Below, in pieces: positions 1 to 64,000 of a DNA stretch of 64,000 bases. This DNA is from Listeria ivanovii subsp. londoniensis (GTDB lineage Bacteria; Bacillota; Bacilli; Lactobacillales; Listeriaceae). Position numbers and translations under genes: made by a program. The notes under the pieces are model-generated. The model had not been told where the DNA came from and made no database searches. It saw nothing but the letters and a program-made list of their open reading frames with translations. The stretch is taken from NCBI RefSeq assembly GCF_000763495.1, contig NZ_CP009576.1:186001-250000 (forward strand). Direction: 5' to 3'. Each line of letters opens with the position of its first letter. The stretch's first letter is position 1.

Positions 1-194
1 CGGCAAGTACTGCATTAACAGTTACAACGCTAGATGCATCAGCACCGCCTGCAACCCCAGCTTGGGATACCGCAAAAACCTACAATAAGGGCGACCGGGT
101 TTCTTATAAAGGAAAAACATATGAAGCACAGTGGTGGACACAAGGCAACGAACCCGGAGCAGAACAATGGGGACCATGGCTTTTGATTAGTTAA
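1..194 (+). CDS. Chitinase C-terminus with chitin-binding module (5' truncated)
   Basis: The reading frame is open from the left edge (first complete codon at base 3) to TAA at 192-194. It encodes a Thr/Ala/Pro-rich linker, then a CBM5/12-type carbohydrate-binding module of about 45 residues, recognised by the aromatic pattern AWDTAKTYNKGDRVSY, an AQWWTQG segment and a terminal W-GPW. Such modules sit at the C-terminus of secreted chitinases and hold the enzyme on insoluble chitin. The catalytic domain lies outside the window, so enzyme identity is inferred from the module and from the known Listeria gene order. A terminator follows directly. Confidence 0.75.
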   Translation, partial: ASTALTVTTLDASAPPATPAWDTAKTYNKGDRVSYKGKTYEAQWWTQGNEPGAEQWGPWLLIS

Positions 195-208
195 TTGGGA
201 AAATAATA

Positions 209-253
209 AAAGAGTTACAAATCACTGTATAAGTGTTTGTAGCTCTTTTTTTG
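209..253 (+). terminator. Rho-independent terminator after the chitinase gene
   Basis: A long imperfect hairpin (AGAGTTACAAA at 211-221 pairing with TTTGTAGCTCT at 235-245) is followed by a run of T. It closes the chitinase transcript. Confidence 0.8.
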
Positions 254-559
254 TCCATTTTAAAAATGAATATGCCTATGTGATTGGCGTCAAATTAACG
301 GAAATTCCGGCATTAGAGGAGCCAGAGCTTGAACTTGACGATATTCAACCAATGACAAAAATTTACCATAATGTTGTCGAATTCAATTTGAAAAATATAA
401 AAGCGACCTTAGTGGGCGGACTACGCGTGGATGTATATAATGGGTGGATTTCTTCTTTTACTATTAATTATTGCCATCACATATTTAATCGGATTTTTTT
501 CACGAGGTCATGATTTAACGGGAAAAGAGTCACTAAATAGAGGACAAAACGATATCTAG
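241..559 (+). pseudogene. Unrecognised gene remnant, probably frameshifted
   Basis: Two open stretches in different frames overlap here and neither looks like a whole gene. The first (open from 241, stop at 511-513) encodes an acidic segment with EEPELELDDIQPMTKIY and has no ribosome-binding site before its ATG at 280. The second (open from 413, stop at 557-559) encodes one strong membrane helix (GGFLLLLLIIAITYLIGFFS) and a short polar tail, like the C-terminus of a permease. Joining them needs one frameshift near 420-440. I do not recognise either part. A decayed transporter fragment is the simplest reading. Confidence 0.3.
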
Positions 560-601
560 CGTATTACAATGAAGGGAAGAGTGACGAAAGGATGCGGACA
601 G

Positions 602-1489
602 ATGTATTTTGTATACGATATTGGTGGGACTTTTGTTAAATTTGCTTTAATGGAAAATAATGGAAATATAAAAATGAAAGATAAATTCCCTACTACTGCC
701 AAAAGCGCCGAAGAACTAGTAGCACAAATGGTGGAAAAATTTTTGCCATATAAGCAAGCGATAAAAGGTATTGCAGTAAGTTGTCCAGGTGTGGTTGATA
801 CGAAAAAAGGAGTGATTTACCAAGGTGGGTCACTATTATTCATGCATGAAAAAAATCTGGCAGAGATGCTTGTTCGTGAATGCCATGTCCCAGTTGTCTT
901 ACAAAACGATGCAAAAAGTGCGGCTCTTGCTGAATTATGGTTAGGTGTTGCGAAAGATGTGCATAGTGCGGCTATTTTAACGCTTGGTAGTGGCGTTGGT
1001 GGTGGGATTATTATGGAAGGTAAGTTACAATCAGGAGTTCATTTAATGGCAGGAGAAGTGAGCTATATGCAAACGGATTTTGATACGGAGAAATTGCGCG
1101 GAGATTTTTTTGGTCGAACTGGATCAGCGGTGGAACTCATTAAACGAATCGCAACAAAGAAAAATTTAACAGATAAAAAGGACGGCGAGCAAGTTTTTGC
1201 ATTGATTAATCAAGGTGACGAGGAAGCCATAACCATTTTTAATGACTATATTTATGGTCTCGCAATTCAAATTTTGAACATCCAGTATTTAATTGACCCA
1301 GAAATTATTGCTATAGGTGGAGGAATTAGTGCGCAACCAATTGTTGTCGAGCGTCTGAGTGAAGCCGTGGAAGAAATCAAAGCCGCTAATCCTTTCCACG
1401 CAGCTAAACCAAATATCATGACCTGTCACTTCCAAAATGACGCGAATTTATACGGCGCACTTTACAATTTTTTCTTGCAATTTGCCTAA
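602..1489 (+). CDS. ROK-family sugar kinase (beta-glucoside kinase/glucokinase-like)
   Basis: 295 residues. The N-terminal phosphate-binding motif DIGGT is at residues 6-10, the catalytic ND pair at 102-103 (QNDAKSAALAE), and the second nucleotide-binding glycine-rich stretch is LGSGVGGGI. The CxCGxxGC zinc motif usual in ROK repressors and many ROK glucokinases is absent after HLMAGE, as in the BglK-type branch. The start at 602 is chosen because AAAGGA lies about 9 bases upstream; an ATG at 569 in the same frame has no ribosome-binding site. It probably phosphorylates the sugar or glycoside imported by the GPH transporter two genes downstream. The exact substrate cannot be read from the sequence. 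Confidence 0.8.
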   Translation: MYFVYDIGGTFVKFALMENNGNIKMKDKFPTTAKSAEELVAQMVEKFLPYKQAIKGIAVSCPGVVDTKKGVIYQGGSLLFMHEKNLAEMLVRECHVPVVLQNDAKSAALAELWLGVAKDVHSAAILTLGSGVGGGIIMEGKLQSGVHLMAGEVSYMQTDFDTEKLRGDFFGRTGSAVELIKRIATKKNLTDKKDGEQVFALINQGDEEAITIFNDYIYGLAIQILNIQYLIDPEIIAIGGGISAQPIVVERLSEAVEEIKAANPFHAAKPNIMTCHFQNDANLYGALYNFFLQFA

Positions 1490-1504
1490 AAAGGGGAGAT
1501 AGAT

Positions 1505-2329
1505 ATGGAGTTCACTTATGAAGTTATTAAAGCAGATGCCAAGATACCAGTGAAATATATTATTCATAGTATGCCTGATGCGGTTGCGATTCCTAGGCAC
1601 TGGCATGAGGCACTCGAAATCGGCTACACTATCCAAGGCTCCGTTCCAAACTTTTATATTGATGGGGTTAATTACACGACACAACAAGGGAACATTATTG
1701 TTATTAACTCTAACGCGATTCATTCCGTTTTCCCTAATTTTGAAGAAAATCGTAAAGCTTTGTCGTTATTTTTCCCGTATGGCTTTTTGCAAGAGAATAT
1801 ACCGGATTTTGCTAAGTTAGAGTTTTGTACATTTATAGGTGATAAGTCTCTGTATTTACAAGATTTATTAAACAAGTTTATTGAAGAAGTAGAAGGCGAT
1901 AAAAATTCACTACATATAAAAGCGCTTATTTTTGATATTCTTTATATTCTGGTCAGAGATTTTTCTGCCCCTAAAAAGGCGGTGACACCAATTTCAACAG
2001 AAAAGCACTTAGAACGGCTAACGGAAATTACAAGTTATATGAGAAAGAATTTTGCTGAGGAAATGGCGGTTTCTGATTTAGCCAGTCATTTTAATTTGAC
2101 ATCAGAATATTTTTCGCGTTTTTTTAAGAAGTATATGGGAATGACGGTGCTTGAGTATTTGGAGTTAGTTCGCTTAAACGAGGCGTACCAATTGTTGATG
2201 AATACGGACAAAGCGATTAGTTATATTGCCTTTTCTTGCGGTTTTCCAAATGAAAAATCATTTACACGAGTGTTTAAAAAAGCTTATTTTACCACTCCAA
2301 ACAAATATCGAATCCAAAAAAAGTCATAA
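1505..2329 (+). CDS. AraC-family transcriptional regulator with cupin sensor domain
   Basis: 274 residues. The N-terminal cupin-like ligand domain (HWHEALEIGY near residues 36-45) is followed by a C-terminal pair of helix-turn-helix motifs (about residues 175-270, ending in GFPNEKSFTRVFKKAY). This is the usual AraC/XylS arrangement for sugar-responsive activators. GGGGAG lies 7 bases before the ATG. It sits 15 bases after the ROK kinase and before the sugar transporter, so it is probably the local activator of this carbohydrate cassette. Confidence 0.85.
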   Translation: MEFTYEVIKADAKIPVKYIIHSMPDAVAIPRHWHEALEIGYTIQGSVPNFYIDGVNYTTQQGNIIVINSNAIHSVFPNFEENRKALSLFFPYGFLQENIPDFAKLEFCTFIGDKSLYLQDLLNKFIEEVEGDKNSLHIKALIFDILYILVRDFSAPKKAVTPISTEKHLERLTEITSYMRKNFAEEMAVSDLASHFNLTSEYFSRFFKKYMGMTVLEYLELVRLNEAYQLLMNTDKAISYIAFSCGFPNEKSFTRVFKKAYFTTPNKYRIQKKS

Positions 2330-2396
2330 CTTGACGCTTAATTAGCGGGAAAAGGGCGGGCTAAGGCGAATTTAAACCTCTAAAATTAAACATGAA

Positions 2397-2411
2397 AGAA
2401 GGCGCTTTCAT
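2397..2411 (-). promoter_or_regulatory. Candidate catabolite-responsive element (cre)
   Basis: Read on the minus strand, ATGAAAGCGCCTTCT fits the CcpA consensus WTGNAANCGNWWNCA with two mismatches. It lies 26 bases before the sugar-transporter start, where CcpA could repress transporter and esterase expression. This is a motif match only. Confidence 0.4.
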
Positions 2412-2436
2412 ATTTAATTTTTAGGAGGGTAACGAC

Positions 2437-3786
2437 ATGTTTGATAAGCAAACAACTTGGAAAGAACGTATTAGTTATGGGCTTAGTGACACAGCATCAA
2501 ATTTTGTTTTTGCAATGATTAGTACGTATTTAATTTATTTTTACACAGATGTTTTTGGAATAAGTGCTGGGGCTGTTGGGACGCTTTTCTTAGTAACACG
2601 GTGTATTGATGCGTTTGATGGTCCGGTTTTTGGTGTTTTGATTGACCGGACGAATACTAGGTGGGGAAAGGCGCGACCGTATTTTTTATGGTTATCAGTT
2701 CCGCTTTCTGTGGTATTTATTCTTACCTTTACAACGCCAGATTTAAGCGATACGGGGAAAATTATTTATGCGTACATCACTTATATGGCGCTAAGCATTC
2801 TATATTCTGCTATTAATGTACCAGTAACAGCAATTTTACCAAGCTTGTCTAGCAGCCCGAAAGAAAGAACGGTTATTGTTACTGTTCGGATGATTTTTGC
2901 GGCGATTGGTAGCGCTGTAATTAGTATTTGTGTATTGCCGCTTGTGGATTTAATCGGCCAAGGAGATAAACAAAAAGGATTTTTCTGGACAGTCGTAATG
3001 CTCGCAGTTATTGCGGCGATATTATTTTTAATTGCATTTAAAAATGTCCGTGAAAAAGTGAAACCAGTTGCTGCTGACGAAAAAATCAGCATGAAAGACT
3101 TGGTTTTAGTAATGAAAAACAACAAGCCATGGATTATATTGGTTATTTTTGCTTTCTTATATTTCCTTGTTTTTACAATAAAAATGCAGTCAACCGTTTA
3201 TTATTTAACGTATAATTTCAATCGGCCAGACTTAGCTGCTGGAGTTCTCGGCATTTCGACATTAAGCATTGTAGCGACGATTTTCATCCCAGCGTTAACA
3301 AACATTTTTTCTAAAAAAATGACGATGATAGTTGGTTTAGTTGTCTTTGCATTTGGTCAATTAATTGTTTGGTTCTCTAGTTTAAATGACTCGGTTGTGT
3401 TGTTATTTATCGGGGCGATTGTCGGCGTCCTTGGTTTAGGGTTAATTCAGCCGATACTTTTTGCCATGTCAGCTGATACGGTCGATTACGGTGAATGGAA
3501 AACTGGCATTCGCGCACAAGGATTCCTATCATCGGCACCCGCAATGGGAGTTAAAATCGGGATGGGTGTAGGTGGAGCGCTTTCCGGTTGGTTATTAGCA
3601 GCCGGTGGATATGTGCCAAATCAAGTACAGAGTAAATCAGCACTAATGGCGATTGAATGGAGCTATATTTGGGTTCCGATTATCGGTATTGCCCTTGCTA
3701 TATTCGTAATGCTTTTCTATGACTTAGATAAAACTAGTGACGAAATGACAAGCGATTTAGAAGCGAGAAAAGCAGGAGGAATGTAA
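2437..3786 (+). CDS. GPH-family glycoside/pentoside:cation symporter (MFS)
   Basis: 449 residues, about 12 membrane helices. The N-terminal SYGLSDTASNFVFAMIS and the loop DRTNTRWGKARPYFLW are signatures of the glycoside-pentoside-hexuronide symporter family (YicJ/XynB-like). The C-terminal half contains SADTVDYGEWKTGIRAQG, also typical. It imports a sugar or small glycoside with a cation. TAGGAGGG precedes the ATG and a candidate cre lies upstream. The esterase gene starts 2 bases after its stop, so the two are almost certainly co-transcribed. Confidence 0.88.
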   Translation: MFDKQTTWKERISYGLSDTASNFVFAMISTYLIYFYTDVFGISAGAVGTLFLVTRCIDAFDGPVFGVLIDRTNTRWGKARPYFLWLSVPLSVVFILTFTTPDLSDTGKIIYAYITYMALSILYSAINVPVTAILPSLSSSPKERTVIVTVRMIFAAIGSAVISICVLPLVDLIGQGDKQKGFFWTVVMLAVIAAILFLIAFKNVREKVKPVAADEKISMKDLVLVMKNNKPWIILVIFAFLYFLVFTIKMQSTVYYLTYNFNRPDLAAGVLGISTLSIVATIFIPALTNIFSKKMTMIVGLVVFAFGQLIVWFSSLNDSVVLLFIGAIVGVLGLGLIQPILFAMSADTVDYGEWKTGIRAQGFLSSAPAMGVKIGMGVGGALSGWLLAAGGYVPNQVQSKSALMAIEWSYIWVPIIGIALAIFVMLFYDLDKTSDEMTSDLEARKAGGM

Positions 3787-3787
3787 A

Positions 3788-4831
3788 GTGAATTATAACG
3801 ACCAATTAAAAATGTTGAAACAAAAAAATGGAAACGCTGAAAAATGGATAAAATTTGTACCAGGTTTTACGGAATCTGGTTATCTAGATAAAGTTTTCAA
3901 AAGCCAAATAACACCAAAAGAAGCGGATTCGATGAGTCCAGGTGAGGTGACACTTGAAATGTCTCGGGCTGCGATGGGCTGGCCGAGTAAAGATATTGCT
4001 ACAAATGAAATGAAAATAGCGAATGAAATTTTTGATGGAAATATCCCGGTTAGGATTTATCGAAAAGCAAAGCTAGCTGGTTCGCTTCCAGTAATTGTCT
4101 TTCTTCATGGCGGAGGTTTTTTTGGAGGTTCGCTTGATAATGTCGATCATCCATGTAGACTATTAGCTGATAAAGGCGATATTGCGGTGATTTCAATTGA
4201 TTACGGTTTAGCGCCAGAAAACAAATATCCAGAAGGGCTGTTAGATTGCTACCGCGCTGTGAAATGGATTTATGAACACTCCGAATCACTAGGAGTTAAT
4301 AAAGAGAAAATCGCGATTGCGGGCGACTCAGCAGGTGGGAATCTTAGTATCACGACAACGCTTCTTGACCGGACGCTAGGCACCAATTTTATTAAAGCAG
4401 AGGTTTTATTGTATGCAACGGTAATGCGTGGGATTAATGGGCAAGGTGAGCTGTGGGACGATTCCAAACTCGAAATGAAGGAAGATGTGGAGATTATTAC
4501 CAATTATGTGAAGGGCTTTGGTAATTTAGACGTGCAAGTGGACAAATGGTATTTAAATCCAGGTGTAGATGCAAGTAATCCATTTATTTCACCATTGCAT
4601 TCAAAAGATCTAGCATTTCTTCCGCCAACGATGATAGCTGTTGGTGAGTTTGATCCGCTTCGGTTGCAAAATGAACTATTGGTAGATAAACTACGTGCCG
4701 CAAAAGTACCAACACAATACATCCAATACAACGGCATGATTCATGCTTTCATGGACCAAATTGGCGACTTACCACAAGCAGAAGATTTGATGGAAGAAAC
4801 GGTTAATTTTGTGTTAGAAGTATTGAATTAA
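3788..4831 (+). CDS. Alpha/beta-hydrolase esterase (HSL/GDXG family)
   Basis: 347 residues, GTG start with GGAGGA 6-7 bases upstream. The oxyanion-hole motif HGGG is at 107-110, the nucleophile elbow GDSAGG at 179-184 (Ser181), and the likely triad acid and base are Asp289 (GEFDP) and His319 (GMIHAF). These define the hormone-sensitive-lipase-like carboxylesterases. Coupled to a GPH transporter, it may deacylate an imported acetylated sugar; that role is inference. It resembles the esterase at 9480-10595 in both the catalytic region and the N-terminal MGWPSKD/MGSPNKD segment. Confidence 0.85.
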   Translation: MNYNDQLKMLKQKNGNAEKWIKFVPGFTESGYLDKVFKSQITPKEADSMSPGEVTLEMSRAAMGWPSKDIATNEMKIANEIFDGNIPVRIYRKAKLAGSLPVIVFLHGGGFFGGSLDNVDHPCRLLADKGDIAVISIDYGLAPENKYPEGLLDCYRAVKWIYEHSESLGVNKEKIAIAGDSAGGNLSITTTLLDRTLGTNFIKAEVLLYATVMRGINGQGELWDDSKLEMKEDVEIITNYVKGFGNLDVQVDKWYLNPGVDASNPFISPLHSKDLAFLPPTMIAVGEFDPLRLQNELLVDKLRAAKVPTQYIQYNGMIHAFMDQIGDLPQAEDLMEETVNFVLEVLN

Positions 4832-4835
4832 TAGC

Positions 4836-4874
4836 AAAAAAGGTAACTAGAGACTTGAATCTAGTTACCTTTTC
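4836..4874. terminator. Bidirectional terminator between esterase and ABC exporter genes
   Basis: The stem AAGGTAACTAG / CTAGTTACCTT is flanked by A-run and T-run on opposite sides, so it can terminate the converging transcripts from both directions. Confidence 0.85.
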
Positions 4875-4878
4875 TCTA

Positions 4879-6660
4879 TTATAACGCCTGAAGCATGTCG
4901 AATTGTGATTGATACAGATTATAATAATAACCGTGTTGCGCCATCAATTCATCGTGGCTGCCTGATTCTTGAATTTTCCCATTATCAATATAAAAAATTC
5001 GGGAGCTGTTCTTAATTGTTGAAAGCCGATGCGCAATAATAAAAGAAGTACGACCCTCAAGCAATTTCTCTAGACCTTCTTGAAGCAAAATTTCCGTCTG
5101 CGTATCAATGCTTGAAGTGGCTTCATCAAGAATAAGAATTTTCGGATCAGCAAGTAATGCCCGAGCAAAAGAAATAAGTTGCCGTTGACCAGCTGAAAGT
5201 GTGCTACCACGTTCTTTCACTTCGGTATAGTAGCCATCCTTTAATCCAGATATAAAGTCGTGAGCACGAACAACTTTGGCGGCAGCGATAATTTCTGCTT
5301 CTGTTGCATCCAATTTACCGTAGCGGATATTTTCAATAATTGTTCCTGAGAAAATAAATGTATCTTGGAGCATTACGCCCATTTGTTCTCGAAGCGATCT
5401 GAGTGTTACACCCTGAATATTTTCGCCATCAACTAAAATATCACCAGAATTAATATCATAAAAACGACTCAGTAAATTTATAATCGTTGTCTTTCCTGCA
5501 CCAGTCGGACCAACGAGTGCAATGGATTCACCTGCATCAACATGGAAATTAATGCCTTTCAAAATATCATGGCCTTCTTCATAACGGAAATATACATCTT
5601 TAAAATCAACATTACCAACAATTTGTGGCATTTTTTTCGCATTTGGTAAATCTTTAATATCTGGCTCCACGTCCATTGTTTCGAAAATTCGTTCCAAGTA
5701 AGTCGTAGCGGTAATAAGTGAATTATAAAAGTTCCCGATATTAATTACTGGATTCCAAAAGTTTCCGACATAACCAATAAATGCAATCAGAGTCCCGGTT
5801 GAAACATCGACTCCGTAGCCTTTAATACCAACAAAGTAAATTAGACAAGTCGTCATTACCGCGATATTTTGTACACCTGGCCAAAGCAAGAACTGAATTT
5901 TGACAGCTTTCATCCATGAAGTTCGATAATCGTTACTTACTTCAGTGAAAATCTCAAAATTTTCTTCTTCGCGGGAAAAACTTTGGGTTACTTTTATCCC
6001 GGCGATACTTTCATGAATATAAGCGTTCATATTGGACTGTTTATTACTAAGTACTTGGTAAGCCTTCCGTTGCGCCGTTTTTATCACCATAACAATAACA
6101 AACAAGACAGGAATTAGTGCCAAACTATAAAGTGTCAGCGTTGGATCAATCATCAGCATAAAACCAAGTGTAACGAGCACACTTAAAATGTCAGAGATTA
6201 AATTAATTAGCCCATTAGAAAGTAAATCACTCAACATATTAATATAGTTAACGACACGAATAAGAATTTTCCCGTGAGGTCTGCTGTCAAAATAAGAGAA
6301 CGGTAATTTTTGTAAATGACCAAAAATCGCAGTACGCATATCTTTCAGAATATCTTGTCCAATCAGCGTAATGGACTTAATTCGATATCGCATACAAAGC
6401 CCAGTTATAACAACCGAAGCAATAAAAATAATCGCAATCCAGAAAAGTTGAGTCAAATCTTTATTCGGAATCGTATCATCAATAACTACTTTCGTTAAAT
6501 ATGGTCCGACCATTGTTGCGATGTTTGCAAGTAAAATGACAACAAGCGTCAGATAAATCGATTTTTGGTAGGGTTTGACGTATACGAGAATCCGTTTTAA
6601 ATGTGCGGAACTGAAGGCTGTTTCTAGCTCTTCATCGACATCAAATTTATTTCTAGCCAT
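4879..6660 (-). CDS. ABC exporter half-transporter, subunit with canonical catalytic Glu
   Basis: 593 residues: six membrane helices (about 35-320), then a nucleotide-binding domain with Walker A GPTGAGKTT, signature LSAGQ (instead of LSGGQ), Walker B ILILDEATSS and H-loop AHR. The start at 6660 follows GGAGGCGAG and overlaps the stop of the upstream gene (ATGGCTAG), indicating translational coupling. The pair resembles BmrC/BmrD-type heterodimeric multidrug exporters. The altered signature here complements the altered Walker B of its partner, so one ATP site is expected to be degenerate. The exported substrate is unknown. Confidence 0.85.
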   Translation of the reverse strand: MARNKFDVDEELETAFSSAHLKRILVYVKPYQKSIYLTLVVILLANIATMVGPYLTKVVIDDTIPNKDLTQLFWIAIIFIASVVITGLCMRYRIKSITLIGQDILKDMRTAIFGHLQKLPFSYFDSRPHGKILIRVVNYINMLSDLLSNGLINLISDILSVLVTLGFMLMIDPTLTLYSLALIPVLFVIVMVIKTAQRKAYQVLSNKQSNMNAYIHESIAGIKVTQSFSREEENFEIFTEVSNDYRTSWMKAVKIQFLLWPGVQNIAVMTTCLIYFVGIKGYGVDVSTGTLIAFIGYVGNFWNPVINIGNFYNSLITATTYLERIFETMDVEPDIKDLPNAKKMPQIVGNVDFKDVYFRYEEGHDILKGINFHVDAGESIALVGPTGAGKTTIINLLSRFYDINSGDILVDGENIQGVTLRSLREQMGVMLQDTFIFSGTIIENIRYGKLDATEAEIIAAAKVVRAHDFISGLKDGYYTEVKERGSTLSAGQRQLISFARALLADPKILILDEATSSIDTQTEILLQEGLEKLLEGRTSFIIAHRLSTIKNSSRIFYIDNGKIQESGSHDELMAQHGYYYNLYQSQFDMLQAL

Positions 6661-8395
6661 TCGCACTCGCCTCCGTTCCAAGTTGTTTGTTGTAAATATC
6701 AAAGTAATAACCTTTTTTCGCTAGCAAACTTACATGTGTACCACGCTCGATAATTTCGCCGTGATTCAAAATCAATATCTCATCTGCTTCTTTAACTGAA
6801 GAAATCCGGTGCGCAATAATAAAGGTTGTCGTATGCTCCGTAATTTGTTTCAATTCTCCTTGGATTTTCACTTCGGTTTCCATATCAACAGCAGAAGTTG
6901 TATCGTCCAAAATGAGGATAGAAGGATTTTTCAGCAGTGCCCGAGCTAGCGAAATCCGTTGTTTTTGCCCACCAGAAAGACCAACTCCGCGCTCGCCAAC
7001 AATGGTGTCATAACTTTCTGGCATTGTTTCGATAAAATGGTCCGCATCAGCAATTCGAGCCATTCGCCGGACATCTTCCATCGTTGCATCTGGTGCACCA
7101 AAAGCAATATTTCCTTCAATTGTGTCGGAAAACAGAAAAATATCTTGCATAACGGTCGCGATATGATTTCTAAGTTCCCGCACATGCCACTTTTTCGCAT
7201 CGACGCCATCTAATAAAATTTCACCAGAAGTCGGATCATAAAAGCGGCAAATCAAGTTGACTAAAGTAGATTTTCCCGCGCCAGTTTCTCCTAAAATCGC
7301 AATCGTTTGTCCCGGAGCTGCTTTTAAAGAGATATTTTTCAAGACGTCGGTATTTGGATCATCTTCAAAATGAAAACTAACATTTTTAAACTCGACATAG
7401 CCTTGCAAGGACGGCGCTGGTTTTTCGGCATGAATCGGAATTTTCGCTGTGGTAGCCATCATATCTTGAATTTTAAAAGATGAAGCAACAAAACGTTGGA
7501 CATCATTAATTAGCCAACCACTCATCCGCATTGGGCCATTCAGCATCCACAAGAAACCGTTGAAAGCAACTAAATCGCCGAGTGTCATTTGGCCTTTAAT
7601 TACTAAATAACCTCCGAAAACAAGCGTGATAACTACTAAAATTCCAGCTAGCGAATCAAGCACAGGCAGATAAGTCCTAGAAACTGCAGCAGAATCTAAA
7701 TTGCGTTGCTTAAAATCCTCATTATGCGCATGAAATTTTTTCATTTCAAAATCTTCGCGCGCGAATGCTTTTACGACACGGTTTCCACTAATATTTTCTT
7801 CTACCATCGAGTTAAGCCGCGAAAAGCTTTCACGAATTTCATAAAAAACTGGTTGTGCTTTGCTAGACATTTTCATCGTAAGGAAGGCAATTAGTGGAGT
7901 TACAATCACTAGTGCCAGCGTGAGTTTCCAGTCAATTGTCGTCATAATAACAATCGCAAACGTAAACAAGAAAATATTCTCCAAAATGTTATAAGACACC
8001 CAAGAAACAAAATGACGAATCGCATCCGTGTCCCCGGTCATTCGTGCCATAATGTCACCTACACGAGTATTATTAAAAAAATCGAAATCCAGTGACTGTA
8101 ACTTTTTGTAAAGATCTTCGCGAATTTGAAAAAGGGAGTTTTGTCCAATTCGCTCACACATAATCTGATACGCATAACGACAAATCGTTCGAATAATTGT
8201 CGAAATAATCATGATTAAAAGTAATGGAATAAGTAATTTTGGCTGATTTTTATAAACTACATCATCAATCACTTTTCCACCAAGTAGCGGATAAATAATA
8301 CTAATACCAGACGCAATAAAAATTAAAATAAATACACCAAACATAAGCAGCCGATATTTCCGCACATATTGCCAAATCCATTTCATACTCTTCAT
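6653..8395 (-). CDS. ABC exporter half-transporter, subunit with degenerate Walker B
   Basis: 580 residues: an N-terminal six-helix exporter domain and an ATPase domain with Walker A GETGAGKST, canonical signature LSGGQ, H-loop AHR, but ILILDDTTS in Walker B, so Asp replaces the catalytic Glu. That substitution is the hallmark of the non-hydrolysing site in heterodimeric exporters. The start at 8395 (MKSMKW) has AAGGAAG 8 bases upstream; an in-frame ATG at 8425 has no such site. It is first in a two-gene operon, divergent from the AraC regulator at 8540, which may control it. Confidence 0.85.
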   Translation of the reverse strand: MKSMKWIWQYVRKYRLLMFGVFILIFIASGISIIYPLLGGKVIDDVVYKNQPKLLIPLLLIMIISTIIRTICRYAYQIMCERIGQNSLFQIREDLYKKLQSLDFDFFNNTRVGDIMARMTGDTDAIRHFVSWVSYNILENIFLFTFAIVIMTTIDWKLTLALVIVTPLIAFLTMKMSSKAQPVFYEIRESFSRLNSMVEENISGNRVVKAFAREDFEMKKFHAHNEDFKQRNLDSAAVSRTYLPVLDSLAGILVVITLVFGGYLVIKGQMTLGDLVAFNGFLWMLNGPMRMSGWLINDVQRFVASSFKIQDMMATTAKIPIHAEKPAPSLQGYVEFKNVSFHFEDDPNTDVLKNISLKAAPGQTIAILGETGAGKSTLVNLICRFYDPTSGEILLDGVDAKKWHVRELRNHIATVMQDIFLFSDTIEGNIAFGAPDATMEDVRRMARIADADHFIETMPESYDTIVGERGVGLSGGQKQRISLARALLKNPSILILDDTTSAVDMETEVKIQGELKQITEHTTTFIIAHRISSVKEADEILILNHGEIIERGTHVSLLAKKGYYFDIYNKQLGTEASANG

Positions 8396-8509
8396 TCGTT
8401 TCACTTCCTTTTTACTTTTATTCATCCATTTAGTTTACACCCCTAATTTGGAAAAAGAATGGTTTATATTCGCTGGAAGCATGGACAATGTTATATAATT
8501 AAAGGATAA

Positions 8510-8524
8510 TTGTAAACGCTATTA
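8510..8524 (+). promoter_or_regulatory. Candidate cre site before the second AraC gene
   Basis: TTGTAAACGCTATTA matches WTGNAANCGNWWNCA with one mismatch and lies 16-30 bases before the regulator start, between a TATAAT box at 8494-8499 and the ribosome-binding site. CcpA binding here would block transcription. Confidence 0.45.
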
Positions 8525-8539
8525 TTAGGAGGTGAAAAG

Positions 8540-9373
8540 ATGCTAAAGATTAATACAACTACATTCAATCCGCAAGTTTTGTATATCGCCAGTTATTATA
8601 CAAATGAGCCACGAATTGGAGAAAATCACCATCATGACTTTTTAGAAATTTCGATTATTTGTGAAGGAACAAGTGTTTATGATATTGAAGGTGAGCGAGT
8701 TGAATTAAGTGCAGGGGATGTATTAGTTTTTAACCCTGGTGTGAATCATTACGATATTACCGAACCAGGGATGACAAACGTACAACTCCACATTGGTTTT
8801 CGTAATTTTACTTTGGAAGGCTATACAAGAAATACGTTCCCGTTTAAAAAAGCATTTTTACGAAAAAGCAAAACAGAGTCAGCTATTTTAAATATTGCTA
8901 AACAAATTATTGATGAAAAAGATGCCGAAAAACCGGGGTATGATTTAATGTTGAAAGCCAATGTAATGCAGCTGATTATTCATATTTTACGCGAAGCAAC
9001 CCCAGAACAACTTGAAAATAATGGGATGAAATTGTCGACGGATGAGCAGCAAAAGCAAATGCTTGTGAATGAAATTATTCATTATATGGAAAAACATCAT
9101 AGTGAGGATGTGTCGCTTTCATCGTTATCGCAAACAATGTATATCAGCCCGGCCTACATTTCTAAAGTATTCAAAGAAGAAACAGGAGAATCGCCAATTA
9201 ATTACTTAATCAAGATTCGTCTTACCCGTGCTGAGGAGCTCCTCAAGAATAAAGATATCACGGTTAAACAAGCGGCTAACATGGTTGGATATAATGACGC
9301 TTATTATTTTAGTAAGCTTTTCAAGAAATATTACGGCTTCCCACCATCTGAAAATTGGCGAAAATCTAGTTAA
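8540..9373 (+). CDS. AraC-family transcriptional regulator with cupin sensor domain
   Basis: 277 residues. The cupin-type N-terminus has HHHDFLEISIICEG and GDVLVFNPGVNHYD; the C-terminal AraC double helix-turn-helix spans about 175-275 (SPAYISKVFKEETG and YFSKLFKKYYGFPP). AGGAGGTG lies 7 bases before ATG. It is divergent from the ABC exporter operon and 106 bases upstream of an esterase gene, so it could control either. The AraC-plus-esterase combination repeats what is seen at 1505-4831. Confidence 0.85.
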   Translation: MLKINTTTFNPQVLYIASYYTNEPRIGENHHHDFLEISIICEGTSVYDIEGERVELSAGDVLVFNPGVNHYDITEPGMTNVQLHIGFRNFTLEGYTRNTFPFKKAFLRKSKTESAILNIAKQIIDEKDAEKPGYDLMLKANVMQLIIHILREATPEQLENNGMKLSTDEQQKQMLVNEIIHYMEKHHSEDVSLSSLSQTMYISPAYISKVFKEETGESPINYLIKIRLTRAEELLKNKDITVKQAANMVGYNDAYYFSKLFKKYYGFPPSENWRKSS

Positions 9374-9479
9374 CGTCTAAAACAAGCTAATTGAAGGTAT
9401 AATTATGACATAACCGCAAAAAAAGCATGCTCCGTGGTAAAATTAAAAAGAAATATACCATAGGAAGAAGGAAGAACTG

Positions 9480-10595
9480 ATGCGTTATGAAGAAGCCTTA
9501 AAATATTTAAAAACACATAACCGTATGCAACAAGATGGAGGCACCGAAGTCATTTTTAAAATGGCAGCGGATACATCTTGCGGAAACCTCGATTCATTTC
9601 TATTAAAAGATCGTGAAGAAGAGTTAGAAGGCACTAATGCAGCAATTGAAACTATGCCAGAAGAAATGGTCGTGCCAGATTTTTCGAATTTAGAAATCGC
9701 GACAGCAGCGGCCCTCCAAATGCGTGCTTCGATGGGAAGTCCCAATAAAGATTTAACCAAAGGAGTAAAAACGGAACACAGAGTCATTCAAGGTGAGTAT
9801 GGAGATATTCCAGTCCGAATTTATCATCATGAATCGCAAAAAGAACTAGCGCCAGCCCTTATTTTTTATCATGGTGGTGGATTTGTCGGAGGGACACCAG
9901 AAGTAGTGGAAAATTTTTGTAAGGGCATTGCGGAAAAACTCCCAGCAGTTGTTATTAATGTTGATTACCATTTAGCGCCTGAATTCAAGGCTCCAGCAGC
10001 ACCAAAAGACTGTTTCCGTGTACTGAATTGGGTCGTAGAAAATAGTGATAAACTTCGAGTCGATGCTACGAAGATTGGTGTTTCAGGGGACAGTGCGGGA
10101 GGAACCTTAGCGGCGGCAGTAAGTTACATGGACCGAGAAGCAAAAACGAACTATGTCGGGTTCCAAGCCCTCTTATATCCAGCCCTTACGCTAATTGATG
10201 AGGATAATGACAAATATAAGTGGGATATCACTAAGTTTGCTGCCTCGGAAGAAACGATGCCCGTTGTAGCTCCTGGAATTATTGGAATGAATAATTCTGG
10301 TTTATTGCTTCGAACAGCATATGTAAGAGATGAAAATCCAGCTTCACCAATCTATTCACCATTGTCTTCTCCAGATAAAAGCATTTATCCACCAACTTTA
10401 ATTGTTAGTGCTGAATTTGATGCGCTTAGAGCTTTCGCAGCGGTATTTGCAAAACAACTAATGACTAGCGGCGTCAAAACAAAAGCAATCGTATATCAAG
10501 GAATGTGTCATGCATTTATTGATAAATACGGGATTTACCCACAAGCAGAAGATGCTGCAGATGAAATTGTCCAAATGATGAAAGAAATATTTTAA
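9480..10595 (+). CDS. Alpha/beta-hydrolase esterase (HSL/GDXG family)
   Basis: 371 residues. HGGG is at 131-134, GDSAGG at 203-208 (Ser205), with probable triad Asp314 (SAEFD) and His344 (GMCHAF). It is somewhat longer than the 347-residue paralogue because of an extended acidic N-terminus. No signal peptide is visible, so it acts in the cytoplasm. A purine-rich GGAAGAAGGAAG precedes ATG. The natural ester is unknown. A strong terminator follows, so it is likely transcribed alone or with the AraC gene. Confidence 0.85.
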   Translation: MRYEEALKYLKTHNRMQQDGGTEVIFKMAADTSCGNLDSFLLKDREEELEGTNAAIETMPEEMVVPDFSNLEIATAAALQMRASMGSPNKDLTKGVKTEHRVIQGEYGDIPVRIYHHESQKELAPALIFYHGGGFVGGTPEVVENFCKGIAEKLPAVVINVDYHLAPEFKAPAAPKDCFRVLNWVVENSDKLRVDATKIGVSGDSAGGTLAAAVSYMDREAKTNYVGFQALLYPALTLIDEDNDKYKWDITKFAASEETMPVVAPGIIGMNNSGLLLRTAYVRDENPASPIYSPLSSPDKSIYPPTLIVSAEFDALRAFAAVFAKQLMTSGVKTKAIVYQGMCHAFIDKYGIYPQAEDAADEIVQMMKEIF

Positions 10596-10600
10596 TATAG

Positions 10601-10633
10601 AAAAGCAGGTATTTTGCGGAATACCTGCTTTTC
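10601..10633 (+). terminator. Rho-independent terminator after the esterase
   Basis: The perfect 13-base stem AAAAGCAGGTATT / AATACCTGCTTTT with a 6-base loop lies just after the esterase stop. Its symmetric A/T flanks would work in both directions. Confidence 0.9.
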
Positions 10634-10697
10634 ATTGGACTAAATTTTGCGGTTCGTGCTAAAAGTATATTAGAATGGAGAAAAGAAAAGGGAAGGA

Positions 10698-11408
10698 ATG
10701 ATAGGGCGCATGAAATTTCAACTTTTTATCCAGCCAAAGTTAGATGTTCTCCAAGGAAATATTGTCGAATACGAAATACTTCTTAGAGATGATAGCGAAG
10801 TTCCTAAATTTCCTTTGTCGGAGCTAGAAGCAGTACTTGCTAATGAAGAAACGTATTATGTTTTTTCAGAGTGGTTTATTGAGGCTTTTTTAGAAGTTTT
10901 AGATAAATATCCCAGCAACCGTTTTGCTATTAATATAGCGCCACAACAGCTTTTTTATGCTGAAACACTTCTCTGGCTAGATGAACTGAGAAGCGAGAGC
11001 CATCGAATCACTGTAGAAATCACCGAAGATATTTTTGACGTACCCGCACATAAGCAACATTTAAATGCCAATGACAAAGATGCGTTTATCCTCAATAAAA
11101 TCAAAGTCATTTACGGACTAGGTTATCATATTGCCATGGATGATGTTAGCTGCGGCCTAAATAGTTTGGAACGAGTGATGAGCTATTTGCCATATATAAT
11201 TGAAATTAAGTTTTCTTTAATCCATTTTAAAAGCATCGATTTAGAAGATTTGCTGTACTTTATTAAAGCTTGGGCGAACTTTGCTCAGAAGAATAATTTG
11301 GATTTTGTTGTAGAGGGGATTGAAACAAAAGAAACCATGGCAATATTAGAAGTCCATGGCGTCTCGATTTTCCAAGGTTATTTAGTTAATAAGCCATTTC
11401 CGGCTTAA
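10698..11408 (+). CDS. pdeD: EAL-domain cyclic-di-GMP phosphodiesterase (PdeD-like)
   Basis: 236 residues, almost entirely one EAL domain with no sensor or membrane region. The signature Glu lies in EYEILLR (E26-I27-L28, so EIL rather than EAL). The other metal and catalytic positions are visible: Asn in FAINIAPQQ, Glu in VEITED, the Asp pair in AMDDVSCGLNSL, Lys in IEIKFSLI, Glu in VVEGIET and Gln in IFQGYLVNKPF. It is therefore expected to be active in hydrolysing c-di-GMP to pGpG. The symbol follows the L. monocytogenes lmo0111 assignment, from memory and position next to the Crp-like gene. Its stop overlaps that of the convergent regulator. Confidence 0.8.
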   Translation: MIGRMKFQLFIQPKLDVLQGNIVEYEILLRDDSEVPKFPLSELEAVLANEETYYVFSEWFIEAFLEVLDKYPSNRFAINIAPQQLFYAETLLWLDELRSESHRITVEITEDIFDVPAHKQHLNANDKDAFILNKIKVIYGLGYHIAMDDVSCGLNSLERVMSYLPYIIEIKFSLIHFKSIDLEDLLYFIKAWANFAQKNNLDFVVEGIETKETMAILEVHGVSIFQGYLVNKPFPA

Positions 11409-12073
11409 AAGTTTTCAATCAGATTCTGCAAGTTTTGGAAAGAACTAATAGTGATTGGTTTTTTGGAAGTCAGTAAGCCTTTTTCCCGCATCGTCTCCAA
11501 CACTTCTGTAATTCTGGCTCGACTAGATCGACAATAATCAGCTAAAAGCGACTGTGTAACATAAGATGGAAGTGTAATCTGACTATCATGTTGATGAAGA
11601 TTCAATAGCTCCACAATTTCCACTAAGACATTCGCTGCTTTGTAAAATGGCGATTGATTAATATTTTTATAATTTTTCGCAGTAAACATATATTTAACAA
11701 GAACATTATCTAATATCTGGTGGAAAACTTGGGGATTTGCGTATAAATAATTAAGGAAAAGCTCACGATTAATCAGTATGGCACTTCCATCAGTGAGGGC
11801 ACGTACACGATAATCTATAAGTTTAGGAGTGGTACTTGTCTCGAGCAAAACTTCTAATCCAAAAAGCATCGACTCAGCGACTAGTCCATTTATTAACCAA
11901 CGACCTTCAGATGTATGCCCTTCAACAGTGGCTGCGCCAGACATAATAATGCCCATTTGTGTTTTACGTCCTATATCAACTCCAAAAGAGTGGATAATAT
12001 CACCCTTACTAAATGAAATCCTATTCGAATATTCATGCGAAATAACATCTAATATATCTTTAATGTAAAGCAT
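11405..12073 (-). CDS. Crp/Fnr-family transcriptional regulator
   Basis: 222 residues. An N-terminal cyclic-nucleotide-binding-like beta-roll (about 15-115) is followed by a winged helix-turn-helix (QSLLADYCRSSRARITEVLETMREKGLL). The canonical cAMP-contact residues are not evident, as in other Listeria Crp/Fnr/PrfA-type proteins. AGGAG lies 9 bases before ATG. It borders the tailocin locus, but has its own promoter region and need not control it. Confidence 0.8.
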   Translation of the reverse strand: MLYIKDILDVISHEYSNRISFSKGDIIHSFGVDIGRKTQMGIIMSGAATVEGHTSEGRWLINGLVAESMLFGLEVLLETSTTPKLIDYRVRALTDGSAILINRELFLNYLYANPQVFHQILDNVLVKYMFTAKNYKNINQSPFYKAANVLVEIVELLNLHQHDSQITLPSYVTQSLLADYCRSSRARITEVLETMREKGLLTSKKPITISSFQNLQNLIENF

Positions 12074-12235
12074 TTATCAAAACTCCTATATGAAGTAAAA
12101 CTAATTCACATTATTTACTAGTTAATACAATAACTGTACTCGCAAACGGGCGAAAAAGATACATAAATAGAGAGTTTGTCACAAATTAGCCATATTTTAG
12201 ACACTCAATCGAAACAAATTTTCGGATATTCGAGA

Positions 12236-12268
12236 GAAAAAAAGGCACCTACTAGCTTCGGGGCCTTC
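12236..12268 (-). terminator. Terminator of the tailocin repressor operon
   Basis: On the minus strand AAGGCCCC...GGTGCCTT forms a stem with one internal mismatch followed by a run of T. It overlaps the stop codon of the metallopeptidase gene. Confidence 0.6.
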
Positions 12269-12728
12269 AAAATTTTTTATAAACATCAATAGCGCTACCA
12301 AAATTAATTAAATATTCACCGCAGTCATACATTGGTCCGTATTTTTCTGCGTAATGCGTAACAGTATTCCGCAAAAATTCCTCAGTTACTTCTAAAAAAT
12401 CGGCCACTTCAAAATATTCTCTTAGTCCGAGATAAAAACAAGTAATGATATCTTCAAGCGGGACCATTGCTTCATAACCTTTTCTACGGGCGAAAAGCTC
12501 TTGCTTCTTATCCATAATTGTTTCTTGTTTCGTAATATTACCAACTGTGTATTTATAATGCATTAATTCTTCTGCTAAAATGCATCCTTTTTCAATGGAA
12601 GACTGGTTTTTATTGATCAAAATTACTCCGTTTAAATATAGACCAGGTAATTTGTAAGGCATTTTTTCTTCTCTTATGGTTACTTCATCTTGGTATTTAG
12701 CTACCAATTTTTCATACAATAAAATCAC
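12267..12728 (-). CDS. ImmA/IrrE-type metallopeptidase of the tailocin switch
   Basis: 153 residues. The zinc-peptidase helix reads LAEELMHYKYTVG, so the motif is E-E-L-M-H (Glu53 to His57) in place of the textbook HExxH; phage members of this family commonly show EELGH. Conserved downstream sequence ARRKGYEAMVPLEDII also fits. These proteins pair with an Xre repressor and relieve repression, by cleavage in ImmA. The gene overlaps the repressor by 4 bases. In L. monocytogenes 10403S a monocin-encoded metalloprotease (MpaR) is reported as an anti-repressor acting on both monocin and the comK prophage; this gene is the positional counterpart, which I infer rather than show. Confidence 0.75.
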   Translation of the reverse strand: MILLYEKLVAKYQDEVTIREEKMPYKLPGLYLNGVILINKNQSSIEKGCILAEELMHYKYTVGNITKQETIMDKKQELFARRKGYEAMVPLEDIITCFYLGLREYFEVADFLEVTEEFLRNTVTHYAEKYGPMYDCGEYLINFGSAIDVYKKF

Positions 12729-13060
12729 ATCCCGCGATGGAGTTTTTTCTTCATCTCTATATAAGCTAGTATATCTCGCAATTCTTCATCTGTTACATCA
12801 TCATCTATGTGGGCCGCGACTGTCATTCCTCGTTCATCAACAGGAGGTAAGTTCCTTTCTGGGAAAAAGTCATCTAATCGTTTGTTAAAAATCTTCGCAA
12901 GTTCAAATAAAACATCTTGGTTTGCTTTGCGATCACCATTTTCATAGCGGCTAATAGTTTGGCGCGTGGTGTGCAAACGTTCTGCTAGTGCTTCTTGATT
13001 TAACCCACGCTCCTCACGATATTGTTTTATTTTATTTCCTACAAACTTATTCAACTCCAT
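12725..13060 (-). CDS. Xre/Cro-CI-type repressor of the tailocin
   Basis: 111 residues. The N-terminal helix-turn-helix (LNQEALAERLHTTRQTISRYENG) occupies about residues 19-41. The C-terminal tail (VTDEELRDILAYIEMKKK) is typical of small phage repressors controlled by an ImmA partner. GGAGG lies 9 bases before ATG. It is divergent from lmaD across a 215-base region holding three copies of a candidate operator, and is expected to bind there. Confidence 0.88.
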   Translation of the reverse strand: MELNKFVGNKIKQYREERGLNQEALAERLHTTRQTISRYENGDRKANQDVLFELAKIFNKRLDDFFPERNLPPVDERGMTVAAHIDDDVTDEELRDILAYIEMKKKLHRGM

Positions 13061-13106
13061 AATTATTATCCTCCACGTGTTTATGTTAATAGTGTAGCAC
13101 TATTAG

Positions 13107-13233
13107 CACCAAAATGGAACTTTTTAAGACGAAATTGTTTGATTTAATTTACTTGTAACCGAAATGGTGCTATAATAAAGTTATATTAAAAATAAAAACA
13201 ACGCAATTTTACAGCAAAAGCACCAAAACGGTG
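13107..13233. promoter_or_regulatory. Three-copy repressor operator between cI-like gene and lmaD
   Basis: Three 13-base units of the form (C)ACC-N5-GGT(G) are present: CACCAAAATGGAA at 13107-13119, AACCGAAATGGTG at 13157-13169 and CACCAAAACGGTG at 13221-13233. The third is a perfect palindrome with a 5-base centre. Unit 2 abuts the TATAAT box of the lmaD promoter and unit 1 lies over the probable -35/spacer of the repressor promoter. This is the expected design for a phage-type switch. Confidence 0.7.
13168..13176 (+). promoter_or_regulatory. Extended -10 promoter for the lma operon
   Basis: TGCTATAAT is an extended -10 element with no good -35 box upstream. It overlaps the end of the second operator unit, so repressor binding would block RNA polymerase. 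A separate inverted repeat TAATAGTG-N3-CACTATTA (13087-13105) lies on the repressor side. Confidence 0.6.
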
Positions 13234-13275
13234 ACAAGACTGTTCAAAATGGATGAATAAATTTAGGAGATGGAA

Positions 13276-13713
13276 GTGAAAATGATGGATAGAAAACTTC
13301 TGAAAGAAAAACAAATACAATTAATTTTTCAGCTAGAACAAGAAGAAAACAGATTTGTAAGGAAAAGATTATTAGAAGAACTAGAATACTTTGAAGCATT
13401 AGGAGACGAAGAAAAAGGGCTTTTAACAGCGGAGCAAAAATTACTTATTTTATCACCACAAGAGTACTTAACATATAAAAAGACATTTTCCGATGCTCAA
13501 ATTAGCAACTTAATTGGCATATCTAGATCTTCACTCGCAGAATGGAAACGAAAAAAAGGACTGTCAAAAAAGCAACGGCCTCGAATTCAACAAGAGATGA
13601 TTCAGATTTTAGCATACCATTTAGATAAAACAGAAGAGGAAATAAGCCGTTTGCCCGATGCAACGATTGAATGCCAGTATGAAGCGTTCGTAATTAACGA
13701 AGCCCATAATTAA
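13276..13713 (+). CDS. lmaD: LmaD, helix-turn-helix protein of the tailocin
   Basis: 145 residues from the GTG at 13276, preferred because AGGAG sits 6 bases upstream; ATGs at 13270, 13282 and 13285 are alternatives. The middle of the protein has a helix-turn-helix-like stretch (FSDAQISNLIGISRSSLAEWKRKKG), so it probably binds DNA. It is the first gene after the operator region. It was historically described as part of the lmaDCBA antigen operon; its direct role in tailocin regulation is inferred from position and the helix-turn-helix. Confidence 0.75.
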   Translation: MKMMDRKLLKEKQIQLIFQLEQEENRFVRKRLLEELEYFEALGDEEKGLLTAEQKLLILSPQEYLTYKKTFSDAQISNLIGISRSSLAEWKRKKGLSKKQRPRIQQEMIQILAYHLDKTEEEISRLPDATIECQYEAFVINEAHN

Positions 13714-13725
13714 GGAGTGATTATA

Positions 13726-14145
13726 TTGCAAGTACTTGTTTTACCAGAAAATAAAGAGATTAATTATATAAAAACCGTCCAAGAAGTAAAGCGGTTTTTC
13801 GCAGATTTTCAGCGTTTTCGAATGATATGTGGATTATCACAAAAGCCAAAGCTAGAAAAAAATGGTTGCTTGGAAGAACCTGTTTTTAACACAATTACAT
13901 TTTCTGCTAGACATGATAAGGAACTAATTCGCGAGGCGCAGTGGCTAGTGGAGAAATACACAACAATACTCAATCAAATGGATGCACTTTATCGAACTAT
14001 TTTACTAAGCTGCTATATCGAACGAAAGCAGGATGTAGCAATTATGATGGATTTGCCCTATGAAATCGCCCAATTTAAACGAATAAAAAAACGAGCAGTT
14101 TTGGAGCTTGCTGCGGTTTTGGGGATTTTGGTTAGGAAAGCATGA
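13726..14145 (+). CDS. lmaC: LmaC, ArpU/sigma-like late regulator of the tailocin
   Basis: 139 residues from the TTG at 13726, placed 8 bases after GGAG; a GTG at 13717 overlaps that site and is less likely. The C-terminal part (MDALYRTILLSCYIERKQDVAIMMDLPYE and on) looks like a sigma-70 region-4-type helix-turn-helix as found in ArpU-family phage late-gene activators. It is followed by a 260-base gap before the structural genes begin, a natural place for an LmaC-dependent late promoter. Confidence 0.7.
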   Translation: MQVLVLPENKEINYIKTVQEVKRFFADFQRFRMICGLSQKPKLEKNGCLEEPVFNTITFSARHDKELIREAQWLVEKYTTILNQMDALYRTILLSCYIERKQDVAIMMDLPYEIAQFKRIKKRAVLELAAVLGILVRKA

Positions 14146-14405
14146 TACTTTTGCGATATTTTTCTAAGTTATTTTTGCAGTAATATAAAGATAAGGAATT
14201 TGTCCAGTATGCGGATGACAATAAAAGCTGCATCAGAATTTGGGTGCACCGTTATTCTGATAGAGATACGTATTTGTTTTGAATTTGGATGATAATCCGT
14301 TGATATAAACAAATGATCTATTTAAGGAGTAAGACTCGGAGGAATGAATTATTAAGAATGGTCTTGACCGAGTTTTATGTTCTATTTTTAAGGAGTGAAT
14401 GCTTA
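14146..14405 (+). promoter_or_regulatory. Noncoding spacer before lmaB, candidate late promoter region
   Basis: No convincing gene fits here: an ATG at 14313 is in frame with lmaB but lacks a ribosome-binding site. The spacer holds an inverted repeat TCAGAAT (14233-14239) / ATTCTGA (14254-14260) enclosing the palindrome GGTGCACC, and two similar AATTTGG stretches (14237 and 14282). GATAAT at 14291-14296 could be a -10 box, with no clear -35, as expected for an activator-dependent promoter. Confidence 0.4.
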
Positions 14406-14795
14406 GTGAAGAGTTTGAACTTCATGAGAGTCTTAGAAGCAGCCAAAACTATGCTTCAAGAAAAAGGTGGAATCAATGTTTCTATTGTAATGCAAAATCA
14501 AGTAGATACTCCAACAACAATAATGGAAATGATTGAACAAGAAGAAGAAGAAAGTCGAACAGTGTGGAAAGAAATTTATCGTCTTGCAATCCATCATTAT
14601 TCAAGTGAGTTGGATGCTATAAAAATCGATTTAATTGATACGCTGATGCAATCGGGTTTCATTTTGCCAGAAGGGTATGAACTACTTACTATTAGGCATT
14701 ATGGAAAACAAAATTTAGTAAAAGAAGGCAATTTAACACATGCGAAAATAAGCTTTGAAATAGTTATTTGTCGCAATTTAAAAGTGAAAATTTAG
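14406..14795 (+). CDS. lmaB: LmaB, phage minor tail/head-tail-type protein
   Basis: 129 residues from a GTG at 14406, which has AAGGAG 10 bases upstream. The protein is acidic in its middle (MEMIEQEEEESR) and has no membrane segment. Its place directly before the major tail protein is where siphophages encode tail-completion or neck proteins; I infer that kind of role without recognising a specific family. It is 12 bases from lmaA. Confidence 0.65.
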   Translation: MKSLNFMRVLEAAKTMLQEKGGINVSIVMQNQVDTPTTIMEMIEQEEEESRTVWKEIYRLAIHHYSSELDAIKIDLIDTLMQSGFILPEGYELLTIRHYGKQNLVKEGNLTHAKISFEIVICRNLKVKI

Positions 14796-14807
14796 GAGGA
14801 ATTATTA

Positions 14808-15320
14808 ATGGCATTTGAAGAAAATTTATATTGTGATTATACACCGGGAGCTGCTAAAGCTGTTGCTGGGAAAGATGTGGTTTTAGCAATTTTTAACGCG
14901 GCAGGAGATAAATTACTAGCCGTTGCAGGTCAACAAGGTTTAACGATTAATCGTTCTAAAGATAGTATCGAGATTACCTCAAAAGATACAATTGGTGGTT
15001 GGAAATCTAAAATTGGCGGAATGAAAGAATGGTCAATCGAAAATGACGGTCTATATGTGGCCGATGCAGATTCTCACCAAGAATTGGCGAAATATTTTGA
15101 AAGTGATAGTCCGGTTTGTGTTAAAGTCATTAATCAAGCTTCTAAAAAAGGTCTGTTTGGTGGTTTGGCAATTGTAGCTGACTATAGTTTTGAAGCACCT
15201 TTTGATGAAGCGATGACTTATTCCATAAAACTTGATGGAATGGGTGCACTTGTTGATTTAACAATTACTGAGGGCGGAGATCAAATGCCCGGAGAAGCAC
15301 CAGTAACACCAGCGGAATAA
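14808..15320 (+). CDS. lmaA: LmaA, major tail tube protein (antigen A)
   Basis: 170 residues with the beta-rich pattern of siphophage tail-tube proteins of the phi13/TP901-1 type: an early AGDKLLAVAGQQGLTINRSKDSIEI, then TIGGWKSKIGGMKEWSIE and a late DYSFEAPFDEAMTYSIKLDGMG. It polymerises into the tail tube of the F-type tailocin. L. monocytogenes LmaA is a known immunogenic antigen. The ribosome-binding site is very strong (TTAGGAGGA). A hairpin after the stop fits its need for much higher output than downstream genes. Confidence 0.85.
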   Translation: MAFEENLYCDYTPGAAKAVAGKDVVLAIFNAAGDKLLAVAGQQGLTINRSKDSIEITSKDTIGGWKSKIGGMKEWSIENDGLYVADADSHQELAKYFESDSPVCVKVINQASKKGLFGGLAIVADYSFEAPFDEAMTYSIKLDGMGALVDLTITEGGDQMPGEAPVTPAE

Positions 15321-15324
15321 AATA

Positions 15325-15350
15325 AAAAGCCACTACAAAAAGTGGCTTTT
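15325..15350 (+). terminator. Hairpin after lmaA (partial terminator)
   Basis: The perfect 10-base stem AAAAGCCACT / AGTGGCTTTT with loop ACAAAA is followed by a short U-containing stretch and at once by the next ribosome-binding site. Readthrough must occur for the tail genes to be made, so it probably lowers transcription after the abundant tube protein or stabilises the upstream mRNA. Confidence 0.75.
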
Positions 15351-15367
15351 CCTTAGGAGGAAATGGA

Positions 15368-15670
15368 ATGTTTGAAGTGAATGATACAACCTATATTTTA
15401 CGATTTAATAAGCAAAAAGTGAAAACGGTCGAACTAACAACTGGAATTAGTTTGGTGGCTGCTTTAACTGCTAATAAAGGAATTCTAAGTTATCAAGTTA
15501 TTGAAACGCTATTTGTTTCTGGCTTAGTTGAAGAAAAAGGGCTAGTAGCTGTAAAACAAAAAGAAGCATTAGAAATTTTTGACAAATTAGTAGAAGAACA
15601 GGGTTTAATTTCTTTAAATGTAGCTGTTATTGAGAAATTACAAGAGGATATGGGTTTTTTGTTCCGATAA
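15368..15670 (+). CDS. Tail assembly chaperone, G-like unshifted product
   Basis: 100 residues. The position between major tail protein and tape measure is that of lambda G or its Gram-positive equivalents. The ribosome-binding site is strong (TTAGGAGG). Just before its end the codons read ATG GGT TTT TTG TTC, giving an in-frame T TTT TTG slippery heptamer; a -1 slip joins it to the following frame to give a 248-residue G-T-like fusion. Both products coat the tape measure during tail polymerisation in lambda-like systems. Confidence 0.8.
   Translation: MFEVNDTTYILRFNKQKVKTVELTTGISLVAALTANKGILSYQVIETLFVSGLVEEKGLVAVKQKEALEIFDKLVEEQGLISLNVAVIEKLQEDMGFLFR
15655..15661 (+). other. Programmed -1 ribosomal frameshift site (T TTT TTG)
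   Basis: The heptamer is in the correct X XXY YYZ register of the 15368 frame, nine bases before that frame's stop. After slipping, the -1 frame is open without interruption from 15661 to the stop at 16111-16113. The downstream ATG at 15781 has no ribosome-binding site, which argues that this frame is reached only by frameshifting. Confidence 0.75.
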
Positions 15671-16113
15671 AACAAATTGAGTTTGAATATTTTGGAGCAG
15701 AAGATGGAGAAACTGCAAATGAAACAAATAATGATTTTGAACTTGAGAAACAACTAGCTTTTTTCGTAGTTAATTTTCATATGACTAAACACGATTTTGA
15801 AGAGTTAACAGAGATAGAAAAAAATTTCATTATGAAAGAATGGGAAAATAAAGTCATTTTCGAATCTACAATGATGCGAAATGCAGTATTAAATGCTGAA
15901 CAAAATCTCAATCGAAAACGTAATTCTCGCTTTATTGATTTACACAAAAAACGTCAAAAGAAAGCGGACGTAAATTATACGGTAAATGCACTCCAAGCAA
16001 TTTCTGAAAATGAGGAACAAGAAGGAAAAGGATGGATTGACCGCATTTATCAAGCAAATGGTTTACAGAAACCAAAAAATAAAAAAGAAAGGGGGAAAAT
16101 TAATGGCGGATAA
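15661..16113 (+). CDS. Tail assembly chaperone, T-like extension reached by -1 frameshift
   Basis: 150 codons translated as the C-terminal part of the frameshift fusion; read alone, only a 110-residue stretch from ATG 15781 would be seen. It is charged and helical (ELTEIEKNFIMKEWENKV, then NRKRNSRFIDLHKKRQKKAD), like the T domain that binds the tape measure. Its stop overlaps the tape-measure start by 11 bases. Confidence 0.75.
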   Translation, partial: VPIKQIEFEYFGAEDGETANETNNDFELEKQLAFFVVNFHMTKHDFEELTEIEKNFIMKEWENKVIFESTMMRNAVLNAEQNLNRKRNSRFIDLHKKRQKKADVNYTVNALQAISENEEQEGKGWIDRIYQANGLQKPKNKKERGKINGG

Positions 16114-17968
16114 TAAAAAAATAAATTTAGAAATGAATGATACGGCTTTAATTGCTCAAATGAGTCAACTAGATCAAATGGTTTCAACAGTCGAAAGGCG
16201 TTTTACTGAAATGAAAATGACTATTGAAGATACTGGAAATGCAGATCCTGGATCAAAAATTTCTAACTCTCTAGGTGGCCTACAATCCAGTGTTGCCTCA
16301 ATCAGTGATGCTTTTAGTTTATTAGGGTCTAGTGGAGAGTCTATAACTTCAGGTTTTGGTGCTGCGGTAGGGTCTGTTGGAGGAATCACAGACGCATTTA
16401 AAAATCTTGGTTCCAGTGTTCAAAATGGTTCACTCTTTTCAAGCCTAGCAACAGGTATTGGTGGAATGGGAAGTATGCTAAATGGTGTTGTTGGCGGTGT
16501 GCAAGGTATTAGTAACTTAGCTAGTGGATTTATGGAGTTGAAAAAAAGCGTAGGTGGTTTAATGTCTTCCGTCGGTGGTGTTTCAGGAATTATGTCTAAG
16601 CTAACTTCTCCAATGGGGCTAGTTATTATCGGGATTGTTGCGCTTGTGGCGGCATTTGCTTATTTAATGTCAACTAATGAATCATTTAGAAATTCAGTTA
16701 TGTCAGTCGTTACACAGGTTGGTCAATTATTTGGACAATTAATAGCAACCTTGATGCCTATTATTATGCAAATTGTTACTGCGGTTGGTCAAATTGGAGC
16801 AGCTTTAATGCCGATTGTCGTGCAATTTATCGCATTCTTTGCACAACTTTTAGCACAATTAATGCCATTTATCTCCATGCTTGTATCTATGCTTATGCCC
16901 GTAATAATGCAAATTGTCCAAGCCGTCATGTCGCTTGTGTCAGCGCTTTTACCAAGTATTATGGCTATTATTCAAGGTATTATGGGAGTTATTCAGTTCT
17001 TAATTCCAATCATTATTCAAATTGCCACTGTAGTAATACAAATTGTTGTGACGATTATTTCATATATTAGTAAAATTATACCTGTCGTCATGATGATCAT
17101 TGGAGTCATTATTTCTGTTATTACTACAATTATTAATTATGTTGTTGTGATCGCAACGACAATTATAAGTATTATCGGCAAAATCATTAGTTTCGTTGCT
17201 AGCGTAATTACTGCAATCATGGGTATTGTTCAACCGATTATTGGATTTATCACCAATATCTTTAACTCAATAGTTGCTGTTATTGGGGCAGCTTTCCAGA
17301 TGGTTTTTGCAGTAGCATCAAAAATTTGGAATGCTATTTTAGCAACCATTTCGGGGATTATTGAAGGGATCAAGTCAATTATTACAGGAATATCAACCAC
17401 AGTTTCATCAGTCTTTAATGGAGTGAAACGAATTATTACTGGGGTTTTTGAAGGTATTAAAAGTGCCTGGGGTGGTTTAACAAATTTTGTGGGAACTATT
17501 TTTGACGGTGTTTCGAGTGCAATTCAAAATGTAGTAGATAATGTCAAAGGATTTGTGAATGTAGTGATTCGTGGAATTAACTCGGCAATCGGGCTTATTA
17601 ATAAAATCCCAGGTGTAGAGATTGGTAGGATTCCGCAACTGATTTCGGGGACAACAAACTTCCAAGGCGGTTTTGCAAGGATGAATGAAGGCGGTCGAGG
17701 CGAGATGGTTGTATTACCATCAGGTTCCCAAGTAATTCCGCATGATGCAACAATGAAGTATGCAAGAGAAAGTGCTCGCGGAAATAGAACTTCACTACTA
17801 TTGAATCAAGGTAATGATTTGGGTAGAGTGGAAAATCTTCTAGAGCGTTTATTACAAAAAAATCCAGTAATTAAAATGGACGATAAAGTTGTTTCGGAAG
17901 TAGTTAGTCGAAACCAAGCTAATTCGTTTGATCAGTATAACTATACAATGGGAGGTGCGGCATACTAA
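16103..17968 (+). CDS. Tail tape measure protein
   Basis: 621 residues from ATG 16103, which follows GAAAGGGGG; frames opening further upstream at 15986 overlap the chaperone and lack a site. The N-terminus is Gly/Ser-rich, and about residues 200-430 form an unusually long run of hydrophobic helices (repeated MPIIMQIVTAV-type segments), as in tape measures that also help pass the membrane. The C-terminus has GEMVVLPSGSQVIPH, common in siphophage tape measures. By the usual rule of about 0.15 nm per residue the tail would be roughly 90 nm; that is an estimate only. Confidence 0.88.
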   Translation: MADNKKINLEMNDTALIAQMSQLDQMVSTVERRFTEMKMTIEDTGNADPGSKISNSLGGLQSSVASISDAFSLLGSSGESITSGFGAAVGSVGGITDAFKNLGSSVQNGSLFSSLATGIGGMGSMLNGVVGGVQGISNLASGFMELKKSVGGLMSSVGGVSGIMSKLTSPMGLVIIGIVALVAAFAYLMSTNESFRNSVMSVVTQVGQLFGQLIATLMPIIMQIVTAVGQIGAALMPIVVQFIAFFAQLLAQLMPFISMLVSMLMPVIMQIVQAVMSLVSALLPSIMAIIQGIMGVIQFLIPIIIQIATVVIQIVVTIISYISKIIPVVMMIIGVIISVITTIINYVVVIATTIISIIGKIISFVASVITAIMGIVQPIIGFITNIFNSIVAVIGAAFQMVFAVASKIWNAILATISGIIEGIKSIITGISTTVSSVFNGVKRIITGVFEGIKSAWGGLTNFVGTIFDGVSSAIQNVVDNVKGFVNVVIRGINSAIGLINKIPGVEIGRIPQLISGTTNFQGGFARMNEGGRGEMVVLPSGSQVIPHDATMKYARESARGNRTSLLLNQGNDLGRVENLLERLLQKNPVIKMDDKVVSEVVSRNQANSFDQYNYTMGGAAY

Positions 17969-18786
17969 TGAATGACTTGTTTTTAGAGATAAATGGAGAG
18001 GTTTATTCGATGAGTGAAACGTTTCCAGGGCTTTCAGTTCAAGAAGTAGCGAGACAAAGCCCTCAATTAAACATGGAAACTGCTGAAATCGCTGGGACTG
18101 ATGGTGTTATTCCAGGAACCGTTGCTTTTAAACCATTTGTCTTTTCGGCAATATGTAATTTACAAGCACTTGATATACCTGATTATCATTTAGCTGTTAG
18201 AGAAATTTATGAGTTTCTATTTCAGCGCGAAAGTTATTATATTTGGAGTAACCAGATGCCTGGTATTCGTTATGAAGTGCATCCAAAACCTTTTGATTTT
18301 AGTAGGGAGTCAGACAGAGTTGGACTATTGACCATTGAATTTGATGTATTCAAAGGATATGCAGAATCACGGGGTACGACACTTGATCCACTGACATTTG
18401 AAGTGGATTTATGGCAAATGGGAATGAACTTATCCAACCGTGATGATCTATTTTACATTTTTAAAGAGAATTCTTTTCGTGTGTACAATGCGGGGAGCGA
18501 ACGAATTAATCCCCTAATGCGTCATGCGTTAGATATAGCAATGACTGCAAATGGGATTCCAACGATTAATAATATCACAACTGGAGACTCGTTTCAGTAT
18601 CAAAATGAACTTGAAAAAACAGATGTCTTACTATTGAATAACATCTATCCATTTGTAAATAATCGCCGAGTTGGGAAAAATACGAATCATGGAATTATTA
18701 CTTTAGAAAAAGGCTGGAACGATTTTGAAATTAAAGGTGTAACAGATGTGACAATTGCTTTTAATTTCCCGTTCATTTATCGGTAG
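17968..18786 (+). CDS. Distal tail protein (Dit-like)
   Basis: 272 residues, ATG overlapping the tape-measure stop (TAATG). The position directly after the tape measure and features such as TAEIAGTDGVIPGTVAFKPF and the late KGWNDFEIKGVTDVTIAFNFPFIYR match Dit-type hub proteins of Gram-positive siphophages. It should form the ring joining the tail tube to the baseplate. Confidence 0.8.
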   Translation: MNDLFLEINGEVYSMSETFPGLSVQEVARQSPQLNMETAEIAGTDGVIPGTVAFKPFVFSAICNLQALDIPDYHLAVREIYEFLFQRESYYIWSNQMPGIRYEVHPKPFDFSRESDRVGLLTIEFDVFKGYAESRGTTLDPLTFEVDLWQMGMNLSNRDDLFYIFKENSFRVYNAGSERINPLMRHALDIAMTANGIPTINNITTGDSFQYQNELEKTDVLLLNNIYPFVNNRRVGKNTNHGIITLEKGWNDFEIKGVTDVTIAFNFPFIYR

Positions 18787-18795
18787 GTGATGATG

Positions 18796-19932
18796 ATGGA
18801 TTATTTAATTATTCAAAGTATGGACAAAGAAGTGGAAGAGATATTGACGGATATTGACTATGGTTCATTTTCGTATGATTATGAAAAAAATACAACTCGA
18901 TCTATCTCTTTTACCGTAAATAAAACAAAACAAAATTCAAGTGTTTTTGATTTATTGGGAAACGAAGCCGTGATTATTTATCGAGATCAACAATTTGTTG
19001 TGAAAAAATGTGCCCCTAAGTCTATTGGGAAAACCATTTCTAAGCAAATAACTGCACAACATATTAGTTATACAGTGCAAGATCATGTTCAGTACAATGT
19101 GAAAAAAGGGCTAAAAAAATATTCGATTCAAACGGTAATGGAATTTGCTTTAGAGAACAATGTGTTAGGTTTTTCTCATGAAATCATAGGAAGTTTTCCT
19201 CTAGTTGAGCTAGAAGATTTAGGAAATAAGAACGGATTAGAGTTAGTTAATTTATGTTTAGAAGAATTTGGCGCAATATTATTTGCAGATAACAAAAAAC
19301 TATATTTTTATGATGAAGTTAGTTGGTATTTGAAAACAGAAAAGCAATTTCGCTACTTGTACAATACAGAAGATATTTCGGTAGATACTAATACTGATAA
19401 TTTAAAAACGCAGATAAAATGTTATGGCAAGCAAAAAGAAAATGCAGATAAGCTAACGGGAGATAACAAATATTTAGCTGTAGTTACCTATACTTCGCCA
19501 AATGAAGCTATCTATGGTAAGCGAATGGCAAATGCTAAAAGTGATGACAAAATAACAAATAATGCAGACTTATTAAACTTTGCAAAAAAACAAATTTTAG
19601 ACGTTCCTGAAACTTCTTTAAATATTACTTATAAAGGGCAAGAAGAAGTTTCAGAGCGAGATGTTTGGTATTTTATTCATGAACCAATGCATTTTGAAAC
19701 GGAAGTTAAAGTTACACGAATTAAATCAGCGCACCCGTGGAGCAGGAAGTTTCAAGATGTTGGTTTTAGTAATACGAGGCGGGATATGGTTCGGATTCAA
19801 ACCCAAATAGCAAATCAAGTTAAAAAAGCTAGTATAGATACGAATAAGATTAATTCGTTTTCAAACATCGCAATGAATGCTTTTGATTCACGAATTTTAA
19901 CGGAAGTAGTAGGTGTTGTAGATGGCGACTGA
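18796..19932 (+). CDS. Tail-associated baseplate hub protein (Tal-like/endopeptidase-tail family)
   Basis: 378 residues. Four start codons lie in tandem (GTG 18787, ATG 18790, 18793, 18796); the last has the best spacing from AGGTGA. The N-terminus resembles the gp27-like domain of siphophage tail hubs (TDIDYGSFSYDYEKN, then FVVKKCAPKSIGKTISKQITAQHISY). It is shorter than Tal proteins that carry a lytic domain, so no peptidoglycan hydrolase is expected here. The following gene overlaps it by 11 bases. Confidence 0.75.
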   Translation: MDYLIIQSMDKEVEEILTDIDYGSFSYDYEKNTTRSISFTVNKTKQNSSVFDLLGNEAVIIYRDQQFVVKKCAPKSIGKTISKQITAQHISYTVQDHVQYNVKKGLKKYSIQTVMEFALENNVLGFSHEIIGSFPLVELEDLGNKNGLELVNLCLEEFGAILFADNKKLYFYDEVSWYLKTEKQFRYLYNTEDISVDTNTDNLKTQIKCYGKQKENADKLTGDNKYLAVVTYTSPNEAIYGKRMANAKSDDKITNNADLLNFAKKQILDVPETSLNITYKGQEEVSERDVWYFIHEPMHFETEVKVTRIKSAHPWSRKFQDVGFSNTRRDMVRIQTQIANQVKKASIDTNKINSFSNIAMNAFDSRILTEVVGVVDGD

Positions 19933-20221
19933 AATTAGAGTGCTAAAAAATACAGATAATACCGTTTTCTATCCAAAAACACACTTAATGGCAATCGAAG
20001 GCCTAAATGAAGCGACATCAAGTACTGCTGGATTAATGGCTCCTAGTGATAAAACGAAATTAAATAGTATAGAAGCAAATGCGGAAAAAAATAATGTAAC
20101 AGCGGCTGATATTTCGAATTGGAATAAAAAGCAGGATACGATTTTGACTTCGGAAAATGGATTTAAATTCAAAATAGTTGTAACGGATACTGGAGAATTA
20201 AAGACAACTAAAGTGGATTAG
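19922..20221 (+). CDS. Small baseplate/fibre protein with FYPxTH module
   Basis: 99 residues. It carries VFYPKTHLMAIEGL (from about residue 18), a motif shared with the genes at 20826 and 21302, and then STAGLMAPSDKTKLNSIEANA, a short phage-fibre-type motif. It probably belongs to the receptor-binding baseplate. I recognise the phage-fibre style, not a named family. Confidence 0.65.
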   Translation: MATEIRVLKNTDNTVFYPKTHLMAIEGLNEATSSTAGLMAPSDKTKLNSIEANAEKNNVTAADISNWNKKQDTILTSENGFKFKIVVTDTGELKTTKVD

Positions 20222-20235
20222 AAGGGGAGGTATTT

Positions 20236-20811
20236 ATGAAATTAGACTTATGGAAATGGGAAATGCTCCTTCAAGGGCGTGAGTTCAGAAATAAAACTAA
20301 CGATAATTGGCAGAAATTAATGGATTGGTCCAGTTTTATTTCAACTGGTTTGGACGCAATTTATGTATATATCAATAAAGCAGACGCAAGCCTAAATCAA
20401 AAAATTGATACAGTGGATAAAGCAGTAAATGTAAGAATAAATGAGCTGATTAATGGGGTTCCGCAGCTAGATGAAGTTGTTGATGCTAGAACAGATGCGT
20501 TTGGTGAGAAATATCCAGTTTTAAGAGCGCGTTTAAATGAGGAGCAAGTGATTTATAGTAAAAAGAGTACGCTGCAATTTGATGTGGATAGTATTATTTC
20601 GATGCAAGAACAAGATATTGGACTGCTTACTAGTAAATCAATTACAGAACCGCAAACAGTTTGCTTTTTAAATGTTTCAAGCCTGGATGAGCAAGCAGAT
20701 ATTATTCTTGAAAAAACAGGGGAGACTAGTTTTTCAGACAAATTAACTAGTTTAGTATTTGCGAGAATAGGAACAAATGAACGTTACCAAATGGAACAAT
20801 TGGTTGTGTAA
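20236..20811 (+). CDS. Baseplate protein of Listeria phage type
   Basis: 191 residues, GGGGAGG 6 bases before ATG. The N-terminus (DLWKWEMLLQGREFRNKTNDNWQKL) followed by a predicted coiled-coil (NKADASLNQKIDTVDKAVNVRINELING) suggests a trimeric connector between hub and receptor-binding proteins. Similar proteins occur in Listeria siphophage baseplates; the assignment is positional. Confidence 0.6.
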   Translation: MKLDLWKWEMLLQGREFRNKTNDNWQKLMDWSSFISTGLDAIYVYINKADASLNQKIDTVDKAVNVRINELINGVPQLDEVVDARTDAFGEKYPVLRARLNEEQVIYSKKSTLQFDVDSIISMQEQDIGLLTSKSITEPQTVCFLNVSSLDEQADIILEKTGETSFSDKLTSLVFARIGTNERYQMEQLVV

Positions 20812-20825
20812 AGGAGGAGTGAAGT

Positions 20826-21305
20826 ATGACTGAAATTAAACGAATGCTACAAACAAAGGAAGATCAGTCAAAAGAACAATTTTATCCAGAAACACATGTG
20901 GAAGGAATTGTTGGGTTAACAGATTTTGTTTCTGGCCAACTTCCAACAGGTGTTGTTAGTGTTAATGGCAAGTCTGGCAGTGTTTTGCTAGAAGCAGCAG
21001 ATGTTTATGCCGCAAGAAAAGATCATAATCATAATGTAGCTACTTACACAACAGATGGATTTATGAGTTCGTTTGATAAAATAAAAATGGATGAACTAGT
21101 ATCGCCGGAAGCAGGCGTTGTAAGTGTTAATGGGAAAACGGGCATTGTTGATTTATTTGCATCTGATGTTGAAGCAGCAACAGTGAACCACACCCACTCA
21201 GATGCTTCAGCTAGTGAAAGTGGATTTTTATCAATAGAAGACAAAGGAAAACTAGATGCGATGCCAATAATCGCGCTGGAGACTATTAAGGAGGTAATAG
21301 AATGA
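20826..21305 (+). CDS. Receptor-binding/fibre protein with duplicated VNGKxG module
   Basis: 159 residues. QFYPETHVEGIVGL near the N-terminus is the shared attachment motif. Then a unit GVVSVNGKSGSVLLEAADV...DHNH...DGFMSSFDKIKMD is repeated as GVVSVNGKTGIVDLFASDV...NHTHSD...SGFLSIEDKGKLD. The VNGK-G-V motif and HxH turns are common in trimeric phage fibres. It overlaps the next gene by 4 bases and probably contributes to binding of target-cell wall polymers. Confidence 0.7.
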   Translation: MTEIKRMLQTKEDQSKEQFYPETHVEGIVGLTDFVSGQLPTGVVSVNGKSGSVLLEAADVYAARKDHNHNVATYTTDGFMSSFDKIKMDELVSPEAGVVSVNGKTGIVDLFASDVEAATVNHTHSDASASESGFLSIEDKGKLDAMPIIALETIKEVIE

Positions 21306-21838
21306 CTAAAATTGTAAAAATGTCAGAGAAAAATGAACACGGAACTTTAGAACAATTCTATCCAGAAACACATGCCGAGGCTGTTCAGGGGCTAGTGACA
21401 GTTTCGGAAGAGGAAAAAGCTACTTGGGAAGGGAAAGAAAGCCCAGCAGGAGCAGAACAAAAAGCAAATGGGGCATTAAATAGCGCCAAAGATTATGTTG
21501 ATACTATTGGAGCGGGGACGGTCGTATTTCAAGGAGCTAATATTATGGCAGCTGGTCAGAAATATAAGTGGGAAGCTTCTAAATTGAAATTTGGTATTAC
21601 TTTATTATTCAGCCGCTATGACTCGGCAAATAATACGCCACTAGATTATTATTATCATTCAGTTTTCTTATCGAAAGCTCAATTAGCTAATCTTGCAGGT
21701 AAGGGCTTATTAGTGAATATGCCTTCAACTGTTTATGGGGAACGAAAATATTTATATGTATCAGAGACTGAGGTAGCTGGGCACAATGACAATCTAAATA
21801 ATGCTTCATGGGCGTTACGTCAAGTCACTGTAATGTAA
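21302..21838 (+). CDS. Receptor-binding protein of the tailocin (terminal)
   Basis: 178 residues. After the shared QFYPETHAEAVQGL motif the protein has its own C-terminal globular part (from about residue 85), the likely specificity domain, in the last structural-gene position before lysis. In described monocins the receptor-binding protein decides which Listeria serotypes are killed; applying this to the present gene is inference. Confidence 0.65.
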   Translation: MTKIVKMSEKNEHGTLEQFYPETHAEAVQGLVTVSEEEKATWEGKESPAGAEQKANGALNSAKDYVDTIGAGTVVFQGANIMAAGQKYKWEASKLKFGITLLFSRYDSANNTPLDYYYHSVFLSKAQLANLAGKGLLVNMPSTVYGERKYLYVSETEVAGHNDNLNNASWALRQVTVM

Positions 21839-21856
21839 TCAAAAAGGAGGTTTTCC

Positions 21857-22279
21857 ATGGAAGTCCTACTAAAAGTTGGAATGCTGGGATTTGGTGCGTT
21901 ATTTGGATACTTATTTGGGGAAGTGAGTTTGTTGGTAAAAGTGCTTGTGTGCTTTATGGTAGCTGATTATATTTCCGGACTACTCGCTTCCGGCTATCTA
22001 GGGGAACTCAGCAGTAAAATGGGTTTCAAAGGAATCGCCAAAAAAATTGCTATTTTAATTTTAGTAGCTGTTGCGCATCAAATAGATTTGATTATGGGAA
22101 CGCATAATACAACGCGTGATGCGGTTATCTTTTTCTATTTAGCGAATGAGCTGATTTCTATCTTGGAAAATTTTGTGCGAATGGGAATGAAAGTCCCAGA
22201 AGTTTTAAAGAATTTAATTATGATTTTTGATTCAAAATCAGGAAAAGAGGAAGAAAAACATGACAAAAATATGGATTGA
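21857..22279 (+). CDS. Phage holin (phage_holin_4/TcdE type)
   Basis: 140 residues with three hydrophobic segments (about 5-40, 60-75 and 90-115) and the family pattern CFMVADYISGLLASGYLGELSSKMGFKGIAKK. The charged C-terminal tail (KEEEKHDKNMD) is typical. It permeabilises the membrane so the amidase can reach the wall and the particles are released. AAGGAGG precedes ATG, and the stop overlaps the amidase start by 20 bases. Confidence 0.88.
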   Translation: MEVLLKVGMLGFGALFGYLFGEVSLLVKVLVCFMVADYISGLLASGYLGELSSKMGFKGIAKKIAILILVAVAHQIDLIMGTHNTTRDAVIFFYLANELISILENFVRMGMKVPEVLKNLIMIFDSKSGKEEEKHDKNMD

Positions 22280-22997
22280 TGCAGGGCATGGTGGAAAAGA
22301 TTCAGGGGCAACTGGGAACGGGCTGGTAGAGAAAAATTGGGTGTTAGCGGTCGCAAAACAAGTGCAAGTAGAATTGAAAAATGCTGGTTTTGAAGTAGGA
22401 ATGACTAGGACAAATGATACTTTTTATGAATTAAGTGATCGGGCTACGAACGCCAATAAATTTAAAGCAGACTTGTTTATTTCAATCCATTTCAATGCTG
22501 GTGGTGGAATGGGATATGAAGATTACATTTTCACTTCCACACCGGCAAAGACAAAAGAAATTCAAAAATCAATTCACAAAAATGTGATTGCCAAAGCTTC
22601 AAAACACGGAATGCGTGATCGTGGTATGAAAAAAGCGAATTTTGCAGTTCTGCGGGAGACGGTGATGGACGCGATTTTACTGGAGGCTGGTTTTTGTGAT
22701 AGTAGTGATGCAGCAATTCTTAAAACGCAGTCCTACCAACAAGATTTTTGTTTAGGAATTGTAGAGGCTGTGAAGGAAATATTTGGTGCTAAAGATGCTC
22801 TGGTAACAAAGTATCAAGCAGGAAAATACTCAACAAGTGATGATGCGATTTCAGGTAAAAATCTAAAAGGTTATTTACCAGCTGGGACAAAAGTTTTTGT
22901 TTATAAAGAATTAGCACAAACAATTAATTTAACAACGACAAAAGGTGTCCCGGGAAGTTGGGTCTTAAAAACGGAAGTCAATACGGGGAAAAGATAA
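22260..22997 (+). CDS. N-acetylmuramoyl-L-alanine amidase (Amidase_3 endolysin)
   Basis: 245 residues from ATG 22260 (WIDAGHGGKDSG follows immediately; in-frame sequence before it is holin coding DNA). Zinc ligands are visible: His in DAGHGG, Glu in VEKNWVLA, His in FISIHFNAG, and the catalytic Glu in ILLEAGFCD. The C-terminal 65 residues (YQAGKYSTSDDAISG and on) form a separate, probably wall-binding, domain. It lacks a signal peptide, as expected for a holin-dependent endolysin. Confidence 0.9.
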   Translation: MTKIWIDAGHGGKDSGATGNGLVEKNWVLAVAKQVQVELKNAGFEVGMTRTNDTFYELSDRATNANKFKADLFISIHFNAGGGMGYEDYIFTSTPAKTKEIQKSIHKNVIAKASKHGMRDRGMKKANFAVLRETVMDAILLEAGFCDSSDAAILKTQSYQQDFCLGIVEAVKEIFGAKDALVTKYQAGKYSTSDDAISGKNLKGYLPAGTKVFVYKELAQTINLTTTKGVPGSWVLKTEVNTGKR

Positions 22998-23028
22998 AAA
23001 AAGAGCAACCAAATTCGGTTGCTCTTTT
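22998..23028. terminator. Bidirectional terminator closing the tailocin locus
   Basis: The stem AAAAGAGCAACC / GGTTGCTCTTTT with loop AAATTC is flanked by A and T runs and serves both the amidase and the convergent 5'-nucleotidase gene. Confidence 0.9.
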
Positions 23029-23035
23029 AAAAAAA

Positions 23036-25393
23036 TCAGTTTTTCTTTCGCAAAACATAAAGCGCAGTAGTGGTTAAAATTAACCCAAATACTGTTGCAA
23101 GTCCTGCTGTATCACCAGTTGTTGGTAACGCAGTACTTACTTTACTACTAGTAGCAGTGCCATTTGGTGTAGATGTAGCTGGTTTTTCAGTTGTGGTAGT
23201 CCCGCCATTAGTCGTTCCTGAACCATTATTGGTGTTACCGTTGTCAGTCCCTCCATTATTCCCATTTCCGTTACCACTATCGGTTCCGCCATTATTCCCA
23301 TTTCCATTATCAGGAGGTGTAGTTGCGGCTGCTTGCACGGTTGTTTGGAATGTGGCGCTGTAACCGTTCGTATCAGTGACAGTAGTTGTGATTTGGTCAC
23401 CTTTTTTAAAGTCTAGAGAAGAGATGTCTACAGAGAATTTACCGTTTGCATCCGCTGTTGCGCTTGGTCCAGCAGCACGTACTAATTTGGCGTTTGAATT
23501 TGTTTTTTGAACACCAACCGTAGCACCTGGTAAAGTAGTACCAGTTAGCGTTGTGTCTTTTTCAGCTAGTTTGTTGATTTTTGTTGCGTCTTTTAATGCT
23601 TTAATGGCTGCATCAGCTGTTTCTTTGTCGATTTCAGCTTGAGATTTGTAAACTTTACGGCCTTCTTTTTGAGCTGTAATTACTTTTCCAGCAGCTTTTT
23701 GTTCCTTGATATAGTTGATAAATGTTTCGGTATCTGGGTCAATCGCTGTAACTAGATTCGCTTTTTTGAATGCAGAAAATCCGTCTCCACCACCGAATAA
23801 GAAGTCATTGATTACGACTTTGTATTTTTGGTCAGATTTTAACGGAGTACCATCTTCTGTTGTAACACTAGCAACTTTGTAAGCATGATCTAAGTCATCT
23901 GTATCAGTGAAAGTGTATTTTAATCCAGAAATTTGTAAAAAGTAAGTTTGGTTACTTAAATATTGTTGGTTTAGTGCTTCTAAAATATCTGCACCAGACA
24001 TTTCCACTACTTGAAGAATGTTTCCGAATGGTTGAACAGCTTGTGCCGCACCCCAGGTAATTTCGTTCTGGCCATTTGCCAGACGTGTTGTGAGATCAGC
24101 ACGAATGCCGCCATTATTTGTCATAGCAAAATCTACGTCAGCGCCTGCTTTGTTTGCCATATAGCGTTGTGCGTCAGTAATCATATTACCAAGTTCGGAT
24201 TCTTTATCATCGATTGCTTGGTTGTCTAGATTTGTATCGCGGGAAATGACGTCTTTATTTGCAAGTCCGATAGTTTCGTTAATAACTCCTTCAATGCGGC
24301 TTTTCGCATCTTCAGTTACAGCTGTAATATCGGAATTTGGAGAGACGCTTCTCGTATTATATGTAATTTTAGCATCTGGTGGTGAAACGAAATCGCCTGT
24401 TGTTTTATCAAGTTCGCCGGTTACATCGGAAAAAGCTTTACCGTTATTGTAACTTTGGACGATACGAGTTTTACCAACTAATCCGTTTGTGTATTGATGA
24501 TTATGCCCCGCAAGGACTAAATCGACGGAATTATTTGGGTCTAATTCGTTTGCTTTCGTTATCATATTAGCAGCTTCCCCAGCTACATCTTGTTTTGTTC
24601 CAGTGTTTGGATTTCCAGTAGATAGTGCAGGAACGTGAGATAAAACAACGATAGCATTAACGCCTTGTCCTCTAAGTTCAGCAGAGTATTTCACGATTGT
24701 TTCTGCTTCATCAAGGAAATCGTAGTCTTTAATATGATTTGCCAGTACTAAATTAGGGATTTCGGTTGTAACGATACCGATGAAGCCAACTTTGACGCCA
24801 TCAATTTCTTTTACATAATAGGGTGAAAATCCTTCTGCAACTGTGTTTGTCCCTTTATTAACAACATTTGCGGCAACAATTTTCATATCACCTTTAACTC
24901 GTGGATAAGCTTCCACAATTGGCCCGAATTTGCTCGTAGAAACACCATCTAAAATTCGTTTGTATTCAGGCAATCCCTCATCAAACTCATGATTCCCAAG
25001 TGTGCCGATTTCGAAGTTCATTTTTTGAAGGACTTTCATTGTTGGTTCGTCTTGAAGCAAACCAGAAACGGCCGGGCTAGCACCGACCATGTCACCCGCT
25101 TGGACACGAATGGCATTATCTGCTGTAGCATCAGGATTTGCTTGTAAAAATGAGCTAGTAGCATTATCCAAGTTGGTTGCTAAATAGTCTGCTCCGCCAA
25201 TTGGGGAGCCAGATGCATCTTTAGAGGCTGTTTCAAGCGCTCCGTGGAAATCATTTATTCCTAAAATCTGGATAGGAACGGTATCCGCTGCTGCTTGTAC
25301 TGAATTCCCGGTGAATGGTGCAGTTAGTCCGATTGTGAGCCCTGCTACGAGTAAAAAATATGTGGTTTTCTTGAAAAATTTGTTCACTTTCAC
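23036..25393 (-). CDS. LPXTG-anchored 5'-nucleotidase/2',3'-cyclic phosphodiesterase
   Basis: 785 residues. A signal peptide (about 1-35) is followed by a metallophosphatase domain (NDFHG at 47-51, GNHEFDEG, AGHNHQ) and a C-terminal nucleotidase domain (NNGGIRADL, then FGNILQVVEMSG and GGDGFSAFKKA). A short bacterial Ig-like segment (TTLTGTTLPGATVGVQ) and an Asn/Gly/Thr-rich spacer lead to LPTTG at 756-760, a hydrophobic helix and RKKN. It is therefore a sortase-A substrate that dephosphorylates extracellular nucleotides. It is monocistronic, with a candidate cre near the start. The start has AGGGAGAGTG upstream. Confidence 0.9.
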   Translation of the reverse strand: MKVNKFFKKTTYFLLVAGLTIGLTAPFTGNSVQAAADTVPIQILGINDFHGALETASKDASGSPIGGADYLATNLDNATSSFLQANPDATADNAIRVQAGDMVGASPAVSGLLQDEPTMKVLQKMNFEIGTLGNHEFDEGLPEYKRILDGVSTSKFGPIVEAYPRVKGDMKIVAANVVNKGTNTVAEGFSPYYVKEIDGVKVGFIGIVTTEIPNLVLANHIKDYDFLDEAETIVKYSAELRGQGVNAIVVLSHVPALSTGNPNTGTKQDVAGEAANMITKANELDPNNSVDLVLAGHNHQYTNGLVGKTRIVQSYNNGKAFSDVTGELDKTTGDFVSPPDAKITYNTRSVSPNSDITAVTEDAKSRIEGVINETIGLANKDVISRDTNLDNQAIDDKESELGNMITDAQRYMANKAGADVDFAMTNNGGIRADLTTRLANGQNEITWGAAQAVQPFGNILQVVEMSGADILEALNQQYLSNQTYFLQISGLKYTFTDTDDLDHAYKVASVTTEDGTPLKSDQKYKVVINDFLFGGGDGFSAFKKANLVTAIDPDTETFINYIKEQKAAGKVITAQKEGRKVYKSQAEIDKETADAAIKALKDATKINKLAEKDTTLTGTTLPGATVGVQKTNSNAKLVRAAGPSATADANGKFSVDISSLDFKKGDQITTTVTDTNGYSATFQTTVQAAATTPPDNGNGNNGGTDSGNGNGNNGGTDNGNTNNGSGTTNGGTTTTEKPATSTPNGTATSSKVSTALPTTGDTAGLATVFGLILTTTALYVLRKKN

Positions 25394-25420
25394 ACTCTCC
25401 CTTTTTTCGCCAGTGGCAAT

Positions 25421-25435
25421 TTGTAAGCGCTAACT
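25421..25435. promoter_or_regulatory. Candidate cre site upstream of the surface nucleotidase
   Basis: TTGTAAGCGCTAACT matches the cre consensus with one mismatch at the last position and is pseudo-palindromic around GCGC. It lies 28 bases before the nucleotidase start, where CcpA would act as a roadblock or repressor. Confidence 0.5.
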
Positions 25436-25581
25436 AATTGGTGTCTATCTATTATAGTAGCAAAGTGAATTTGCCTTAGCAATAGGTAATGTAGCTTTTT
25501 TGTAAATGTTTTGATAATTTATTGCGATATTTTCATTTTAAATAATAAAGGAAGAAATTTTCAATAAAATAATGTGGGCAA

Positions 25582-25634
25582 TTAAAAAATGGCTGGTGTG
25601 AATCTGGTAATTTACCATATTCACACCAACCAAT
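25582..25634 (-). terminator. Terminator of the IMP dehydrogenase gene
   Basis: A long stem of about 20 base pairs (25591-25610 with 25611-25632, two mismatches) is followed on the minus strand by ATTTTTTAATT. It lies just past the gene's stop. Confidence 0.8.
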
Positions 25635-25641
25635 TTCGTTG

Positions 25642-27150
25642 TTATTTGATTAAATTATTCGAAGCATCTTTTACGACAACATCATGTGCGCCGCCTTCTA
25701 CAATAGAAGTAGAGGAGACAAGCGTAATTTTTGCTTTTTGTTGAAGTTCAGGGATATTTAAAGCCCCGCAATTGCACATCGTAGAACGAACTTTACTTAA
25801 ACTGATTGCTACATTGTCTTTTAGTGAGCCAGCGTAAGGAACATAAGAATCTACGCCTTCTTCAAAGGAAAGTTTTTTGTCGCCACCAAGATCATAACGC
25901 TGCCAGTTACGGGCCCGGTTAGCTCCTTCACCCCAATATTCTTTCATATAAGTGCCATTTAAATTCACTTTGTTTGTTGGACTCTCATCAAAGCGAGAGA
26001 AGTAACGACCAAGCATGATGAAGTCAGCGCCCATTGCTAGAGCGAGTGTCATATGGTAGTCATAAACAATTCCGCCGTCAGAACAAATCGGAATATACAC
26101 ACCAGTTTCGTCAAAATATTCATCACGGGCTTTTGCAACATCGATTAAGGCAGTTGCTTGACCACGGCCGATTCCTTTTTGTTCACGAGTAATACAAATT
26201 GATCCACCACCAACGCCAACTTTGACGAAATCTGCACCTGCATCAGCAAGGTAACGGAAACCATCACGGTCAACCACATTTCCAGCACCAACTTTGACTG
26301 AATCGCCGTATTTGCCACGAATATAGTCAAGTGTGCGTTTTTGCCATTCAGAGTAGCCTTCAGAGGAATCGATGCAAAGAATATCTGCACCAGCTTCCAC
26401 CAGTGCTGGAACGCGTTCTTCGTAGTCACGTGTGTTAATACCAGCGCCAACAACATAACGTTTGGAGGCGTCTAGCAGCTCTAATTTATTTTCTTTATTA
26501 GAATCATAATCTTTACGGAACACCATATGGACGAGGTGTTCGTTATCATCAACAAGTGGTAAGGCATTTAGTTTGTTATCCCAAATAATGTTATTCGCTT
26601 CTTTTAATGTAGTCGATTTATTTGCAGTAACTAATTTTTCAAAAGGAGTCATGAAATCTGCTACTTTTTCGTCAGGACTCATACGTGTTACACGGTAGTC
26701 GCGACTTGTTACGATACCAAGTAATTTTCCATGTGCTGTGCCATCTTCAGTGACTGCAACCGTAGAATGACCTGTTTTTTCTTTTAAATCAAGAATGTCT
26801 TGCAAGGTTTTATCGGGGCTGATATTGGAATCACTAATAACGAAGCCCGCTTTATGATTTTTAACACGTGAAACCATCGCTGCTTCACTTTCAATAGACT
26901 GAGAACCGAAAATAAAAGAAACGCCGCCTTCTGTAGCTAAGGCAATTCCCATGTTATCATCAGAAACAGCTTGCATAATTGCAGAAACAAGCGGAATATT
27001 CATCGTAATTGCGGCTTCTTCACCTTTTTTAAATTTCACAATCGGCGTTTTTAAGCTAACATTAGTTGGTACACATTCAGCTGATGAGTAGCCTGGAACA
27101 AGCAAGAACTCACTAAATGTGCGGGACGGTTCTTCAAAATAAAATGCCAT
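25642..27150 (-). CDS. IMP dehydrogenase of the Tritrichomonas foetus type
   Basis: 502 residues. The catalytic barrel is interrupted by a CBS-pair region (about 105-220). The active-site loop [15 protein letters not shown] places the nucleophile at Cys319, and the mobile flap has Arg418-Tyr419 (NWQRYDLGG); these are the numbers used for T. foetus IMPDH, and the whole protein resembles that enzyme far more than typical bacterial GuaB. It oxidises IMP to XMP with NAD. The start at 27150 has GGAG 8 bases upstream. It stands alone between terminators, and should be a second IMPDH beside the standard guaB, which is not in the window. Confidence 0.88.
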
Positions 27151-27329
27151 TATTTCCACTCCTTTTTCTATTTTTTTTTACATTTATAAAATACCTTTAT
27201 TATTTCAAGAACTGGCATGAAAGTCAATGATTGATAGAGATTATTTGTGGCTAGATATAAACGTTTTCTTTTGGAGGTCAGGAGGAATATACTAAAAGAA
27301 GATTATTTTATACGAAGGGAGGAGAGTAA

Positions 27330-27563
27330 ATGAGTGAGGAGAAGTTGCTAGAACGTGGTTATCGCAAGTATCACGGGGAAGAAATAGATGTTTATTTTAA
27401 CACAACCGTTTGCGCGCATTCAGGCAATTGTGTAAAAGGTAACAAAGAACTATTTGATTTAGATAGAAAACCATGGATTATGCCAGATAATGTATCAAAA
27501 GAAGAAGTAAAACGTGTCATTAATACTTGTCCAAGTGGAGCACTTCAATATATAGAGAAATAG
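27330..27563 (+). CDS. YjdI-like (4Fe-4S) mono-cluster protein
   Basis: 77 residues. Cys in NTTVCAHSGNCVKG and NTCPSGALQ form the pattern of the small Fer4_19/YjdI family, predicted to hold one iron-sulfur cluster. It is joined to the acetyltransferase-like gene 10 bases downstream, the same pairing as yjdI-yjdJ in other bacteria. The physiological role is unknown. GGAGGAG precedes ATG. Confidence 0.75.
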   Translation: MSEEKLLERGYRKYHGEEIDVYFNTTVCAHSGNCVKGNKELFDLDRKPWIMPDNVSKEEVKRVINTCPSGALQYIEK

Positions 27564-27573
27564 GAGGGATAAA

Positions 27574-27852
27574 ATGGAATATAAAGAAGGTAAAAATAGA
27601 ATTTATGCGGTAAATGATGAAGGGACTGAGGTTGGGGAGGTAACATTTGTCCCAACTGGTGAAGATATGTTTATTATCGATCATACAGGTGTGGATGATG
27701 TTGCTCGAGGCCAAGGAATTGCGCAAGAACTAGTAAAGCGTGCTGTAGAAAAAGCGAAAACAGAAGGAAAGAAAATTATTCCGCTTTGTCCATTTGCTAA
27801 ATCTGAGTTTTCGAAAAAGCCGGAGTATCAGGCAGTACAAGCTGATAAATAA
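27574..27852 (+). CDS. YjdJ-like GNAT acetyltransferase
   Basis: 92 residues, a minimal GNAT fold. The acetyl-CoA-binding stretch reads DDVARGQGIAQELVKRAVEKAKTEG, and IIPLCPFAKSEFSKKPEY is the signature end of the YjdJ/GtT1-like subgroup, where the Cys is conserved. The substrate is unknown. It is translated from AGGAGGG, close behind the YjdI-like gene, and closed by a terminator. Confidence 0.8.
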   Translation: MEYKEGKNRIYAVNDEGTEVGEVTFVPTGEDMFIIDHTGVDDVARGQGIAQELVKRAVEKAKTEGKKIIPLCPFAKSEFSKKPEYQAVQADK

Positions 27853-27856
27853 GGAT

Positions 27857-27892
27857 AAGTAGACTAAGGTTTGATCCTAGTCTACTTTTTTT
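27857..27892 (+). terminator. Terminator after the yjdIJ-like pair
   Basis: AAGTAGACTAAGG pairs with CCTAGTCTACTT (one bulge), followed by seven T. Confidence 0.85.
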
Positions 27893-27925
27893 ATGGAATA
27901 ATTTAAAAATATCGGTTTTCTCTTC

Positions 27926-27954
27926 TTGACATCTTCTTCGTTTCAGTGTATCTT
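27926..27954 (+). promoter_or_regulatory. Promoter of the SAM riboswitch-ctaP transcript
   Basis: A perfect -35 TTGACA (27926-27931) is followed after 17 bases by TATCTT (27949-27954). It starts transcription about 30-35 bases before the riboswitch. Confidence 0.7.
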
Positions 27955-27993
27955 TAATTCACAGTAAACTTATATGAATAATAGTAATAAGAT

Positions 27994-28096
27994 TTCTTAT
28001 CAAGAGTGGTGGAGGGATTCGGCCCAGTGAAACCCGGCAGCGGAGCGCAAGTTCTATGCTAATTCCGAACAGAAGTAACATTCTGGCAGATAAGTA
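27994..28096 (+). promoter_or_regulatory. SAM-I (S-box) riboswitch aptamer
   Basis: The S-box core is clear: CTTATCAAGAGTGGTGGAGG, then GGCCCAGTGAAACCCGGCAG, and the closing P1 strand GATAAG at 28088-28093 pairing with CTTATC at 27996-28001. It senses S-adenosylmethionine and controls the transport operon behind it according to sulfur amino-acid supply. Confidence 0.92.
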
Positions 28097-28112
28097 GTAG
28101 CTTACAATTAGG

Positions 28113-28153
28113 CGCTTCGATTCTGACCAAAAAACAGAAGAAGCGTTTTTTAT
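28113..28153 (+). terminator. Riboswitch expression-platform terminator
   Basis: CGCTTC-GA-TTCTG pairs with CAGAAGAAGCG and is followed by six T. When SAM is bound this hairpin should form and stop transcription before ctaP. Confidence 0.85.
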
Positions 28154-28181
28154 TAGCGCTAAAGAGGGGAGTTTTTGTTAG

Positions 28182-29756
28182 ATGAAGAAATTTTTATTAG
28201 TGGCAGTTATCTCGGTTTTTGCTTTGGTGTTGACTGCTTGCGGAGGATCTGGCGCTAGCTCTGACAAAGCAAATAGTTCAGGCAAAGCGAAAGATGGCGG
28301 CTCAATTATTATTGGAGTTGCAGGAGACCCGGAAGTTATCAATCCAAACTATGCCGGCGACCGTGTAACGCTAACAATTCAACAAGCTGTATACGCACCG
28401 CTTTTCTGGGAAGCTAACGGCAAACCAGCACTTGCAAAAAGCCTAGATATTTCAGATGACAACTTAACTTACACTGTAAAACTGAAAGACGGTTTAACAT
28501 GGCACGATGGAAAACCTTTAACAGCTGATGATGTAGTATTTACGGTTGATTCCATTTTAGATACGAAACAAAACAGCCCGAATCGTGGTAACTTTGTTTT
28601 TAATGATAAACCTGTGAAAGTAGAAGCTGTGGATGATACAACAGTTAAATTCACTTTGCCAACAGTTGCTCCCGCCTTTGAAAATACCATTAAAACTTTC
28701 TTCCCAATTCCAAAACACGTTTTTGAAGGAGTAGCAAACATCGAAAAAAGTGATAAAAACAAAAATCCAATTGGTTCGGGACCATATAAATTTGTTGAAT
28801 ACAAAGCAGGCGAATATGTTTCCCTAGAAAGATTCAACGACTATTTTGATGGCAAACCAAAACTAGATAAAGTCACTTTCCGAATTACAAAAGACCAAAA
28901 TTCAGCAAACCTAGCACTTCAAAATGGAGAAATCAATTTAAAATCGATCCAACCATCTGATCGAAACAAAGTGGAAAAAGCGAGTGCAGTGAACATTATC
29001 ACATATCCAGAAAATCGTTTAAGTTATGCAGTTTTCAATGAAAATCAACCTGCACTTAAATCAAAAGAACTTCGCCAAGCATTATCTTATGTACTTAACC
29101 GTGAAGATATCATTGAAGCAGCTTATGGTTCTGATGAATATGCGAAACCCGCATCTTCTTTCCTAACAGAAAACACTAAATACTTCACTGACAAAGTAGA
29201 AACGTATGACCAAGATATCGCTAAGGCAAAAGAATTAGTGAAAGAAAGTGGCTTTGATACAACTCAAAAATTAACTGTATACTATTTAAATAACAGTAAA
29301 TCTCAAGAAAGTATCGCACTTTACTTGCAACAGCAATATAAAGAAATTGGTGTATCTCTCGACTTAAAACCAACTGATCCAAATGCGCTAAGTAATATTA
29401 CCCTTGACCGTAAAAATGCGGACTATTCCATTGCTCTAAATGGTTATATTATGGGAAATGATCCAGATGCATACAAATCCTTGTTCTTAAGTGATGCTCC
29501 TTACAACTATGCTAATTATCACAATAAAGCTTTGGACGTGCTTTGGGCAAAAGGTGCTGTAACAGCGGATGATAAAGATCGTCAAGCGGTTTATGAAGAT
29601 ATTCAAAATACAATTGCAGATGATGCAGTAATTTACCCGATTTCATACGACAATGCAGTGCTTGCACTTGATAGCCGTTATGGTGGACAAAAAGCTGCAA
29701 CTCCGCAACCAGTAACAATGTTCCGTGATTTATCTAAATTATATTTAACGGAATAA
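28182..29756 (+). CDS. ctaP: Peptide/cysteine-type ABC solute-binding lipoprotein CtaP
   Basis: 524 residues, SBP family 5. The lipoprotein signal ends LVLTAC with Cys20 as the lipidation site; the domain follows from about residue 40 (GGSIIIGVAGDPEVINP, later LTWHDGKPLTADDVVFT, the family signature). In L. monocytogenes the counterpart lmo0135 is CtaP, a cysteine-transport-associated protein that also affects host-cell invasion. The SAM riboswitch upstream supports a sulfur-compound substrate. Two permease genes follow; the ATPase subunits are not in the window, so they must be supplied from elsewhere. Confidence 0.88.
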   Translation: MKKFLLVAVISVFALVLTACGGSGASSDKANSSGKAKDGGSIIIGVAGDPEVINPNYAGDRVTLTIQQAVYAPLFWEANGKPALAKSLDISDDNLTYTVKLKDGLTWHDGKPLTADDVVFTVDSILDTKQNSPNRGNFVFNDKPVKVEAVDDTTVKFTLPTVAPAFENTIKTFFPIPKHVFEGVANIEKSDKNKNPIGSGPYKFVEYKAGEYVSLERFNDYFDGKPKLDKVTFRITKDQNSANLALQNGEINLKSIQPSDRNKVEKASAVNIITYPENRLSYAVFNENQPALKSKELRQALSYVLNREDIIEAAYGSDEYAKPASSFLTENTKYFTDKVETYDQDIAKAKELVKESGFDTTQKLTVYYLNNSKSQESIALYLQQQYKEIGVSLDLKPTDPNALSNITLDRKNADYSIALNGYIMGNDPDAYKSLFLSDAPYNYANYHNKALDVLWAKGAVTADDKDRQAVYEDIQNTIADDAVIYPISYDNAVLALDSRYGGQKAATPQPVTMFRDLSKLYLTE

Positions 29757-29775
29757 GTAAATAAAAATTATTCGT

Positions 29776-29821
29776 AAAAAATCTGACCTGCCAAGCTATT
29801 TTTGGTAGGATCAGGTTTTTA
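29776..29821 (+). terminator. Attenuator-like hairpin between ctaP and permease genes
   Basis: CTGACCTGCC pairs imperfectly with GGTAGGATCAG, followed by five T. It would allow more binding protein than permease to be made, a common arrangement in ABC operons. Confidence 0.7.
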
Positions 29822-29857
29822 CTTGTCATTTTTTGTGTTTTAGATAGGAGATAAATT

Positions 29858-30808
29858 ATGCTAAAAACAATCACAAAACGCGTACTGCAAATTATTCCGA
29901 TGCTATTTATTATCTCGATTATTTCCTTTGCACTTATAAAATTAGCACCTGGTGATCCGGTGAATTCATTTGTTACACCTGATATGAATCCTGATGATGT
30001 AGAGCGAATTCGGCAAAGTTTAGGGCTGGATCAACCAATTTACATACAGTATTTTATTTGGCTTGGAAATTTGTTGCAAGGTAATTTAGGATATTCGATT
30101 ATCAACAGCCAACCAGTGTTACAACAAATTTTAGAAAGAATTCCAGCAACACTTGGTTTAGTAGGAACTTCTCTTATTTTGACACTTATACTGTCAATCC
30201 CACTTGGGTTAGTGGCTGCGAATTACGAAAACACTTGGATTGATAAAGTATTAAATGGGATTTCGTATATTGGGATTTCGATTCCGATTTTCTGGTTCGG
30301 CATGATTTTAATTGATGTGTTTTCGATTCAGCTAGGATGGCTTCCGAGTCTTGGGATGCGAACGATTGGGGTAGACTCGTTTTGGGATATGGCGGAGCAT
30401 GCGGTTTTACCAGTTATTACGCTAACTTTCCAAGGATGTGCTGCCTACTACCGCTATGTTCGGTCCAATACGATTAACCAATTAAAAGAAGAATATGTGT
30501 TATTTGGTTATGCAAAAGGGCTTTCTAAAGTACAAGTAATGGGGCATCACGTCTTAAAAAACTCGCTACTTCCTGTTATTACATTACTTGGGATGTCGCT
30601 TCCGCAAGTGATTACGGGCGCATTTATTACGGAGAGTATTTTCTCCTGGCCGGGAATGGGATCACTAGGAATTAATGCGATTTTCCAATTAGATTATCCG
30701 GTTATTATGGCAATTACTCTATTTTCGGCACTTTTATTAATTATTGGGAATTTATTAGCCGATTTAGCTTATATGATTGTTGATCCACGGATTAGGGAAA
30801 TGGGGTGA
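29858..30808 (+). CDS. ABC transporter permease, DppB/OppB family
   Basis: 316 residues, six membrane helices. The N-terminal KRVLQIIPMLFIISIISFALIKLAPGDP and the EAA-loop region (KEEYVLFGYAKGLSKVQVMGHHVLKNSLLPV) are diagnostic of dipeptide/oligopeptide permeases. TAGGAGAT lies 7 bases before ATG. It forms the membrane channel with the next gene product for the CtaP substrate. Confidence 0.88.
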   Translation: MLKTITKRVLQIIPMLFIISIISFALIKLAPGDPVNSFVTPDMNPDDVERIRQSLGLDQPIYIQYFIWLGNLLQGNLGYSIINSQPVLQQILERIPATLGLVGTSLILTLILSIPLGLVAANYENTWIDKVLNGISYIGISIPIFWFGMILIDVFSIQLGWLPSLGMRTIGVDSFWDMAEHAVLPVITLTFQGCAAYYRYVRSNTINQLKEEYVLFGYAKGLSKVQVMGHHVLKNSLLPVITLLGMSLPQVITGAFITESIFSWPGMGSLGINAIFQLDYPVIMAITLFSALLLIIGNLLADLAYMIVDPRIREMG

Positions 30809-30818
30809 GGGGTTCATG

Positions 30819-31712
30819 ATGCGATTAGACTTTTCGAAAAAAACGATGCAGGAATTTGAGCGTGATGCAGAAGTTGTTCATGCTACTAGAGAGCGAACTT
30901 TTTGGCGTTATATGCTATCAGACCGCCGCGCCATTTTTGCAACGGGTGTATTGATTTTTATTACGGTTGCTTGTATCTTTGCATTCCTGTCACCTTATGA
31001 TCCCAATACGCTTTCTGTTCAAGATAAATTAATGCCGCCAAATGCATCACATTGGTTTGGTACGGATGACCATGGCCGAGACTACTTCACACGTGTTTTA
31101 TATGGCGGTCGTGTTTCTCTTTTAGTTGGTGTGTTTGCCATGATGATTGCAATTGTTGTTGGGACATTTGCTGGAACAATAAGTGGTTATTTTGGCGGGT
31201 TTGTTGATAACATGGTGATGCGTTTCTTAGATATTTTTATGTCGATTCCATCATTTTTCTTATTAATGATTTTAAATGCTTATTTAAAACCAGGGATTTC
31301 CAATATTATTATTATTATAGGTTTGTTGTCTTGGATGGAAGTAGCGCGGATTGTTCGAGCGGAAACACTAACTCTAAAAGAGCGAGAGTTCATTTTGTAT
31401 TCGAAGTCAGCGGGTGGCGAATTTTTCCATATTATGTTTAAGCATATTATTCCAAATGCCATGCCATCAATAGTTGTAGCGGCATCTCTAAATGTAGCGA
31501 CAGCAATTTTAACCGAGTCGGCGCTAAGTTTTCTAGGGCTTGGCGTGCAACAACCAAACGCTTCATGGGGAAGCATGCTGAACAATGCGCAAGGTTATGT
31601 TGGAGAAGCCAGTTATTTGGCACTTTTCCCAGGTTTATTAATATTAATGACGATACTTTCGTTTAATGTGCTGGGTGATGTACTTAGAAAAGGGTTATCG
31701 CGTAGATATTAA
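30819..31712 (+). CDS. ABC transporter permease, DppC/OppC family
   Basis: 297 residues. The start at 30819 has GAGGGG 6 bases upstream; ATG 30816 is too close. A cytoplasmic N-terminus (SKKTMQEFERDAEVV) precedes the first helix, and LMPPNASHWFGTDDHGRDYFTRVLYGGRVSL is the signature periplasm-facing loop of OppC-type permeases. The EAA motif reads LKEREFILYSKSAGGEFFHIMFKHIIPNAMPS. It pairs with the upstream permease. Confidence 0.88.
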   Translation: MRLDFSKKTMQEFERDAEVVHATRERTFWRYMLSDRRAIFATGVLIFITVACIFAFLSPYDPNTLSVQDKLMPPNASHWFGTDDHGRDYFTRVLYGGRVSLLVGVFAMMIAIVVGTFAGTISGYFGGFVDNMVMRFLDIFMSIPSFFLLMILNAYLKPGISNIIIIIGLLSWMEVARIVRAETLTLKEREFILYSKSAGGEFFHIMFKHIIPNAMPSIVVAASLNVATAILTESALSFLGLGVQQPNASWGSMLNNAQGYVGEASYLALFPGLLILMTILSFNVLGDVLRKGLSRRY

Positions 31713-31718
31713 AATGCG

Positions 31719-31760
31719 GATTTGGTTTTTTCTTTTGCGGGAAATAACCAAATCTTTTTT
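31719..31760 (+). terminator. Terminator of the ctaP operon
   Basis: GATTTGGTT (31719-31727) pairs with AACCAAATC (31746-31754), followed by six T. Confidence 0.8.
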
Positions 31761-32147
31761 ATGAGGAACGTAACAATTCAAGTTATAATTACTAAGAATA
31801 ATTCTATTTTTATACCACTTTATTTAAATTTTAATCTTTTATGATGTATGAATATTCAACTTTATTCATCGCCTACATTTCAAAACATTAATTAGTTTGG
31901 TGGTTTTGCCAATAGAAGCTTGAAAAATTATATAAGACTAGTCTAGTTTATGAACATTTTGTGACTTTTAATTTAATGTGCAAAAATTGTGAAAAACAGC
32001 TCTAACTGTGCGTTTTTTTTGAAACCATGCAATATATATTGTGCAGCAATTACGCTAAATTAATGTTGTTTTAGTAGTTAATAAGGGTAAATGGGGCTTT
32101 TTATTTAGATCGTTCTGTGCTATTCTCCCATTAGGGAGGTGTGATTA
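31761..32147 (+). other. 387-base AT-rich noncoding stretch
   Basis: No coding frame with a ribosome-binding site was found. It includes the short palindrome AGACTAGTCT (about 31947-31956), a weak hairpin AACAGCTCTAACTGTGCG near 31993, and the upstream region of the two-gene module at 32148. I see no PrfA box, riboswitch or clear promoter, though it must contain the module's promoter. Confidence 0.5.
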
Positions 32148-32564
32148 TTGTATAGATTATTCAGTATTATTTTTTTTGGAATAGCAGTAATTTGTTTGTT
32201 CTTTCCATGGATGTCAAGCGGTGTGGACGCAGAATCGTTTGAATTAGTTTATGAGCCAGCTTATAAATTAATATGGATGCAACCAATTATTATTTTAGGA
32301 TATCTAAGTTTTATTATTACTATTTCTATTCCGAGATTTCAAAAAGGGACTAATAAAATTGTGCCATTTATTGGGCTGTTAGTATTAGTATTAGGTTTAT
32401 TAAATTTGGCAGTTAGACCACTGTTTGGATTTAGCACATTTACATTTAGTATACTAAGTACTTACATTACTGAATTAGTAGAACCGGCATTTATTATCGC
32501 AGTATTGGCAAGTGTTGTATCGTTAATTATGTATGCAATATATTTAAAAACATCGGAGGATTAA
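32148..32564 (+). CDS. Small four-helix membrane protein of unknown function
   Basis: 138 residues from a TTG start with GGGAGGTG 6 bases upstream. Four hydrophobic segments are visible (about 4-22, 45-60, 72-92 and 110-132), with a short loop (DAESFELVYEPAYKLIWMQP) between helices 1 and 2. I do not recognise a family. The next gene, encoding a secreted protein, follows with its ribosome-binding site inside this gene's end, so the two are translated together. Confidence 0.7.
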   Translation: MYRLFSIIFFGIAVICLFFPWMSSGVDAESFELVYEPAYKLIWMQPIIILGYLSFIITISIPRFQKGTNKIVPFIGLLVLVLGLLNLAVRPLFGFSTFTFSILSTYITELVEPAFIIAVLASVVSLIMYAIYLKTSED

Positions 32565-32569
32565 TGACA

Positions 32570-33475
32570 ATGCAAAAAAGTAAGATTATTGTAGCTTTAA
32601 TTGTGATGACAAGCTGTATTATTCCAGCAACGGTATTTGCGGATATAAAAGATCCGAATACTGATTTAAAAATAGTATTTGAAAAAGAAGAGATTAAAAA
32701 TGAGGATAAATTACTAGACTTAGCGGCAAAGCAAGAAAATCAAGAATACATAGTGGCAGCAGGAGAGAAGATTCCAATAGCTATAAATGATTCAAGCGCA
32801 GAAGTCGCGACAGATGCTTTACCAGATGTTGAAGAAGAATTAAATACGAAGGTAGCGACAGAAGTCTTAGAAGTGAGGGCCGATGAAAAAGGTGATTATG
32901 AAGCAGATTTAGTATCAACAATTTTTGTTGAAGTAGAGGGTGATGGTGTTATCTCAGCAGATCTAGTTGATGAAGACAAATTAGATGAGACTGAGGGTAT
33001 TCAAATTGAAAAACAATCTACTAAAATTAATAGCTTTAGTAATTTTCTAGTACCTATGGCTGCATGGACAGATACAAGTAGCACAGGTAAAAAAGGTGCG
33101 AAAGATAGTATTTATATTTCTGCAAAAGTGTATTATCATCAACAAAAAAAGAGCGGTAATACGCATATGGATATGAATACGATTAACTACAATACATCTG
33201 TTAAGAAGACTGGTGGAAAAATAACTAGAAGAACAGCTAAAGTGGCTCAATCTGGAATGACTAAGTTTGGCAAAAAACCATTGTTACAACAAACTAAATC
33301 ATTGTCTTTTTCAGGGAATTCATATAAATATGATGTTCCTGATAGCTGGACACCAATATCAACTACTAATGGTTGGGTTGGTACTCAGTTAAATGTAGCA
33401 TCAACTTATAAAGGTTCTACTTATAATACGTCAGTCAATTGTTTGATTCTAAGTAATCCTAAACTTGGATGGTAA
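32570..33475 (+). CDS. Secreted protein of unknown function
   Basis: 301 residues. ATG 32570 is preferred (GGAGGA 9 bases upstream; ATG 32564 has only 3). A signal peptide ends near residue 22 (PATVFA|D). Residues about 25-150 are acidic and repetitive in character (EVATDALPDVEEELNTKVATEV), and residues about 160-301 form a lysine/threonine/serine-rich, probably beta-structured domain (KGAKDSIYISAKVYYHQ, ending SNPKLGW). There is no LPXTG, GW or LysM anchor. The acidic-then-basic layout suggests a propeptide masking a cationic mature domain, but the function is unknown. Confidence 0.7.
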   Translation: MQKSKIIVALIVMTSCIIPATVFADIKDPNTDLKIVFEKEEIKNEDKLLDLAAKQENQEYIVAAGEKIPIAINDSSAEVATDALPDVEEELNTKVATEVLEVRADEKGDYEADLVSTIFVEVEGDGVISADLVDEDKLDETEGIQIEKQSTKINSFSNFLVPMAAWTDTSSTGKKGAKDSIYISAKVYYHQQKKSGNTHMDMNTINYNTSVKKTGGKITRRTAKVAQSGMTKFGKKPLLQQTKSLSFSGNSYKYDVPDSWTPISTTNGWVGTQLNVASTYKGSTYNTSVNCLILSNPKLGW

Positions 33476-33562
33476 TTTGTTCAATACTAAGTAGGGAACA
33501 ATAGATCATAATGTAGGGCCGAAAAGCTTATCTTATAAACTGCAAATTATACTAGTATAGAT

Positions 33563-33618
33563 GAAAACAAATAAGGTCTCTATTCCGATTTTTGGATAGA
33601 AGCCTTATTTGTTTTTTG
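33563..33618. terminator. Terminator between secreted-protein gene and binding-protein gene
   Basis: AAACAAATAAGG pairs with CCTTATTTGTTT, with an inner arm TCTATTC / GGATAGA. Runs of T follow on the plus strand. Confidence 0.8.
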
Positions 33619-33637
33619 GTAGATTTAATTTGCTCTA

Positions 33638-35293
33638 CTATTTTTTCACTTCAATAAACTTATAACTATAAGGTGAGCCAAAAGCATGTTTTTGCACACC
33701 TGTAATATCGGTTCGTTGCAGTACTGCGGTTTGATGTTGATAAAGAGGTAAAATCGCTGCATCGTCATCTAGTAAGACTTTTTCAGAAGCGACAAATGCA
33801 TTCCAACGTTCTTCTGGTTTTGTTGCAAGTGTTGTGTCAGTTGATTTAACTAGTTTATCATATTCGGGGCTGTTATAGCTCATATGGTTATTAAAGTAAT
33901 CTGATAAGAATAGGCTACTGTATGTCCAAGGATCTTTGAAATCAGGCATCCAAGCAGCAAGTGATAAATCATAGTTACCATCAGAAGTCAGCTGTGTTGC
34001 GCTTTTCGATGGCATATTTTTCACTTTAATAGTCACACCTGGTAAATTATCTTCAAACTGTGCTTTTAAATAAGCAAAAACAGTTTTAGTCGTTTCTTGG
34101 TCATCGCCAAGCAGTTCAATGGTCACTTTGTCCGTACCAAGTTCTTTTTGCGCTTGTTTCCAATATTTTAATGCTTCATCTTTGTTATAAACTAAATGGT
34201 CCCCGCTATCTGTTCGGAAATCTGCACCCGTTGTTGGGTTTTGTACAAAGTCTTTTGGAAGTAAACCATTTGCAGGAAATGAACCGTCGCCTAAAATTCT
34301 GTCCGTTAATTGTTTTTTATCAACAGATAAATTAAGTGCGTGACGTAAGGAATTATTAGCGAGGGGTGTCGCTTTCTCGTCACGTTTTTGGTTCATTCGC
34401 AAATAGCTTATTAATGCATCTTTTTCAGTTAGGAAATCTTTTTTATCTTTATATTGTTTGGCAAAGTCCCCCGAAAGTGGAACTCGGTCGGCCTCATTGG
34501 TGTTATAAAGATTCACTCCAGCATTGATATCTTTCGCTACTTGAACATCGATTTCGTTCACTTTCACATTCTCTTTATCCCAGTAGTTATCATTTTTAGC
34601 GTAAGTCCATTTTTGGGTAATATTTCCGCCCCAATCCTTCATTATAAAAGGTCCATTATATAAAGTATGCGCGCTGTCTGTACCATATTTTTCTCCTTGT
34701 TTCTTCACATAACTTTCTTTTTGTGGGAAAAATGTTTCAAAAGTAAGTAGCGAAATGAAATAAGGAACTGGTTTTTTAAGTGTGATTTCAAGTGTCGTTG
34801 GGTCAGTAGCAACAACTCCAAGTTCTGTTACAGGTAATTTACCCTCATTGATTTCTGTAGCATTTTTGATGGAATCCTTAAATAGTGCAGAGTATCCAGG
34901 AGCGGTTTTTGGGTCTACGGCACGGCGCCAAGCATAGACGAAATCATCGGCAGTTACCTCTGAACCATCAGACCATTTCGCGTTTTTCTTTAATTTGATT
35001 GTATATTTCGTTTGGTCTGCGCTAATTTCAGGCATCCCGTCCGCAACTCCAGGAACAAAGTTATCTTTTTGATCGAGTGTATATAAACCTTCAAAGACCT
35101 GATTTTGTGCAGTAAAGCTAGCAAAATCTTCTTCGGCAGTCGTATTTAATGTTAGTAATTCACTAGTTTCAAGAAATTTAATTTTGTCCGGGGAAGTTTT
35201 TTCAGCTGACTTATTAGAGTCATTTCCGCAAGCTGTTAGTAAAAGTAAAGTGAAAATGGCCATAATTGGCAGTGCTTTTTTAAAATAGTGCAT
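33638..35293 (-). CDS. Oligopeptide ABC transporter solute-binding lipoprotein (OppA-like)
   Basis: 551 residues, SBP family 5. The lipobox ends LLTAC with Cys22; GGGGAG lies 6 bases before ATG 35293, and an in-frame upstream ATG lacks a site. The signature WSDGSEVTADDFVYAWRRAVDP is present. It closely resembles the binding protein at 45118-46767 (both share the VFEGLYTL, WSDG/WSNG and PVPYFxSLL segments). No permease or ATPase lies beside it, so it should use the shared Opp system. It is divergent from the zinc operon and shares its 220-base control region. Confidence 0.85.
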   Translation of the reverse strand: MHYFKKALPIMAIFTLLLLTACGNDSNKSAEKTSPDKIKFLETSELLTLNTTAEEDFASFTAQNQVFEGLYTLDQKDNFVPGVADGMPEISADQTKYTIKLKKNAKWSDGSEVTADDFVYAWRRAVDPKTAPGYSALFKDSIKNATEINEGKLPVTELGVVATDPTTLEITLKKPVPYFISLLTFETFFPQKESYVKKQGEKYGTDSAHTLYNGPFIMKDWGGNITQKWTYAKNDNYWDKENVKVNEIDVQVAKDINAGVNLYNTNEADRVPLSGDFAKQYKDKKDFLTEKDALISYLRMNQKRDEKATPLANNSLRHALNLSVDKKQLTDRILGDGSFPANGLLPKDFVQNPTTGADFRTDSGDHLVYNKDEALKYWKQAQKELGTDKVTIELLGDDQETTKTVFAYLKAQFEDNLPGVTIKVKNMPSKSATQLTSDGNYDLSLAAWMPDFKDPWTYSSLFLSDYFNNHMSYNSPEYDKLVKSTDTTLATKPEERWNAFVASEKVLLDDDAAILPLYQHQTAVLQRTDITGVQKHAFGSPYSYKFIEVKK

Positions 35294-35427
35294 GATATTC
35301 TCCCCTTCTATCTGTATATTTAAAGTTATTATAAGTATTCCGATAAGATAAGTCAAGTTTGTGGTTTGGAAAAAAACTTCTTGACGCGTAAAAAAACAAA
35401 TGGTAAGATATTTCTTGCAAATAAGAA

Positions 35428-35453
35428 CGATTACGTTTTGCGATGCGTAATCG
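35428..35453. repeat. Inverted repeat CGATTACG-N10-CGTAATCG upstream of the zinc operon
   Basis: Each arm contains the CGTAAT core of the Zur half-site but the arms point outward, unlike the inward-facing Zur box at 35485. It lies where the -35 region of the zinc operon promoter (TATAAT at 35466-35471) would be. It may be a second regulatory site. Confidence 0.5.
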
Positions 35454-35484
35454 ACATTTACATAGTATAATCATAAGGATTAAA

Positions 35485-35499
35485 TCGTAATCATTACGA
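35485..35499. promoter_or_regulatory. Zur box of the zinc uptake operon
   Basis: TCGTAATCATTACGA is a perfect 7-1-7 palindrome matching the Gram-positive Zur consensus. It lies 14-29 bases before the binding-protein ATG and just downstream of TATAAT at 35466-35471, so zinc-loaded Zur would block transcription. Confidence 0.85.
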
Positions 35500-35513
35500 A
35501 AAGAGGGGAAAAT

Positions 35514-36461
35514 ATGAAGAGATGGTCTTTTTTATTTGTAACAGTAGTAGCGTTCGTTTTCGTTTTAGCAGGGTGCGGTGCTAATAGTGATGCTAGTGGA
35601 GAGAAGGATAAGTTGAAGATAGTGACCACTTTTTATCCGATGTATGACTTCACCAAAAATGTTGCCGGAAACAAGGCATCGGTAGAAATGTTGATTGATG
35701 CTGGAACAGAACCGCATGATTATGAGCCAAGTGCCAAAGATATTGCCAAAATTGAAGCGGCAGATGTCTTTGTTTATAATAGCGCTGATATGGAAACCTG
35801 GGTTCCAAGCGTTCTTAGAAGTTTAGATTCTAAAAATTTGACAGTAATTGATGCAAGTAACGGAATTAAATTAGCGGAAGGGATAGAAGAAGGGGAAGAG
35901 CATCATCATGAGCACGAGGAAGAAGACGGTCACCACCATGAACATGATCCGCACGTGTGGTTGAGCCCTGTTCTTGCCCAAAAAGAAGTGGCAAATATCC
36001 AAGCAGGTATTACAAAAGCAGATAAAGTGAATGCAACTACATATGAAGTGAATGCAGAAAAATATACAGACAAACTAAAAGACTTGGATAATGACTACAA
36101 AACAGCTTTTGAAGGCGCAGGACAACGCGATTTTGTAACACAGCATGCAGCATTCCAATATTTAGCAACCGAATATGGTTTACATCAAGTCGCGATTGCT
36201 GGATTATCGCCCGACCAAGAACCTAGCCCGGCACGCCTAGCAGAATTGCAAAAGTATCTAACTGACAACCATATTAAAACGATTTATTTTGAAGAAGTTG
36301 CTTCGCCAAAAGTAGCAGAAACACTTGCAAACGAAACAGGTGCAAGCCTAGAAGTATTAAGTCCAATTGAAGGCATAACAGCAGAAGAACAGGAAAAAGG
36401 AATGGATTATATTTCTTATATGCAACAAAATTTGAAAGCACTTAAAAAAACAATAAAATAA
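35514..36461 (+). CDS. Zinc ABC transporter solute-binding lipoprotein (ZnuA-like)
   Basis: 315 residues, family SBP_9. The lipobox VLAGC gives Cys21. A His/Glu-rich loop (residues 128-147, with HHHEHEEEDGHHHEH) lies just before HVWLSP, a feature of zinc rather than manganese binding proteins. Metal ligands are probably His68 (EPHDYEPS), His147, His in TQHAAFQY and an acidic residue near EEVASPK. The Zur box upstream and the ATPase and permease downstream complete the system. Confidence 0.92.
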   Translation: MKRWSFLFVTVVAFVFVLAGCGANSDASGEKDKLKIVTTFYPMYDFTKNVAGNKASVEMLIDAGTEPHDYEPSAKDIAKIEAADVFVYNSADMETWVPSVLRSLDSKNLTVIDASNGIKLAEGIEEGEEHHHEHEEEDGHHHEHDPHVWLSPVLAQKEVANIQAGITKADKVNATTYEVNAEKYTDKLKDLDNDYKTAFEGAGQRDFVTQHAAFQYLATEYGLHQVAIAGLSPDQEPSPARLAELQKYLTDNHIKTIYFEEVASPKVAETLANETGASLEVLSPIEGITAEEQEKGMDYISYMQQNLKALKKTIK

Positions 36462-36473
36462 GGAAGCGATAAG

Positions 36474-37178
36474 ATGTCATATATTAATGTAAACAAGGTT
36501 CGTTTTAAGTATGAAACAGAGCCGGTTCTTGAAAATATTTCTTTCGAAGTGAATGCAGGAGAATTTATTATACTAACAGGAGAAAACGGAGCAGCCAAAT
36601 CTACACTGCTCCGTATTATTTTGGGGATTTTACAACCAGATAAGGGCTCAGTTTCATTTGCTAAAAACAATCTTGAAGGTGGGAAACTTTTGACGGGTTA
36701 TGTTCCACAACAAATAGCTTCCTTCAATGCGGGTTTTCCAAGTACTGTTCTTGAGTTAGTAAGGTCAGGACGTTTTCCAAATGGGAGATGGTTCAAGCGA
36801 TTAACGCAAAAGGATCACGAGCATGTAGAAAAAGCATTAAAATCGGTAGAAATGTGGGATTTTAGACATAAACGAATCGGCGAATTGTCAGGTGGGCAAA
36901 AGCAACGAATCTGTTTAGCAAGAATGTTTGCAACAGATCCAGATTTGCTAGTTCTTGATGAACCACAAACTGCAATGGATAAAAATAGTAAAATGAAGTT
37001 TTATAAATTGCTTCAGCATGAGGCTAAAGTACATCATAAAGCGATTCTGATGGTTACGCATGATAGTGAAGAATTAGAAGGGTATGCTGACAAACATATC
37101 AGACTTGTGAGAAGGGAGGATGTAGCATGGAAATGTTTTTCTATGGATTTATGCAAAGAGCCTTCCAAGCATCAATGA
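36474..37178 (+). CDS. Zinc ABC transporter ATP-binding protein (ZnuC-like)
   Basis: 234 residues. Walker A reads GENGAAKST (36-44), with Ala in place of the usual second Gly; signature LSGGQKQR, Walker B LLVLDEPQ and the H-loop THD are standard. AGGAAG precedes ATG 12 bases after the binding-protein stop. The gene's last 52 bases overlap the permease gene, so translation of the two is coupled. Confidence 0.9.
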   Translation: MSYINVNKVRFKYETEPVLENISFEVNAGEFIILTGENGAAKSTLLRIILGILQPDKGSVSFAKNNLEGGKLLTGYVPQQIASFNAGFPSTVLELVRSGRFPNGRWFKRLTQKDHEHVEKALKSVEMWDFRHKRIGELSGGQKQRICLARMFATDPDLLVLDEPQTAMDKNSKMKFYKLLQHEAKVHHKAILMVTHDSEELEGYADKHIRLVRREDVAWKCFSMDLCKEPSKHQ

Positions 37179-37933
37179 TTATTGCTATAATTGCGCCGCT
37201 TTTAGGTTTATTTCTAATTATTCGTAGGCAGTCTCTCATGGCTGATACGCTTTCGCATGTTTCGCTTGCTGGTGTTGCCTTTGGTTTGGTGTTAAATGTG
37301 AACCCGAGTGTGACAACTTTAATTGTAGTTGTGATAGCTGCTCTTGGAATGGAATACTTACGAGGTATCTATACGACTTATTCGGAGTTGTCGATAGCGA
37401 TACTAATGGCTGGGGGACTTGCGGTGGCGCTTGTCTTAATGAATCTTGATCAAGGCGGGATGACGACGAGTGTGCAACAATATTTGTTTGGTTCAATTGT
37501 AACAATAAGTAAATCGCAAGTGCAGATACTCCTCATATTAGGAGTATCGATAGTTATCCTGTTTCTTGCGTTTAAACGATTTATGTTTGTACTTACATTT
37601 AGCGAAGATGTTGCGGTTGCAGAAGGGGTTCCGGTCCGGGTGATTTCACTATTATTTAGTGTCGTGACAGGGATTGCTATTGCTTTTATTATGCCGATTG
37701 CTGGGGCCTTACTTGTATCTGCACTGATTATACTTCCCGCGGCCATTGGAATGCGCCTTGCTAAGGGGTTTCTAATGTGTGTAGTTAGTGCAATCTTCAT
37801 TGGTTTATTAGGTATGTTTTCAGGACTCGTATCCTCTTATCAACTTGGAACCCCGCCTGGCGCAACAATTACTTTAATGTTTATTTTGATTTTTATCGTG
37901 GTGGCATTTGTATTAAAATTTGTAAGAAAATAA
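37127..37933 (+). CDS. Zinc ABC transporter permease (ZnuB-like)
   Basis: 268 residues with about eight membrane helices, ABC-3 family. MADTLSHVSLAGVAFGL and the later EGVPVRVISLLFSVVTGIAIA are typical. The start at 37127 has GGGAGGA 6 bases upstream within the ATPase gene. It ends 3 bases before the stop of the convergent Crp-like gene. Confidence 0.9.
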   Translation: MEMFFYGFMQRAFQASMIIAIIAPLLGLFLIIRRQSLMADTLSHVSLAGVAFGLVLNVNPSVTTLIVVVIAALGMEYLRGIYTTYSELSIAILMAGGLAVALVLMNLDQGGMTTSVQQYLFGSIVTISKSQVQILLILGVSIVILFLAFKRFMFVLTFSEDVAVAEGVPVRVISLLFSVVTGIAIAFIMPIAGALLVSALIILPAAIGMRLAKGFLMCVVSAIFIGLLGMFSGLVSSYQLGTPPGATITLMFILIFIVVAFVLKFVRK

Positions 37934-37936
37934 CTT

Positions 37937-38617
37937 TTACCAAGTTTCTTGAAAAACTTTGACGCGATTATTTAATTCCTCGCTCAGTATAATCCAGCTT
38001 TTATCTGGTTTTACAATTTTATTAGTATCTTTTAAATCTTGCAAGTCTTTGTAAAAACAACTTTTAGATAAGTTACTGTAAGAAAGAAGATAACTGGTTT
38101 TAATTTCTGGGGGTAGGAGCACTCGGTCATTATCAATAGGCGTACCGTGAAGAAGCGCCATATTGGTAAAGGCAATCATGAGTTTGTCCGAAGCAGAACA
38201 ATTAGCCACAATACTTTTGAGGTATGCGTGAATGGATTGATTTTTCATAATAAAAAACTGAAAGCCAAAGTTTTCTGGAAACATGGATAAGAAATATTTA
38301 ATATTTTGTTTAGAGTATTGGTATAAGGTGCATTTTGATAATGTTTTAAAAGTAAATTTATTTGGTGATTCGTCTAGTAATGTTAAATAATTCAAAAACA
38401 TACCTTTACCTTGAATAGAATAAATTTTTGAGTGCGAAGTGGGTTCTTTCAAGTACATAGAAACATAACCATCAGCAATAAAATAAATATTTTTACTGAC
38501 ATCAGCTTGTTGAGTTAATAAACTGGTGTTTTTTGGTACCTCTATTTCTTTATAGTCGATTTTTCCTTCTTCGGAAAGTCTAAGGAATTCTTGATAATTG
38601 TATAAGTTTTCAGTCAT
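37937..38617 (-). CDS. Crp/Fnr/PrfA-like transcriptional regulator
   Basis: 226 residues from ATG 38617, which has GGAGG upstream; ATGs further upstream lack sites. The N-terminal beta-roll (NIYFIADGYVSMYLKEP, GKGMFLNYLTLLDE) resembles PrfA-type Crp proteins. The C-terminal region (TSYLLSYSNLSKSCFYKDLQDLKDTNKI) is a weak winged helix-turn-helix. No cyclic-nucleotide-binding residues are evident. The target is unknown; it is separated from its neighbours and could be autogenously controlled. Confidence 0.7.
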   Translation of the reverse strand: MTENLYNYQEFLRLSEEGKIDYKEIEVPKNTSLLTQQADVSKNIYFIADGYVSMYLKEPTSHSKIYSIQGKGMFLNYLTLLDESPNKFTFKTLSKCTLYQYSKQNIKYFLSMFPENFGFQFFIMKNQSIHAYLKSIVANCSASDKLMIAFTNMALLHGTPIDNDRVLLPPEIKTSYLLSYSNLSKSCFYKDLQDLKDTNKIVKPDKSWIILSEELNNRVKVFQETW

Positions 38618-38893
38618 GATGTTTTCCTCCATTATTTTTCTTGTCCTTAGTGAATATTTTACCAGAAAGGGCAAATTATAAAATAATGATGAAGTACCAT
38701 TTTTTATGTAAATACCTCTAAAATGTGAACAAAATTTGAATTTTACATAGAAAATCTTAGAAGAAAACTTGGTAAATGTAGATTATAGTCATTTTTATTT
38801 TTTTATTTTAGTATTTTTTGCGGAAAACATAATGAATGAAACGAACACTAGTTCTGTGTTATAATTCAGGTGGAGTATGAAGGAGGAGTGTTG

Positions 38894-41233
38894 ATGAAAA
38901 GGGTAAAAATTTCGGTACGGCGTTTAGTGGAATTTGTGCTTAGGAGTGGCAGTATTGATAGCCGAATGACTAGTTCTGCCCGAGCGCTAGAAGGTACGAA
39001 AATTCATCAATTGCTCCAAAAATCAGCTGGAGAAGAATATCAAGCAGAAGTTAGTTTAAAACTCGACCGTACTGTGGAAGATGTAGCTTTTTTACTAGAT
39101 GGCCGTGCAGATGGGATAATTAATGAGCGAATAATAGATGAGATTAAAACAACGGAAACCGTAATGGAAGAAATTACCGAAATTTTCCAACCGCTTCATT
39201 GGGCGCAACTGGTTTGTTACGGCTTTATGCTTGCTGAAAAAGCAGAACTTTCTGAGGTCACGCTTCAATTAACCTATTATCAAGTGGCTGATGAAGAAAT
39301 AAAGCAATTTAGACGTGTAATGAGTCGAGAAGAAATGGGTGTTTTTGTAGATGATTTGCTTTCCAAATATGCAGTTTGGGCAAAAATGTCAGTTGCTTGG
39401 GAAATGAAACGGAATAAGACAATTCAGGAGTTGGCATTCCCCTACAGCAATTATAGGCGTGGTCAGAGAGAGCTTTCGATTGCGGTGTACCGAACAGCAA
39501 TCTTAGGAGAGGATTTATTTTGCGAGGCTCCAACTGGAATTGGCAAGACAATGTCGACCCTATTTCCTGCAATGAAAGCAATGGGTGAAGGGAAGACGGA
39601 TAAACTTTTTTACTTTACAGCGAAAACCATTACGAGACAAGTCGTAGAAGATGCGCTAGATGAAATGCGACGGAAGGGGTTAGCAGCGAGAAGTGTTACG
39701 ATTACAGCGAAAGATAAAATATGCTTTTTAGATGAGCGCAAGTGTGAACCGGATCATTGCCAATTTGCAAGGGGGTATTATGACCGGTTGAATGAGGCAC
39801 TATTTGATCTGCTTGGACAGGAAGAAGCAATAAGTCGGTCTGTTATAGAGCAATATGCCCAAAAATACACACTTTGCCCATTTGAATTGTCACTTGATGT
39901 GGCGCTGTTTTGTGATGCGATTGTTTGTGACTATAATTATTTGTTTGATCCAGTGGTTTATTTAAAACGCTTCTTTAGTGAAGGCCCAGGAAAGTACACG
40001 TTTCTAGTTGATGAAGTGCACAATTTAGTAGATCGAGCTCGTTCGATGTTTTCAGCGACGTTACGAAAATCACTCGTTATGCAAGTAAAGCAACAGTTGG
40101 ACAAAAAGCTTCACAAACGGCTTTGGAAAACGATTAATGAGATGAACAAAGTAATGATTTCAATTAACAAGAAATTAATTGAAGTGGACGAGACAATTCA
40201 TGTAAACAAAGCAGCGATGACGGAATGGAACGAGTCAGTATTAAAGTTTACGTTTGTTGCAAAAGAATGGCTACCAAAAAATGCACAATCGGAATCTCAG
40301 ACCGATGTGTTGGAGCTTTACTTTGAGAGCTTGCGTTATATGAAAATTGCTGAACTTTATGATGAACGCTATACTACACAGATTACGCGCCATCGTTCGG
40401 ACTTAGAAATCAAACAACTATGTTTAGATCCTGCGTTCCTGCTATCAGAAAAACTAAAACTGAGGTCTAATTCTGTACTTTTTTCAGCGACGCTCAGACC
40501 AATTGATTACTATACAAATGTACTTGGCGGAGAAAATGATACTAGTCGAATGATTTTTAGTTCTCCGTTTGAACAAAAAAATATGCGTTTATTAGTGGCG
40601 GATAATATAAGTACTAAATATCAAATGCGTCATCAAAGTTTAGCGACAGTGGTTGAATCGCTAAATTCGTTTATATCAGGAAAAAAAGGAAATTATTTAT
40701 TTTTCTTTCCTTCTTTTCAATATTTGCAAATAGTGTATGAGTTATTTAAAGCGCAATACCCAAATATCGTCATACAAAAGCAAGAGAATTCAATGGATGA
40801 AGCGCGACGTGAGGAATTTTTAGAAGTATTCAAAGTAGGAAATTCAGAGACTCTTGTAGGTTTTTGTGTTTTAGGCGGTGTTTTTTCTGAAGGAATCGAT
40901 CTTCGTGGGGAAAGGTTAATTGGAGCTGCGATTGTTGGAGTTGGCCTGGCGCAACTAAATCCAGAGTCGAATTTAATTAAAGACTATTATAATGAAACAA
41001 TTGGTCGTGGATTCGATTATGCGTATCAAATCCCGGGGATGAATAAAGTGCTTCAAGCTGTGGGACGAGTCATTCGCGATGAAACTGATCGAGGAGTTGT
41101 ATTACTAATAGATGAACGGTTTTCGACAAGTCGTTATCGGGCATTATTTCCGCCTCATTGGAATCATGCAAAAATAGTCAAAAATACGCAAGAAATCACG
41201 CAGCAAGTAAGCGAATTTTGGCGAAATGATTGA
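38894..41233 (+). CDS. DinG/XPD-family helicase with N-terminal PD-(D/E)XK nuclease domain
   Basis: 779 residues. ATG 38894 has GGAGGAG upstream. Residues about 1-165 form a Cas4/RecB-type nuclease: Glu52, Asp73 (GRADG) and Glu83-x-Lys85 (DEIK), with His38 and Gln105 in the usual flanking places. The superfamily-2 helicase follows with PTGIGKT at 213-219, four cysteines (277, 284, 289, 328) placed as in the XPD iron-sulfur domain, DEVH at 373-376 and a C-terminal QAVGRVIRDETDRG. This predicts a 5'-3' DNA helicase joined to a nuclease, probably for repair. The Walker A, cysteines and nuclease residues are all intact. Confidence 0.85.
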   Translation: MKRVKISVRRLVEFVLRSGSIDSRMTSSARALEGTKIHQLLQKSAGEEYQAEVSLKLDRTVEDVAFLLDGRADGIINERIIDEIKTTETVMEEITEIFQPLHWAQLVCYGFMLAEKAELSEVTLQLTYYQVADEEIKQFRRVMSREEMGVFVDDLLSKYAVWAKMSVAWEMKRNKTIQELAFPYSNYRRGQRELSIAVYRTAILGEDLFCEAPTGIGKTMSTLFPAMKAMGEGKTDKLFYFTAKTITRQVVEDALDEMRRKGLAARSVTITAKDKICFLDERKCEPDHCQFARGYYDRLNEALFDLLGQEEAISRSVIEQYAQKYTLCPFELSLDVALFCDAIVCDYNYLFDPVVYLKRFFSEGPGKYTFLVDEVHNLVDRARSMFSATLRKSLVMQVKQQLDKKLHKRLWKTINEMNKVMISINKKLIEVDETIHVNKAAMTEWNESVLKFTFVAKEWLPKNAQSESQTDVLELYFESLRYMKIAELYDERYTTQITRHRSDLEIKQLCLDPAFLLSEKLKLRSNSVLFSATLRPIDYYTNVLGGENDTSRMIFSSPFEQKNMRLLVADNISTKYQMRHQSLATVVESLNSFISGKKGNYLFFFPSFQYLQIVYELFKAQYPNIVIQKQENSMDEARREEFLEVFKVGNSETLVGFCVLGGVFSEGIDLRGERLIGAAIVGVGLAQLNPESNLIKDYYNETIGRGFDYAYQIPGMNKVLQAVGRVIRDETDRGVVLLIDERFSTSRYRALFPPHWNHAKIVKNTQEITQQVSEFWRND

Positions 41234-41285
41234 TTTTCTAGTAGAATGAAAGTAATTAGTCAGTTTTGGGAGGAAATTATGTATT

Positions 41286-42098
41286 ATGTATAAAATTATT
41301 GCAATAGATATTGATGGCACGCTTTTAAATGATGCACACAAAATCACCCCAGCAGTTCGCGAATCTATTAAGGCGGCAAAAGCAAAAGGAGTGAAAGTAG
41401 TTTTATGCACCGGCCGTCCGCTTGCTGGAATTAAGCAAAGTTTACTGGAACTAGATCTTTTAGATGTCGGGGATTATGCGATTACATTTAATGGCGCAGT
41501 CGTTTTAGAAACCGCTTCTGAAAAAACGCTAGCAGATATTACTTTAAATAAAACAGAATTAGAAGAAATTTATACTTTTTGTCATGCAGAAGAAGTAAAT
41601 GTTACTTATTTTGATGGGAAAAACATGTATGTACCAAGTCGCAAAATAACAGAAATTACTTGCCAGGACTCCCTTTTATTACAAACACCGTTATACTATT
41701 TACCAGTTGAAGAAGCGCCGGCTGAAATTCATGTATCGAAAGTAATGCTGCTTGATTCTCCTGAAAAAATAACCAATGTTATAAAAAAATTACCGATAAC
41801 ATTAAAAGAAAAATTTTATATTGTTCGAAGTGTTCCTTACAATCTAGAGTTCTTACAGAAAGGTGTAAATAAAGGATCTGCCTTAGAAAGGTTGGCAAAT
41901 AAGCTTGGTGTAGACCAAAGCGAAGTAATTAGCATTGGTGATCAAGAAAATGATATCACTATGATTGAATATGCTGGTATGGGGGTTGCAATGGGAAATG
42001 CGACAGAACACATTAAAGAAATTGCCAATTATACAACAACAACTAATAATGAAGATGGAGTTGCAAGTGCGATTCAAATGCTTGTATTAAATCGCTAA
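41286..42098 (+). CDS. Cof-type HAD phosphatase
   Basis: 270 residues. DIDGTLLN at residues 8-15 holds the nucleophile and acid aspartates; Thr in LCTGRPLAG is motif II; Lys in GVNKGSAL and the GDQENDITM motif complete the HAD IIB (Cof) pattern with a C2 cap between them. Such enzymes dephosphorylate sugar phosphates or cofactors. The ribosome-binding site GGAGG is 12 bases from this ATG, and a better-placed ATG at 41279 opens only a four-codon frame. Confidence 0.85.
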   Translation: MYKIIAIDIDGTLLNDAHKITPAVRESIKAAKAKGVKVVLCTGRPLAGIKQSLLELDLLDVGDYAITFNGAVVLETASEKTLADITLNKTELEEIYTFCHAEEVNVTYFDGKNMYVPSRKITEITCQDSLLLQTPLYYLPVEEAPAEIHVSKVMLLDSPEKITNVIKKLPITLKEKFYIVRSVPYNLEFLQKGVNKGSALERLANKLGVDQSEVISIGDQENDITMIEYAGMGVAMGNATEHIKEIANYTTTTNNEDGVASAIQMLVLNR

Positions 42099-42102
42099 AA
42101 CG

Positions 42103-42129
42103 AAATACATCTAATGTTAGGTGTATTTT
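42103..42129 (+). terminator. Terminator after the HAD phosphatase
   Basis: AAATACATCTAA pairs with TTAGGTGTATTT (one G-T pair), followed by a short T run. Confidence 0.7.
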
Positions 42130-42338
42130 GATTTAAAAGCATTGACAGCGCTTTATTTAATAAGCGAGAATAGAAAGATATCAAAGTAACCTAGGATGGC
42201 AGCTATTTTAGTACAGGCGGAAAGGAAATACTTTTTTACGGAAGTTTTTCTAGCAAATCTATCTTGCCAAATCTGCTTTCTTTTGTTATTGTTTTAGGAA
42301 TAGTTTGACATTTTAGGAATTGAAAGGAGTAAAGGAGC

Positions 42339-43415
42339 ATGAAAATCACAAAAATAAAAACGCGCATCTTGCCAATTCAACTTAGTGAAACGTTTAAGAC
42401 GGCGCTTAGAGAAGTAAGTCATGTAAATGTGGTGCGAGTATATATCCACTTTGATAATGGAATAATTGGGATAGGTGAAGCAGCTCCGACTCATGTAATA
42501 ACTGGAGATACAGAAGCGAGTATTATAAGTGCAATAAATGACATTTTCGCTCCGTTTCTAATCGGGCGTGAATTGGATGAAGAATTGACCATTTTAGATG
42601 AAATGAAACTACTTTTAATACATAATACAAGTACGAAAGCGGCGGTAGACATTGCGCTACATGATGCTTTGGCGAAAGCGAGTTCCAAACCACTATATGA
42701 ATTTCTTGGTGGCGGGAATCCGAGGCTTGAAACCGATTATACAATAAGTATTGGAACACCAGAAAAAATGGTCCATGATGCAGAAACAAAAGTAAGAGAG
42801 GGGTTTCGGTCGCTTAAAATTAAACTTGGACTTGATCCGGTGGAGGTAGAAGTCGCGAAGATTAGGAAAATAAATGATGCTTTAAGGGGGAAAATACCAT
42901 TTCGGATTGATGCCAATCAAGGTTGGACAGCCGATGAGGCAATACAAATTTTACATGAATGGCACGATATTCCAATTGATTTCGTTGAACAACCCGTGAA
43001 AAGTTGGGATTTTGCGGGAATGGCGAAAGTGACTGCGCATACAAATATTCCCATTATGGCGGACGAGAGTTTATTCGGGATTCATGATGCGAAACGTCTT
43101 CTGGACGAAAAATGTTGCGACTTGTTAAACATTAAATTGATGAAAAGCTCCGGAATTAAAGAAGCTCGAATTATTCACAATTTAGCGAGCGAATATAACG
43201 TGGGCTGTATGATTGGAACGATGATTGAAGGCTATGCAAGTTTATCAGCTGCAGCCCATTTTGCAGCGGCATCCAAACAAGTGAAATTTTATGACTTAGA
43301 TGTACCGTTTATGTGGAATCTACATGGTAAAAATATAGCTGATATCGGGCTGGAAATCGGTCAAGGTCAAGTGCTTCTGACAGAAGAAAGCGGTATTGGA
43401 ATTCCAGCATACTAA
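42339..43415 (+). CDS. L-Ala-D/L-Glu epimerase (dipeptide epimerase, YkfB-like)
   Basis: 358 residues, enolase superfamily, muconate-lactonising subgroup. The KxK motif is at Lys160-x-Lys162, metal ligands are Asp191 (RIDANQGW), Glu217 (VEQP) and Asp242 (MADES), and the second-side base is Lys266 (NIKLMKSSG). This set corresponds to B. subtilis YkfB and E. coli YcjG, which turn L-Ala-D-Glu from murein into L-Ala-L-Glu. GGAGTAAAGGAG precedes ATG. It is first in a five-gene operon of muropeptide enzymes. Confidence 0.92.
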   Translation: MKITKIKTRILPIQLSETFKTALREVSHVNVVRVYIHFDNGIIGIGEAAPTHVITGDTEASIISAINDIFAPFLIGRELDEELTILDEMKLLLIHNTSTKAAVDIALHDALAKASSKPLYEFLGGGNPRLETDYTISIGTPEKMVHDAETKVREGFRSLKIKLGLDPVEVEVAKIRKINDALRGKIPFRIDANQGWTADEAIQILHEWHDIPIDFVEQPVKSWDFAGMAKVTAHTNIPIMADESLFGIHDAKRLLDEKCCDLLNIKLMKSSGIKEARIIHNLASEYNVGCMIGTMIEGYASLSAAAHFAAASKQVKFYDLDVPFMWNLHGKNIADIGLEIGQGQVLLTEESGIGIPAY

Positions 43416-43431
43416 TGAGAGAAGGGATATT

Positions 43432-44310
43432 ATGAACAAAGTGGTTAGCCAAAGTAATGCTTTTCTTTGGAGAAAGAATGAAATGAATCCAGTTTTGGAA
43501 AGTATTTTAAAAACGAGAAAAACAAGTGACTTAGTTCAGGTGACAAAAGAAGATGCAATGAAACTTTATGATGACAGCCTCGTGGACTCAGATTTACTTT
43601 ATAATGATTTGGTAATTATTGATAAAACGGAAGGTGAATGGGCAAAAGTGGTCGTACCTTCGCAACACAGTTTCCTTGATGAACGCGGTTATCCGGGTTG
43701 GATGCTCCTGGAAGATTTGATGGATATAGACGAAAAAGCAAGCAATGACAAAAAGTTAGCTGTTGTCGTACCAAAAACGCAAATTAGTTATGAAGATGGG
43801 ACGATTCGTGAAGTATCATTTGGAACGCTTTTTTCTAAATTGGCTGAGTCCGAAAATCATTATACGATTGAAACACCTCATGGTCCAGCAACTATTTCAC
43901 AGACAGATGTCGCGCTCCAAAATGAACCACGTGAAAATATTGGCGTTGAAGTTGTTCAAATGGCGCTCCAATTTCTTGATTTACCATATGTTTGGGCGGG
44001 TATTAGTAGCGCTGGTTTTGACTGTTCCGGTTTTGCATTTACACTTTATCGCACTTGCGGGAAATACATTGGTCGTGATGCTACAGAGCAATCATTCGCA
44101 GGGGAAAAGATAGATTACGCAGATGCCGAACCAGGCGACTTACTATTTTTTGCATATGAAGAAGGAAAGGGCGATGTCCATCATGTTGGAGTATACATGG
44201 GAAATGACGAAATGATTCATTCGCAAACGCCGGGTTCCAAAGTAATTCTAACCAAAATTACTGGGAGCAAATATGAACCAGAGCTTTGTGTTATATCGAG
44301 GCATCGCTAA
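43432..44310 (+). CDS. NlpC/P60 gamma-D-Glu-diamino acid endopeptidase (YkfC-like)
   Basis: 292 residues from ATG 43432 (GAAGGG upstream). The N-terminal region (about 1-165) should hold SH3b-type domains, and the catalytic domain has Cys198 (GFDCSGF), His251 (DVHHVGVY) and His263 (MIHSQTPGSKV), spaced exactly as in B. subtilis YkfC. There is no signal peptide, so it works in the cytoplasm on imported murein peptides, releasing L-Ala-D-Glu for the epimerase. Confidence 0.9.
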   Translation: MNKVVSQSNAFLWRKNEMNPVLESILKTRKTSDLVQVTKEDAMKLYDDSLVDSDLLYNDLVIIDKTEGEWAKVVVPSQHSFLDERGYPGWMLLEDLMDIDEKASNDKKLAVVVPKTQISYEDGTIREVSFGTLFSKLAESENHYTIETPHGPATISQTDVALQNEPRENIGVEVVQMALQFLDLPYVWAGISSAGFDCSGFAFTLYRTCGKYIGRDATEQSFAGEKIDYADAEPGDLLFFAYEEGKGDVHHVGVYMGNDEMIHSQTPGSKVILTKITGSKYEPELCVISRHR

Positions 44311-44325
44311 AAAAGGGGTGATAGT

Positions 44326-45105
44326 TTGAATACATATATGGAAATCAACAAAACTTACGAGATGATTGACTCAAAGGCACTATATATTTCAGACGAAAAA
44401 CAGATGCTTTTTGCGGAAAATGAAAATCAGCTTTATACAGCAGCAAGTGTTATTAAACTACCCATTTATTTGTATTTTTTCGAAAAGATTAGCAAGGGGG
44501 AACTAGATCTGCAGACGGAAATCCAGCTATCATCTGATAGTGTAGTGGCAGGCGCAGGAATCATTCAAATACTTCCTCAGAAAAGAACTTGGCGACTAGA
44601 AGAATTATTGCATTTGATGATTGCGATTTCTGATAATACTGCTACTAATCAGTTAATAGAACTAGCTTCACTTCAAGAGCTACAAGCATGGCTGGGTAAA
44701 AAAGGCTGGGAGAAAAGCGTCCGAATAGAACGTAAAATGATGGATTTTAAATCTGCAGGGGAAAATAAAATTACTGCCAAGTTAGCTGTAACTATTTTTC
44801 AAGAAATGATGAAGCTAACCAAGAAGTACCCTAATCTAACTGAAACTATCCGCCGTCCATTTTTGAATCAGCAGCATCGCTCGAATTTAACGGGTACTTT
44901 GGAAGAAGCGGGAATCGCAGGGCTTCAGATGTTAAATAAGACTGGAGAATTAAAAGATATTCAGCATGATGTTGCCATTTTTGAATACCAGGGAGAAATA
45001 AGATTTGTGGCGGCACTTACAAATAATACGGGACTTGAAGCGAACGCGACGGCTTGGATGCAGACAGTAGGGAAACAAGTATTTGCTCAAATAAATCAAA
45101 AATAG
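44326..45105 (+). CDS. Class A beta-lactamase-fold serine hydrolase
   Basis: 259 residues, TTG start 6 bases after AAAGGGGTG (ATG at 44338 is an alternative). Motifs: Ser41-x-x-Lys44 (SVIK), SDN at 102-104, and KTG at 205-207. No signal peptide or lipobox is present, so it is cytoplasmic and unlikely to give beta-lactam resistance. Within this operon it more plausibly acts as a peptidase or amidase on D-amino-acid-containing murein peptides, for example as an LD- or DD-peptidase; that is inference from context. Confidence 0.8.
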   Translation: MNTYMEINKTYEMIDSKALYISDEKQMLFAENENQLYTAASVIKLPIYLYFFEKISKGELDLQTEIQLSSDSVVAGAGIIQILPQKRTWRLEELLHLMIAISDNTATNQLIELASLQELQAWLGKKGWEKSVRIERKMMDFKSAGENKITAKLAVTIFQEMMKLTKKYPNLTETIRRPFLNQQHRSNLTGTLEEAGIAGLQMLNKTGELKDIQHDVAIFEYQGEIRFVAALTNNTGLEANATAWMQTVGKQVFAQINQK

Positions 45106-45117
45106 GGAGGAAACAAA

Positions 45118-46767
45118 ATGAAAAAAAGATTAGCACTTTTGTTTATCATGATTCTATCGATAGCTACTTTTTTAATGGCATGTGGAGGAAACAAAGATGA
45201 AGCAACGAAGTCACAAGGTAAAAAAACGCTGAAAATCATGGAAAATGCTGAAGTTTCTTCCATGGATTCAACGCTTTCGCAAGACGTTCCTAGTTTTACC
45301 GAACAAGGACAAGTTTTTGAAGGCTTATACACGTTAAATGATAAGGATCAAGCAGTGCCAGCTGTTGCAAAAGATATGCCAACGCTAAGTGATGACCAAA
45401 AAACATATACCATCCAATTACGGAAAGATGCTAAGTGGTCGAATGGAACAAAAGTTACTGCCAACGATTTCATTTTTGCATGGAAAAAACTGGCTAATCC
45501 TGATACAGCTGCTCAGTACTCCTTTTTACTTGATGGGACAGTAGAAAATGGCACAGATGTAATAAGTGGGAAGAAAAGTGTTGATGAATTAGGCGTAAAG
45601 GCGCTGGATGATTACACCATTGAAATTAAACTCGAACAACCAGTACCCTACTTCACATCACTACTTGCTTTTAACTCGTTTTATCCTCAAAATGAAGAAT
45701 ACGTCAATGAGCAAGGCGATAAATATGCGCAAAGTAGTGAAAATATGATTTATAATGGTCCTTTTACAATGAAAAGTTGGACTAATACAGAAAAAGAATG
45801 GACGCTCGAAAAAAATCCGGAATACTGGGATAAAAAGAATGTAAAATCCGACAAATTGGAAGTAACGGTTGTAAAAGCACCAAATACAGCGGTTAATTTA
45901 TACGATACGGGAAAACTGGATGTAGCAACACTTTCAGGAGATTACGCATCACAAAAAAGCAACGATAAAGACTATCACTCTGAACTGGATGCTTATGTGA
46001 CCCATTTGAAATTAAATCAAGCAATCGATGGAAAGAAAACACCACTTGCAAATGAAAACTTGCGAAAAGCACTATCCCTTGCAGTAAACAAAGAATCACT
46101 TACCAAGAAAATTTTAGCAGATGGATCCAAAGCGATTTACGGATATGTTCCAGAAAAATTTGTCACCAACCCAGAAACAGGCGAAGATTTCCGTAAAGAA
46201 AGTGGCGACTATATGAAACAAGATGGAACGGAAGCCAAAACTTACTTTGAAAAAGCAAAACAAGAACTCGGCGGCGGTGAAATTACTGTTGAGCTGCTAA
46301 ATTCAGATTTAGAATCTAGTAAAAAAGTAGGGGAATACCTTCAGAGTCAACTGGAAACAGCTTTGCCGGGGCTTAAAATAAACTTGAAAACCGTTCCTAA
46401 AAAGAACTTACTTCAATTAACACGTGAACAAAATTATGAAATCGTTCTTTCTAATTGGGGACCCGATTTCCAGGATCCACTAACGTTCTTAGGAAACTAT
46501 ACAACCGGTAATACTTACAATGCGAGTGGCTATTCAAGCGCTGATTACGATAAAATGATTAAAGCAACCTCGACAACGCTTGCAACTGAGCCAGAAAAAC
46601 GCTGGGAAACATTCATTGATGCAGAGAAACGACTTATCGAAACAGATGCAGCGATGATTCCACTTTATCAAACGGCTGTATGTAATTTGAAAAAAGACAC
46701 AGTCAAAGGAATTGTTCACCATAATTTTGGAACAAGTTTTTCCTATAAAGGTGCATATGTAGAGTAA
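45118..46767 (+). CDS. Oligopeptide/murein-peptide solute-binding lipoprotein (OppA/MppA-like)
   Basis: 549 residues, SBP family 5. The lipobox FLMAC gives Cys22; WSNGTKVTANDFIFAWKKLANP is the family signature. Placement among muropeptide enzymes suggests it binds murein tripeptides or tetrapeptides, as E. coli MppA does. No permease or ATPase gene is nearby, so it should feed a general Opp permease coded elsewhere. It is a paralogue of the protein at 33638-35293. Confidence 0.85.
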   Translation: MKKRLALLFIMILSIATFLMACGGNKDEATKSQGKKTLKIMENAEVSSMDSTLSQDVPSFTEQGQVFEGLYTLNDKDQAVPAVAKDMPTLSDDQKTYTIQLRKDAKWSNGTKVTANDFIFAWKKLANPDTAAQYSFLLDGTVENGTDVISGKKSVDELGVKALDDYTIEIKLEQPVPYFTSLLAFNSFYPQNEEYVNEQGDKYAQSSENMIYNGPFTMKSWTNTEKEWTLEKNPEYWDKKNVKSDKLEVTVVKAPNTAVNLYDTGKLDVATLSGDYASQKSNDKDYHSELDAYVTHLKLNQAIDGKKTPLANENLRKALSLAVNKESLTKKILADGSKAIYGYVPEKFVTNPETGEDFRKESGDYMKQDGTEAKTYFEKAKQELGGGEITVELLNSDLESSKKVGEYLQSQLETALPGLKINLKTVPKKNLLQLTREQNYEIVLSNWGPDFQDPLTFLGNYTTGNTYNASGYSSADYDKMIKATSTTLATEPEKRWETFIDAEKRLIETDAAMIPLYQTAVCNLKKDTVKGIVHHNFGTSFSYKGAYVE

Positions 46768-46782
46768 AAGGAGAGAGAAAAA

Positions 46783-47601
46783 ATGAAACTTTGGATTTCA
46801 GTAGATATGGAAGGTATAAATGGCCTCCCAGATGATACTTTTGTAGATTCTAGTATGCGAAATTACACTAGAGGACAAAAGTTAATGACCAGCGAAACTA
46901 ACTGGGTAGTGGAAGAAGCTCTCAAAGCTGGCTATGACGATATTTTGGTGAACGATAGCCATTCCAAAATGAATAATATTTTGATTGAAGATTTACACGA
47001 AGAAGCACGGTTAATTACTGGTGATGTGAAGCCGTTTTCGATGGTACAGGGACTGGATGCAAGTGCGGATGCAGCGATTTTTGTAGGATATCACTCGCGC
47101 GCGGGACGACCAGGAGTGATGAGCCATTCAATGACTTCTGGTGTTAGGAATTTCTACATTAATGATGTTGCGATTGGAGAATTTGGTTTAAACGCATACG
47201 TCGCAGGAGCATTCGGTGTTCCAGTTATTCTTGTCGCTGGCGATGATTGTATTGCTCGCGAGGCGAAAGAGTTAATACCTGGAATAGAAACAGCTGTCGT
47301 TAAAGAAGCCGTTTCTAGATCTGCTGCAATAGCTTTCTCACTAGCAAAATCAGAACAAATCATTCGTGAAAAAGTAGCAGTAGCTTTACAAAATAAACAA
47401 GCAATAGTGCTTACTCCGCCGGAAAAACCAGTCTTGAAGATAGCGTTTTGTAATTACGGACAAGCGGAATGGGCTGCGCTTGTACCAAGAACGAAAATAA
47501 TCGATGAGACGACGGTTCAATTCGAAGCAAACGATATTTTAGAAGCCTATCAAGCGATGGTTGCAATGACTGAACTCGCGATGAAATGCGCTTTTTCTTA
47601 A
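46783..47601 (+). CDS. dppA: D-aminopeptidase, M55 family (DppA-like)
   Basis: 272 residues. Zinc ligands Asp8 and Glu10 (SVDMEG), His60 (NDSH), His104 (GYHSRAG) and Glu133 (IGEFG) fall at the same residue numbers as in B. subtilis DppA; His115 is also present. The enzyme removes N-terminal D-amino acids such as D-Ala from D-Ala-D-Ala. It is the last gene of the operon, completing the breakdown of imported murein peptides to amino acids. Confidence 0.9.
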   Translation: MKLWISVDMEGINGLPDDTFVDSSMRNYTRGQKLMTSETNWVVEEALKAGYDDILVNDSHSKMNNILIEDLHEEARLITGDVKPFSMVQGLDASADAAIFVGYHSRAGRPGVMSHSMTSGVRNFYINDVAIGEFGLNAYVAGAFGVPVILVAGDDCIAREAKELIPGIETAVVKEAVSRSAAIAFSLAKSEQIIREKVAVALQNKQAIVLTPPEKPVLKIAFCNYGQAEWAALVPRTKIIDETTVQFEANDILEAYQAMVAMTELAMKCAFS

Positions 47602-47606
47602 TGTAG

Positions 47607-47639
47607 AAAGAAGACACTTTGATGTTGTCTTCTTTTTTT
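47607..47639 (+). terminator. Terminator of the murein-peptide recycling operon
   Basis: AAAGAAGACA pairs with TGTCTTCTTT, followed by T-rich sequence. Confidence 0.88.
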
Positions 47640-47830
47640 GTCTAAAATGTGTCCAAAACACTTGATATTTTATGTCGAATTTATGGATAGAATTTTATTA
47701 TTTGTTCTTTTTAAATGAAAGCGATTTAATTGCATGTACAGCCTGTTGTCCTGCTTGTAATATATATGAATAGAGTCATTTTTACGAAAAAAATTTAACT
47801 CAGAAAAAATACTAGAGGAGAGAATTTTTT

Positions 47831-50800
47831 ATGACAAAAGCAAACCCAATGCGGCGTTACATGTTATTAACACTAGCCTTTTTCTTATTACTTGGCCAAT
47901 TGAATTTAGCACCTATTCATGCGTTAGCAAAAGAAAATGGCAATGAGGATCTTTCATATGAAGTTCAAAAAGAGCTATCAAACGATAAAAAGAAAGCTAC
48001 CCTTAAAATAAAAGTAACACCCAAAGATGAAAAAGCAACCATTTTAGCGGTAAAATCTCCTGATGGCAAGAAAACAGAAGGACAAGAAGCGACTTATACA
48101 GCAGAAAAAAATGGTAAGGTAGAGTTCTTAATCACTTATCAAAATATGACTGATGAAAAAGGGAACCCAGAAATAAAAACGTATACAGCTTCTTATGAAG
48201 TTAGTGAGATAATTTCTGGTGAAGAAGTAAATAAAGATTCAGAAACCAAAAATACAACAAACCAAGAGAACAAAGACAAACAATCTAATTCTGATACGAA
48301 AATCAACAATAAACTTCTAAAATCAGGGCAGACAAATGTAACTTTAAGCATACCAGACTATAACCAAATCGCTTGGAGTAATGGTAATATCAAAACAGTT
48401 ACCGCGACAGTAGAATTCGGCGACAGCACTACTTCAGGAAAAAAAGTGAATTTTACTTTACCAGATGGAATGCGTTTTGTTTCCCTTCCTGTACCAAGTA
48501 ACTACAAAGCTACTAGTAATGTGGATTCCAATGTTTTAAATTATTTAGGCGCGAGTGATCCGCTTGGAATCGCAACTACATCTGTGTCAGTTCCTAGTAA
48601 AGAATCTGGATACAATAGTCCAACCTATGGAACAGTGAGCTACGAACTAAGTCCAGGTACAGAAAAAGCGAGTTTTACTTTTTTAGTTCGGGTAGATGCT
48701 ACGAAATATTATGGAGGAAAAGATTTAGAGACACCAATTAAAACAGAAGTATTCCTTGGAGAAGAAAGCACACCGATTGCTTCCGCCGAACAAGCGATTC
48801 ACGCAGAAGGAAACAAAGTGGTCGGTTACGCGAACCAAGACCATGTGAAAACTATGTTCCGCTATTGGTATGAAACCCAAACAATAGCTGAATCTGTAGC
48901 AAGCACAGATACAGAAACTTCTTATAATTATACAAAGACTTATTCCCTGGTCAACGGTTTAAATCAATTAGACGATCGCGGAACAACCAATTATATTCCC
49001 AAAAATGTAACGATGACACTTTATTACCCAGAAGGTATGGAATATGCTGGACTTTCTGATGCCTCGGGAAATAATGTTACAGCAAATAGTAATAGAATTA
49101 TCACACCTTATCCAAGCGAGCATAAGGTTGTCGTGGAACTAAAACAACCAGCCTACAATGCATTTGCGGTGAAATATAAAATACCTAAGGGCACGGCAGT
49201 GGGAACATATAGCTCACCTAAAGTTTCGCATGCAGTTACTACAACATATGATGGAAAGGTTTTTGAGTCTGATGCACTAACTAATAATTCAGCGGACTTA
49301 ACCACAAAAGCTTCACTCGACACATGTAAAGTCGTTGATACTGTTGTAAATAAAATGACTGTAACAGGATCAAATAGATGTATCAATCCTGATAATGAAA
49401 CGTGGGCGGGGAGCATCCAGGTTACAAATAAAACAACGGCTGGAATGAAGACAAATCAAGTATACCAAATTCAGTTTGATCCTAATTGGGAAGCCTATAC
49501 AGTTAATTTGCCTTTTGATGGAAGGCTTTCAGGAAATAAAATAACGGATATTCAGTATAAAACAAACTTGAATACTAATTATCGAACTTATAATGGTGGC
49601 ACTCCGCCTTTAACAGGAAATAAGCGAATGGCGGTTTTAGAATCAACTGCAGTTGGGCTTCAAGAAGGAGAATATTTTACAGAAGTGAAAGCCAACGTGG
49701 GGAATTTTTCTTCTGGATTCGTTAGTACAGATCCTTCAGCCGGTTTTAGAGCAACCTCGACAACTTCATATGGAATGGTTAAGCCAGGTATCACCTCAGT
49801 GGAGTTTAAGGGAGCAATTTGGGATGCTGAAGATGAAGCGAACACAAAAGCTTCTGGTGTCTCTAGTTATAGTGTTTCCAATACAATTACCAGCGCTGCC
49901 AATGGAACGGCCTCTTTTTATAACAAAGCAGGTTCAGCCATTAAGGTAGCAAGTGCGGGAGATACTGTTACGACTAAAGCGAGCTTACTTTTATTTGATT
50001 ACCCCTATGGAACGAGAACTGTAATCAATAATCCAGAAGTTTACCTTCATGAGATAGATGGAACTTCCATAAACCCATCTACTATTAGACTAACTAATCA
50101 AGATGGAAAAGAAGTTACTTTTTCAATTAAGCAAGAAACAGCAAATAATGGAAATAAAGTCTATGTATTAAAGACAACAGACGTGACTGTAGGTACATTT
50201 GTCGGTTATCCATACAAAACACAGTATTTAAATCTTAGTTATGACACGACCTTCGATGTAACTCTTGATAAAAGCATTGATATGGATATCCAAGACGTAC
50301 TTGCTTGGGGAGGATCAAATATTACTTCCGCAATCGGTTCAAATAGTTTCTTAGATACCGGACTAGACGTGAACCAAAACGGCAAAGACAATGAAAAACT
50401 ACTTTCCGTCAACAGTAGCGCGCTAAGCATCCCCAAACAAGACACCGTCACCGTAGAAACGTTCCTAAGCGTCGCCGGTGAAGGCGCCAAAGCTGCCTAC
50501 GTGGAAGGGGATGACAGCACTGCTTCCTACTTTACTCCAGGAACCAACGCAGACTATACGGTCCAAGTCACCAATACTTCTAGCGCCGAAGCAAGCACAT
50601 TTGAACTCTATATTCCAATCCCGAAAACAGGGCAAAACTTCGGATCCAAATTCCAAAATGACGCCTTCAAATGGGACATGAAACTAAGCGATGCTATCCA
50701 TATCACCTCCGAACAACAAGCGCAGTTCGACGTGAGTTACGCAACCGAAGCGACCGCAGATAATTACGATTCAACTAGCCTATATAGCGCTACCGTATCC

Positions 50801-53800
50801 GACTATGAAAAAGTCAATATGGTCCGTATCAACGTTAAAACACAAATCAACGCCGGTGAAACTCAGACCTTCCAAGTCCCACTCCAAGTAAACGAAACTT
50901 TTGATTCGGCCAATGAAGGAAATAAAATCAGTGAGCGGGATGTCTACAACCCGTATTATCGGGTGATTACGAATACATTCTCCGGGTCATTAGCCGGCAC
51001 GAAAGTAGGGGCGGAACTCGTGATTGGCGAAGTCGCTGGGACATTATTTAACGACAAAGATGCCAACGGACTCTTGGAAAAAACGAAAGGCGATGAAGTC
51101 CTCACTAGCGAAACTGTCGAACTTTACAAATGGAATAGCACCACTTCCGCCTATGAACCAGCAACGAAAAATGGGGAGAACATCACCGCCAAAACCGATG
51201 CCAACGGCGCCTATACGTTTGATTATACTTCCGACGTAGGGTACGGTAATTACGCTGTGAAATTCCCAGACAAAGCAGGGTATCAGTATACGTTGAAAAA
51301 TGTCGGGAAAGATACGTCTATTGATAGCGACGTCCCCTACAGTGGCACTGATAAAGGTTGGGCGAAAAACATTGATCCCACACGGCCTACTTCTCAGTCC
51401 ATCAATGCGGGTTATTACGCCTATACACCAGCGCAAGATTTGAAAGTCAATTTAAATGAGAAACGCGTACAAACCGGACGAAGCTTGGAGATTACCTTAC
51501 CAAAAGTAGCCTCCACCAGCGGGCAAGCTGCCGAAGATACGATTGAACCAGCCTTCTTCCAAAATATCCAAGCAAGCACGAATGGATACAAGTGGACAAG
51601 CGCGAACACTAGCGTAGCGACGGTACAAACCTTAACAGACGGTTCTGCCGCTGTAGTAGGTGTTTCAGCTGGCAATAAAACAATCGCAGCGACCGATTTA
51701 ACGATTGCCCTGCAAGACATCTTTGGTACCGAACAAAGCTCCACAGCACCGGTCTATGTTACTTCTCCGGATGGAACCATTGTGCAACAAGCTGGTTTCA
51801 CCATGGGAGCGACCGATTTTTCGCTGGAATATAAAGCAGCTGTCGCATTAACCGATGCCCAGGCAGTAAGCCTCGCAAAAACAGCGGCCTTCGAAGAAGT
51901 GAAAAGTGGCGTTCAATCCAGTGCCCAAGATCGTTTAAGCTTCGTGCAAGTGAATCCAACACAATTAGCTGCCATCCAACATGGCGCGAAGCAAGGGGGG
52001 ACTTACCCACTCACCTATACCTTAGCGAAAGAGGGGAAGACCGTCGGAGTGACGATTTCCGTCACTGTGGCGCAAGATTTAACTACTGTCCATGCCCATA
52101 ATTCGACCTTGTATATCGGAGACACTTGGACAGCAGCGGATAACTTTGACAGTGCCATTGATAAAGAAGGAGATACCGTACCATTTAGCGATATCACCGT
52201 GTCTGGTAGCGTGGATACGAGTGTGGCAGGGACGTATCCGGTCATGTACAGCTATAACGGCGTATCCACCACGATTCAAGTGACCGTCAAAGATGACCTA
52301 ACCGCTGTGAATGCCCACGATTCAACCATTTATACCAGCGATACCTGGAGTGCCACAGACAATTTGGACAGCGTGCTCGATAAAGATGGCAACCCGGTTC
52401 CTTTAGCGAATGTCACCGTAACGGGAACGGTCAATACCCATCAAGCAGGAACGTATCACATCACGTATACCTATGCTGGCGCGTCGACCACGATTACCGT
52501 CACTGTCAAAGAAGATAAATCCGGTATTAGTGCCCATGATTCTGCTATTTATGTCGGAGATAGTTGGAGTGCCGCAGATAATTTCGATAGCGCCTTTGAT
52601 CAAGATGGCAACCTGATCGCTTTCGAAGCTATTCAAGTGACTGAAAAACCAACCGTGAATACGAACAAAGCAGGCACTTACCAAGTCACCTACAGCTACG
52701 GGAAAGTAGCACAAACGATTACCTTAACGGTCCAAGACATTCAAACTGCGGTGAATGCCCATGATTCAATTCTTTACATGGGTGACAGCTGGACCGCGGA
52801 AGATAACTTTGACAGCGCACGCGATAAAGACGGTCAATCCGTTCCTTTCTCGAACATCCAAGTAAGCGGTACAGTCGATACAGCACGAGCAGGGACCTAT
52901 CCGGTTACGTACAGCTATGACGGCGTATCCACGACGATTCAAGTAACCGTCAAAAATCCACAAACGGCCATCCACGCTCATGATTCTGTGCTATATACTG
53001 GAGACAGCTGGACTGCGAAAGATAACTTGGATAGCGCGACCGATAAAGACGGCAACGCCGTTTCGTATAAAGATATCACTGTAAGCGAAAACCCAGCGGT
53101 GGATCCGATGAAAGTGGGAGTATACGAAGTGACTTACAGCTATGACGGGATATCCACGACGATTCATGTGACCGTCGAACCAAGACAAACTAGCATTGCC
53201 GTTCATGATAGCACGATATATGCAGGCGACCCATGGACGGCAAAAACTAATTTCGATCAGGCCACGGACAAAAAAGGCAAGCCAGTCTCCTTCTCGGCGA
53301 TGACCGTCACAGGAACCGTGGACACCAACGTCCCAGGCACCTATGAAATTAGCTATAGCTACGATAGGGTTAAAGTCGTAGCGCATGTGACTGTCCTAAA
53401 AAACCAAGCTCAAATCACTGTGCAAGATAGCCATCTCCCAGTAGGGGGTAAATGGACCACGAAAGATAATTTCATCCAGGCAACTAACCGTGATGGAAAA
53501 GAAATCGCTTTTGAGGATGTACAAACAAGTGGCACCGTCCAACCAAACAAAGCAGGGAAATACCAGGTCACATACACCATCGATCCAAATGAAGGTACCG
53601 CAGATGCAGGCCAAAGCCAATTATCCGTCACGGCTACCATTCAAGTCGAAGACCCAAACAAGCCAAGTAGCCCTTCCGGAGGTGGGACGACCCCTTCAGG
53701 CAACAGCAACCATCAACACACCACTAACTACGAAGCCACCAAACCGCTACCCAAAACAGGGAATCAAACCGACCCTTGGCTAGTCTGGACAGGCCTTGGC

Positions 53801-53860
53801 TTACTCAGCTTTAGTCTTCTTCTATGGCTATTTAACCGCAGAAGACGTAGCTTTAAATAG
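47831..53860 (+). CDS. Giant LPXTG surface protein with seven Ig-like repeats
   Basis: 2009 residues. The signal peptide (about 1-35, ending HALA) is followed by a long adhesin-like region to about residue 1060 with repeated beta-sandwich character, then an SdrD B-like domain (about 1070-1190, GTLFNDKDANGLLEKTKGDE...TDANGAYTFDY), a linker domain, seven Ig-like repeats (about 1417-1935) and LPKTG at 1973-1977 with a hydrophobic helix and RRRR tail. It is a sortase-A substrate and probable adhesin; the ligand is unknown. Codon use changes abruptly near 50350, from AT-rich third positions to many C/G-ending codons, suggesting a mosaic gene. AGAGGAGAG precedes ATG. Confidence 0.9.
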   Translation: MTKANPMRRYMLLTLAFFLLLGQLNLAPIHALAKENGNEDLSYEVQKELSNDKKKATLKIKVTPKDEKATILAVKSPDGKKTEGQEATYTAEKNGKVEFLITYQNMTDEKGNPEIKTYTASYEVSEIISGEEVNKDSETKNTTNQENKDKQSNSDTKINNKLLKSGQTNVTLSIPDYNQIAWSNGNIKTVTATVEFGDSTTSGKKVNFTLPDGMRFVSLPVPSNYKATSNVDSNVLNYLGASDPLGIATTSVSVPSKESGYNSPTYGTVSYELSPGTEKASFTFLVRVDATKYYGGKDLETPIKTEVFLGEESTPIASAEQAIHAEGNKVVGYANQDHVKTMFRYWYETQTIAESVASTDTETSYNYTKTYSLVNGLNQLDDRGTTNYIPKNVTMTLYYPEGMEYAGLSDASGNNVTANSNRIITPYPSEHKVVVELKQPAYNAFAVKYKIPKGTAVGTYSSPKVSHAVTTTYDGKVFESDALTNNSADLTTKASLDTCKVVDTVVNKMTVTGSNRCINPDNETWAGSIQVTNKTTAGMKTNQVYQIQFDPNWEAYTVNLPFDGRLSGNKITDIQYKTNLNTNYRTYNGGTPPLTGNKRMAVLESTAVGLQEGEYFTEVKANVGNFSSGFVSTDPSAGFRATSTTSYGMVKPGITSVEFKGAIWDAEDEANTKASGVSSYSVSNTITSAANGTASFYNKAGSAIKVASAGDTVTTKASLLLFDYPYGTRTVINNPEVYLHEIDGTSINPSTIRLTNQDGKEVTFSIKQETANNGNKVYVLKTTDVTVGTFVGYPYKTQYLNLSYDTTFDVTLDKSIDMDIQDVLAWGGSNITSAIGSNSFLDTGLDVNQNGKDNEKLLSVNSSALSIPKQDTVTVETFLSVAGEGAKAAYVEGDDSTASYFTPGTNADYTVQVTNTSSAEASTFELYIPIPKTGQNFGSKFQNDAFKWDMKLSDAIHITSEQQAQFDVSYATEATADNYDSTSLYSATVSDYEKVNMVRINVKTQINAGETQTFQVPLQVNETFDSANEGNKISERDVYNPYYRVITNTFSGSLAGTKVGAELVIGEVAGTLFNDKDANGLLEKTKGDEVLTSETVELYKWNSTTSAYEPATKNGENITAKTDANGAYTFDYTSDVGYGNYAVKFPDKAGYQYTLKNVGKDTSIDSDVPYSGTDKGWAKNIDPTRPTSQSINAGYYAYTPAQDLKVNLNEKRVQTGRSLEITLPKVASTSGQAAEDTIEPAFFQNIQASTNGYKWTSANTSVATVQTLTDGSAAVVGVSAGNKTIAATDLTIALQDIFGTEQSSTAPVYVTSPDGTIVQQAGFTMGATDFSLEYKAAVALTDAQAVSLAKTAAFEEVKSGVQSSAQDRLSFVQVNPTQLAAIQHGAKQGGTYPLTYTLAKEGKTVGVTISVTVAQDLTTVHAHNSTLYIGDTWTAADNFDSAIDKEGDTVPFSDITVSGSVDTSVAGTYPVMYSYNGVSTTIQVTVKDDLTAVNAHDSTIYTSDTWSATDNLDSVLDKDGNPVPLANVTVTGTVNTHQAGTYHITYTYAGASTTITVTVKEDKSGISAHDSAIYVGDSWSAADNFDSAFDQDGNLIAFEAIQVTEKPTVNTNKAGTYQVTYSYGKVAQTITLTVQDIQTAVNAHDSILYMGDSWTAEDNFDSARDKDGQSVPFSNIQVSGTVDTARAGTYPVTYSYDGVSTTIQVTVKNPQTAIHAHDSVLYTGDSWTAKDNLDSATDKDGNAVSYKDITVSENPAVDPMKVGVYEVTYSYDGISTTIHVTVEPRQTSIAVHDSTIYAGDPWTAKTNFDQATDKKGKPVSFSAMTVTGTVDTNVPGTYEISYSYDRVKVVAHVTVLKNQAQITVQDSHLPVGGKWTTKDNFIQATNRDGKEIAFEDVQTSGTVQPNKAGKYQVTYTIDPNEGTADAGQSQLSVTATIQVEDPNKPSSPSGGGTTPSGNSNHQHTTNYEATKPLPKTGNQTDPWLVWTGLGLLSFSLLLWLFNRRRRSFK
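52078..53660 (+). repeat. Seven tandem Ig-like repeats of about 222 bases
   Basis: Units begin near 52084, 52301, 52522, 52744, 52966, 53191 and 53413. Each encodes about 74 residues starting with a variant of AHDSxLYxGDSWTAxDNFDSA-DKDG and ending GTYxVTYSYxGxxTTIxVTV. Units 1-5 are closest to each other; units 6 and 7 have drifted (the last begins VQDSHLPVGGKWTTKDN). They act as a stalk, and copy number can change by recombination. Confidence 0.9.
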
Positions 53861-53867
53861 TTAAAAG

Positions 53868-53911
53868 AAAAAAGATAAGGCGGCCCATAAGGGTATGCCT
53901 TATCTTTTTTT
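53868..53911 (+). terminator. Terminator after the giant LPXTG gene
   Basis: AAAGATAAGGC pairs with GCCTTATCTTT, followed by T run. Confidence 0.88.
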
Positions 53912-54148
53912 GCATCTCTACTCTTCCATTTTAAAGTATCTAAAAAGACGTTTTACAAAAGGCTAAACGGCGTAACAATCATAATTGTTGCTAAAAATAA
54001 GTCCTGTCACTGACCTAAAAGACACAAAAAGTTCACAATATAAACATTTTTTGCTCAAGAAACGTATAAATTTCATGGTTTTTAATGTATACTCACACTA
54101 AATTAATTGATTTGTAGTTCGATAAATTAGCAAAGGATGAGTTAGGTT

Positions 54149-56221
54149 ATGAAGGGGCGCACTAAAATAAGAAGTAATTTTAAGAGAATAAGTTTGATTT
54201 TTCTTAGTATGATTTTGCTTGTGAATGTGATATTTCAAACAAATTTTGTGAAAGCAGCAACTAATTATGGTTCCGAGCTTTTAAAAACAGTGGAGTTACA
54301 AGATGCAGATGGTAACCCGAAAACAGATTTTGGTTACTATGAAAGTGTTCAAATCCACTATACTTGGGAGATTCCAAATGCAGCAGTTGTGAAGGCTGGG
54401 GATACAATGGAATTTACGTTACCTGAACAATTGAAGATAGTAACAGATTTAAATTTCGTTTTAAAAGATGATGAAGGAAACATAGTAGGAAATGTGGTTG
54501 CGACGAAGGCAACAGGAAGAGTAGTAGTTACCTTTACAGATTATGTGGAGAAAAAGTCGAATATTAAAGGTGATCTCAATTTCTGGAGTAACTGGGATAA
54601 AACTATTATAAATGGTAGTGAACATGTCACTGTAGAATTTCCGGTAGATGGGGATTATGTGACTATTCCTATCGATATTGGTCCTAAAAATCAAATTAAT
54701 CCAAATGAGACTTTATATAAATATGGTTGGGCAGATGAAAAAAATCCAGCACTTATCAATTGGGTTGTTCGCTTAAATTATGCGAAACTAAGTATTGATA
54801 ATGCGGTATATGAAGATTTTATCGGACCAAATCAAACACTTGATTTTAGTTCTGTAAAAGCCTATCATGGAACGTTTGATGCGGACGATAATTTTACAAA
54901 AGGGATCCAAGTACCAGCATCGGCTATTACGCAGACGAGTGAGGGCTTCAAAATCGCATTTGGAGATTTAACGGATTCAGTGAAAATTTCCTATTATACA
55001 ATTGCAACTGACGGTGGTGTATCGTCCAATTACGCCAATAAAGGGATACTTTCAGGCGATAATTATGTTCCAAAAACAATTGAAGTTTTAACACCAACAT
55101 CTGGTGGTGGCGGAACTGGTGAAGGCACAACTGGCTCCGTGGAATTAACGAAAACAGACAATACAGCACAAAAAAAACCACTAGAAAATGCCGAGTTTAA
55201 ATTAGTGAATTCAGCTGGAACTACGATAAAAGAAGGAATTAAGACCGGTGCGGATGGAAAACTTACGATTGCGGATTTGAAGTTTGATGCGTATAAATTA
55301 ATCGAAACCAAAGCACCAGTGGGTTATGAGTTAGATGCAAGCCCGGTAGAATTTACAATTGACGAAGCACATCAGGCATTATTCGTATCTAAAGAAAATA
55401 CCCCGATTACAGGTTCTGTGACACTTGAGAAACTAGACAGTGAAACAAAAGCAAAACTGGCTGGCGCGGAATTTGAATTGCAAGATGCGCAAGGCAGCAC
55501 GTTACAGACTAGTTTAGAAACGAACGCGGCTGGAACACTAACTATTTCAGACTTAACGCTAGGGGATTATCAGTTAGTAGAAACAAAAGCGCCAATCGGT
55601 TATGAGCTAGATGCAAGTCCGGTAAAATTCACGATTGACGAAACGCATAAAACTCTGAACGTATCCAAAGAAAATACGCCAATCAAAGGTTCTGTGACAC
55701 TTGAGAAACTAGACAGTGAAACAAAAGTAAAGCTGGCTGGCGCGGAATTTGAACTACAAGACGCGCAAGGAGCTACTTTGCAAGCTAGTCTCGAAACAAA
55801 CGAAGAAGGAATCTTAACTATTGTGGATTTAGCACTTGGAGAGTATCAGCTAGTAGAAACAAAAGCTCCAATTGGTTATTTGTTAGATGCAACACCAGTG
55901 AAATTTGCAATCACAGAAGAAACAGCGAACCTCCGTTTACTTGTAACAAAAGAGAACACTAAAATACCAGAAACACCAATTATTCCAAAAATACCCAAAG
56001 AACCATTAAAACCAGCAGTCCCTAGTAACCCTAAAACACCAATAGAACCACTAAAACCAGAAATACCAGGTACCCCAGAAACCCCCGATGAAATTGTAAG
56101 TGCAGATAGTTTATCAGCTATATTACCAAAAACAGGAGATTCCCCTCTTGTTAGCGGATTAGGATTGCTATTAGTTGCGATTTCAGCAAGCGGGTTAATC
56201 TTCTTATTTAGAGAAAAATAA
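54149..56221 (+). CDS. LPXTG adhesin with collagen-adhesin-type head and three Cna_B domains
   Basis: 690 residues. A signal peptide (about 1-37, ending FVKAA) is followed by a two-domain Ig-fold head typical of Cna/MSCRAMM adhesins (about 38-325, HYTWEIPNAAVVKAGDTMEFTLPE). Three Cna_B domains follow, each with the Lys in LTKTD/LEKLD and the Glu in IETKAP/VETKAP that form isopeptide bonds. A proline-rich wall-spanning stretch (about 608-645) precedes LPKTG at 659-663, a helix and REK. AAGGATGAG precedes ATG. The ligand is unknown. It is transcribed separately from the preceding LPXTG gene. Confidence 0.9.
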   Translation: MKGRTKIRSNFKRISLIFLSMILLVNVIFQTNFVKAATNYGSELLKTVELQDADGNPKTDFGYYESVQIHYTWEIPNAAVVKAGDTMEFTLPEQLKIVTDLNFVLKDDEGNIVGNVVATKATGRVVVTFTDYVEKKSNIKGDLNFWSNWDKTIINGSEHVTVEFPVDGDYVTIPIDIGPKNQINPNETLYKYGWADEKNPALINWVVRLNYAKLSIDNAVYEDFIGPNQTLDFSSVKAYHGTFDADDNFTKGIQVPASAITQTSEGFKIAFGDLTDSVKISYYTIATDGGVSSNYANKGILSGDNYVPKTIEVLTPTSGGGGTGEGTTGSVELTKTDNTAQKKPLENAEFKLVNSAGTTIKEGIKTGADGKLTIADLKFDAYKLIETKAPVGYELDASPVEFTIDEAHQALFVSKENTPITGSVTLEKLDSETKAKLAGAEFELQDAQGSTLQTSLETNAAGTLTISDLTLGDYQLVETKAPIGYELDASPVKFTIDETHKTLNVSKENTPIKGSVTLEKLDSETKVKLAGAEFELQDAQGATLQASLETNEEGILTIVDLALGEYQLVETKAPIGYLLDATPVKFAITEETANLRLLVTKENTKIPETPIIPKIPKEPLKPAVPSNPKTPIEPLKPEIPGTPETPDEIVSADSLSAILPKTGDSPLVSGLGLLLVAISASGLIFLFREK
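55133..55962 (+). repeat. Three tandem Cna_B repeats
   Basis: Units start at 55133, 55412 and 55688 (279 and 276 bases apart). Units 2 and 3 are nearly identical at the protein level (GSVTLEKLDSETK, LAGAEFELQDAQG), while unit 1 is more distant, so units 2 and 3 come from a recent duplication. Confidence 0.85.
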
Positions 56222-56223
56222 TA

Positions 56224-56270
56224 AAAATGGAACATAAGGCGAGAGGATAATTCGCTTTATGTTCCATTTT
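56224..56270. terminator. Bidirectional terminator between adhesin and rsbR-like genes
   Basis: A 19-base stem (AAAATGGAACATAAGGCGA with TCGCTTTATGTTCCATTTT, one mismatch) lies between the two converging genes. Confidence 0.92.
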
Positions 56271-57107
56271 TTATTTGGTTCTAGTTTTATCTTGTAAAAC
56301 AGCTTTTAAAGAATGATAGGCTGGAATTGATAAGTTTAAATCCACACGATTAATTTGTTGGGCCATTTTTGGTTGGATACCGGAAATGAATGCTTCAACT
56401 CCAAGAAGCTTGAGTACCGTCACTAAGTTATTAAGCATTTCTCCAAGGGCATCATCAAAGTAAGATATACCCGATAAATCAATGCAAAGTTGTTCTACAC
56501 CGAGTTTGACACATTTATTAGCTGTAATCTCGGAAATTTTTTCAGCTCTTTCTCGGTCGACGCGTCCCATAAGAGGAAGGATGGCTAAATTGTCAGTAAT
56601 CGAAATGACGGGTGTGCTAATTTCTTCTATTAAGCGGTGTTGTGATTCTAAATGTTGAACAATATCACGGTAATACATTGCTGAGAAAGCTTCATTGATT
56701 CGGTCGAAACCGTGGTTAACCATTGCCATACTGGAAGAAAAATCACATTTGGTTACTTCATCATTTTCAATGCAAAAATCAGAAACAGCAGATAAAAATT
56801 CGCGGCGAAGTTTGTCCAGTGTGGTGATTACTTCTGGAAGTGGCACTTCATTTTCCATGCGTCGGGCGTACATGTTATCAAGCCATTTATCAAGCTTAGC
56901 AAAAAAAGCTTTTTTACCAGCAAAATAGGAAATGATTAGGTCGGCTGTTTGTTCGCTATCAGCGCGTAGTTCATCTTTATAGCGAGGAGAATAAACAAAG
57001 CTCGTGTAGGTGTTTTCATTTTCATAGATTTTGGATAGCCAATTAGTTATAATTTCTTCGGTATGTGCCCTTAAATAAAGTTCCATACTTCCATTTGATT
57101 CATTCAT
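56271..57107 (-). CDS. RsbR-like stressosome protein without phosphorylatable threonines
   Basis: 278 residues: an N-terminal globin-like sensor region (about 1-150) and a C-terminal STAS domain (about 160-275). It is an RsbR paralogue, in the position of lmo0161. In RsbRA the two phosphorylated threonines sit in IDTERA and VVDT; here the matching sequences are PLMGRVDRERA (Arg185) and YFDDAL (Asp219). It should therefore not be switched by RsbT in the usual way, and Asp219 could mimic the phosphorylated state. AAGGGGG lies 9 bases before ATG. It is monocistronic. Confidence 0.82.
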   Translation of the reverse strand: MNESNGSMELYLRAHTEEIITNWLSKIYENENTYTSFVYSPRYKDELRADSEQTADLIISYFAGKKAFFAKLDKWLDNMYARRMENEVPLPEVITTLDKLRREFLSAVSDFCIENDEVTKCDFSSSMAMVNHGFDRINEAFSAMYYRDIVQHLESQHRLIEEISTPVISITDNLAILPLMGRVDRERAEKISEITANKCVKLGVEQLCIDLSGISYFDDALGEMLNNLVTVLKLLGVEAFISGIQPKMAQQINRVDLNLSIPAYHSLKAVLQDKTRTK

Positions 57108-57287
57108 ACCAGACAGCCCCCTTTAAGTCTAAGTATAGAAACTACTTCTCCTTTATTCTATGCTCAAAAGGGTCTACTGTCCATTTAAATTTTGGAAAAA
57201 AAGCTAATTTATTCAAATTGTAATATTATTTAATAAATTAGTCGTTATTTTTTTGTTAAAATTCCGAAGCTATTTGGGGCTTGTCAT

Positions 57288-57295
57288 GGTATAAT
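57288..57295 (+). promoter_or_regulatory. Extended -10 promoter of the holB operon
   Basis: ATGGTATAAT contains TGG-TATAAT (an extended -10 without a good -35) 31 bases before the holB start. Confidence 0.5.
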
Positions 57296-57325
57296 ATTAC
57301 AATATGGATAGAAAGGAAGTTTTTT

Positions 57326-58318
57326 GTGGGATTACAGGATGAACTTACAGTGATGCAACCAGTGGTCATGGAGATTTTTTCAAAAAGTGTCCGCGAAAAT
57401 CGGTTATCGCATGGTTATTTATTAGAAGGAGCAAGTGGCACAGGAAAAAAACGTACGTCACTTTGGTTAGCTCAAAGTCTTTTTTGTTTAGAGCCTACTG
57501 AAACAGAACTTGCGTGCGGGGAATGTGCGAATTGTACTAGAATAGCCAGTCATAATCATCCGGATGTTCATTTACTAGAGCCAGATGGTGCTAGTATCAA
57601 AATCGATCAAGTCCGTGCGTTAAAGCAAGATCTAAGTAAACGCGGGATGGAATCTGATCGAAAAGTCGTTATCATTTACGATGCAGAAAAAATGACTGTT
57701 CAATCGGCCAATAGTCTGCTGAAATTTATAGAAGAACCAGAGGGCGGTTTGTTATTATTGTTTTTAACAACAAACCCGGGACAAATCTTGCCAACTATTC
57801 AATCAAGGTTACAACCAGTGACATTTAAATCACTAACATTTGATAGCCTTGTAGCTTCTTTAACACGCATTGGTATTTCCGAACAAAAAGCACGGATTTA
57901 TGCTAGTATTACAGGGAGTACAGAGCGGGCAAAGAATTTTGAAGAAGATGAGTGGTTTGGAGAAGCAAGAAGTGCGGTAGTCAAATTATATGAAGGATTG
58001 CATCATCAAGGAACTAGTCCGTTAATTATCATCCAAGAATCATGGATGCCGCTTTTTAAAGAGAAAGATAAGATGGCACTCGGTCTTGAGTTGTTATTAC
58101 TACTATACCGAGACAGACTGCACCTTACACTTGATGGAAACTACGAACCAATTTGCACAGCGCAAAAAGAAATGCTCGCGCAAGATGCTTTGCGCAAATC
58201 GTTGTCTGAAACCACAGGGGAAATCGAGAAGATTCTCGCTGCGAAATCAAAGCTAGCTTCCAATATGAATGTGCAACTTCTAATGGAACAACTAGTTCTT
58301 GAAATTCAAGGGAGGTAA
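57326..58318 (+). CDS. holB: DNA polymerase III subunit delta'
   Basis: 330 residues from GTG 57326, which follows GAAAGGAAG; longer frames run into the promoter. The AAA+ clamp-loader pattern is clear: EGASGTGKKRTS (about 34-45) as a modified Walker A, a zinc module CGECANC (64-70), and VIIYDAEKMTVQSANSLLKFIEEP with an SRLQ sensor 1 region. It is a structural clamp-loader subunit of the replicase. The order holB-ricT-yabA-trmN6-yazA-rsmI-abrB is conserved across Bacillales. Confidence 0.93.
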   Translation: MGLQDELTVMQPVVMEIFSKSVRENRLSHGYLLEGASGTGKKRTSLWLAQSLFCLEPTETELACGECANCTRIASHNHPDVHLLEPDGASIKIDQVRALKQDLSKRGMESDRKVVIIYDAEKMTVQSANSLLKFIEEPEGGLLLLFLTTNPGQILPTIQSRLQPVTFKSLTFDSLVASLTRIGISEQKARIYASITGSTERAKNFEEDEWFGEARSAVVKLYEGLHHQGTSPLIIIQESWMPLFKEKDKMALGLELLLLLYRDRLHLTLDGNYEPICTAQKEMLAQDALRKSLSETTGEIEKILAAKSKLASNMNVQLLMEQLVLEIQGR

Positions 58319-58323
58319 TCGCT

Positions 58324-59157
58324 ATGCTTAAAATTGTAGGCGTCCGTTTTAAAGACGTTGGTAAAATATATTATTTTTCACCTGGAGAACTGGAAATCAC
58401 AGAAAACCAAGGTGTTATTGTGGAAAATGCACAGGGAATTGAATTTGGGAAAACCGTCATCGAGCCGCGTTATGTGGACGAAGAAGACGTTGTATTACCT
58501 TTAAAGAAAGTGCTTCGAGTAGCGACAGAGGCAGATTATAAGTGTGTAGCTGAAAATGGCGATTCTTGTCAGAAAGCCTTTTTATTATGTGACGAAAAAA
58601 TTCGCGAGCGTGAACTAGAAATGAGCTTGGTGGATGTTGATTACACTTTTGACCGTAATAAAATTATTTTTTACTTTACCGCAGAAGGACGCGTGGATTT
58701 TCGGGAGCTTGTGAAAGATTTAGCTTCTGTTTTTCGGACACGTATTGAGCTTCGACAAATTGGAGTTCGTGATGAAGCGAAGTTACTTGGTGGAATCGGT
58801 CCATGTGGTCGAATGCTTTGCTGTTCGACGTTCCTTGGTGATTTCGAACCAGTATCCATCAAAATGGCGAAAGACCAAAATTTGTCCCTTAATCCAACAA
58901 AAATTTCGGGATTATGTGGACGTTTAATGTGCTGCTTGAAGTACGAAAACGATGAATATGAGCAAGCTAAACGTGAAATGCCAGATGTTGGTGTGAAAGT
59001 GAAAACTCCAGAAGGCGCAGAAGCACGTGTTTCGGGAATCAACTTACTTTCTAGAATCTTACAAGTAAGTTTGCCCGAAGAAGAGACGGTTATAGAATAC
59101 GAATTGGATGAATTACGTCCATTTAACGATTTTCTAAAACAACCGGCAAAGTCTTGA
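58324..59157 (+). CDS. ricT: RicT (YaaT), PSP1-domain Y-complex subunit
   Basis: 277 residues. The PSP1 domain spans about 60-150, and the cysteine motifs [12 protein letters not shown] and [13 protein letters not shown] carry the ligands that hold 4Fe-4S clusters in the RicA-RicF-RicT complex. In B. subtilis this complex works with RNase Y in mRNA maturation and in developmental regulation. It is 5 bases after holB and translated from GGGAGG. Confidence 0.92.
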
Positions 59158-59167
59158 GGTGAAAAAA

Positions 59168-59551
59168 TTGGATAAAAAAGCTATTTTTGACTCAGTCAGT
59201 AATATGGAGGAGCAAATTGGCGAATTGTATCAGCAACTTGGAGATCTAAAGACAAACTTAGGTGAAATGTTGGAAGAAAATAACCGGTTAAATCTTGAGA
59301 ATGAGCATTTGCGACGTAGGCTTTCTTTGACAGATGAAGTATCTTCTGAAAAAAAAGAAGAGGCGGTTCATGGAGTAATGGCGCCGAATCGTAAAGAAGC
59401 AATGCAACAAATGATTGAACTCGGGGAAGGTTATGATAATCTTGTCCAACTATACAGAGAAGGATTTCATGTCTGCAATGTGCATTTCGGCAGTCCGCGC
59501 GGCAATGATGAAGATTGTTTATTTTGCCTGTCCTTACTAAATAAAAAATAA
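59168..59551 (+). CDS. yabA: Replication initiation control protein YabA
   Basis: 127 residues from TTG 59168 ([10 protein letters not shown]), 6 bases after GAGGTG. The N-terminal half is a leucine-zipper coiled coil ([20 protein letters not shown] to [12 protein letters not shown]), and the C-terminus is the zinc-binding domain ([20 protein letters not shown]). YabA bridges DnaA and the DnaN clamp and limits re-initiation. It is about the usual length. Confidence 0.92.
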
Positions 59552-59558
59552 TAAGACG

Positions 59559-59588
59559 GGCCTTTCTCGAATTGGAGAAGGGCTTTTT
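59559..59588 (+). terminator. Hairpin between yabA and the methyltransferase gene
   Basis: GCCTTTCTC pairs with GAGAAGGGC, followed by five T. Genes behind it are still needed, so it is likely a partial terminator. It also rules out the in-frame TTG at 59572 as the start of the next gene. Confidence 0.75.
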
Positions 59589-59607
59589 GCTAGAGAAGGT
59601 GGATTAT

Positions 59608-60360
59608 TTGGAAAAACTCAAATTAATAGGTGATGAAAGACTAGATTACCTGCTCGCAGAAAATTTGCGAATTATTCAAAGTCCGTCTGTCTTTTCTTTT
59701 TCAATCGATGCGGTTCTCTTGGCGAAATTCAGCTATTTACCAATTCGTAAAGGGAAAATAATTGATTTATGTAGTGGAAATGGGATTATTCCGTTGTTAC
59801 TAAGCACCCGGACAGAAGCGCAAATCATCGGCGTAGAAATTCAGCCACGCCTTGCTGATATGGCGAAACGAAGCGTAGTTTACAATGAGCTCGAAAGTCA
59901 GATTGAGATGATGGAATATGATTTGAAAAAAATTACCGAAATCATTCCCAAAGAACGTGCCGATATTGTCACTTGTAATCCGCCATATTTTGCAGGCCCA
60001 GCGACAAGTTTGAAAAATGAAAATGAACATTACCGAATTGCCCGCCATGAAGTCATGTGTACGTTAGAAGACACGATTCGCGTTGCTTCAAACCTTTTAA
60101 AACAAGGTGGAAAGGCCAATTTTGTTCATCGTCCCGAACGTCTGCTTGATATTCTTGATTTAATGAGAAAGTACCGTTTAGAGCCAAAACGGATTCAAAT
60201 GGTGCATCCGCGTTTGGACCGAGAAGCAAATACCGTGCTTGTCGAAGGAATTAAAGATGGTAAACCCGGCGTGAAATATATCCCACCAGTTATCGTCTAT
60301 GATGAAACCGGCGAATATACCCCAGTAATAAAGGAGATTTTATATGGCGAAAGCGAGTGA
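59608..60360 (+). CDS. tRNA1(Val) adenine-N6-methyltransferase (TrmN6/YabB-like)
   Basis: 250 residues from TTG 59608, about 6 bases after AAGGTGG. The SAM-binding motif I is [15 protein letters not shown], and the amino-methyltransferase motif IV is NPPYF, as in DNA/tRNA m6A enzymes. It probably methylates A37 of a tRNA. It overlaps the next gene by 17 bases. Confidence 0.88.
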
Positions 60361-60613
60361 ACATTTCTTTTATGTGCTAAAATGTAGTGATAATTCTTAT
60401 TATGGTGGTTATACGACAGATGTTGCGCGCCGAGAAGCGGAACATAATGCTGGAATCAGATGTAAATATACCAAAACACGGCGCCCAGTAAAAGTGATCC
60501 ATTTTGAAAAATTTGCAACGAGAAGCGAGGCGACAAAAGCAGAAGCAGCTTTTAAAAAATTGTCTCGCAAAAATAAAGATGCCTATTTAGAGCGAGAGGA
60601 GGAGAATGAATGA
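60344..60613 (+). CDS. GIY-YIG nuclease-superfamily protein (YazA-like)
   Basis: 89 residues, a minimal GIY-YIG domain: [19 protein letters not shown], with Arg in [11 protein letters not shown] and Glu in the AEAAFKKLS helix. Stand-alone UPF0213 proteins like this have no settled function. AAGGAG lies 8 bases before ATG within the methyltransferase gene. Its stop overlaps the rsmI start (ATGA). Confidence 0.9.
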
Positions 60614-61491
60614 TTAAAAGTCAAAAAAGTTTCAGCGGGGTTAGGGCGGGAGCGCTCTATTTAGTGCCAACGCCAATTGGAAACCTAGAGGATATGACTT
60701 TTCGCGCGATTAACATGTTAAAAGAAGCTGATATTATCGCCGCGGAAGATACTAGAAATACCGTGAAGCTTTTAAACCATTTTGAAATTATGACCCGAAT
60801 GACAAGTTATCATCAGTTCACGAAAGAAAATAAAGAGGAAAATATTATTGAGCGGATGTTGAGCGGAGAGGTTGTTGCGCTTGTAAGCGACGCGGGAATG
60901 CCTTCGATTTCTGATCCGGGCTATGAACTCGTCCAAAGTGCGCTAAATGCGGATATTCCAGTCATTCCACTTCCTGGAGCGAACGCGGCTTTGACAGCAT
61001 TAATCGCCTCAGGTCTGGCGCCTCAACCGTTTTATTTTTACGGCTTTTTACCACGCCAAAACAAGGAACGCACACAAGCAATCGAAAAACTCGCAGCTCG
61101 CGAAGAAACATGGATTTTATATGAATCGCCACACCGTTTGAAAGAAACGTTAAAAGCTATCAGTAAAATTACCGGAAATGACCGTAAAATTGTTTTATGC
61201 CGCGAATTAACAAAACGATTTGAAGAATTTTTGCGTGGTACAGTAGAAGAAGCGCTCAACTGGGCGACAGATGAAGAAGTACGCGGCGAATTTTGTATTA
61301 TAATAGAAGGAAACGACAATCCGCCACTTGTAGAAGAAACACTTTGGTGGCAAGAATTAGATATTAAAACCCACGTCAGCATGGTAATGGAACAAGAAAA
61401 TGGTAGTTCTAAAGATGCGATTAAAACTGTCATGAAAGCGAGAAATTTACCAAAGCGCGAAGTATATGCGGCTTATCATGAAATAAAATAA
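60610..61491 (+). CDS. rsmI: 16S rRNA 2'-O-ribose C1402 methyltransferase RsmI
   Basis: 293 residues, tetrapyrrole-methylase-fold family. LYLVPTPIGNLEDMTFRA, AAEDTRNTVKLLNHF, SDAGMPSISDPGYELV and PLPGANAALTALIASGL are family signatures. It modifies C1402 in the ribosomal P site using SAM. The ATG overlaps the preceding stop. Confidence 0.95.
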   Translation: MIKSQKSFSGVRAGALYLVPTPIGNLEDMTFRAINMLKEADIIAAEDTRNTVKLLNHFEIMTRMTSYHQFTKENKEENIIERMLSGEVVALVSDAGMPSISDPGYELVQSALNADIPVIPLPGANAALTALIASGLAPQPFYFYGFLPRQNKERTQAIEKLAAREETWILYESPHRLKETLKAISKITGNDRKIVLCRELTKRFEEFLRGTVEEALNWATDEEVRGEFCIIIEGNDNPPLVEETLWWQELDIKTHVSMVMEQENGSSKDAIKTVMKARNLPKREVYAAYHEIK

Positions 61492-61538
61492 ACTCATGCG
61501 CGAAGTCCTGCAAACCAGGACAACCGCGCATGAGTTTT
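61490..61538. terminator. Bidirectional terminator between rsmI and abrB-like gene
   Basis: The 13-base outer stem AAACTCATGCGCG / CGCGCATGAGTTT encloses a second hairpin GTCCTG / CAGGAC. It serves both converging genes. Confidence 0.9.
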
Positions 61539-61821
61539 ACAACGAATCACCAAACCGTCGTTTAATCTCTTCCATCAACTCTGCGGCGCCTTCTTTACTG
61601 AGCGTCAATTTGCCATCCACAAATTTTTTATTATCGACAGAAAACTCTCCAGTAACATCACACACCAATCCAGCAGAATATTTCTTTAAAATAATTGCTT
61701 CATCATCAATAAAGATTTCTAGTGGGTCTTTTACATTTAAATTCATGGTGCGTCTGATTTCAATCGGAATCACAACGCGGCCAAGCTCATCGATTTTTCT
61801 TACCATTCCAGTTGATTTCAT
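61537..61821 (-). CDS. AbrB-family transition-state regulator
   Basis: 94 residues from ATG 61821 (GGAAGGTG upstream). The N-terminal swapped-hairpin DNA-binding domain (STGMVRKIDELGRVVIPIEIRRTMNL) is almost identical to B. subtilis AbrB/Abh. The C-terminal half is a multimerisation region. It is expected to be a global DNA-binding regulator of growth-phase genes. Confidence 0.9.
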   Translation of the reverse strand: MKSTGMVRKIDELGRVVIPIEIRRTMNLNVKDPLEIFIDDEAIILKKYSAGLVCDVTGEFSVDNKKFVDGKLTLSKEGAAELMEEIKRRFGDSL

Positions 61822-61936
61822 TTTCTCACCTTCCCCGTAATTTTCATTCATTTTAACAGATTATCGCTAGAATAGGAATGATTTAGGGATAGAACGGGTA
61901 TAGACCACAAGTAGAGAAAAATTAGGGGGAAAACAT

Positions 61937-62794
61937 ATGAATATAGTTATTGCATTAATTCCAGCAGTTATGTGGGGGATTATGCCACTAGTTGTTTCAA
62001 AAATTGGCGGAAAACCACGGCAACAAATTATCGGAACAACTTTTGGCGCATTGCTTTTCGCAATCGGCGTTTTTATTTTTACAAATCCAGAATACACAAC
62101 AACGATTTTAATTGCTAGTTTTGTTTCGGGGGCATTTTGGAGTTTAGGTCAGATGAATCAATTCCGTGCCTTCACCCAAGTTGGTGTATCAAAAACAATG
62201 CCGCTTTCGACGGGGATGCAATTAGTTGGAACATCACTTTTTGGGGTTTTTGCTTTTCATGAGTGGGGCACAACATCGAAATTAGTTATTGGATTTTCAG
62301 CATTAGCACTTATTATTTTTGGGATATTTTTAACAAGTTATCAACAACATAAAGATGAAAATTCCGGACAAAATATGAAAAAAGGACTTATTACTCTAGT
62401 TATTTCATCCGTTGGTTATGTTGGATATGTTGTGATTACGCAATGGTTTAATATTAGTGGTTGGGACGCAATTTTACCGCAAGCAGTGGGGATGGTTGTC
62501 GCTGGGCTATTATTTTCCATTAAATCATCTGAAAAACGGTTTACAAAGCAAACTTGGCTAAATATGATTCCGGGTGTTATGTGGGCTACCGGTAACTTAG
62601 CGCTATTATTCTCTAATAAATTAGTCGGAATCGCAACTGGATTTTCGCTTTCTCAAATGGGCGTGGTTATTTCGACCATTGGGGGCATTCTTTTCCTAGG
62701 TGAGAAAAAGACGAAGAAAGAGTTGGTTCTTGTTATTATCGGTGTTATTTTAGTAATTATCGGTGGAACAATGATTGGAATTGCCAAAAGTTAA
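61937..62794 (+). CDS. Sugar uptake protein, GRP/DMT family (GlcU-like)
   Basis: 285 residues, ten membrane helices. [20 protein letters not shown], then [34 protein letters not shown] are signatures of the glucose/ribose porter family (B. subtilis GlcU, lactococcal RbsU-like). It is a proton-driven, PTS-independent sugar uptake protein. GGGGGG lies 8 bases before ATG. It is a close paralogue of the next gene. Confidence 0.88.
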
Positions 62795-62809
62795 TTTTAG
62801 TATAAAACT

Positions 62810-62838
62810 AAGTGCGGGAAACTTTCCCGTACTTTTTT
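62810..62838 (+). terminator. Terminator between the two sugar-uptake genes
   Basis: AAGTGCGGGAAA pairs with TTTCCCGTACTT (one mismatch), followed by T run; the two paralogues are therefore separate units. Confidence 0.85.
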
Positions 62839-62949
62839 AGTGCTCTCTTTTTCATAAACAACGCTTGTACCCTCTATCTTCTTCTTGTTATTTCCGCTAT
62901 AATAAAGTAATTGAAAACCATCATAAAAGCCAACAAGGAGGATAACGAT

Positions 62950-63813
62950 TTGAATATAATGATTGCGCTGATTCCTGCGTTACTTTGGGGAACAGTACCG
63001 CTACTTATTACTAAGTTCGGCGGTTCAACAAGGCAACAAACAATGGGAATGACACTTGGGGCGTTAATTTTTGCAGTAATCGTTTTTTTCTTTACAGACC
63101 CGGTTTATACACTCAAAACAGTCGGCATTAGTTTTTTGACAGGGTGTTTATGGAGCGTTGGACAGATGTTTCAATTACGTGCTTTTAAAATAATTGGTGT
63201 ATCGAAAGCGATGCCGATTTCGACAGGGATGCAGTTAGTTGGAACGACGCTTTGTGGTGTTATTTTATTTCATGAATGGGATACAACATTACGAATTATA
63301 CTTGGTTTTATTGCTCTAACACTTATTGTAGGCGGAATATTCCTTACTTCTTACGCAGAAAAAGAAGAAGATGGATCAAATGCATTAAAACAAGGCTTAA
63401 TGACTTTATTGATTTCATCAGCGGGTTATGTGGGGCTAGTTGTGCTCATTCAAGGCTTTAAAATTGATGGCATTAATGCGATTTTACCACAAGCAATTGG
63501 GATGGTTTTAAGTGCGCTAATTATGACAAGTAGCGGCGGAACTGAAAAACGAATCAATAAACGGACACTGCTGTTAGTTATTCCAGGGATCATTTGGGCG
63601 GCAGGTAATGTTGCGATGGTACATGCTAATCAACTTGTGGGAGTGGCAACTGGCTTTTCGCTCTCACAATTAGGGGTGGTAATTTCAACTATTGGTGGTA
63701 TTGTACTACTAAAAGAAAAGAAAACAAGAAAAGAAATGATATATGTCATTGTAGGCGTTGTTTTGGTTGTTCTTGGCGGAATCTTAATCGGTGTAGCAAA
63801 AGGGTTTAATTAA
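62950..63813 (+). CDS. Sugar uptake protein, GRP/DMT family (GlcU-like), second copy
   Basis: 287 residues from TTG 62950, chosen because AAGGAGG is 8 bases upstream and the resulting [14 protein letters not shown] aligns with the N-terminus of the paralogue before it. It keeps the [34 protein letters not shown] signature and ten helices. The substrate is probably glucose or a related sugar. Confidence 0.88.
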
Positions 63814-63838
63814 TTATTTTGTTTAGCAAGAAAAATGA

Positions 63839-64000
<162 letters not shown>

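Follow-up and report, generated by a model that had tools for sequence, protein, structure and literature searches.

Two overlapping reading frames in a Listeria tailocin most probably form a single gene, from which programmed -1 ribosomal frameshifting would yield products of 100 and 248 residues; we put the probability of this reading at about 94%. Slippage of this kind had been proposed from the letters of the locus alone (the original prediction), and it is supported by comparison with homologous loci, in which the slippery heptamer is conserved, the second frame lies -1 to the first in 115 of 116 cases, and the second frame is under selection. The product lengths given in that prediction agree with frame arithmetic, by which the short product, G, would have 100 residues and the fused product, GT, 98 + 150 = 248. 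Here G also denotes the zero frame and T the -1 frame, and the window is the whole stretch of 64,000 nucleotides analysed, positions 186001-250000 of the 3.05 Mb single-contig genome of Listeria ivanovii subsp. londoniensis.

Two overlapping frames in a monocin locus

The locus at 12267-22997 of the window is a Listeria monocin, an F-type tailocin of the ftb type (for monocins, see excerpts of PMC7076858 and PMC6872733). Its genes encode a repressor, a metalloprotease, an ArpU-family regulator, a tail terminator, a TP901-1-family major tail protein, the two chaperone frames, a tape measure protein, Dit, Tal, a holin and an amidase. An F-type tailocin is recognised by such content, in which the tail and lysis genes of a siphophage are present but genes for capsid, portal and terminase are not. 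A scan of 17 proteins from this interval gave no match to a head family (eight were compared with Pfam, PHROGs and NCBIfam, and nine with Pfam alone), and the tailocin setting claimed for both frames at the outset is thereby borne out. Seven of the 17 proteins have no Pfam match, and three of those seven match a PHROG. The tail genes are ordered tail terminator, major tail protein, G, T, tape measure, Dit and Tal, which places two overlapping frames between the major tail protein and tape measure genes, as in G/GT pairs. The window is 99.2% identical to a Listeria immobilis locus (L003) across 3300 nt of the locus. The features discussed below are collected in Table 1.

Table 1. Features of the chaperone region, in window coordinates.
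Feature	Position	Strand	Basis
Major tail protein, lmaA/ftbG type	14808..15320	+	PF06199 1.1e-35; TIGR02126 TP901-1 family 2.7e-39
Hairpin in the gap separating the tail protein and G genes	15325..15350	+	fold -13.2 kcal/mol, z -4.6
Shine-Dalgarno AGGAGG of the G ORF	15355..15360	+	sequence; pairing energy -10.2 kcal/mol
Zero-frame ORF, putative G-type tail assembly chaperone, 100 aa	15368..15670	+	phrog_2115 'tail protein' 6.5e-9; homologues weakly match Phage_TAC_12
Second canonical zero-phase heptamer G_GGT_TTT, overlapping T_TTT_TTG	15652..15658	+	canonical heptamer here in 73/116 loci
Slippery heptamer T_TTT_TTG	15655..15661	+	in phase with the zero frame; T_TTT_TTN in 99/116 loci
-1 frame, putative T domain of GT, 150 aa followed by a stop	15661..16113	+	phrog_7423 2.3e-38; homology from the first residues in phages and other Firmicutes
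Zero-frame stop TAA	15668..15670	+	sequence
Earliest ATG in the -1 frame, not regarded as a start	15781..15783	+	Shine-Dalgarno energy +0.5 kcal/mol; conserved coding upstream
Tape measure protein, whose ORF begins within the end of the T frame	16103..17968	+	phrog_58 1.7e-40; Shine-Dalgarno energy -11.0 kcal/mol

The end of the zero frame (15650-15670) reads ATG GGT TTT TTG TTC CGA TAA. An X XXY YYZ heptamer, T_TTT_TTG, stands in phase there as had been claimed, but six bases separate it from the TAA, and the nine originally given are reached only by counting the stop itself. One codon earlier lies G_GGT_TTT, so that the combined site is G GGT TTT TTG. The -1 frame is open as stated, from 15661 to 16113, although its opening already begins at 15634, behind a TGA at 15631, and extends to the stop at 16111-16113. 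The ATG at 15781, once described as the only one in this frame, is the first of four, the others lying downstream at 15832, 15871 and 15874. It does lack a ribosome-binding site, its pairing energy standing against clearly favourable values for the starts at 15368 and 16103 (Table 1), and no ATG, GTG or TTG precedes it in the window's -1 frame. The second frame is thus a -1 frame without a start of its own, which is a further mark of G/GT pairs.

By itself, such a motif is weak evidence, because similar features arise by chance: among 91 mechanical ORFs of at least 80 aa in the window, 11 have a zero-phase heptamer in their last 30 nt, and two combine a heptamer with a -1 frame open for at least 100 codons. 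It is the conservation of the heptamer that carries the case. The other ORF with both features, at 32148-32564 (zero-phase TTTAAAA and an open -1 frame), was rejected as a candidate; it is an ordinary TAATG overlap, and the next gene has its own GGAGG.

The hairpin ahead of the G gene was found in nine aligned Listeria-type loci, and its stem is altered in L043/L044. It is a possible attenuator or processing site and may cause the genes after it to be expressed less than the tail tube protein. A putative terminator is marked just upstream of gp14 in the record of Listeria phage A118.

Conservation of the frame relation, the slip site and the second frame

Homologous loci were collected from 25 genomes of the genus, in 11 of which (the window's own included) a G match marks the tailocin as present; from 395 genomes of the order (18 with a T match including the window's own, two of them dropped as chance); from phage records (20 with a T match, 17 of them from Streptococcus phages); from contigs of named genomes (25 loci); and from viral contigs (58 loci). 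The 116 loci compared form 77 clusters at 98% identity and 63 at 90%, and the latter is the better count, since the 116 contain the same genomes from several collections. Left out were L050 and L051 (regarded as chance matches, E 3e-4 and 6e-4), L034 (the window's own locus), L017/L018 (contigs shared with L077/L078), the partial record H33, and L013/L014, which are Listeria phage fragments with the heptamer present in both. Two alignments (A2 and A3) comprise the window and the named-genome and viral-contig loci only, and they cover 40 and 43 of the 63 cluster representatives.

The -1 relation of T to G holds across many genera and several collections, and no locus among the 116 has G and T in one continuous frame. 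The sole exception to -1 is Streptococcus phage Taco (L022), which has a +1 relation and five T. Its T run is one base shorter than in its cluster mates CSJC, Mushu, P738 and D4446, the heptamer being lost, and this could be either a natural variant or a homopolymer sequencing error.

T_TTT_TTN is kept in 99 of the 116 loci and in 53 of the 63 clusters, its Z base being C in 46, G in 27 and A in 26 of the 99. At least one canonical heptamer is present in 103 loci, and a conserved in-phase heptamer is again a feature of G/GT pairs. The 13 loci without any comprise 11 with GGG TTT ATG, one with GCT TTT ATG (L067), and Taco. The original prediction had looked to conservation of the heptamer among homologues, and its loss where both frames persist was to count against slippage. 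The outcome is clearly in favour of slippage, though with exceptions. Taken literally, the 13 loci are losses of exactly this kind, yet 12 of them retain the same -1 overlap. On the tree, the TTT ATG forms are nested within a family in which T_TTT_TTN is otherwise retained, and they require four changes, three of them forced by well-supported branches; nine of the ten TTT ATG rows fall in one 12-row lineage, and the tenth, L079, groups with Listeria. Codon usage at the site is also distinctive. The slip-site Phe codon is TTT in all 63 cluster representatives, compared with 195 of 261 other Phe codons of the same ORFs, and NNT TTT occurs at 58 of the 63 slip-site positions but at only 46 of the 261 others (Fisher P 3e-29, which overstates the contrast, the rows being related).

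Purifying selection on the second frame sets in at the slip site. Among 11 Listeria-type loci, one of them a viral contig, substitutions at T-frame codon positions 1, 2 and 3 number 0, 18 and 178 in codons 4-12, and 10, 0 and 167 in codons 33-40, where all pairs are counted and are not independent. Both intervals precede the window's first T-frame ATG, which is codon 41; some other loci have one sooner, at codon 22 or 32. All 43 aligned sequences share Pro2 of the T domain. That T would be translated from the slip and not from an internal ATG is well supported, and selection upstream of 15781 contradicts the annotation of the second frame as a stand-alone gene, as had been argued at the outset. 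The family phrog_7423, of unknown function, aligns with T only from residue 24; this late start fits a family that may have been built on gene calls truncated at internal starts.

Alternatively, T could be a separate gene, translated alone, either starting at 15781 or through re-initiation coupled to G near its stop. It is annotated as a separate CDS, never joined to G, in the 17 Streptococcus phage records, but the starts chosen there fall at six different offsets and have Shine-Dalgarno energies of -0.6 to no better than -3.0 kcal/mol. Some ATG, GTG or TTG does occur in the T frame before codon 10 in 34 of the 116 loci and in 20 of the 63 representatives. For example, five of the 63 have an early TTG with a Shine-Dalgarno energy of -5 kcal/mol or better (L074, L108 with -10.3, L119, L121 and L132), and L076 has an early ATG that lacks a Shine-Dalgarno sequence. 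However, no such codon lies between the upstream stop and T codon 10 in 82 of the 116 loci, the window included, or up to codon 17 in 69. Given also the conserved T codons upstream of the poorly equipped ATG at 15781, we regard separate translation as very unlikely.

It is also conceivable that RNA polymerase, and not the ribosome, slips on the T run and produces a mixed mRNA population. Six T in a row are indeed found in the window and in 99 of the 116 loci, but 17 loci have shorter runs (three T in 11, four in five and five in one), and this explanation is disfavoured because the 16 of them with only three or four T keep the -1 relation. Moreover, NNT TTT TTN stays in register with the codons, a requirement for tandem slippage of tRNAs. 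Transcriptional slippage is therefore highly improbable. Still further from likely, to a degree that we consider negligible, is a single ORF split by sequencing error or by decay of a prophage gene. The region is a prophage remnant, and Taco shows that single-base run changes occur in records; nevertheless, the same -1 overlap recurs throughout the comparison apart from Taco, and the T frame is maintained by selection. Only in L063 and L093 is the T frame open for at least 85 codons upstream (90 codons in each), and there the zero frame carrying G is open as well, with the G-like protein of L063 being read from that frame.

Downstream structure and a stem-loop lineage

For ribosomal frameshifting in the window, no downstream stimulator is supported by the predicted fold, with z of -0.85, -1.6 and -0.46 over 40, 60 and 90 nt, and -1.7 for the 60 nt counted from the Z base. 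A consensus fold (alifold) of ten Listeria-type loci reaches -2.6 kcal/mol over 39 nt, and we propose no stimulator for Listeria. In the set of 63 representatives, the 40 nt that follow the slip form slightly more stable folds than shuffles do, with a mean z of -0.85 and 27% below -2, compared with 6% at a control place. This signal is confined to some lineages, and none of the 24 members of the CCT_TTT_TTC group lies below -2. Upstream of the slip, the site of an AGAGG resembling a Shine-Dalgarno sequence, pairing has a median energy of -4.0 kcal/mol and is stronger than elsewhere in G, where the median is -2.2 kcal/mol (Mann-Whitney P 1e-7). Synonymous shuffles give z near zero (mean -0.29, median 0.03), so this signal comes mostly from the amino acids, and an internal Shine-Dalgarno stimulator was rejected.

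In a related lineage, a stem-loop starts 5 nt after the slip, with z below -2 in 10 of 12 representatives. Stem-loops 5-35 nt past a weakened TTT ATG slip were observed in L057, L058, L067, L068, L100, L112, L113 and L045. Stem z falls below -2 in eight of ten TTT ATG representatives and in eight of the 53 others. In L116 and L118 the stem coexists with T_TTT_TTG, and no strong stem accompanies the TTT ATG of L049 and L079. In one fixed register, three stem pairs were changed on both sides, a number that 92 of 500 shuffles also reach. Perhaps, then, the chaperone family combines a double slip site (G_GGT_TTT over T_TTT_TTG) with an exchange between slip strength and RNA structure, in which T_TTT_TTN was repeatedly relaxed to NNT or NNG TTT ATG in the stem-loop lineage. 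We think this less probable than its negation, and the trade-off stays a suggestion because covariation does not rise above the shuffles. If true, the family would be a natural series for the exchange of heptamer and stimulator at a kept product ratio.

Relation to known tail assembly chaperones

Tandem tRNA slippage by -1 is the simplest reading of the overlap, and we infer the slippage, its rate, the heptamer used of the overlapping two and the roles of the products as follows. Most ribosomes would read G and terminate at 15668. A minority would slip back one base on GGT TTT TTG, where the tRNAs would re-pair one base upstream on the T run, and would go on to complete GT. A rate of a few percent would fit, since HK97-like chaperones gave measured values of 6-7% (excerpts of PMC3711429). 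The junction in GT would mainly read EDMGFL-VPIK if T_TTT_TTG is the heptamer used, and EDMGFF-VPIK if it is G_GGT_TTT. If lambda and TP901-1 are a guide, G would coat the tape measure protein, and the T domain of the few GT copies would recruit the major tail protein, such that the tube could polymerise to the right length. Judging by their position and by these two phages, G and GT are probably tail assembly chaperones. Family models add little. No Pfam chaperone model matched the window's G, although its homologues give weak matches to Phage_TAC_12 (17 of 40, best E 2.6e-4 at a limit of 1) and to the tail chaperone family phrog_183 (five of 40, at up to 0.01). Such models give no chaperone support for T, and neither the G nor the T profile matched a solved structure at E up to 1.

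Lambda carries G/GT between its major tail protein and tape measure genes, with the heptamer G_GGA_AAG. The Listeria pair occupies the same position, and its slip site likewise lies near the end of the first frame. Unlike lambda, its heptamer is T_TTT_TTG and its particle is a headless tailocin, and the likeness is drawn from layout. The proteins of the two frames had no Pfam match. In lambda, -1 slippage near the end of the first frame gives a short and an extended product, gpG and gpGT, that handle the tape measure and tail proteins (PMC5009743, in excerpt). ORF43/ORF44 (gpG/gpT) of Lactococcus phage TP901-1 follow a major tail protein of the same family as that of the window (TIGR02126), and the layout is also the same, since zero-phase GGGAAAG precedes a -1 frame that overlaps the first and carries an ORF annotation of its own. 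However, the slip site differs, and G and T are not recognisably similar to their TP901-1 counterparts (hhalign probabilities 1.7% and 0.5%, with single TP901-1 sequences). Excerpts of PMC4493119 state that this phage uses GGGAAAG and that both products are needed for tails.

Streptococcus siphophages with an LmaA-like tail protein (Javan407, P738, CSJC and others) have homologous G and T with the same overlap. In 16 of 17 records, C_CCT_TTT_TTC (14) or T_CCT_TTT_TTC (two) stands at the identical place, with the zero-frame stop 12 nt after the slip as opposed to 6 nt in the window. Unlike the tailocin, these phages have capsid genes annotated upstream (Javan407, Javan271). The gp14/gp15 ORFs of Listeria phage A118 also lie between tail shaft and tape measure genes, with A_AAA_AAA in phase near the end of gp14, but the gp15 frame is closed just upstream of its ATG and there is thus no overlapping -1 fusion. 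We take Lmo0119 and Lmo0120 to be G and T of L. monocytogenes. The former is listed in a proteome study whose main text, in the portion covered, does not list Lmo0120 (PMC8407217). No statement of a frameshift in the monocin chaperone was found in the parts of the literature that the search covered. The frameshifted G/GT type of chaperone is already known, and this tailocin instance would be a new member of it.

These findings correct the gene model of the tailocin, in that the two annotated frames would be one gene read in two ways. The T domain, represented by phrog_7423 with a profile that begins about 20 residues in, becomes the C-terminal half of a probable tail chaperone. Expressing the monocin genes singly would miss the GT protein. 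Finally, a tailocin that has no head has kept the frameshift site, which suggests that assembly of a tail of defined length is still under selection.
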